NCBI GenBank assembly: GCA_030680955.1
Contig: JAUXUB010000010.1
Location: 1 to 32,747 of the forward strand
Direction of reading: 5' to 3'
Source: a bacterium
GTDB lineage: Bacteria > Patescibacteriota > Minisyncoccia > UBA6257 > JACOXY01
Length of the DNA stretch: 32,747 bases
Numbering within the stretch: the stretch's first letter is position 1; every line of letters starts with the position of its first letter. The notes beneath the pieces are model-generated. The model saw only the letters and a program-made list of their open reading frames with translations, searched no databases and was not told where the DNA came from. Of this stretch, positions 1 to 32,747 are shown one piece after another. The translations under genes were made by a program, and so were the position numbers.

Positions 1-94
1 TTTGGGTTTCTCCCGCATCCAACAGAGCTTCTATTCTATCCCTCTGACCCATCGTGAGCTGATGCCAGCTCCGACGTTGTTGTATTTGTTCCAT
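1..94 (-). CDS. IS30-family-like transposase, N-terminal fragment (continues off the window)
   Basis: Minus-strand translation from ATG (complement 92-94): MEQIQQRRSWHQLTMGQRDRIEALLDAGETQ, resembling the IS30-type N-terminal HTH (LTxxxRxxIxxLLxAGxSQ). Confidence 0.6.
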   Translation of the reverse strand, partial: MEQIQQRRSWHQLTMGQRDRIEALLDAGETQ

Positions 95-117
95 AATACA
101 ATTTTCGCCGAAGAAGA

Positions 118-1161
118 TTGCAATTCAAAGGGGAATTTTCGATCAAATACAGGGTTTCAAAATTAGCAAATCACTTTTTTTTCATCGCTACGCTATCGAA
201 TTGGCATTATAGTTGCAGAAAAGAAGATCGGGAAAAATGGCTTCGTATGACAGGAAAGCTTACTGTAGATGAAGAAAAGGCGCTTGCTTCTTTTGCGCAT
301 CTTATGAAAATAAAATATGGATTTCAATCACCAGAAACATATCTTGGTGAGATTTTTTATAAATATGACGGAGTTGTAGCCTGGCGAAAACTAAAGAAGT
401 TAGCAGGCGAAAGAGATTATATACTGATTAAAGGATTTTTTTTAATGTTCCGGAACAGATTTGAATTAGTGTGGAGTAAAGAGCATATTAGAAGACTTAA
501 TACTTTTAAGAAATCTATGCAGAATAAAAAAACAACACAATTTCTTGATTCTGTGGCATTTATGTTCGGGAAGGCAATAGCAGTAAGAGATACTATGACA
601 CTTATAATTCTCTTTTCACCGCAAGATTTTAGTTTCACAGCGGCGGGGAGCGCAAATCTTATAGGAAATTTTATTTCAATTGAACTCCCAGATATGAATA
701 AGCACACCTGGCAATTATCGTATTCTGTCGCCCTAATTGGCCATGAAATCGGTCACCTTTATTTTAAAAAAAGGAAAGGAAAAACGATGATCGTGTCTGC
801 GTTAAAAAAACTGCAACTAAAAAAGCAATACAATTTGCTCCCATTTGCGACCTTTACTGTTATCAATGAAGCAATTACATCTGCATTTGTTCCTATAGGT
901 TCATTGGGACAAAAATACTTTTCAAATATGATTGCTGATTTGCTTTTTTCCAATCTGCCACGTGGCTTCACAGCAGGACAAGCTTTGCGTGAAGGTAAAC
1001 CAGTTTCCTTTTATTCAAATATTGAAATATATTTTGTATGGAAATTATTTCCAATTGCGTATCAGTATGTCAGAGAAAAAAAGCCAATTGATCGAGCATT
1101 TATAATCAAAACCGCATTGCTACTTAAAGACTTAATGAAGCAAAAAACTGGCAACGGGTAA
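118..1161 (+). CDS. Hypothetical protein with HEXXH zinc-protease-like motif
   Basis: 347 aa ORF with TTG start; motif ALIGHEIGHLYF and a later NEAITSAF as possible third ligand. 5' end lies next to the IS fragment and may be truncated. Confidence 0.6.
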   Translation: MQFKGEFSIKYRVSKLANHFFFIATLSNWHYSCRKEDREKWLRMTGKLTVDEEKALASFAHLMKIKYGFQSPETYLGEIFYKYDGVVAWRKLKKLAGERDYILIKGFFLMFRNRFELVWSKEHIRRLNTFKKSMQNKKTTQFLDSVAFMFGKAIAVRDTMTLIILFSPQDFSFTAAGSANLIGNFISIELPDMNKHTWQLSYSVALIGHEIGHLYFKKRKGKTMIVSALKKLQLKKQYNLLPFATFTVINEAITSAFVPIGSLGQKYFSNMIADLLFSNLPRGFTAGQALREGKPVSFYSNIEIYFVWKLFPIAYQYVREKKPIDRAFIIKTALLLKDLMKQKTGNG

Positions 1162-1297
1162 TGCTGTTCGTCTTAGTTTACGGTTATATATCGCATACTT
1201 TAATACATGCCGCAGGCTTCATGTGAATATACATGGTGGTGGCTCTGGGCTCGCTAATATAGATGAAAACCGATAATAATAGTGAGTTGCAGTTTAT

Positions 1298-1326
1298 TTG
1301 ACAATGTACTGCGATTATGATATAAT
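1298..1326 (+). promoter_or_regulatory. Consensus sigma70-type promoter
   Basis: TTGACA (1298-1303), 17-nt spacer, TATAAT (1321-1326): perfect consensus boxes. Confidence 0.8.
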
Positions 1327-1344
1327 GACCACAATTCAACGTTC

Positions 1345-1398
1345 AAGGCGTCCTGTATGTGCAAACTAGCACATAAAGTTGCAGTATAGCCTTTTTTT
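1345..1398 (+). promoter_or_regulatory. Leader hairpin with T7 tract: candidate attenuator or short RNA terminator
   Basis: TATGTGC-aaacta-GCACATA stem nested in GGC..CTG/CAG..GCC pairing, followed by TTTTTTT at 1392-1398, between the promoter and the ATG at 1435. Confidence 0.55.
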
Positions 1399-1434
1399 CG
1401 CTATGATATATAAATCTTTTTAGCTTAAATATAG

Positions 1435-2928
1435 ATGATGATAAAAGTGGATAAAAAATTTAAGAAAGTTGTCGTTCTGGATACCGTTATTTTTTATCCA
1501 GAGCATCGCAAACTCCTCAATTCAATTGCTGCGGAGGTTTTGGAATTTCCGACAAGCTTGCCGGATGGGTTAGAAAAACAGTATGAGGAAAGTCCCGATC
1601 TTTTCCTAAATAAATTGTGTTATACACAAATAGCAATTGATAATATCCCCTTACAATTACTGATGAATCGTATTGACGGAGCAGATGTTGTAATAAGTTG
1701 TTGGACGGATATTCCGGATGAAATTTTACGTTTAAACCCACAACTTAAACTTATCGTCTTTTGGACTCACGAACGAGAACACAGGATAAACGTAAAGCTT
1801 GCCGAAGAACTAGGCATTACTGTTGCAAATATTCCGGACTACGGAACTGATGCTGTTGCCGAAGTGGTGTTTGCTGGATTATGGCAATTACTTCATAGAA
1901 ATTTTGGAGCCGACAGCACTTTGGAATATGGAGGTAATATTTCTCACGCAATCGTTGATTATGTTTTTAATCATTTCCGACAACTTCAAGATAACGAAAA
2001 ATATACTCGTTCTGGGAAATTCACTCACCATTTTCATAAGATTGGGTTAATGAAATTTGATTTTACTCAAAAAAATCTCGATGAGTTGATACCCGAGCGT
2101 CTTATAGAATACAAGCGAGTTGGACTGTTAAATATTGCAAAATCAAACGAAACCATGAATGCGCTTCGCACACTGGGAGTTATTTGTGAACAATATAAAA
2201 TCAGTGATACTTCCTTAGCTACTTATTATAAGTTTTTAGCAGAGAATGATATAATATTCTACGACTCAAAATTGATTAGCCACTCTGAAATTAGTAAAAT
2301 TACTGTAATGTTTGCCAACAAGCTAGTGGATGTTGAAAAATTATCATCCGCCAAGTATTCATTTAACGACAAAATTTTTGGTGTCGTTGGTCTTGGCAGA
2401 ATCGGAATAAAAGTAGCCACTATTGCAAAGGGGTTGGGATTTGAAGTGCTATATTACTCAAAGACACGAAAAAATCAACTGGAAAATGAGTTGGGAATAA
2501 AATATGTTGAATTAGAAAAATTAGCAGAAATAAGTGATATCGTTTCAGTGCATGTTCCAGCACACAAAGCAGAGAATTTATTTGATGATAAATTGATTGC
2601 GAAACTAAAAAATAGTTCGATCTTTATTAACACAGCAGACGGAAACGCAATTGACCAGCACGCATTGACTAAACGAATGTTGGCTGGGGAAATCTTTGCG
2701 TATCTCGATGTTTATCCCGGTTTGCCTAGAAAAGACATTCTTGGTATGCACATGAAAGACAAAACTGATTGGAAAATCCACAAAGAATTATCTAATAACG
2801 TTCTTGCTTATCGTGCTGGTTGGAAAACACAAGAGTCAATTAATGTTAAAACTTATAAACTCCTCGGTGAGATGATAGATTTTCTTGTGGGTAAGAAAGA
2901 TAAATATGTTTTGCCAGACGAATTGTAA
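1435..2928 (+). CDS. Divergent D-isomer-specific 2-hydroxyacid dehydrogenase-like protein with large central insertion
   Basis: NAD-binding GVVGLGRIGIKVATIAKGLGFEVLYYSK and substrate-domain NIPDYGTDAVAEVVFAGLWQLL; canonical catalytic positions appear substituted. Confidence 0.75.
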   Translation: MMIKVDKKFKKVVVLDTVIFYPEHRKLLNSIAAEVLEFPTSLPDGLEKQYEESPDLFLNKLCYTQIAIDNIPLQLLMNRIDGADVVISCWTDIPDEILRLNPQLKLIVFWTHEREHRINVKLAEELGITVANIPDYGTDAVAEVVFAGLWQLLHRNFGADSTLEYGGNISHAIVDYVFNHFRQLQDNEKYTRSGKFTHHFHKIGLMKFDFTQKNLDELIPERLIEYKRVGLLNIAKSNETMNALRTLGVICEQYKISDTSLATYYKFLAENDIIFYDSKLISHSEISKITVMFANKLVDVEKLSSAKYSFNDKIFGVVGLGRIGIKVATIAKGLGFEVLYYSKTRKNQLENELGIKYVELEKLAEISDIVSVHVPAHKAENLFDDKLIAKLKNSSIFINTADGNAIDQHALTKRMLAGEIFAYLDVYPGLPRKDILGMHMKDKTDWKIHKELSNNVLAYRAGWKTQESINVKTYKLLGEMIDFLVGKKDKYVLPDEL

Positions 2929-2933
2929 TACTT

Positions 2934-3006
2934 GGCGAGGTCGCCGAGATGGCTCAGGCGCAAGCTTGCAAAGCTTGAGACGATGGTTCGACTCCATCCC
3001 TCGCCT
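2934..3006 (+). tRNA. tRNA-Cys (GCA)
   Basis: Acceptor GGCGAGG/CCTCGCC, D stem GCC/GGC, anticodon arm CAAGC-TTGCAAA-GCTTG (GCA), T arm GATGG-TTCGACT-CCATC, discriminator T73 as expected for tRNA-Cys; CCA not encoded. Confidence 0.93.
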
Positions 3007-3023
3007 CAAATAATAAAAATTAT

Positions 3024-4547
3024 ATGTCAGAAAACGAAAAATTAACGAGAGAAAAGTTTAATTTTCTCAAAAAATATTACGATGAAACATGGGATGAGAA
3101 TAGCCACACCCTTCATGTTGGTTTATTTAAGAACGATCAAGATTCTCTTGCTGATTCTTACAGGCACGCAACGGATTATTTGATAAATAATGCTTATGAT
3201 GTTGTTCCAATAACAAAAAAATCAGTCATTCTTGATGTTGGTTGTGGTACGGGGAGAACATTAGTAGATGTTTGCTTGCAATACGGCTGTCGTGGAGTTG
3301 GGGTTGATTTGAGCGACGAACAAATTAATGATGCCAAAAACCATATTAGTAAAATAAACCAAGAAAGACTACTGCAAGGATTACCTAAAATTAGAGCAAA
3401 GTTTATTAGAGGGAGCGGAAGCGAACTTGATAAAACTTTCAAGAAAGACAGCCAATTTACACATATCATCAGTCAAGATGCAATTCTCTTAATTACGAAT
3501 AAGCAATCTCTTTTTCGTAATATCCTTCGTCTTTTAGTTCCGGGTGGTATTTTTGCCGTCGCAGATTTCCTGTCAGAATCTGCGCCAGAAGAAAGAACCG
3601 AGAGTGAGGAGAATTTAATATACAAGTTAGTAAATTGGAACGAGGGGCTTTCTTTCGAGGCATATGGAAAGATATTGGAAACTATTGGTTTGTCAGTGGT
3701 GAAGTCTGAAAGACGAGATACAGACATGATAAATACCTATGCGAAACTTGCTCAAAAAATGGAACAGCATATTGTGGACGGAGACAAAACATATACCGAG
3801 TTAAAAGAACGATATGAAAGTATCGTATCTGCCGTAAAAAATGGAAAAATGGGTTGGGGGTTTTTCTTCGCTAAAAAATCCCAAAAAACAGCTTTGATCG
3901 CTGGAGCAAAAGAAAAATCTATCGGTCGTTTTGTAGCAAGTTACTTACACAAGATGGGGTGGAATATTTGGCTGTATAGTCGCAACGCTCGGAAAGTTAA
4001 TAAACTCTATTGGCATGAACGGAAGTGCGATATTTCCAGCGAGAAAAGTATTGCAAAACTTTTGGATGAAATACAAGATTTAGATCTCGTTATGATGCTT
4101 GCCGATACTGGAGGGGATGGTTTACTTGAGGAGTTATCAGAAGCAAAAGTTAAAGAATGCATGGACGCAAAATTGGTTGGAAGTGTTTTACTAAACAAAT
4201 CTCTCACTCTCAAATTTTTTAAACGTAGCAGACAAGTTAAAGTTATTTGGTGTGCTGGCAAACCATCAAAAAAATCAAAAGACCTCATACTTTACAGTAT
4301 GGTTAATTCCGGACTAGCATCGTATGTGGATGCGCTAAATGAGCACTATAAAAATGTTTTCGAAGCGTATTATCTACCGACGGGACTGATTTCACCCTCT
4401 ACACTTGGAGATGATTATATTCACAAAATGGGACCAGAATTACAAAAGGTTGCGGAACATCCACAAGTTATTGCAGATATGGTTCAAAAAATTATTGATA
4501 ACGAAATTGAGCCGGGTATAATTAATATAGAAAAGAATATAATATAG
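3024..4547 (+). CDS. SAM-dependent methyltransferase fused to C-terminal SDR-like Rossmann domain
   Basis: N-terminal VILDVGCGTGRTLVDVC...GVDLS (class I MTase); C-terminal KTALIAGAKEKSIGRFVASYLHKMGWNIWLYSRN...YSMVNSGLASYVDAL (SDR-like). Confidence 0.75.
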   Translation: MSENEKLTREKFNFLKKYYDETWDENSHTLHVGLFKNDQDSLADSYRHATDYLINNAYDVVPITKKSVILDVGCGTGRTLVDVCLQYGCRGVGVDLSDEQINDAKNHISKINQERLLQGLPKIRAKFIRGSGSELDKTFKKDSQFTHIISQDAILLITNKQSLFRNILRLLVPGGIFAVADFLSESAPEERTESEENLIYKLVNWNEGLSFEAYGKILETIGLSVVKSERRDTDMINTYAKLAQKMEQHIVDGDKTYTELKERYESIVSAVKNGKMGWGFFFAKKSQKTALIAGAKEKSIGRFVASYLHKMGWNIWLYSRNARKVNKLYWHERKCDISSEKSIAKLLDEIQDLDLVMMLADTGGDGLLEELSEAKVKECMDAKLVGSVLLNKSLTLKFFKRSRQVKVIWCAGKPSKKSKDLILYSMVNSGLASYVDALNEHYKNVFEAYYLPTGLISPSTLGDDYIHKMGPELQKVAEHPQVIADMVQKIIDNEIEPGIINIEKNII

Positions 4548-4560
4548 TGCCCTCGCCACG

Positions 4561-4848
4561 TTGAAAATAAAAAAAGCACATGAGCAGCACATGAACGACG
4601 AAGAAGAACATTTAGAGAAAGAACTTAGTAGAGATATAGAAGAAAGAGATCTGGAAACTAAGGCGGCAAGCAATGAAAGCAAAGAAACGTCGAACATCTT
4701 AGTAAGCAGAGAAGATCTTGAATAAATAGATTCATGGGCGCAAATGGATGGGGGATATATTAGAAATATGAATGATCCTGAGGGCGTAAAAAGAATGCTA
4801 CTGGCTATATATAATAAAGTGAGTGAACTTTTGGAATCAGAAGAGTAA
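4561..4848 (+). pseudogene. Small acidic ORF interrupted by an in-frame TAA
   Basis: TTG-start 54 codons to TAA at 4723-4725; the same frame continues IDSWAQMDGGYIRNMNDPEGVKRMLLAIYNKVSELLESEE to TAA at 4846-4848. Confidence 0.4.
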
Positions 4849-4907
4849 AATTAAGTTAAGAAAAATCTAGAATTTAGAATTGCGGAGGTGCCAAATAAAG
4901 ATTTTTT

Positions 4908-5543
4908 TTATTTAATATTAATTTTCCAAAAATCAGCCAGAGTTGTTTCTGTCATTACTATGGCCATTTGGCCTGAATAATATTTTTTTATATTGCTATC
5001 TTCCCATCTCTTGTATGATTCTCGAAGTAACCATTTTGTAGTACGCATACTTTCAATAGCTTGCTCTTTCGTAAAAACAAATTCGCCAAAATCAATACAA
5101 ACCAAATTCCCATTTTTATCTATTCCATAATTGGATTGTATTTTATAAGTAGTATCGTGCATGCCATAAGTCCAAAGGGTTTTCTGTAACTCTATGTATT
5201 TATTTATTATTTCTATCCCATCTTTTTCATTTTTAAGATTATCACCAATTATAATAACTTTATCTTGAATATAGTTTAATCCTATTTTATTAAACTTAGG
5301 GTTTCCAAATATTGCACCAGGCAACGAATTTAATCTACTTTTCATAATTCGTAGTTTATTTCTCTCTCTTAATAGCGCCTTACACGCAATATAAAATGCA
5401 GCTAGATGTGATAGATTTTGCCTAGTTCTTATAAAATTATAAATCTTTAAAAGTGATGACCTCGATGATAAAAGTTTTTTAAACACTAGGTCAGAATCAT
5501 ATTCATATACCTGATAATAGAAGCCCTCATTGATGTAGTTCAT
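4908..5543 (-). CDS. Protein-kinase-fold-like protein
   Basis: 211 aa; MHDTTYKIQSNYGIDKNGNLVCIDFGEFVF resembles catalytic-loop HD..N and DFG motifs. Confidence 0.5.
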   Translation of the reverse strand: MNYINEGFYYQVYEYDSDLVFKKLLSSRSSLLKIYNFIRTRQNLSHLAAFYIACKALLRERNKLRIMKSRLNSLPGAIFGNPKFNKIGLNYIQDKVIIIGDNLKNEKDGIEIINKYIELQKTLWTYGMHDTTYKIQSNYGIDKNGNLVCIDFGEFVFTKEQAIESMRTTKWLLRESYKRWEDSNIKKYYSGQMAIVMTETTLADFWKINIK

Positions 5544-5859
5544 AAATATATTATAGCAAATATTGAAAATTGGCGGTTGTTTTATGTTGCTCGGCCTCCT
5601 CTAAATCTTTTCCAGTTCATTTTCTTTATTCCACTGATGATTCAAAAAAGCCAAAATATTCAAACTGTGTGGTATCTTCTTGCACTGAGTTTATCAAAGT
5701 GTTTTTGTAAGCACAGATCAAATAATGCTATAATATAAACGATGTATACCAAGATGAAACTTAAGTTTATCCGCATAATGATTAATAATATTGTATAATA
5801 AAATTGTATTTAAAACTTGCTAAAAAGTTTATAAAGTATTATTATATCGTTCTTAAACT

Positions 5860-6084
5860 ATGAAGAAACAAAAAATCACAAAAAGAAAAACATCCTTAGA
5901 AAGATTGTTAGATTTACAACTCGAGTCGCAAAAATTGCCACAACTTTCACCTGTAGAAAAAGCGAAGTTGGAGCAGGCTTTTGCAATCGAGCAGCTTTAT
6001 AATTCAAGCAAATTGGAGGGTTCATCATTAACAACAAAGATGATTGATAGAGCAATTTATGGAAAAAAACTTTCAGCGGCCTAA
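5860..6084 (+). CDS. Small protein with Fic-inhibitor-like motif (VbhA-like antitoxin or Fic N-terminal remnant)
   Basis: 74 aa; AIEQLYNSSKLEGSSLTTKMIDRAIYG contains (S/T)xxxE(G/N) as SSKLEG. Confidence 0.5.
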   Translation: MKKQKITKRKTSLERLLDLQLESQKLPQLSPVEKAKLEQAFAIEQLYNSSKLEGSSLTTKMIDRAIYGKKLSAA

Positions 6085-6402
6085 AACGAAAGATGAGCTA
6101 AAAGAAAAATAAAGTTGCTCGCAAAGCTAAGCGGGTGTAGTTTATATAAACTTTGGATTGTAAAAACTAAGATAATTTATCTCTTATAGAATTGTTATTT
6201 GGCCCATTATTTTCAATTTGTTTATAGCGATAGAGGAATAACTGGTTGCCCACCTGTTGCCCAAAAATTGATAAAAGGGGATGAAATCTGATAACAACTG
6301 ATGACAGTTGAGAATCTGGATTTAATCAAATGAGCTAGCATTTAATGCATTATTCTTGTTTTTATTGGAGATTTATTACGTTATTCAGTTTTGCCTTTTC
6401 AT

Positions 6403-6446
6403 GGCTCATAATCCGAAGGTATGTGGTTCAATTCCAATCCCCGCAA
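6403..6446 (+). pseudogene. tRNA-fMet-like 3' half fragment
   Basis: ggctcataatccgaaggtatgtggttcaattccaatccccgcaa closely resembles the anticodon loop (CAT), 3' anticodon stem, T loop and 3' acceptor of tRNA-fMet; no matching 5' half upstream. Confidence 0.6.
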
Positions 6447-6607
6447 TAGTTCAGTCTTCATTTCTATGGAACCGAGGTCATTCTACTCCAGCGCTCAGAA
6501 TGCCTCTTTCTCTCAATATAAAATAGTTAAAATTGAAGGTTTAAGGATATCCACACCTACCTGTTGACTTCGTATTGGTTATTAGGCTATTATCTAAATG
6601 AAAGTCA

Positions 6608-6640
6608 CCCGCGCCTCCCGAAAGGGAGTGTGCGGGTTTT
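6608..6640 (+). terminator. Terminator-like hairpin
   Basis: cccgcgcCTCCC-gaaa-GGGAGtgtgcggg followed by ttttcagtttt. Confidence 0.55.
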
Positions 6641-6664
6641 CAGTTTTAGTATACAATAACAAAC

Positions 6665-7345
6665 ATGGAAAGATTAAATATCCTTATTGATGCTGGCAAT
6701 TTTTATCATATCGCCCTTAAGAAAGTTGGGGTTCAAGAGCTAGGCTTTGACTTCGAGAAATTTGTTGGATTTTTAGCAAATGGCAGGACAATTTCTGATA
6801 TGGGGAAACGCTTTTATGTTGGAACTGTTCGAGAAAAAGAAGGGGATGCGAAAAGCAAAGAGGCAATGTCGCGGCAAACCACCCTATTTACTGAATTAAC
6901 AAAATATCATTGGCAAATTAAAACCAGTAAGCTCAAACGAAGGTTAGAGGAATTAGTGATTGATGGCCGTGTAGTGGACTATGAGAAATTTCGGAAAGCA
7001 GGCATTGAAAAAATCCAATTTGAAAGATTAAGAGAAAAAGGCATAGACGTAAAACTTGCGACTGATCTTATTGTTGGAGCAGTTGATAATCAATATGATA
7101 CAGCCATTATAATAAGTTCAGACTCCGATTTACTACCTGCAATTGATTGGGTTCGCCGCCGATATAAGGGCAAAAAGAAGATTGAATATATAGGTTTTTC
7201 AATACCAGACGAACTTAATTCAAAAAAATCTACAGAGCCAAGTTTATCTCTTATTGCGAAAACTGATATTCAGAGGATATTGGTTAAATCCGATTTAGAA
7301 AATTTTATAAAACCATCTTTTTTTAACAAAAAAAATAGTAAGTAG
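6665..7345 (+). CDS. NYN domain (LabA/DUF88-like) protein
   Basis: MERLNILIDAGNFYH...ATDLIVGAVDNQYDTAIIISSDSDLLPAIDWVRRRY, NYN/PIN-like acidic residues. Confidence 0.85.
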   Translation: MERLNILIDAGNFYHIALKKVGVQELGFDFEKFVGFLANGRTISDMGKRFYVGTVREKEGDAKSKEAMSRQTTLFTELTKYHWQIKTSKLKRRLEELVIDGRVVDYEKFRKAGIEKIQFERLREKGIDVKLATDLIVGAVDNQYDTAIIISSDSDLLPAIDWVRRRYKGKKKIEYIGFSIPDELNSKKSTEPSLSLIAKTDIQRILVKSDLENFIKPSFFNKKNSK

Positions 7346-7411
7346 CGGGGTGGGGTAATGAAAAGTCCTATACAAATTATCCAATTGAGATTATTATATT
7401 TTCCAAATCTT

Positions 7412-8059
7412 TCATTGAGTGGAAGGTTTTTTGCCTCTGTAAAATTCATCAAAGATTTTTTCAAGGTCAGGGTCGCTTTTTATTGCGTGTTCGGCTGGAC
7501 TAATTCCTTGCGTCGCTTTCTTTTCTTCTAAAATTTTTTGTACTTCGGGGCTGTCGTGATCGAGCTGTAACCCAGCTGTAAAGGGTGGAGATTCATTCCA
7601 ATCCATCCCCAATCTTTCCATGGCCTCTGCTTCTCCAATGTATGCTAATTTCATTAGGTTACTTCCTCGTAATGTTTCTTCTTTAAATCCAGCTTCAATA
7701 AAATCTTCCTTTATTTTCAAAATTGCTGCAACCCGAAGTTTCAAATCAATAGGAAGATCGACTCGCATAGTGAGTTGGGAAAGAAAAGCAAATTCCACCA
7801 CCAACTGTTGAAGTTCCCATTCTGGGGAGTCTTTGATTTTGGCAACCTCAATAATCTCATTAAAAGCAGTCCAGATTTTAGTACCAAATGTTATGTCATT
7901 TTCTACACTATTACCTAAACTTTCTTGATGCCAAAATACATCATCATCATACCCGTTCATCATTTCTTTGAGCACCTCTGGAGTGATTCTGTTATTTATG
8001 TCTTCAAATTTCTGAATACGCACCTCAAGTGGTTTGTTATCTGGTGATTTCTTCCACAT
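7412..8059 (-). CDS. Hypothetical protein
   Basis: 215 aa ORF, no recognised motif. Confidence 0.6.
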   Translation of the reverse strand: MWKKSPDNKPLEVRIQKFEDINNRITPEVLKEMMNGYDDDVFWHQESLGNSVENDITFGTKIWTAFNEIIEVAKIKDSPEWELQQLVVEFAFLSQLTMRVDLPIDLKLRVAAILKIKEDFIEAGFKEETLRGSNLMKLAYIGEAEAMERLGMDWNESPPFTAGLQLDHDSPEVQKILEEKKATQGISPAEHAIKSDPDLEKIFDEFYRGKKPSTQ

Positions 8060-8109
8060 ATATTACATGGTAGTAGTTTTGTAAGGAATATTCAATACCT
8101 CAAATAAAC

Positions 8110-8190
8110 CTACCAATTCTTTACCACAGAAAACGCCGAATCAGCGTTAATTTCTATCAAATAGGTTCTAATGTCTTCAAGCCCCTGCAA
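8110..8190 (-). pseudogene. ParE/RelE-like toxin fragment
   Basis: Minus-strand LQGLEDIRTYLIEINADSAFSVVKNW* resembles the ParE helical region (DLEDIRDYIxEDNPxAAxxVV); no complete ORF. Confidence 0.35.
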
Positions 8191-8191
8191 C

Positions 8192-8220
8192 AAAATAAAA
8201 GCTCCCTTTTAAGGGGAGCT
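8192..8220 (-). terminator. Intrinsic terminator downstream of 8224-8682
   Basis: Minus strand AGCTCCCCTTAAAAGGGAGCTTTTATTTTG. Confidence 0.75.
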
Positions 8221-8223
8221 GTG

Positions 8224-8682
8224 TTAGTCATCTAGAAAACATTCTGCAGCAGACTCCGAAGTGAGAGTGGCAGATGATTTAGTCTTAAATGGAATTTCAC
8301 CAGTATATGGGTGCCAATTTATTACCCAATCAATAGAAATACCCTGCACTCGGTATAAGCGATTGTAAGTTTCAGCTTTAATAATTTGTCCCACGTCAGG
8401 TATTTCTTGTGAATCTTCGAAATACAGATAGTAGGTAAAAGCCCCTTCAAAATTCATCGCAAGAAGTTTTTTATCTGTAGTGTGCATTGGTATCGAAAGC
8501 GAAATTTTGATAATGCGACCATCGCATTGCCACTTTTTGTCAGTAACTTTACCTATAAAAGTTTGTGGTTTTCCTTGGATTGTTGTAAGCAGCGGTATTG
8601 GTAAATATGAAAAATAAGAAACGATTACAGCTAGTATTAAAGGGCTTACTCCAAGCAAGATGACAGCTATTAAAAACGCCAT
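8224..8682 (-). CDS. Hypothetical membrane-anchored protein
   Basis: 152 aa; N-terminal TM MAFLIAVILLGVSPLILAVIVSYF; AAAGGAG Shine-Dalgarno upstream. Confidence 0.7.
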   Translation of the reverse strand: MAFLIAVILLGVSPLILAVIVSYFSYLPIPLLTTIQGKPQTFIGKVTDKKWQCDGRIIKISLSIPMHTTDKKLLAMNFEGAFTYYLYFEDSQEIPDVGQIIKAETYNRLYRVQGISIDWVINWHPYTGEIPFKTKSSATLTSESAAECFLDD

Positions 8683-8698
8683 TTGTAAGATCTCCTTT

Positions 8699-8726
8699 GC
8701 CCACCATAGCTTTACGCGACGGAGGG
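8699..8726 (-). promoter_or_regulatory. Leader hairpin, copy 1
   Basis: Minus strand GCCCTCCGTCGCGTAAAGCTATGGTGGGC then AAAGGAG; homologous to 9813-9840. Confidence 0.6.
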
Positions 8727-8782
8727 CATATCTCTGCTGGTATTAAATTATCAAAATATGGAATTGATTGCAATAGAGCTAA

Positions 8783-8936
8783 TACCATCCCCAATTAACC
8801 ACTACTCTTTTAACCTCGTCTTTGCGAGGAGGAACGACGAAGCAATCCAGATTTATCCCATTATTTCCTGGATTGCCGCGGGCTTCGCCCTCGCAATGAC
8901 AAAAGTCTTAAAAGAAGTGGTTAATTGGGGATAGTA
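8783..8936. mobile_element. MITE-like element, copy 1
   Basis: Ends TACCATCCCCAATTAACCACT / AAGTGGTTAATTGGGGATAGTA are inverted repeats; whole ~154 bp is near-identical to the reverse complement of 11640-11791. Confidence 0.8.
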
Positions 8937-8960
8937 TAATGTGCTTTCAAATAAGGATAT

Positions 8961-8991
8961 AAAAAAGCGTCGAGTGATTGCTCGAGCGCTT
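8961..8991 (-). terminator. Intrinsic terminator downstream of 9008-9799
   Basis: Minus strand AAGCGCTCGAG-caatca-CTCGACGCTTTTTT. Confidence 0.7.
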
Positions 8992-9007
8992 ATTTTTATT
9001 TTAAAAC

Positions 9008-9799
9008 TTATCGAATTTTAATATTTGGACAAAGGTTTTGACGATAGAAGGAACTGAATTCTTCGCCAATTAATTTTTTTGCTATCTTGTATATGCCATA
9101 GATTACCGCAATGCATACGCAAATCATAACAGTCCACATTGCAAGATACGGGCTCCATATTACAAGCCACGACCAAATAGTCGCCATACCTATCGAATAT
9201 AGCCAATACCCAATAATTCCAACAACGCAAATAGGGAAACAAATAAGGAATATATACATCATATAGCCAATTGCGTCAGTCATCTTTGGCTTTGATGATT
9301 CAAGTCGTTTGTATGCACTCTCGCCTAATTTGCATAATTTAATAAAAATAATGAAGGTGAATCCAAGGCACAGGATGCCAAATGTCATTATTGCTAAATC
9401 TCTGATGTTTGTTTTATAGATGAAAATTCCAGCTGTAATTACTAATCCTATAAGAATTGAACCTATGAACAATATTAAATTAGTTATCCAAAATGCGCGA
9501 CATATTGAAAAACTATCCCTATTATTAAATGCGACAAAAGAAAGAAATAATCTGCCGTAGAGACTGTTCCTATCTACTATATATGAATTATCAGGAGAAG
9601 GCCGAATAGCTAGAAATGAGAGAAGCGCTATACTAATCGAGGCGATTGTTCCATAGAATCCAAATAAGAAGAGTAGCATCCACAGCCATGTTGTAAACGC
9701 ATTTAGAGGCAAGTCTGGTTTAAAGTTGCTTAATCCTAAACTAAGCGCGCTAATGCATACAATTAGTGAGAGCAAGGCTAGTACCTTTACTTTATTCAT
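9008..9799 (-). CDS. Polytopic membrane protein, unknown function
   Basis: Multiple hydrophobic segments; start taken at MNKVKVLALL after AAAGGAG (ORF track start at 9820 lies within the leader hairpin). Confidence 0.75.
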   Translation of the reverse strand: MNKVKVLALLSLIVCISALSLGLSNFKPDLPLNAFTTWLWMLLFLFGFYGTIASISIALLSFLAIRPSPDNSYIVDRNSLYGRLFLSFVAFNNRDSFSICRAFWITNLILFIGSILIGLVITAGIFIYKTNIRDLAIMTFGILCLGFTFIIFIKLCKLGESAYKRLESSKPKMTDAIGYMMYIFLICFPICVVGIIGYWLYSIGMATIWSWLVIWSPYLAMWTVMICVCIAVIYGIYKIAKKLIGEEFSSFYRQNLCPNIKIR

Positions 9800-9812
9800 T
9801 TTTACTCCTTTA

Positions 9813-9840
9813 CCCCCCATAGCTTTATGCGATGGAGGGC
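9813..9840 (-). promoter_or_regulatory. Leader hairpin, copy 2
   Basis: Minus strand CCCTCCAT-CGCATAAAGCT-ATGGGGGG (8-bp stem) then AAAGGAG. Confidence 0.6.
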
Positions 9841-9948
9841 TTGTTTGTACTGGTTTATTTATATACTACCTACGAAAAAATGCAATCTTTTTGATTTTTT
9901 TATCAACTGATGGTATATTAAGCAAAGTTATTTTGAATGGAGATTGGC

Positions 9949-10215
9949 ATGACAAAAAATGAGATTATGGATTTTTTTGACGGTATTTCTCTTGGGAGTG
10001 ATTGTCCGCTAACTTTAGATCAGTTTATATGCAACAGAGAAAAAATTATATCTGCAATAGAAAGCATGAAAAAATTCTATAGAGAAAGTCCACTTATACA
10101 TGCTGATATTCGGAAATATTATGAGTCTGATTTTACTAGAATTGATGAGGCGCGTTCTGATCAAAAGTTACTTGTTGCCATCGAGTGCTTAAGAATATCT
10201 CTTGAATTACAGTAA
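9949..10215 (+). CDS. Small hypothetical protein
   Basis: GGAG Shine-Dalgarno at about 9939 points to start MTKNEIMDFFDG; own terminator follows. Confidence 0.65.
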   Translation: MTKNEIMDFFDGISLGSDCPLTLDQFICNREKIISAIESMKKFYRESPLIHADIRKYYESDFTRIDEARSDQKLLVAIECLRISLELQ

Positions 10216-10230
10216 TGACAAAATTTGCTA

Positions 10231-10258
10231 AAGTAGCATATAAAATGCTACTTTTTTA
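10231..10258 (+). terminator. Intrinsic terminator
   Basis: AAGTAGCAT-ataaa-ATGCTACTT then ttttta. Confidence 0.85.
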
Positions 10259-10282
10259 TTAGTTATTTGAAGGGGGAATTAA

Positions 10283-11032
10283 ATGAGAAAAAAGTTATTT
10301 GTTACTTGCGCGCATGAACGTGGCCCTAGAAGTTATCAGGAAGATAAATACGTTAATATTGTTTTTTTGAATTCAAATTGCAATTGCAGGCTTCTTGCAG
10401 TGATGGATGGACACGTTGGATCAAAAGTTGCCGATATTTGTGCCGATAAAATAGGAAGCCTTTTCAATCTAGAAAACGCCGAGCATACAGAGACAGCTTT
10501 ACAAAATCTGGTAATTGATTTAAATAAGGTGACTTCTGATTGTTTTGAAGGATCAACACTTTCTATGGCTTGTATTCAAGAAGATCAAAGTAAAGTCTCA
10601 ATTGCGATATTGGGAGATTCACCAGTTGTAGTGCTGGACAATAGTGGGCAACTTCATATTAGCCCAGAGCATAATGTTCGTTCAAATCTTAAAGAGCGCG
10701 AAGCGGCAATTGGTCGTGGCGGAACATATGCACAAGGTTATATATTTGCTAATAACGACTTTACTAATGGTTTGCAGATGAGTCGCGCGCTTGGCGATGC
10801 GTATTTAGGAAATGTAATTTCTCATGAACCGGAGATTTATACAATTAATAATCCTATGTGGATTTTAGTATCTTCCGACGGAATATTTGACCCAAATCAC
10901 AGTGAGTTAGAAACGCTTTTTGCAGAGATTAGAGAGTTTGCCGAGCGACACGCTTCGGCACAAGACATTATGAATTGGGCAAAATCTAGAGGGCTTCAAG
11001 ATAATGCCACAGCCCTGGTTTGGAGAAAATAA
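10283..11032 (+). CDS. PP2C-family serine/threonine protein phosphatase
   Basis: Motifs RSYQEDKY, VMDGHVG, MSRALGD, SSDGIFD, DNATALVW. Confidence 0.93.
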   Translation: MRKKLFVTCAHERGPRSYQEDKYVNIVFLNSNCNCRLLAVMDGHVGSKVADICADKIGSLFNLENAEHTETALQNLVIDLNKVTSDCFEGSTLSMACIQEDQSKVSIAILGDSPVVVLDNSGQLHISPEHNVRSNLKEREAAIGRGGTYAQGYIFANNDFTNGLQMSRALGDAYLGNVISHEPEIYTINNPMWILVSSDGIFDPNHSELETLFAEIREFAERHASAQDIMNWAKSRGLQDNATALVWRK

Positions 11033-11146
11033 TATCGCGATGGTAATCACCAAAGCTTTTGTTTTTGAGTAATATAAATTTGCAAAATCGTATAATTTCT
11101 TATATACTAATTTCAGTTATTTCGTCTGACCTAGAGGAGAGGCATC

Positions 11147-11557
11147 ATGGTATTCAAAGATTGTGTTCGTGAAATTCCTTATGATTATGAATGTTTGTGT
11201 AGATGTCACAGAACGGGTCAAACGCACAAAGAATGCTGTATTATTTGCCCACATTGCCAAAGAAATGTTAAGCATTCTAAATTTGAAGTACATGAAAAGG
11301 CATGTAAAAAAGCTTGTCGTGTTGAAGTTAAGACGAAACCTTTAATTGAGATAAAACCTGCAAGCGAAGAAATTCCAGAAACAGATTTTAATTGGATTGT
11401 TAAATTATTGGAGTGCAATAAATGTCATCGACGTATTCTTATTGAGGATGCCTTGAGGGGCGTTTCTCATATCGTAAGTACATCAATAACATGTTGGAAT
11501 TGTCTTACAAAGAAAACACAGATAGAGCTTAAGAAAGATTTTAATTTAAAACCTTAA
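11147..11557 (+). CDS. Cysteine-rich zinc-ribbon-like protein
   Basis: CLCRCH..CCIICPHCQ, H..C...C, CNKCH, CWNC clusters; aggaga SD-like sequence upstream. Confidence 0.7.
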   Translation: MVFKDCVREIPYDYECLCRCHRTGQTHKECCIICPHCQRNVKHSKFEVHEKACKKACRVEVKTKPLIEIKPASEEIPETDFNWIVKLLECNKCHRRILIEDALRGVSHIVSTSITCWNCLTKKTQIELKKDFNLKP

Positions 11558-11576
11558 CATTGTTAAAATTTAACTC

Positions 11577-11607
11577 AGCGGAACGATAACTCGTATCCGC
11601 TTTTTTA
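11577..11607 (+). terminator. Intrinsic terminator
   Basis: AGCGGA...TCCGCT followed by TTTTT. Confidence 0.7.
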
Positions 11608-11639
11608 TTAGTCTTAAAAATTTAGTTGAAATGATTATT

Positions 11640-11791
11640 TTATCCTAAATTAACCACTTCCTATAAGACTTTTGTCATTGCGAGGGCGAAGCCCGTGGCA
11701 ATCCAGGAAATAACGGGATGAATCTGGATTGCTTCGTCGTTCCTCCTCGCAAAGACGATATTAAAGGAGTAGTGGCTAATTGAGGATGGTA
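11640..11791. mobile_element. MITE-like element, copy 2 (inverted relative to copy 1)
   Basis: Reverse complement TACCATCCTCAATTAGCCACTACTCCTTTAATATCGTCTTTGCGAGGAGGAACGACGAAGC... aligns across copy 1. Confidence 0.8.
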
Positions 11792-11802
11792 TTATTAAAC
11801 CA

Positions 11803-12843
11803 CTATGCTTTTTCGTCCACTAACATTCTGTAAACATCTAACATTGCGAAAAATAAACTTAAAGCTAGTGGGCCGAACAGAAATCCTATAGGACCAAAAA
11901 ATGAAAGACCTCCTAAAATTGAAAGAAGAATAAGAAATGGATGTATACCGACTTTCCGCTCTATAAGCTTAGGCCCTAAATAATTATCAATTAGTCCAAC
12001 AAAAAGCATGCCCCAGATTAGTAATCCGATGGCGGAAAGAGTATTTCCAAAAAAATAAATATAAATAATAGCTGGGAATAAAACTAGCGCTGTACCCAAA
12101 TTAGGAATTAGTGACGCTACCGTTGCAACGCTACCCCAAAGTATCGCATTTGGCACTCCAAAGATTGCGAAACCTATTGAAGTCATAACCCCTTGAGCAA
12201 GGGCAATTACTAGCATGCCTTTTATTACAGCATTAATAGTTGCTTCTAGTTTTTTTAGAATTTGTTCATCATAGGTAACTGGAAGTGGACTAAGAAGAAT
12301 AATAAAATTTTTTAGTTTCTTGCCATCTTTTAGTAAATAATAAAGCGCGATAATAAGAATAAAAAAATTAATTAAAATACTTGTAGCGCTCGAAAATACT
12401 GGACCGATATTTTGTAGGAGCCACTGCAACCCCGCTTTAAATTGTTCGTCTGCATTAGGGGTAATTTTTGATAAAGCAGTACCGGCTTGTGGAAAGATAT
12501 TTGAAATACCGTCTAATATGTTAGGTAAGAATGTTTCTATTCCACCAGTTACAGCAAAAGTATAAAGCCCCGTTGCTTCTTGAAAAATTTGAATTCCTAA
12601 AAAAACCACTGGTACAACAACTAAAGTAAGAATTATTATCGTAGTGATTAATGCGGCGATACTATGGCCCCATCTTATGTTATTTAATATTTTTTCATAA
12701 AGCGGCGTAAAAGTTACCGCAAGAACCATTGCTAAAACAAGTACTTGAACAAAAGGAAGTAGAATAAAAAATACGAGTAAAAATACCCAAAAAAACAAAA
12801 GTAAGAAAAAATAAAAACGAGGTTTGTGCTCAGTCATTTTCAT
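11803..12843 (-). CDS. AI-2E family transporter
   Basis: 346 aa polytopic; family-like ALAQGVMTSIGFAIFGVPNAILWG and GMLFVGLIDNYLGPKLI..HPFLILLSILGGL. Confidence 0.85.
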   Translation of the reverse strand: MKMTEHKPRFYFFLLLFFWVFLLVFFILLPFVQVLVLAMVLAVTFTPLYEKILNNIRWGHSIAALITTIIILTLVVVPVVFLGIQIFQEATGLYTFAVTGGIETFLPNILDGISNIFPQAGTALSKITPNADEQFKAGLQWLLQNIGPVFSSATSILINFFILIIALYYLLKDGKKLKNFIILLSPLPVTYDEQILKKLEATINAVIKGMLVIALAQGVMTSIGFAIFGVPNAILWGSVATVASLIPNLGTALVLFPAIIYIYFFGNTLSAIGLLIWGMLFVGLIDNYLGPKLIERKVGIHPFLILLSILGGLSFFGPIGFLFGPLALSLFFAMLDVYRMLVDEKA

Positions 12844-12861
12844 AGATTAAGTATAGCAAAT

Positions 12862-15537
12862 TTAATTGAATCTTGGCATACGCGCAAAATACTTGCGTAT
12901 TTCTTCTACGATAATAATAGAAAAAGCTATCGGAATAATTATAAACCACTCATTTAATGATAAGGGAACAGTATAAAGAAACTTTTGCATTAGGGGATTA
13001 TAAAGGGCAAATAAGTGAAGTGTAAATATTGTAATAGTAGCTCCGATAAGATATTTATTCGAAAAGGAATTCATTTGAAAAATTGATTTGTTTTCAGACC
13101 TACAATTCCAAGCATTAAACCATTGGAAAACTGCCAGTGTTGTGAGTGAAATTGTTAACGCTTTTATTGGATCAATAGCAAGAAATTCATTAAACAAATA
13201 TAGAGTTCCGACCATCATCGGGAGCGACATAAAAATCATTCTAATTCCCATTTTCTTATCTACAAGATGCTTAGAGCGCTTGGAATTTCCTTTTAGTAAT
13301 CCAGAGCTTTTGGGCTCCATAGCTAGTGCAACATCCAAAAAACCATCCGTTACAAGATTTAGCCAAATTATTTGAGCAGGTAAGATTGGCAATGGCAATC
13401 CGATTAAAATCGCGCCTCCTATAGTTAGTACTTCGCCAATGCTTGTAGAGAAAAGATATAATATAACTTTTTTTATAGTTTTGTAAATTGCTCTACCTTC
13501 TTCTATTGCAGAAACGATACTTTTAAAATTATCGTCGAGCAGAATAATGTCGGACGCCTCTTTGGCTACTTCAGTACCAATTTTACCCATAGCAATACCA
13601 AGGTCTGCCGCTACAAGCGAGGGAGCGTCATTTACGCCGTCGCCGGTCATTGCTATTATTTTCCCACTTTTTCTATAGAGCTCTATTATTCGTAATTTGT
13701 TTTTTGGAGTAACTCTTGCAAAAACGGAAACATTATTAATGATATTTAATAATGCGGCTTCGGAGAGCGAGATGATATCAAGTCCTGTTAAAATTTCATC
13801 ACCATCGTGATATATTCCTGCTTCGCGAGCAACCGCTATTGCTGTTGTTTTGTAGTCGCCAGTAATCATTACAACTTTTATACCAGCGTTAGTAGCGCGC
13901 TTTATTGCTTCAGCTGCTTCTGGCCGGATGGCATCTTTCATTCCAAAAAAACCTAAAAATGATAGTGAGTTAATATCTTTTGGTTCAATAATTTTGCCTC
14001 GATGGTTTAGTGTAGCTAAGGCTACTATACGCAAACCTTGTTCAGTCAAGTTTTCAAAAACAGATTCTAGCTCAATTCGCTTTGTTTTAGTAAGAGGAAT
14101 ATTTTTCCCATTTAAATAAATTTTGTTAGATAGTTTTAGTATCTCTTCAGGTGCACCAGAAACTAAAATGAGTCCCTTCCCTGTAATATTATGAAGTGAT
14201 GCGCGATATTTAAGCTTATAATCAAAAGGAATTTCTGAAATAAGAGGGGAGGTAAGAATTAATTCTTCTCTGTGGAAGCCAATTTTTTCACCTAGCGCAA
14301 GCATTGCCGCTTCAGTTGGATCGCCAGAAATATTCCACTTATCTTGCTCTTCACTATAATATAATTTTGCTTGAGCAGTCAGAGCTAAAATCTTTCCAAT
14401 AAACTTTAGTTCAGGATAATTATTAGGATTGATTACTTTATTATCCAGTGAAATTTCGCCTTTTGGTTTATATCCATCACCGCTTATCTCGAACATTTTT
14501 CCATTAAGATATACTTTCTGAATTAGCATTTCATTTTTTGTGATTGTTCCAGTTTTATCAACTGCGATAACATTTGCTTGTCCCAATGCCTCAACAGCCT
14601 GAAGTCTTTTAACTAGTGCGTTCCTTTTTGCCATTCTCCAAACTCCAGTTGTGAGCACAAGAGTTACAACAATTGGCAGACCTTCAGGTATAATAGAAAC
14701 AATCAAAGAGACAATAGTTCTAAACATTGTGCCAACAGAGTTACCAACCATAATGCCCATAACAAATAGTGTGGCACCCACGATTGCAACCGCGTAGATT
14801 ATTAATTGAGTGAGATATCGTACGTCGGCTTTAAGTGGAATTTCTGTATCAATTGATTTTATATCTTTTGCTATTTTACCAATTACAGAATTTTTACCAG
14901 TATGTATAACAATTGCTCTTCCGTTTCCACTTACTATATTGGTACCTTTAAAAACCATGTTTTTCTGGTCATGAATTTCCAAATTTAAATCTAAAATATC
15001 ATCCGTGGTTTTATGTATTGGAACAGACTCACCAGTAAGAGATGCCTCATCTATTTTAAGATTTGATGAGTAAATTATTCTAGAATCCGCTGGAACTTTT
15101 TCGCCTTCTTTCAGAATCAAAATATCGCCAGGCACAACTTCTATATCTTTTATAATGGCTTCGTTGCCATCTCGTAGAACGTTTGCATTAGTTTGTATAA
15201 AATTTTTAAGCGCAGAAAGAGTATTTTGCGCCTTGCCTTCTTGGATGGTTCCAATTACTGCGTTAAAAAAAAGTACAAAAACTATTATGTAGCTGTCAGT
15301 TATTTCGCCTGTTAAATAAACAATTACGCTGGCGATAAAAAGAATATAAATAAGCGGGCTTTGAAATTGTCGTAAAAATATACGGAGTAGGTTATCAACT
15401 TTTTCTTCTGGGAGTGAATTTGGTCCATATTTCTTGAAACGTTTTAAGACTTCTTCTTGTCGCAATCCTTTTTCGCTTGAATCAAGTTTTTTGAAAATAT
15501 CAGGAATAGATTCTAAATACCAGTTGTTATTATTCAT
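12862..15537 (-). CDS. Cation-transporting P-type ATPase (type II, Ca2+-ATPase-like)
   Basis: TGES, PEGLPIVVTL, DKTGTITKNEM, MTGDGVNDAPSL motifs. Confidence 0.93.
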   Translation of the reverse strand: MNNNNWYLESIPDIFKKLDSSEKGLRQEEVLKRFKKYGPNSLPEEKVDNLLRIFLRQFQSPLIYILFIASVIVYLTGEITDSYIIVFVLFFNAVIGTIQEGKAQNTLSALKNFIQTNANVLRDGNEAIIKDIEVVPGDILILKEGEKVPADSRIIYSSNLKIDEASLTGESVPIHKTTDDILDLNLEIHDQKNMVFKGTNIVSGNGRAIVIHTGKNSVIGKIAKDIKSIDTEIPLKADVRYLTQLIIYAVAIVGATLFVMGIMVGNSVGTMFRTIVSLIVSIIPEGLPIVVTLVLTTGVWRMAKRNALVKRLQAVEALGQANVIAVDKTGTITKNEMLIQKVYLNGKMFEISGDGYKPKGEISLDNKVINPNNYPELKFIGKILALTAQAKLYYSEEQDKWNISGDPTEAAMLALGEKIGFHREELILTSPLISEIPFDYKLKYRASLHNITGKGLILVSGAPEEILKLSNKIYLNGKNIPLTKTKRIELESVFENLTEQGLRIVALATLNHRGKIIEPKDINSLSFLGFFGMKDAIRPEAAEAIKRATNAGIKVVMITGDYKTTAIAVAREAGIYHDGDEILTGLDIISLSEAALLNIINNVSVFARVTPKNKLRIIELYRKSGKIIAMTGDGVNDAPSLVAADLGIAMGKIGTEVAKEASDIILLDDNFKSIVSAIEEGRAIYKTIKKVILYLFSTSIGEVLTIGGAILIGLPLPILPAQIIWLNLVTDGFLDVALAMEPKSSGLLKGNSKRSKHLVDKKMGIRMIFMSLPMMVGTLYLFNEFLAIDPIKALTISLTTLAVFQWFNAWNCRSENKSIFQMNSFSNKYLIGATITIFTLHLFALYNPLMQKFLYTVPLSLNEWFIIIPIAFSIIIVEEIRKYFARMPRFN

Positions 15538-15653
15538 CCCATTTAGAGATAGCTCGGAAAGATGAGCATCGTCTGTTAATATTAATAATAGCCGACATTT
15601 TATTTTAGTTTAACATTATATTTTGAATCATAACCCCGTTATCTCTAACGGGA
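15537..15653. repeat. TCCCGTTAGA inverted-repeat spacer element, copy A
   Basis: TCCCATTTAGAGATAgctcgg...ccccgTTATCTCTAACGGGA; 117 bp; right end (minus sense) runs into the ATPase ATG. Confidence 0.65.
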
Positions 15654-15810
15654 CAAGTATCTTTATTATAACAGTAAATTCAGGGGAGTAAATTAGTGAT
15701 TTGATGTTATTCATATTCTGACAGTCGTGAGGTTGGGTAGAATGTACTAATATTGTATACTTATAAATATAAATAAAACTTGCGAATAAAAATTAAAACT
15801 AAAATAATTT

Positions 15811-16545
15811 ATGAAATTAAGCTTTGTAATCCCAGCTTATAACGAAGAAAAATACATAAGAAAGTGTTTAGAGTCGGTTGTAAAACAAACTTCTAAGTGG
15901 AGCGATATTGAAATTATTGTAGTCAATAATGCGAGTTCTGACAAAACTAAAGAAATCGCGCTTTCTTTTACTGGAGTTAAAGTTGTTGATGAACCAAAAA
16001 AAGGACTAGTAAGAGCAAGGCAGGCAGGGTACAAAGCAAGTACTGGTGAACTAATTGCAAATATTGATGCGGACGCAGAAGTTCCAGATGATTGGATAAA
16101 AAAAATTTACGATAAATTTTCTGCAGACAAAAATATAGTTGCGCTTTCTGGTCCATATATTTTTTATGATTTGCCACCACTAATAAATTTTTCTACAAAG
16201 ATATTCTATGGTTTAGGATATGTTATTCACAGAGCGATTCATTTTATTTTCAGAAAAGGGGGGATGATTCAAGGTGGTAATTTTGTGTTGCGAAGAGATG
16301 CACTAGATAAGGCAGGAGGTTTTAACGTAGATGAGATTGAATTTTACGGCGAGGATACAGATATTGCGTTGCGCATGCAGAAAGTTGGGAAAATATTATT
16401 CTCTTTTGATTTCAAAATGTATACTTCTGGGAGGCGATTATCTAAAGAAGGAGTTCTTACAATGGGCTTAAGATACGCCATTAATCATTTTTGGACCTTA
16501 GTTTTTAAAAAACCATATACCAAAGATTATATTGATATAAGATAG
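15811..16545 (+). CDS. Glycosyltransferase family 2
   Basis: KLSFVIPAYNEEKYIRKCLESV..., NIDADAEVP, ED motif. Confidence 0.9.
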   Translation: MKLSFVIPAYNEEKYIRKCLESVVKQTSKWSDIEIIVVNNASSDKTKEIALSFTGVKVVDEPKKGLVRARQAGYKASTGELIANIDADAEVPDDWIKKIYDKFSADKNIVALSGPYIFYDLPPLINFSTKIFYGLGYVIHRAIHFIFRKGGMIQGGNFVLRRDALDKAGGFNVDEIEFYGEDTDIALRMQKVGKILFSFDFKMYTSGRRLSKEGVLTMGLRYAINHFWTLVFKKPYTKDYIDIR

Positions 16546-16610
16546 GTCTATATTTAAATTGTTTTTACCAAAAAAACTTTTTTAAATCTAGTTAGGTTAA
16601 AATAGAATTA

Positions 16611-17691
16611 ATGACTATAGAAGAATTACAAAATGCAATAAAAGAATTAGAAAAAGATACCCACCGTGTAGGTGGGTGGCTTTGACGTAGAAAATAAAAA
16701 AAATAAGTTAAAGGAACTTGAATTTGAAATTTCAGATCCAGATCTTTGGAAGGATAAAGTTAAAGCAGAAGAAAAAACTAAAGAATATGGTGAATTAAAA
16801 AAATCGCTTAATCGCTTTAGTGAGCTAGAAACTTACGTCGCCTTAATTTTAGAATCTCCTAATGAGGAGGATTATTATCGCACCCATAAGATTTTAAGGG
16901 AGCTTGAAATTCAAAAAATATTTACTGGGCCGCACGACAGACAACCAGCAATTCTTTCAGTCTATGCTGGTGCAGGAGGCGAAGATGCGGCAGACTGGGC
17001 AGCGATGTTACTTTCGATGTATGAAAAATATTCGGCACTCCGCTCCTGGAAAACTAAACTCGTTCATGAAACTTTAGGAGATTTTCAATCAAAAACTGGT
17101 AGGCATCCAATTAGAAATGCGACAATAGAAATTAAAGGAGATTATGCATATGGATATTTAAAAAAGGAAGCTGGAGTTCATAGGTTGGTTAGAATTTCTC
17201 CATTTTCTTCAAAAAAACTTCGTCATACATCATTTGCTCTAATTGAAGTTTTGCCAATACTTCCGGAAGTTGATGAAGCGGCAATTAAAATTCCCCCGGA
17301 AGATTTAAAGATTGATTTATTTAGGTCATCTGGTCCGGGAGGTCAAAATGTAAATAAAGTTGAAACGGCGGTACGAATAACGCATATTCCTACAGGTCTT
17401 GTATCTGCAAGCCAAGTGGAGAGATCTCAAGCACAAAACAAGGAGCGTGCAATGTCCTTCCTCCGATCAAAAATATTTACTTTAATGCACGAGAGGGAAC
17501 TAAAAGAAATATCAGATCTTAAGGTTAAAGCAAAACCAGAGTGGGGAAGTCAGATTAGGTCATATGTTTTGCATCCCTACCAGATGGTAAAAGATCATAG
17601 AACTAATACAGAAACCTCTGGAACGGAAGCAGTTTTGGACGGTCATATTGACCAATTTATTGAAAGTGAGCTACAATATAAGGGAAAGTAA
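16611..17691 (+). CDS. prfB: Peptide chain release factor 2 with programmed +1 frameshift
   Basis: ATG 16611 frame MTIEELQNAIKELEKDTHRVGGWL-UGA; slip site CTT TGA C at 16680-16686; shifts to the 16672 frame (…FDVENKKNKLKELEF…GGQNVNK). Confidence 0.92.
16660..16686 (+). promoter_or_regulatory. RF2 recoding signal with upstream hairpin
   Basis: CCCACC-gtgta-GGTGGG stem ends 3 nt before CTTTGAC. Confidence 0.75.
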
Positions 17692-17726
17692 ATTAAATAG
17701 TAAAAATGAAATATTAAAACTAAGGT

Positions 17727-17771
17727 GTTCCTTGTGCCACCGCAAAAGCTATGGCGACACGCGGTCGGAAC
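17727..17771 (+). promoter_or_regulatory. Structured spacer upstream of ftsE, contains leader-hairpin motif copy 3
   Basis: GTTCC…GGAAC outer pairing around GTGCCACCGCAAAAGCTATGGCGACAC; shares CGCnAAAGCTATGG with copies 1 and 2. Confidence 0.45.
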
Positions 17772-17787
17772 TATTTTATTAAGAAAA

Positions 17788-17802
17788 TATCGCGAAGCGA
17801 TA
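17788..17802. repeat. Perfect short hairpin TATCGC-GAA-GCGATA
   Basis: Read directly; GCGAAGCGAT recurs just before the ftsE start. Confidence 0.6.
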
Positions 17803-17852
17803 CCATATATTTGATATTTGATTTTTAAATTTTTATATTGAGCGAAGCGATT

Positions 17853-18554
17853 ATGATTGCATTTCAAAACGTATCTAAAATATATAATGGTAATGTAGAT
17901 GGCAATGGCCACTCGTCGGCGTTAATGGAGGTTACTTTTCAGATTCAACCAAAAGAATTTGTTTCTCTTGTGGGTCGCTCTGGGGCAGGAAAATCTACAA
18001 TACTAAATCTTTTAACCGGAGAGTTAAAACCTTCTAAAGGAAGGGTTATTTTTGGAGCATATGAAGTTAATAAACTTTCTTATCAGGAACTTCCACATTT
18101 AAGGCGGCACATTGGAGTAATATTTCAGGATTTTAGACTTTTGCCAAATCGTAATTCATATGAGAACATTGCGTTTGCTCTTGAAGCCTGTGGATATAAT
18201 CAAGCAGACATTGATGAACTTGTTCCACAAGCTCTTGAGATGGTTGGTCTTAAAGATAAAGCATATAACTTTCCTCATGAACTCTCTGGCGGAGAAAAAC
18301 AACGCGTTGCAATAGCGCGGGCAATGATTCATAGACCAGAAGTTATTATGGCAGATGAGCCAACGGGCAATCTTGATCCATTTAATAAATGGGAAATTAT
18401 TAAATTACTCGGAAAAATTAATGAACTTGGTACTACAGTAATATTAGCGACACATGATAAAGAAATTGTTAATAATTTGGGGAGGCGTGTGATAACATTA
18501 GATAGTGGAAGAATAGTGCTTGATGAAGAGAAAGGTAAATTTGTGCTTGTATAA
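17853..18554 (+). CDS. ftsE: Cell division ATP-binding protein FtsE
   Basis: Walker A GRSGAGKST, LSGGEKQRVAIARA, Walker B; followed by ftsX. ATG 17853 preferred over TTG 17838. Confidence 0.9.
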   Translation: MIAFQNVSKIYNGNVDGNGHSSALMEVTFQIQPKEFVSLVGRSGAGKSTILNLLTGELKPSKGRVIFGAYEVNKLSYQELPHLRRHIGVIFQDFRLLPNRNSYENIAFALEACGYNQADIDELVPQALEMVGLKDKAYNFPHELSGGEKQRVAIARAMIHRPEVIMADEPTGNLDPFNKWEIIKLLGKINELGTTVILATHDKEIVNNLGRRVITLDSGRIVLDEEKGKFVLV

Positions 18555-18603
18555 TCACAAATATTAGTAAATTAGTACAAATTCGTCATAAGTAGATTTA
18601 ATT

Positions 18604-19512
18604 ATGTTCACAATTATATATAGAATAATAAAATACGGTTTTCAGCAGTTCTCGCGAAATAGTTTACTTTCAGCTGCAACTGTTGCAGTTATGGTGATGG
18701 CGCTTATCGTATTACTCGGCATAAATATTTTTAGCTTCTTAACAGATAATACACTCGCAGTTTTAAAAGATAAAATTGATATTAGCGTTTATTTTAAAAC
18801 CAATGCGCCAGAAGACGAAGTTTTGCGCGTTAAGCGTTCACTAGAAGGTTTGCCAGAAGTAAAACAAGTTGAATATATTTCAAGAGATCAAGCATTAGAA
18901 CTTTTTAAAGCGAATCATAAAAATGACGAAGATATTACTCAGGCAATTATCGAGCTTGGAGAAAATCCACTTTCCGCATCTTTAAATATTAAGGCATTTA
19001 ATCCGGGACAGTTTGCCACTATTTCAACCTATCTTTCAAATAACTCTCTTGCTCCTATAGTTGAAAAAATTAGTTTTTACGAAAATAAAACCGTAATTGA
19101 TCTTTTAGCAAAAGTTATAGACACTGTTCAAAAAGCAGGAACAATACTCGCCGCCCTTCTTACATTGATTGCTGGTCTTGTAGTCTTCAATACTATACGA
19201 CTCGCAATTTATTCAAGTCGTGAAGAGATTGGGATTATGAGGCTTGTTGGCGCTTCTAATTTGTTTGTGCGAGGACCTTACATTGTTGCTGGTATTTTAT
19301 ACGGCATTGTTGCTGGATTGCTTAGTGTGCTACTCACATTACCAGCAGTAATATTTATTTCTCCTTACGTAAAAATATTTATTCCAGAGGTTAATCTTCA
19401 AGCGCATTTCTTTTCTAATATTCATATTTTAATCCTTACGCAAATTGGCTTTGGAATGATTCTTGGCGTCGTCTCTAGTTATTGGGCAATGAGGAGATAC
19501 CTCAAGGTTTAA
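18604..19512 (+). CDS. ftsX: Cell division protein FtsX
   Basis: IDISVYFKTNAPEDEVLRVKRSLEGLPEVKQVEYISRDQAL; 4 TM permease; adjacent to ftsE. Confidence 0.92.
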   Translation: MFTIIYRIIKYGFQQFSRNSLLSAATVAVMVMALIVLLGINIFSFLTDNTLAVLKDKIDISVYFKTNAPEDEVLRVKRSLEGLPEVKQVEYISRDQALELFKANHKNDEDITQAIIELGENPLSASLNIKAFNPGQFATISTYLSNNSLAPIVEKISFYENKTVIDLLAKVIDTVQKAGTILAALLTLIAGLVVFNTIRLAIYSSREEIGIMRLVGASNLFVRGPYIVAGILYGIVAGLLSVLLTLPAVIFISPYVKIFIPEVNLQAHFFSNIHILILTQIGFGMILGVVSSYWAMRRYLKV

Positions 19513-19559
19513 ATAACAACCAACAACTTATTACTAATAACAAAATCTAAAAAGAAAAC

Positions 19560-19585
19560 AAAATCGCCGAGAGGCGATTTTAGAT
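19560..19585. terminator. Bidirectional terminator between ftsX and 19717-21132
   Basis: AAATCGCC-gaga-GGCGATTT with A/T tracts on both sides. Confidence 0.75.
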
Positions 19586-19716
19586 TTTTCGGTTTTGTTT
19601 TAAAAAAACTTACTCTTTCTTCTATCTCCGGCATTTCTGGTGAAAGCAAGTCATGCTTATCACAAAGATCTTTAGAAACTCGCGCGCCGCCCTCTTTGCG
19701 CAGGTTTTCAGTTTTT

Positions 19717-21132
19717 TTATATTCTCTCAAGAAATTGAATGAAACTCCCCAATACATATTCCTTAGTAAATTTCATTGATCCACCATTTGCGTATTGAAT
19801 ATCAATTTTATCCGCTATTATTTTTTCAAGCGCTTGCCTTTCTGCACCCGATAAACGTTGGGCAGTTTGATTTGTCCCAAAGTTCTCATGTGAAGATTCA
19901 TCAGCACCGGGCCTTTTCTTACGGTCCTCATCTCTAAGCGCACCGTATTGACCAAAAATTTCTTGGATTCGATTCGTGCGTTGTTTTTTATCAGGATAAA
20001 GTTTTTGCAAAACTTCCATAACTGCACCAATAGCTTTTTTTTGAGAATAGGTATTAGGACCATCAACATTCTTTAGGCGATCTAAGTATGTCTCTGGCGA
20101 ATCCACAAATGATTGAAAGGAATTTTCTATTTTCGACTCCGTCTGCCCTCTTTCTTGCTTTGGTGCTTCGTTAGTTGGAGTTTTTATGACTCCTTCAAAC
20201 CTTAACTCCGCACGAATTTGTTTAATTTTTTTCTGATCTTCCTCTTTACGTCTTCTTTCAACAGCAGAACTGGAAAAACTCATGGTGCTTAATCCAGAAA
20301 GGCGAGTCTCAAGCCGGTCGGTATCTTCTTTAGTCCTTCCAGTCCTTGCAAATTCAGCTAGAGTTTTCTTGAGCGCGTCATTAAGAAAATGAAGTTCTTC
20401 TGGTGCCATATGACCCACTCTTGCAGAAAATTTTTGACGCCATAGCCGATCTTCTGGGATAGCCGCTTGACCAAACAAACTGTCTAAAGTGTGTGCGGTT
20501 TCTCCGCGTCCTTTTGCCAGTTTCTCTGTACCGTGTTGGGACTGTTTCATTTGTTCAGCGCGTTTTTGTTTTTCTCGATATAGTGCGTCTCGGATAGCCC
20601 TTTTTTCTTGCCAATCTTCAATAAATTCCTTTTCTGCTCCTTTTGATGTGAAGTCGGCTACATTCACTTTGCTCTTAAGTGTGCCTTCAATATAATTAAG
20701 TGCTGTATCAATTCCTTCTACTTCAGGCCGAGATGTGCTGTCCACAATACTGTCTATTTCAGCCGCCGCTTTAGCGTCATTATCTCCCTCAAATAATCTG
20801 GCATAGTTACCTATTGCATTTTGAGCTTCCGCAAACGACATAGGCTTAAGCCCTCTTCTTTCCTGATCTAACTGATTGATTTCAGAAGCATCGCTACGAA
20901 GATTGTCGTCCCAATATGCTCCTCTTTCTAAAATATGCTGAGCCCCACTAAAATTTCCTTGGGCAGTTTCTCTACCAACGCTAGAAAACATCTCCTCTTT
21001 ATGTCGTTCTTCTTGTGGATATTTTTCTTCTTCTGCCCTAGCTTTATCAGCCATATCATAAAATTTATTCGCGGCAGTTTCTGCGCGTTTGGTTTCTATT
21101 GGTGTGTCAATTTCTGGAGATAAATTTACCAT
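19717..21132 (-). CDS. Hypothetical protein, charged/coiled-coil-like
   Basis: 471 aa ORF rich in E/K/R/Q; no recognised domain. Confidence 0.75.
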   Translation of the reverse strand: MVNLSPEIDTPIETKRAETAANKFYDMADKARAEEEKYPQEERHKEEMFSSVGRETAQGNFSGAQHILERGAYWDDNLRSDASEINQLDQERRGLKPMSFAEAQNAIGNYARLFEGDNDAKAAAEIDSIVDSTSRPEVEGIDTALNYIEGTLKSKVNVADFTSKGAEKEFIEDWQEKRAIRDALYREKQKRAEQMKQSQHGTEKLAKGRGETAHTLDSLFGQAAIPEDRLWRQKFSARVGHMAPEELHFLNDALKKTLAEFARTGRTKEDTDRLETRLSGLSTMSFSSSAVERRRKEEDQKKIKQIRAELRFEGVIKTPTNEAPKQERGQTESKIENSFQSFVDSPETYLDRLKNVDGPNTYSQKKAIGAVMEVLQKLYPDKKQRTNRIQEIFGQYGALRDEDRKKRPGADESSHENFGTNQTAQRLSGAERQALEKIIADKIDIQYANGGSMKFTKEYVLGSFIQFLERI

Positions 21133-21341
21133 ATTTTAGTTAGTTTATCATGTTTTGGAGATATTTTCCTAATGCCCCATTTTTCTATTTTTGTTATATC
21201 TCTAATTCGCGCGAATAGTGGGATATTCAGGATAACAAAATCACTCGTATGTTATTTTGCTTTTTAAAAGTATCCTTATTAGTTCTAATGTTCTTGAGAA
21301 CTTGAGAACCAACTTTTTTAGAAATTAGAAATTAGAAATTA

Positions 21342-21968
21342 TCATGCCCCTTCAAATTTACTCAAGGGGCATGAGCTATGGTCTCTCACTCTCGCGGTAC
21401 AGTATTTGCGACCGTAATCAATTACTAAATAAGTAAAATTAAACCAATCTTTTTTTGGGACTATTGCCATTAAGTCGCGCTCAATTTTTACTGGGTCTCT
21501 GTGGTGAGTTAGTCCCCAAAGATTTGAAAGGCGTATAACATGAGTGTCCACTGCAATTCCTTCTACTACGCCATATGCATTTCCGAGTACAACATTTGCT
21601 GTTTTTCTGGCAACGCCAGGAACTTTAAGTATTTTCTCCATTGTCTTAGGTACTTTACCATTATATTTTTCTTTAATTAACTTCGCAGCATCCAAGATAT
21701 TTTTAGTTTTGTTTCTATAGAAGCCAGTCGAATGTATATCTTTTTCAAATTCAATTGAATTCGCATTCACATAGTTCTCTAGCGTTTTATATTTTTTAAA
21801 CAATTTTTCTGTAACTTCATTTACCTTTTTGTCGGTGCATTGTGCAGATAATATTACTGAAACTAAAAGTTCGAAGTTGTTGCTGTAGCTTAGAGCGATT
21901 TTAGTGTCTGGGAAAAGCTTTTTTAGTTTAGAAATAATATTATGAGTGCGTTTTGTTTTATTTCCCAT
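21342..21968 (-). CDS. nth: Endonuclease III-like HhH-GPD DNA glycosylase
   Basis: LLVSVILSAQCTDKKVNEVTEKLF, KVPGVARKTANVVLGNAYG, VDTHVIRLSNLWGL. Confidence 0.92.
   Translation of the reverse strand: MGNKTKRTHNIISKLKKLFPDTKIALSYSNNFELLVSVILSAQCTDKKVNEVTEKLFKKYKTLENYVNANSIEFEKDIHSTGFYRNKTKNILDAAKLIKEKYNGKVPKTMEKILKVPGVARKTANVVLGNAYGVVEGIAVDTHVIRLSNLWGLTHHRDPVKIERDLMAIVPKKDWFNFTYLVIDYGRKYCTARVRDHSSCPLSKFEGA
21343..21373. repeat. 10-bp perfect inverted repeat overlapping the nth 3' end
   Basis: CATGCCCCTT-caaatttactc-AAGGGGCATG; contains the nth TGA. Confidence 0.7.
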
Positions 21969-22145
21969 TTACCGATTATATCATGCTATAAAAATATATA
22001 TTCATAGCATTTTGAGGATTTATGGTTAATTTATTCAAGCTAAACAATCAAAGTGAAAAAATGGATTATTAAATTTGCATTTCATGAATAAATGAGTTAT
22101 ATTTTACACAGAACTTGAGAATCTGATAATCGAGGAGAAAGCAAA

Positions 22146-22418
22146 ATGAATGCTCTAATAAAAGCTATTTTCGTTGTAGCTATTTTATTCTCGAATGGTT
22201 TAGCTTTAAAACTTTTGTGGGGTTGGTTTATGGTTCCCATATTTGGTTTGCCTTTGATTTCCTTAGCTGAGGCAATAGGAATTTGTCTTATAGTTGGATT
22301 TCTTACCTCACAATATATTCCAAAAAAAGATGAAGAAAATAATGAAGCACTAATTCATTCAATTGCTAGTCCGGTGACCGCCATCGTTTTTGGGTGGATC
22401 ATTCATCTGTTTATGTAA
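22146..22418 (+). CDS. Small membrane protein
   Basis: 90 aa, hydrophobic segments, SD gaggagaa upstream, terminator downstream. Confidence 0.7.
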   Translation: MNALIKAIFVVAILFSNGLALKLLWGWFMVPIFGLPLISLAEAIGICLIVGFLTSQYIPKKDEENNEALIHSIASPVTAIVFGWIIHLFM

Positions 22419-22432
22419 ATTTTTTTATTTTC

Positions 22433-22466
22433 AGCCCCGACTAAATATTTCGTTCGGGGCTTTTTA
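22433..22466 (+). terminator. Intrinsic terminator
   Basis: AGCCCCGA...TCGGGGCT then ttttatttt. Confidence 0.8.
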
Positions 22467-22502
22467 TTTTTTAGAGGAACAAGGTGTGCTATAATATCTA
22501 CT

Positions 22503-23237
22503 ATGAGTAAACTACTAATTGCGAATTGGAAAATGAATCCGTTGCTTAGCGTGGATGCTGTAACGCTTGCTAATAAAATTGATGTAAATGCAAAAAAATA
22601 TAAAAGCGTATCTGTTGGCATTGCGCCTGCTTTTGTCCATATACCATTAATACCAAAACCAAAATCTGTATGGATGGGAGCGCAGGATGTTTTTTGGGAA
22701 AATCCTAATGATGGCGGTGCTTTTACAGGTGAGGTTTCTTTAGATATGTTAAGAAATATTGGAGCATCGTTTGTGATTATTGGACACTCCGAAAGGAGAA
22801 AAAATCTTGGTGAAACAGATGAAATGATAAATAGAAAAGTTAAGATGTTAGTCAAGGCAAAATTTTATATGGTTTTATGTGTCGGCGAGCCCCTTTCAAT
22901 TAGAAGTAAAGGTTTTGCAGCTGCAAAAAAATATGTCGCAAGTCAATTAAAGAAAGACTTAAAGGGAGTAAATAATTTTCACAAACTTGGCGTAGTAGCT
23001 TATGAGCCAATTTGGGCAATAGGCACAGGCAAGTCAGATAATCCAGAATTAGCATCAGAAATGGCAGAATACATCAAAAAGTTAACTGGTGCAGATGTCT
23101 TGTATGGTGGTTCAGTAACCTCAAAAAATGCTGAAAGTTTTTTGATGAAACCCTCAATTAATGGTGCGTTGGTGGGTGGAGCAAGTTTAAATGCACAAGA
23201 GTTTACAAAAATTATTGAGATAGCGAGTAAGGTTTAA
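22503..23237 (+). CDS. tpiA: Triosephosphate isomerase
   Basis: LLIANWKMN, VIIGHSERR, VAYEPIWAIGTGK, LYGGSV, NGALVGGASL. Confidence 0.95.
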   Translation: MSKLLIANWKMNPLLSVDAVTLANKIDVNAKKYKSVSVGIAPAFVHIPLIPKPKSVWMGAQDVFWENPNDGGAFTGEVSLDMLRNIGASFVIIGHSERRKNLGETDEMINRKVKMLVKAKFYMVLCVGEPLSIRSKGFAAAKKYVASQLKKDLKGVNNFHKLGVVAYEPIWAIGTGKSDNPELASEMAEYIKKLTGADVLYGGSVTSKNAESFLMKPSINGALVGGASLNAQEFTKIIEIASKV

Positions 23238-23241
23238 ATTT

Positions 23242-23463
23242 ATGCGAATTTCAGTAAAAGCAAAACCGAATGCATTTGAAAATAAAGTGGAGAAAATAGA
23301 TGATCAGAATTATATAGTATCAGTTACTGAGCCTCCAGTGCAGGGGAAAGCAAACAGAGCTATAATAGAAGAATTAAGCAATTATTTTTCTACCAGTATT
23401 TCAAATGTTAATATTATTTCAGGACGTACTTCGCGAAATAAAATTATAGAAATAAAAATTTAA
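23242..23463 (+). CDS. DUF167 (YggU) family protein
   Basis: VKAKPNAFENKV...PPVQGKANRAIIEEL...IISGRTSRNKIIEI. Confidence 0.88.
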   Translation: MRISVKAKPNAFENKVEKIDDQNYIVSVTEPPVQGKANRAIIEELSNYFSTSISNVNIISGRTSRNKIIEIKI

Positions 23464-23465
23464 TT

Positions 23466-24041
23466 ATGTCGTTTCCATTAAAAATCAATAAAGTTGTTTT
23501 AATCTGTATTGGCATTATATTGCTTCAGGCAGTATTGCTTTTTGCGATGGGCCATCCATGGATTTGTAAGTGCGAATTTATAAAATTATGGGAAGGTAAC
23601 CCTAATAGTTCCAATAATTCGCAACATCTTACAGACTGGTATACATATTCGCATGTTATACATGGTTTTATTTTTTACTTTCTATTATGGCTTTTCCCAG
23701 CAACGCGAAAACTTTCTTTTTTTAAAAAACTAGGAATTGCGATTTTTGTAGAATCTTTTTGGGAAGTTTTAGAAAATACACCTTTTATTATAAATCGATA
23801 TCGTGCGGCAACTATTTCATTAGACTATTTTGGCGATAGTGTTATAAATTCTGTTTCTGATACCATATTTATGATCGTGGGTTATATTGCGTCTTATAAA
23901 TTACCAGTATGGTCAATTGTAGTTACCGCTATATTTTTTGAATTATTCGTGCTATACTTCATTCGTGATAATCTGACATTAAACATTATAATGCTTGTTT
24001 ATCCATTAGATGCCATTAGAATATGGCAAGGAGGCGGATAA
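23466..24041 (+). CDS. DUF2585-like membrane protein
   Basis: MGHPWICKCEFIKLWEGNPNSSNNSQHLTDWYTYSHVIHGFIFYFLLW matches the family pattern as remembered. Confidence 0.75.
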   Translation: MSFPLKINKVVLICIGIILLQAVLLFAMGHPWICKCEFIKLWEGNPNSSNNSQHLTDWYTYSHVIHGFIFYFLLWLFPATRKLSFFKKLGIAIFVESFWEVLENTPFIINRYRAATISLDYFGDSVINSVSDTIFMIVGYIASYKLPVWSIVVTAIFFELFVLYFIRDNLTLNIIMLVYPLDAIRIWQGGG

Positions 24042-24059
24042 TTATTAATCTAAAAATAT

Positions 24060-24140
24060 ATGTATAAAAAGAAAAAAGTTGCGAAAAGGAAACATCGCAA
24101 AAAACAGGGCAAAACTGTTTCATTGCGATTTAGGAGATAA
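24060..24140 (+). CDS. 26-aa highly basic peptide
   Basis: MYKKKKVAKRKHRKKQGKTVSLRFRR*; absent from the ORF track; its end encodes the SD (aggag) of the next gene. Confidence 0.5.
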   Translation: MYKKKKVAKRKHRKKQGKTVSLRFRR

Positions 24141-24143
24141 ATT

Positions 24144-24482
24144 ATGTCACTAAGAGAAAATTATACAAATTTTTCGGTGCGCTATCCATTAATATTCAAT
24201 ATTATTCGTGGCTTGTTGGTGGCCACTGGTTTCTTTTTTGGCGCATTATTTATTTTCGGAAGTTTATTTGCTATTTATATTGAAATTTATGGATTTATGG
24301 GGGAAGAGCCAGAGCGGCGAACTTGGTATCTTGCTGTTTTAGCGCTTGGGTTAATTGTTAGCATCGTCATCCCATTTATATTAGCACGTTTTCTTTTTCC
24401 ACAAGCAAAAAAAATCATTTATATACTTTTATTTATATTGATACTAGTGTTGTCATTTTCCTATTTGGGTGTTTCCATTTAG
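24144..24482 (+). CDS. Membrane protein, unknown
   Basis: 112 aa, about three TM segments, SD aggag. Confidence 0.7.
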   Translation: MSLRENYTNFSVRYPLIFNIIRGLLVATGFFFGALFIFGSLFAIYIEIYGFMGEEPERRTWYLAVLALGLIVSIVIPFILARFLFPQAKKIIYILLFILILVLSFSYLGVSI

Positions 24483-24550
24483 TATTAGGTTTTTTTGTTA
24501 ATTTACCGTAAAAGATCTACAATCTTTGCAGTATTTAACTTACTTATATA

Positions 24551-25753
24551 ATGAATGAAATTTATTTAGATAATAATGCAACAACAAAAGTTGTGCCCGA
24601 AATTTTAAGCGTTATGACGCCTTTTTTTATAGAGCATTACGGTAATGCAAGTAGCACTCATTTGAAGGGGCAGGTATCGGCAAGGGCAATTTTTGAGAGC
24701 AGAAATTTAATACTTAGTACCTTGAAGGCAAATGCTCACAAAGTGATTTTTACTTCTGGTGGAACAGAGAGCAATAATTTAGCGATACTTGGAGTTGTGC
24801 TTGCACTCAAGAAAAATGGTTCGACCCATTCGATTGGCTCAGGGCAGGCAAGCTTACATCAAGGTGGGAAGCACATTATTACTTCTAGTATGGAACATAG
24901 CGTTGTTTTGGAGTGTATGCGCGTATTAGAAAAAAAAGGATATGAAATAAGTTATGTTAATCCTCGAGAAGACGGAATAATTCACGCTGAAGATGTTACT
25001 CACGCAATGCGGAATGAAACGATTTTAGTTTCTATAATGAATGTAAATAATGAAACTGGAGCAATATTTCCTGTGGATAAAATCGCACAAGCTGTTAAGA
25101 CAAAAAATCCAATGTGCATTGTTCATTCCGATGGCGTTCAAGCTATTGGTAAAATTAGACCAGATTTGTCACAAATAGATTTGTATTCAATAAGTGGCCA
25201 TAAGTTCCACGGCCCAAAAGGAGTCGGAGCATTAATAGTTCGTGAAGGAACGCCACTTACATCAATAATGTTTGGCGGTGGACAAGAAGGGGGATTGCGT
25301 TCTGGAACAGAGAATGTTCCTGGGATAGTTGGTCTCGCTAAAGCATTAGAATTGAGTTATGAAAATTTTGAAAATAAATTAGAAAATTATAGAAAATTAA
25401 GGGATTTATTAATTCAGGAATTAAAACCAATAGAGAACGCAATAATAAATTCTCCAATTTTATCTACCGCACAAACATTAAATATTTCCTTTGTAGGAGT
25501 GTCAGGCGAGACACTTTTAAACGCGCTTTCAGAACTCGGAATTTATGTCGGCACAGGATCCGCTTGTTCAGAGAAAAAGAGAGGACGAAGCCATGTACTT
25601 ACGGCACTAGGCCTTAGAGGTGAGAGAATAAACTCTAGTATTAGATTTAGTTTTTCTAGATACACTACAATTGAAGAGATTAAGAAGGTTTCAAGCGTTC
25701 TTTGTGATTTAGTACCTAAACTACTAAATAATGAAAAACCTTCACAAACATAG
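24551..25753 (+). CDS. Cysteine desulfurase (NifS/IscS-like)
   Basis: YLDNNATTKV, FTSGGTESNN, SGHKFHGPKGVG, GTGSACSEKKRGRSHVL. Confidence 0.93.
   Translation: MNEIYLDNNATTKVVPEILSVMTPFFIEHYGNASSTHLKGQVSARAIFESRNLILSTLKANAHKVIFTSGGTESNNLAILGVVLALKKNGSTHSIGSGQASLHQGGKHIITSSMEHSVVLECMRVLEKKGYEISYVNPREDGIIHAEDVTHAMRNETILVSIMNVNNETGAIFPVDKIAQAVKTKNPMCIVHSDGVQAIGKIRPDLSQIDLYSISGHKFHGPKGVGALIVREGTPLTSIMFGGGQEGGLRSGTENVPGIVGLAKALELSYENFENKLENYRKLRDLLIQELKPIENAIINSPILSTAQTLNISFVGVSGETLLNALSELGIYVGTGSACSEKKRGRSHVLTALGLRGERINSSIRFSFSRYTTIEEIKKVSSVLCDLVPKLLNNEKPSQT
24820..24867 (+). repeat. Repeat-like in-frame insertion inside the cysteine desulfurase gene
   Basis: tcgacccattcgattggctcagggcaggcaagcttacatcaaggtggg encodes STHSIGSGQASLHQGG between KNG and KHIITSSMEHS. 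Confidence 0.5.
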
Positions 25754-25832
25754 TTTTATTTTTGCAGGTTACAATCTTTTATGCTTATAGTATAGTTAGT
25801 ATAAGTAAAATAATATTGATTAATAAAATAAT

Positions 25833-26438
25833 ATGTCGGCATTTAATTTTAAAAATTCAAACGGTAAATTATTTGATACAAATAGCGCCGAAGGCAAACA
25901 AGCGCTTCGTGAAACAAATTTAAAAGGAAAAATGGCAGAGTCCTTAGTTTTTGATTTATTAAAGGAATCAGGGAACGAGGTTTATAACATTGGGATAGAA
26001 CATTCGTTGCCGGCGCTTACTCATATTAGGCGCGAACTTATGGGCAGTAAAGCGGGAGAAAAGCTACGGATTATCCCAGATTTTTTTGTAATTGATTCTA
26101 AAAAAAGAGCTCATCTTGTAGAAGTTAAATTTCGTTGGCATCCAAAAGGACATGAGTCTGATGTTTTGAGGTTGCGAAGGTTGGCACTTTTATGGGAAGA
26201 GGCAATTGTAGTTTTTGTTAATTGCTCAAGAAAACCATATTTTCAATTTTCCGAAGCGCCTTTTGTAAAAGAGAAAACTGTTTTATTGGAACCTATCTAT
26301 GAGTATTCTCACTTTGGTATTAAAGAAAATCTTTTAGATAAGTTTGATGAGCTTGTTGAAAAATATTTAAAACCGACACTTAAAACTCCACTTCCAAAAG
26401 ATTCGTCTATAATCGATCACTCCGCACATTATCTATAA
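25833..26438 (+). CDS. Predicted PD-(D/E)XK nuclease-like protein
   Basis: IIPDFFVIDSKKRAHLVEVKFRW (PD...EVK) after an N-terminal helix with E (KMAESLVFDLL). Confidence 0.6.
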   Translation: MSAFNFKNSNGKLFDTNSAEGKQALRETNLKGKMAESLVFDLLKESGNEVYNIGIEHSLPALTHIRRELMGSKAGEKLRIIPDFFVIDSKKRAHLVEVKFRWHPKGHESDVLRLRRLALLWEEAIVVFVNCSRKPYFQFSEAPFVKEKTVLLEPIYEYSHFGIKENLLDKFDELVEKYLKPTLKTPLPKDSSIIDHSAHYL

Positions 26439-27124
26439 TGCCAAATAATACAACGGGTACTATATATGTAGTTGCCACTCCAATTGGTAATTTGGGAGAT
26501 ATCACAGCTCGCGCACTTCTGGTGCTCAAAAATTCTTCTGTAATATTTGCAGAAGATACACGAGTTACACAAAAGCTTGTAACTCATTTTGAACTCCACA
26601 CAAAAATATCACATTACGATGAGCATAAACCTCAAAGAACCATAGAAGAAGCAGTTAGATATTTAGAGGATGGAAAAGATATTGGAATTGTGTCAGATGC
26701 TGGTACACCAGGCATTTCAGACCCTGGTTCTGTACTTATCACTGGTATAAGAAAAACTCTTCAGGGCGCGCCAATTATAGCCATTCCTGGGCCTTCTGCT
26801 GTCATTTCTGCTCTTTCTGTATCCGGAATTAGCGCTAATAAATTCACTTTTTTAGGTTATCCGCCACTCAAGAATAAACGAAAAAAATTCTTCAGTAGTA
26901 TTAAGGAAACCGAAATAAGACCAGTAGTTTTATATGAATCCCCTCATAGACTGCAAAAAACGCTAAAAGAAATTGGCGAAGTGTATGGCTTGGATTATCA
27001 AATTTTTGTCTCTAAAGAATTAACTAAAATACACGAAACAAATATTTTATTAAGCATAAATGATGCAATAAATTATTTTGTAGCAGAACGCGGCAAGGGC
27101 GAGTTCGTAATAATAATTCCATAA
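26438..27124 (+). CDS. rsmI: 16S rRNA (cytidine(1402)-2'-O)-methyltransferase
   Basis: IYVVATPIGNLGDITARAL, AEDTRVTQKL, SDAGTPGISDPG, PGPSAVISALSVSG. Confidence 0.95.
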   Translation: MPNNTTGTIYVVATPIGNLGDITARALLVLKNSSVIFAEDTRVTQKLVTHFELHTKISHYDEHKPQRTIEEAVRYLEDGKDIGIVSDAGTPGISDPGSVLITGIRKTLQGAPIIAIPGPSAVISALSVSGISANKFTFLGYPPLKNKRKKFFSSIKETEIRPVVLYESPHRLQKTLKEIGEVYGLDYQIFVSKELTKIHETNILLSINDAINYFVAERGKGEFVIIIP

Positions 27125-27242
27125 TCCCGTTAGAAGCCGCGATCGCTTATATTAAAATATTGACCAGTGATAATATAACAATGAATTACATAATTAATAG
27201 TAGAACGCGTGAATTTATGATCGCGATCTGCTTCTAACGGGA
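27125..27242. repeat. TCCCGTTAGA inverted-repeat spacer element, copy B
   Basis: TCCCGTTAGAAGC-CGCGATC ... GATCGCG-atct-GCTTCTAACGGGA; begins right after rsmI TAA and ends on the A of the next ATG. Confidence 0.75.
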
Positions 27243-28201
27243 TGAATACTCTTAAATTATTAGCTGTTCTACTTATACTTATATTAGGAGTTAATTTTGC
27301 GTTTCCAGAAAAAAGCGCAGAATTTAGCAGTAAGTTTGTTTTCGCAGTAGAAAGTATTTTTAATAAAGCCTCTACAACAATTGATAAAACTGGGGCTAAC
27401 GCATCTACAAGTTTAAAAGATGATCTAAATAAACTCCCTGAAACTTCTGAAGTACAGCCAAATAAAATTACTGAAGCTCAAAAAGTTACTTACGACAAGC
27501 CACTACGTGCTCCTAACGCTCAAACACCAGTTGTAGATGTTGTTTTGACCGAAGTTGGCGTTGTTAGTTGGACGAATCAGGCTCGAATTAATGCTAATCT
27601 TCCTTCACTTAAGGTTAATGCCAATTTAAGCGCAGGAGCCAAGGCAAAGGTTCAAGATATGTTTATAAAGCAATATTTTGATCATATTTCGCCATCTGGC
27701 ACAGGGCCGGCAGAAATTGCTAAACAATCTGGATATGAATATATTCTTGTTGGAGAAAATCTTGCCTTAGGTAATTTTAAAAATGATCAAGAATTACTTG
27801 CGGCTTGGATGGCCTCTCCCGGGCATCGTGCTAATATATTAAATACACGCTACACAGAGATTGGAGTTGCGATTCAAAAAGGTAATTTTGAAGGACAAGA
27901 TGTATGGATGGCTGTTCAGGAGTTTGGTTTGCCCCTAGCTAATTGTCCAAGTCCAGATGCAACATTAAAAGATCAAATTACTTCCAGCGAAAATTTGATT
28001 AAAGATCTTTATACAGAACTGCAAAGGCGCAAAGAAGTGATTGCGAGCACTCCAACTGATACTGCATCATACAATGATTTGGTTGCAGCGTATAACGAAC
28101 GGATAATAGCATATAACAAACAAATTGAAGCTACTCGTGTTAAAATAGAAACATATAATGCCGAAGTTAAAACGTTTAATCTCTGCTTGCAAGGGACATA
28201 A
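27242..28201 (+). CDS. CAP/SCP-domain secreted protein
   Basis: N-terminal signal-like helix; WTNQARINANLPSLKVNANLSAGAKAK..DHISPSG..VGENLALG..AWMASPGHRANILN. Confidence 0.9.
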   Translation: MNTLKLLAVLLILILGVNFAFPEKSAEFSSKFVFAVESIFNKASTTIDKTGANASTSLKDDLNKLPETSEVQPNKITEAQKVTYDKPLRAPNAQTPVVDVVLTEVGVVSWTNQARINANLPSLKVNANLSAGAKAKVQDMFIKQYFDHISPSGTGPAEIAKQSGYEYILVGENLALGNFKNDQELLAAWMASPGHRANILNTRYTEIGVAIQKGNFEGQDVWMAVQEFGLPLANCPSPDATLKDQITSSENLIKDLYTELQRRKEVIASTPTDTASYNDLVAAYNERIIAYNKQIEATRVKIETYNAEVKTFNLCLQGT

Positions 28202-28202
28202 G

Positions 28203-28317
28203 TCCCGTTAGAAATAGAACGCGACGTCAAAAAATAAAATAATCATTTTAATTAACAAATACTATATTAATTAATAATACTTAAAATTAGAATATACGTT
28301 AGCTATTTCTAATGGGA
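28203..28317. repeat. TCCCGTTAGA inverted-repeat spacer element, copy C
   Basis: TCCCGTTAGAAATAG-AACG ... CGTT-ag-CTATTTCTAATGGGA; begins 1 nt after the CAP gene TAA. Confidence 0.75.
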
Positions 28318-28323
28318 TAATTT

Positions 28324-29010
28324 ATGAAACGTAAAGTCGCAATTTTTGATATAGACGGAACGATTTTTCGTTCAAGTCTTTTGGTGGAATTAACAGAGGC
28401 GCTTCTTCAAGCCGGTATATTTTCGTCTTCAGTTCGAAAGCAATATCATAGAAGTTTTAAGAAGTGGCTTGAGCGACAAGGGTCTTATGAGCAATATATC
28501 TCGGATGTCGTCCAAGCTTTTAATACTCACATGAAAGGAGTGAGGAATAGGGATTTTGATAAAGTTGCACTCCGAGTCGCTCACTTTCACAAAAATAGAG
28601 TCTATCGCTATTCTAGGGATTTATTACAAGAATTAAAACGTAAAAAATATTATTTACTCGCTATCTCAAATTCACCAAAGTTAATTTTAGATTATTTTGG
28701 AAAAGATTTAGGTTTTGATAAAATTTATGGTCGTATTTATGAAACTGATGAAAAAGGCAAGCTAACTGGGAATGCACTTTACACAGATTTTATTTCTGAT
28801 AAATCTAAAGTTCTCTCACGCGTATTGCTTACGGAAAATCTTACCTTGCAGGGTTCAATAGGGGTGGGGGATACTGAAAGTGATATACCATTTTTAAAAA
28901 TGGTGAGCAATCCCATTTGTTTTAATCCAAACAAAAATCTTTATAAATTTGCTAAAAAACAGAAATGGAAAGTTGTTGTGGAGCGCAAAGATGTTATTTA
29001 CCATTTGTAG
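28324..29010 (+). CDS. HAD-superfamily hydrolase (HAD-IB/SerB-like)
   Basis: VAIFDIDGTIFRSS, AISNSPKLIL, GVGDTESDIPFL. Confidence 0.88.
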   Translation: MKRKVAIFDIDGTIFRSSLLVELTEALLQAGIFSSSVRKQYHRSFKKWLERQGSYEQYISDVVQAFNTHMKGVRNRDFDKVALRVAHFHKNRVYRYSRDLLQELKRKKYYLLAISNSPKLILDYFGKDLGFDKIYGRIYETDEKGKLTGNALYTDFISDKSKVLSRVLLTENLTLQGSIGVGDTESDIPFLKMVSNPICFNPNKNLYKFAKKQKWKVVVERKDVIYHL

Positions 29011-29043
29011 TTAATTTAAGGGATATAGTTTTTTAGAATAAAA

Positions 29044-29070
29044 AAGGCATCGATAATTTGTCGAAGCCTT
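29044..29070. terminator. Terminator-like hairpin between convergent genes
   Basis: AAGGCATCGA-taatttg-TCGAAGCCTT with A-rich 5' flank. Confidence 0.5.
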
Positions 29071-29079
29071 AAAGTGGCA

Positions 29080-29817
29080 TTACTTTATAAGATGCCAGGC
29101 GTTTATGTATGAAGACCAAACTAATTTTGGTATGATGTTATTAAAGACTGGTAATATTTCGTATGGTAAGTAGAAACATTTTATTGCCGATTTGATATAT
29201 GGCCCACTTAGTAAATCCGCAGTGGGAATTATAAAAAATTGTTTCTTAGATTTTGTGATATACAAAACACAAATCAAAAAATCAAATTTTCGTAATGACT
29301 TGGAGGTAACAAGTAGTCGCGCATATTTTCTTTGGCATCCGGGAGGCGATAATTGATTGCTGATACTTGCTATTCTGCATCGCTTACCGTTTAAGATGAG
29401 TCCAGTTCTTAATGTATAAACATTACTATTTGAATTTATGGAATTCAGGTGACTAACAACTACTCCATTTTTTCTTCCTTCTCGCCATACCGCAAGTGTT
29501 GCTTTAGGGAATCGATCAAGGTGAACGCTAGCAAGAGTACATTGCCTCACTCTTTCGCGGCCACTCTTAAAAGGAAGAAATGGCATAATATCTTGTTTAT
29601 AAATTTGACTAATTCGCTGTTTAGTCAATCCAATTATTTTTCCAATCTCAGTAAAACTTTTACAATCCTCAGCGAATAAACTATAAAGTTTGAACAAGCT
29701 CCTAGCCCCATGTGTTTTCTCAAATCTAAGACGTCGCTCCTCGTTTATTGGAATATAAAAAATACCATCTTCGCGCGCAACTCTTATTGTATTTCCTTCT
29801 TTGCTTACTGCAATCAT
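29080..29817 (-). CDS. HTH DNA-binding protein with C-terminal domain of uncertain function
   Basis: TEIGKIIGLTKQRISQIYKQ resembles a sigma-region-4-type HTH; C-terminal FDFLICVLYITKSKKQFFIIPTADLL is possibly nuclease-like. Confidence 0.55.
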   Translation of the reverse strand: MIAVSKEGNTIRVAREDGIFYIPINEERRLRFEKTHGARSLFKLYSLFAEDCKSFTEIGKIIGLTKQRISQIYKQDIMPFLPFKSGRERVRQCTLASVHLDRFPKATLAVWREGRKNGVVVSHLNSINSNSNVYTLRTGLILNGKRCRIASISNQLSPPGCQRKYARLLVTSKSLRKFDFLICVLYITKSKKQFFIIPTADLLSGPYIKSAIKCFYLPYEILPVFNNIIPKLVWSSYINAWHLIK

Positions 29818-29906
29818 TCCAGCCTCCTTGCGCAGTACTTGCTAAATGTTCTAGCAACTTTATACCACAATATATTTAAATATGCAAATAATGTAAAATT
29901 TATGCT

Positions 29907-30461
29907 ATGATTATAACAATGCAACCAATAAAAATTTACTCTAGTCATTTAAAAAATGTTGTAGAAATATTTTTTGGAATTATTTTTGCAATCGCAAGTT
30001 ACTATTTAGGAATGAGTGATTGGATAATAAATGTTTGGGTATTAGGGGCTACATTACTTTTGTATTTTTGTACTCCACTTTTTAGTTTGGTCGCCCTTTA
30101 TTCATTAATTGGTTTAATTTTTGGAAGGCCAATAATTATAATTTCAGACGATGGAATATTAGATCGTTCGCCCTTTATGAATTTTGGCTTGATTCCTTGG
30201 CCAGAAATTGATAGAGTCTTTTATAAGAGGGCTTCAAATAAAGACTACATTTGTGTTGCTTTAAAAAAGCCAGAAACGTATCTTGGTGGGCAATCGGTTT
30301 TGAAGCGTATTTTAACAAGAAAAAAAGCTAGCGATGATGCCTTTATAACTTTCGAACAGTCGCTCTTGCCTGTTAAGCCTGGAGAACTTATTAGAGAAAT
30401 TCGTTCTACGCACCCAGAGATTCGTATTCATTACCCATTCCCGCATTTTGAGAAAATATAG
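29907..30461 (+). CDS. STM3941-like two-TM protein
   Basis: Two N-terminal TM helices then IIISDDGILDRSPFMNFGLIPWPEIDRVFYKR. Confidence 0.6.
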   Translation: MIITMQPIKIYSSHLKNVVEIFFGIIFAIASYYLGMSDWIINVWVLGATLLLYFCTPLFSLVALYSLIGLIFGRPIIIISDDGILDRSPFMNFGLIPWPEIDRVFYKRASNKDYICVALKKPETYLGGQSVLKRILTRKKASDDAFITFEQSLLPVKPGELIREIRSTHPEIRIHYPFPHFEKI

Positions 30462-30478
30462 ATAAAGTAATTCATATT

Positions 30479-30838
30479 ATGCCAAAGAAGAAAATATTAC
30501 CCATAACTATAAAAGTTCAAAAACAAGATCCTACTGACGAGGGTTGGCAATTTGTTGTTTGGCTTGGGGACGAAGAAGCGCGAACAGAGCATATTGTTAC
30601 TCTAGATAGAGAATATTGGGATAGACTTACAAAAAGTGTTGGCACGCCAGCAGATATAATAAAAAAATCATTTGAATTTCTATTAAAAAAAGAGCCGCAA
30701 GAAGCCATTTTAAAATCATTTGACCTTCGTGTTATTAGAAGACATTTTCCAGATTTTGAAAAAGAAATAATTCCAGAAGAGCCATATTTGGAGGCTCGCC
30801 CAGCACTTAGCTACAAAGGAAAAAAGAAACATAAGTAA
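30479..30838 (+). CDS. Hypothetical protein
   Basis: 119 aa ORF with ATG closely following the previous gene. Confidence 0.65.
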   Translation: MPKKKILPITIKVQKQDPTDEGWQFVVWLGDEEARTEHIVTLDREYWDRLTKSVGTPADIIKKSFEFLLKKEPQEAILKSFDLRVIRRHFPDFEKEIIPEEPYLEARPALSYKGKKKHK

Positions 30839-30923
30839 TTACATTTCGTGAATGAATTTCGCAAGAAGAAATCTAAGAAAGCATAAGTGAAGCCCGTCTT
30901 TAGTGTGAGGCATGTAGGAAAAA

Positions 30924-30953
30924 ATAAAAAAGCCGATGGATTGTCCATCTGGC
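30924..30953 (-). terminator. Intrinsic terminator downstream of 30978-31238
   Basis: Minus strand GCCAGATGGA-caa-TCCATCGGC then TTTTTTATTTTTT. Confidence 0.75.
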
Positions 30954-30977
30954 CAAATATTGATTATTCTAAAAAAA

Positions 30978-31238
30978 TTAAAGATTTATTTCTAAATCAG
31001 GAATAGATTCGTTATGGTCGTTGTTTTCATTTTCGTCTGGCTCTTTGGAGGAATGTTCGCATGGTCGTGCAGTAACATAGGCAGCGACTATCATTATTAC
31101 AATTCCAAAGAAAGCTTGGGTGTGTTCGTAGAGTGATGATTCGAAAATATTATCACTTCCGCCATAGTGCCAAAAAATAAATCCACCAACTACGAAAATG
31201 CTTAAATTAACTATTAACTGCAGATAATGTGCGACCAT
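30978..31238 (-). CDS. Small two-TM protein
   Basis: 86 aa, two TM segments, acidic tail, own terminator and SD-like aaggaga. Confidence 0.65.
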   Translation of the reverse strand: MVAHYLQLIVNLSIFVVGGFIFWHYGGSDNIFESSLYEHTQAFFGIVIMIVAAYVTARPCEHSSKEPDENENNDHNESIPDLEINL

Positions 31239-31336
31239 ATATTCTCCTTAGCGAAGTTCTGATAGATATTTAACATAGAAGACGATTCAAGACAATGTTT
31301 TAAATTGTCATATTTAATGTATATTAAATAGTAACT

Positions 31337-32005
31337 ATGGATAAGATTTTTGCTATCTATAAGCCAAAAGGTCCCACGTCTTACGATATGATTCGTAAAA
31401 TAAAAAAGGAGATTGGTAATGATATTAAAATTGGCCATGCTGGGACACTAGATCCGCTTGCAAGTGGAATTTTAGTTATCGCAATTGGAGGAGCGACAAA
31501 AAATATAAGTGAAGAAGTTGCAAAAGAAAAAGAATATATTGCGAAAATTAAACTTGGTGTTAGAAGTTCTACTGACGATGAAGAAGGAGAGAAGACTAGA
31601 AGCACGAATTATGAATTAAGAATTAACATAGAAGAAATAGAAAAAGTTTTAAAAATATTTATTGGAAAAATTCAGCAAGTACCTCCCGTATATAGCGCTT
31701 TAAAAATTAATGGTAAAGAGGCTTATAAAAGAATGAGAAGTGGTGAAGTGATTGAAATGAAATCTAGAGAAGTAGAAATTAAAAGTATAGACGTCTTAAC
31801 TTATGACTGGCCCTTCTTAGTGATTAAAGTAATAACAGGCCCTGGCGTATATATCCGCTCTCTAGCGCGCGATATTGGCGAAAAATTAGGTGTTTGGGGG
31901 TATATGTCAGACCTTGAACGGACAAGAGTAGGAGATTTTACAAAGGAAAATGCAATTGAAATTAGTGACATAAAAAATATTTTTGGAGTTGACAAAACAT
32001 TGTAA
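31337..32005 (+). CDS. truB: tRNA pseudouridine(55) synthase
   Basis: YKPKGPTSYDMI, GHAGTLDPLASGILVIAIGGATK, VPPVYSALKINGKEAYKRMRSGE, GVYIRSLARDIGEKL. Confidence 0.95.
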   Translation: MDKIFAIYKPKGPTSYDMIRKIKKEIGNDIKIGHAGTLDPLASGILVIAIGGATKNISEEVAKEKEYIAKIKLGVRSSTDDEEGEKTRSTNYELRINIEEIEKVLKIFIGKIQQVPPVYSALKINGKEAYKRMRSGEVIEMKSREVEIKSIDVLTYDWPFLVIKVITGPGVYIRSLARDIGEKLGVWGYMSDLERTRVGDFTKENAIEISDIKNIFGVDKTL

Positions 32006-32017
32006 TTTGATTATTAT
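31989..32017 (+). promoter_or_regulatory. sigma70-like promoter
   Basis: TTGACA, 17 nt, TATTAT, upstream of SD aggaggg and ATG 32054. Confidence 0.65.
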
Positions 32018-32053
32018 ATTACCAGTTCAGGTGTTGAGAAGGAGGGCATTGAT

Positions 32054-32425
32054 ATGAGCATTACCAAGATGATTGAAGGTGATTTAAAAGACCTTTCTGA
32101 ATATTTTGAGAGTCAGGATGCTCAATTGAAGGAAATCATCACCGAATGTATTGGAGGGAAAAGTTACGGTATTGTGTATCGCATGCCAGCTGCCGATACT
32201 GGTGGAGAAATTTGTTTTGATAATCCCGATATATTAGTCAGATTTGCATGCCTGCCACTTACTGCACAGAAGGTGTTTCTCACAGCGGTTCGCAAGGTTA
32301 TTAATGAATTTGGCAATAATGTGTTTTGCCTTACGACTAGGTTTTGGGATGTAAAAAAGGAAGTTTTGCAAATCGAGCTCGACGTATCTGGCAGTTTGAG
32401 TATCAATTTTGTCAGTTACGAATAA
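32054..32425 (+). CDS. Hypothetical protein
   Basis: 123 aa with promoter, SD and own terminator. Confidence 0.7.
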   Translation: MSITKMIEGDLKDLSEYFESQDAQLKEIITECIGGKSYGIVYRMPAADTGGEICFDNPDILVRFACLPLTAQKVFLTAVRKVINEFGNNVFCLTTRFWDVKKEVLQIELDVSGSLSINFVSYE

Positions 32426-32440
32426 AATCTTCTTATATGG

Positions 32441-32465
32441 TGGCGCTAACATAGCGCCATTTTTA
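32441..32465 (+). terminator. Intrinsic terminator
   Basis: TGGCGCTA-aca-TAGCGCCA then TTTTTAA. Confidence 0.85.
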
Positions 32466-32611
32466 ATACATTAAGATTGGTAAATTAAAAAATCAATCTA
32501 AATAATATTTTGGTTAGGTTACTGTGAATTACGAAACTTCCTTTTTTATATAGAATAAGCTATTATTATAGAAGTCGTGGCTCTTTGAAATAAAGAACCC
32601 CGACTACCATT

Positions 32612-32747
32612 ATGAAGACACTTCAAGTATACCAAACCTTGAAGAATAAAGTAAGTTTTCTTTATGAAAAACTCAAATTATCTAAATATGAAAATACTAC
32701 TGGTCGTAAATTGAAAATATCTATCTCTGAAGTAATCACCTTGGCTC
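32612..32747 (+). CDS. Probable transposase N-terminus (IS982/DDE-like), truncated by window end
   Basis: MKTLQVYQTLKNKVSFLYEKLKLSKYENTTGRKLKISISEVITLA..; preceded by hairpin GTCGTGGCTCTTT/AAAGAACCCCGAC at 32574-32604. Confidence 0.45.
   Translation, partial: MKTLQVYQTLKNKVSFLYEKLKLSKYENTTGRKLKISISEVITLA

Follow-up and report, generated by a model that had tools for sequence, protein, structure and literature searches.

Palindrome-ended, probably mobile elements at gene start codons in Patescibacteria, with a small GIY-YIG nuclease as candidate mobiliser

Prokaryotic MITEs (Correia, RUP and others; PMC10969869) are short, non-autonomous, intergenic sequences with terminal inverted repeats (TIRs) and a target duplication that often lie just upstream of genes, and the review that describes them mentions neither start codons nor GIY-YIG. 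Rickettsia palindromic elements (RPEs), as summarized in PMC10969869, encode a conserved peptide and insert in frame inside ORFs; they are palindromic mobile repeats with an open frame that genes tolerate. REP/REPIN systems combine a single-copy DNA enzyme, the Y1-type RAYT, with many hairpin-forming non-autonomous copies whose imperfect stem contains a bulge. To our knowledge, REPINs are not associated with target duplications. In homing, the new copy of a gene arises at the same allelic site. Small selfish GIY-YIG genes located between host genes encode free-standing homing endonucleases (phage T4 seg genes; PMC1564403). Here we describe a family of palindrome-ended elements that resembles each of these systems in part.

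The stretch of DNA analysed, hereafter the window, comprises 32,747 nt (contig JAUXUB010000010.1 of assembly GCA_030680955.1) from a Patescibacteriota genome of 1.07 Mb in 80 contigs. Three elements with the ends proposed in an initial annotation of this DNA were confirmed in it: copy A (117 bp; 15537–15653, minus strand), copy B (118 bp; 27125–27242, plus strand) and copy C (115 bp; 28203–28317, plus strand). Copy B lies between rsmI and a CAP-domain gene (PF00188) and is bounded by a left TIR (TCCCGTTAGAAGC, 27125–27137) and a right TIR (GCTTCTAACGGGA, 27230–27242), both supported by pairing statistics. As had been proposed, the end of copy B supplies the ATG of the CAP gene, the last A of the element and the flanking TG together forming the start codon (27242–27244, plus strand). 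Within the element, a mini-ORF (MNYIINSRTREFMIAICF, 27181–27237, plus strand) ends at a TAA in the right repeat, 4 nt upstream of this ATG. On the left, the flank ATAA (27121–27124) includes the stop codon TAA of rsmI; the RsmI sequence (26438–27124, 228 aa) matches only positions 2–219 of a 275-position model and may be either a short form or one truncated near the element. Judging from the intact ATGAA at other copies, ATAA is probably a decayed copy of the TGAA target at 27243–27246, in which case the site before insertion would have been an overlap of the form ...ATT CCA TGA/ATGAAT, with the left copy ATGAA later reduced to ATAA.

Read on the minus strand, copy A ends at the first codon (15535–15537, minus strand) of a P-type (calcium-type) ATPase gene, again formed from the element and a flanking TG. 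The mini-ORF of copy A (MSAIININRRCSSFRAISKWDE, 15530–15598, minus strand) stops at a TAA, read from the sequence, that overlaps the beginning of the ATPase coding sequence (ATGAATAA), and the low-coordinate arm of the element has a 1-nt insertion (TCCCATTTAGA). Copy C has no ATG mini-ORF and is flanked by the imperfect repeat TAAG/TAAT; it sits at the CAP-gene stop codon and not at a start codon. The predicted RNA folds of B and C beat 200 of 200 dinucleotide shuffles (z = −5.7 and −4.7, respectively), the fold of A being weaker (z = −3.3). A separate repeat family, a 161-bp palindromic repeat with GTCATTGCGAGG...CAATCCAG, is present in the window as two inverted copies that are 91% alike (8780–8940 and 11634–11794).

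The paired pattern TCCC[AG]TTAGA-N-TCTAA[CT]GGGA, with a spacer of 70–100, occurred 30 times in the window's genome compared with 0 for a reversed control pattern, and half-sites numbered 103 compared with 2 in the control. When nested and short copies and one manually paired copy were counted, this genome contained at least 42 paired copies. Of 121 genomes in the same order, 31 carried the family, with as many as 29 copies in one genome; at least 117 stretches were matched among 84,980 species genomes scanned, and at least 120 further copies from other genomes, nearly all of them Patescibacteria, were assembled as an independent set. Almost all of the matches listed were from Patescibacteria, including Parcubacteria, Saccharibacteria and Doudnabacteria; also among the matches listed were single ones labelled Desulfobacterales, Omnitrophota and Planctomycetes, which could be mis-binned. 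A phage origin was rejected, as viral contigs contained no match at the strict pattern, and integron attC sites were rejected on the reversed order of the two conserved boxes.

As in MITEs, the elements are short, lack a transposase gene and have TIRs: 222 copies of about 95–130 bp carry 13-bp complementary ends. At stem positions 11–13, beyond the 10 bases that the search pattern prescribed, 94–96% of 214 distinct copies are complementary, compared with 44–51% when partners were shuffled; since complementarity extends beyond the search-fixed bases, the earlier observation that the inner stem bases change together is borne out. The interiors had been described as all unrelated, which is incorrect, because subfamilies exist. 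Copy B itself has a 96.6% identical twin (G000:C2:4964–5081), which has unrelated flanks and a perfect TGAA duplication and heads a secY gene. Hairpin versions of only 47–59 bp that share these ends but are too short for a mini-ORF were also observed (G000 C20:16917–16966, C45:30336–30382, C48:9910–9968, C48:15483–15536 and C53:3626–3672). A second repeat family (CTGACCCGATGACC...GGTCATCAGGTCAG) is nested in several elements (G000 C6:10283–10534, C15:38553–38780, C71:6143–6262 and C49:6502). At two further loci, L070:1501–1619 (G036:C36:9713–9831) and L077:1501–1609, a whole tRNA gene lies between the same repeats, one read as tRNA-Leu and the other as tRNA-Pro; these copies have CTTG on one side and no matching duplication, and are apparently mobile or captured tRNA genes.

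Direct repeats of 4–5 bp flank the copies, mostly ATGAA or ATGGA. With copies oriented so that the flank TGAA, when present, was at the right, exact 4-bp direct repeats were found at 53 of 102 copies, compared with 24 expected when partners were shuffled (maximum 34 in 2000 trials), and in 18 of 41 compared with 5.8 expected after the TGAA cases were removed. In the independent set the direct repeats matched in 87 of 120 copies, and TGGA was paired with TGGA in 18 of 24 compared with 2 of 96. The elements thus share with MITEs a target site duplication, which at some copies is 5 bp long (TGAAA, TGGCA). Some junctions have no matching repeats, notably those with CTTG at the left and TGAA at the right. 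Mismatched flanks of this kind, with CTTG left and TGAA (or CGAA, TGAG) right, recur at copy A and at L084, L103, L108, L070, L077, L177, L206 and L262, and the 50-bp copy at C20:16917 has CTTG at both sides.

Insertion can also be read from the arrangement of the copies. At C13 and C38 one element is nested within another, flanked by a CAGG duplication, and the empty sequence GAGACAGGTCGCGG can be read from sister copies; tandem insertions occur as well. In genome G069 the element makes up the whole gap between ftsW and murG (119 nt), with the ftsW stop codon TGA inside the left ATGAA, while the gap is about 2–40 nt in several homologues, whose intergenic sequences are too diverged for alignment. 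Target duplications, near-identical copies in unrelated flanks, nested insertions and the ftsW–murG insertion uphold the suggestion of a mobile spacer, and we are highly confident that the family consists of mobile elements at start codons.

With respect to placement, the ATG composed of the last A of the element and the flanking TG is the first codon of an ORF of at least 40 codons in 86 of 113 copies, and the opposite end heads a gene in 2 of 113. The corresponding figure in the independent set, for which the search pattern itself required the ATG, was 110 of 120 copies heading an ORF of at least 60 codons. At 25 of 156 non-coding ATGRR sites (about 16%) the ATG was an annotated start by a crude gene call; measured against this background, with the start annotation there being crude, a target preference alone was rejected as insufficient to produce the start-codon bias. 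About a quarter of the copies, including copy C, are off start codons by the strict test. Of 82 copies, 60 retain the old host ATG at their left junction, and no Shine-Dalgarno-like consensus was found ahead of it in the flanks of oriented copies. In 13 of 82 copies an upstream stop is at most 6 nt away, indicating that the element can occupy stop/start overlaps without harm to either gene. The target genes include secY, a class II (lysS-like) tRNA synthetase gene, polA and murG; because the targets are generally important genes, insertion must permit their expression. The elements differ from MITEs in sitting exactly at the start codon, where the ATG is rebuilt and a mini-ORF preserved, and in having a GIY-YIG nuclease, not a transposase, as candidate partner.

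Read back from the TAA of TCTAACGGGA, the frame stays open for a mean of 23.3 codons, compared with 14.5 ± 0.8 in shuffled sequences; the remaining five frames gave 11.6–14.8. In 44 of 102 copies this frame has an ATG 16 or more codons before the right-repeat TAA, versus 6.2 ± 2.3 expected (maximum 12 in 200 shuffles), and this was replicated in the independent set, where 43 of 120 copies had an ATG-started frame of at least 16 codons (7.6 ± 2.6 expected; 2–11 in other frames). Between related pairs, 3% of codon changes created stops in the mini-ORF frame, compared with 6–21%. Differences were spread over the three codon positions (261/262/245), and synonymous changes were not in excess. Stops are thus avoided with no synonymous excess, indicating that the openness of the frame is kept and not a peptide; a conserved or known peptide was ruled out by the lack of codon-level conservation. 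The elements differ in this respect from RPEs, since they conserve an open frame but not its peptide, and this frame is located ahead of the gene.

An open frame without conserved amino acids favours, as far as sequence can indicate, a translational relay over a useful peptide. In 39 of the 67 copies whose length places the host ATG in frame with the TAA, the frame is open throughout. Of the 212 start-type copies, 92 lack both routes, having no ATG mini-ORF that reaches 6 codons and no frame from the host ATG that runs to the restored start, so that a relay is no more than one solution among several. Within this limit, we consider it reasonably probable that translation is relayed across the element. 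By analogy with known termination–reinitiation, the stem may hide the restored ATG until a ribosome opens it, the stop being 4 nt before the ATG. The translational coupling by an RNA stem that the initial annotation had suggested thus survives in a changed form, in which the feature kept is an open mini-ORF stopping 4 nt before the restored start and not only a stem.

Were the stem sufficient by itself, it would loop out the element and bring the old ribosome-binding region or stop beside the restored AUG, or else RNA splicing would remove the element. Complementary ends, stable predicted folds and the short 47–59 bp hairpin versions are in keeping with looping; however, a stem alone does not predict one open frame, and the interiors of many copies would form a loop of about 90 nt. 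As for splicing, the elements matched no Rfam family, whether group I, group II or other, and an Rfam search on twelve element-bearing loci returned tRNAs only and no intron family. We regard either route as very unlikely. A constant orientation, a position exactly in front of genes, a covarying stem and an open mini-ORF could also point to maintained regulatory devices, in which a 5' leader with a hairpin and a mini-ORF was spread by selection for gene control and not by selfish movement. This is hard to reconcile with unrelated target genes, a copy number that ranges from 0 to 29 between relatives, an unconserved peptide, nested and tandem insertions, and the absence of the element from the orthologous ftsW–murG junctions inspected, and we assign it a similarly small probability.

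A link to a nuclease came from the window's own genome, in which the copy at C17:60–337 is filled by a GIY-YIG gene ending in RSLSLTG, whose last codons are the right repeat. Across the order, 19 of 20 GIY-YIG relatives of the C17 type were flanked by matching inverted repeats (score of at least 11), compared with 1.2% of 515 control ORFs; as the 20 genes are mostly closest matches, the statement applies to this subfamily only, and several other GIY-YIG genes of the window's genome lack such repeats. The flanking repeats differ widely between genes while their arms remain complementary. When loci around known copies or GIY-YIG genes were searched for TCCC...GGGA ends 130–3000 bp apart, every single gene-bearing element was 275–279 bp long and GIY-YIG-coding, one being frame-broken (L229). 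The sole gene in these elements encodes a GIY-YIG nuclease of 85–87 aa. They share ends, duplications and sites with the small elements: 8 of 10 were placed at the start codon of an ORF 150 or more codons long, and exact duplications were found in five. The coding members contain the GIY-YIG domain (PF01541, E = 8e-19), and residues Y3, Y5, Y16, G18, R26, H30 and E63 are invariant across 15 proteins, leaving the active site intact. By the strict pattern, small elements occurred in 10 of 14 genomes with a close GIY-YIG gene compared with 21 of 107 without (Fisher p = 1.6e-4). Another group of GIY-YIG elements (L143, L145, L147, L148, L150 and L153) has CCCCGTTAGATA or CCCTGTTAAATAA ends; in this group the GIY-YIG stop codon TAA often abuts the next ATG (GGGTAAATG), and a clear target duplication was not seen.

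Taken with the sequence associations above, the GIY-YIG protein is the candidate mobiliser of the family, a role that we think it probably has. We know of no GIY-YIG enzyme that acts as a transposase, nor of any mobile context for UPF0213 proteins. The latter are sequence relatives of the nuclease, the solved proteins (PDB 1zg2 and 1ywl; 1zg2 E = 2e-11) being annotated as hypothetical. Unlike homing endonuclease genes, the copies described here occupy numerous unrelated sites and are accompanied by duplications and inverted repeats; the family also includes a non-autonomous form. The start codon as the usual site, the mini-ORF and the GIY-YIG relatives had all been missed by the initial annotation.

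Alternatively, these may be ordinary MITEs of a conventional (DDE or HUH) insertion sequence that is absent or elsewhere, the GIY-YIG gene being a passenger and start codons being where insertions survive. TIRs and target duplications are typical of MITEs, the window's genome contains a single DDE_Tnp_1 gene along with three Y1 (RAYT-like) genes, and two copies enclose tRNA genes, so that cargo besides GIY-YIG exists. Yet the three resident Y1_Tnp genes carry palindromes of their own, unlike the shared palindrome of REPIN/RAYT systems, and TCCCGTTAGA ends are absent both from these genes and from the DDE gene; rve and IS1595 transposases were not found in the window's genome. RAYT, DDE_Tnp_1, rve and IS1595 were accordingly rejected as resident mobilisers, being absent there or having no shared ends. 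Moreover, no other protein gene lay within family ends up to 3 kb in the loci around known copies or GIY-YIG genes, and matching repeats also bound GIY-YIG genes whose terminal repeats are quite unlike those of the family. Overall, we find a conventional insertion sequence unlikely as the source. The RAYT-like genes (L305–L307; G000 C34, C45 and C15) are each flanked by their own palindrome, which also occurs inside the gene.

The explanation that we prefer, with a probability of roughly 0.6, is a family of palindrome-ended mobile elements that combines start-codon insertion, a translational relay and an autonomous GIY-YIG form with non-autonomous copies of about 118 bp. Elements with 13-bp TIRs lie between 4–5 bp direct repeats, usually at the site A|TGRA at a gene start and in one orientation, such that the original ATGNN stays at the left junction while the element's final A and the duplicated TG rebuild the ATG of the gene. 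In many 118-bp copies the retained host ATG, an internal ATG or both open a short frame ending at the right-repeat TAA (TAACGGGATG), as the frame statistics show. Ribosomes entering the element may melt the stem, stop beside the rebuilt ATG and re-initiate, so that the gene would still be expressed. The 275–279 bp GIY-YIG members would represent the autonomous form, with the copies of about 118 bp moved in trans, and the nuclease would either provide the sole strand chemistry or merely cut the target or hairpin for host repair. More tentatively, and at somewhat less than even odds, the family would be a new class of transposable element of about 277 bp that uses a single GIY-YIG protein as transposase and is specific for start codons, which it rebuilds, together with a 118-bp non-autonomous relay form with an arbitrary mini-cistron. 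No earlier description was found in the published open-licence papers that the search covered, and novelty is therefore provisional.

If this is true, the autonomous element, at about 277 bp, would fall far below the size of the autonomous bacterial insertion sequences known to us. The family also suggests a route by which essential genes in compact genomes can be invaded and remain unbroken: the start codon is duplicated, the terminal A rebuilds the ATG, and ribosomes are carried over on a frame whose encoded residues are immaterial. The 2006 survey of the GIY-YIG superfamily closes by asking whether further GIY-YIG members are molecular parasites (PMC1564403), a question that the element loci make directly testable. 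For annotation, small GIY-YIG genes and gene-start mini-ORFs in Patescibacteria may be parts of such elements.
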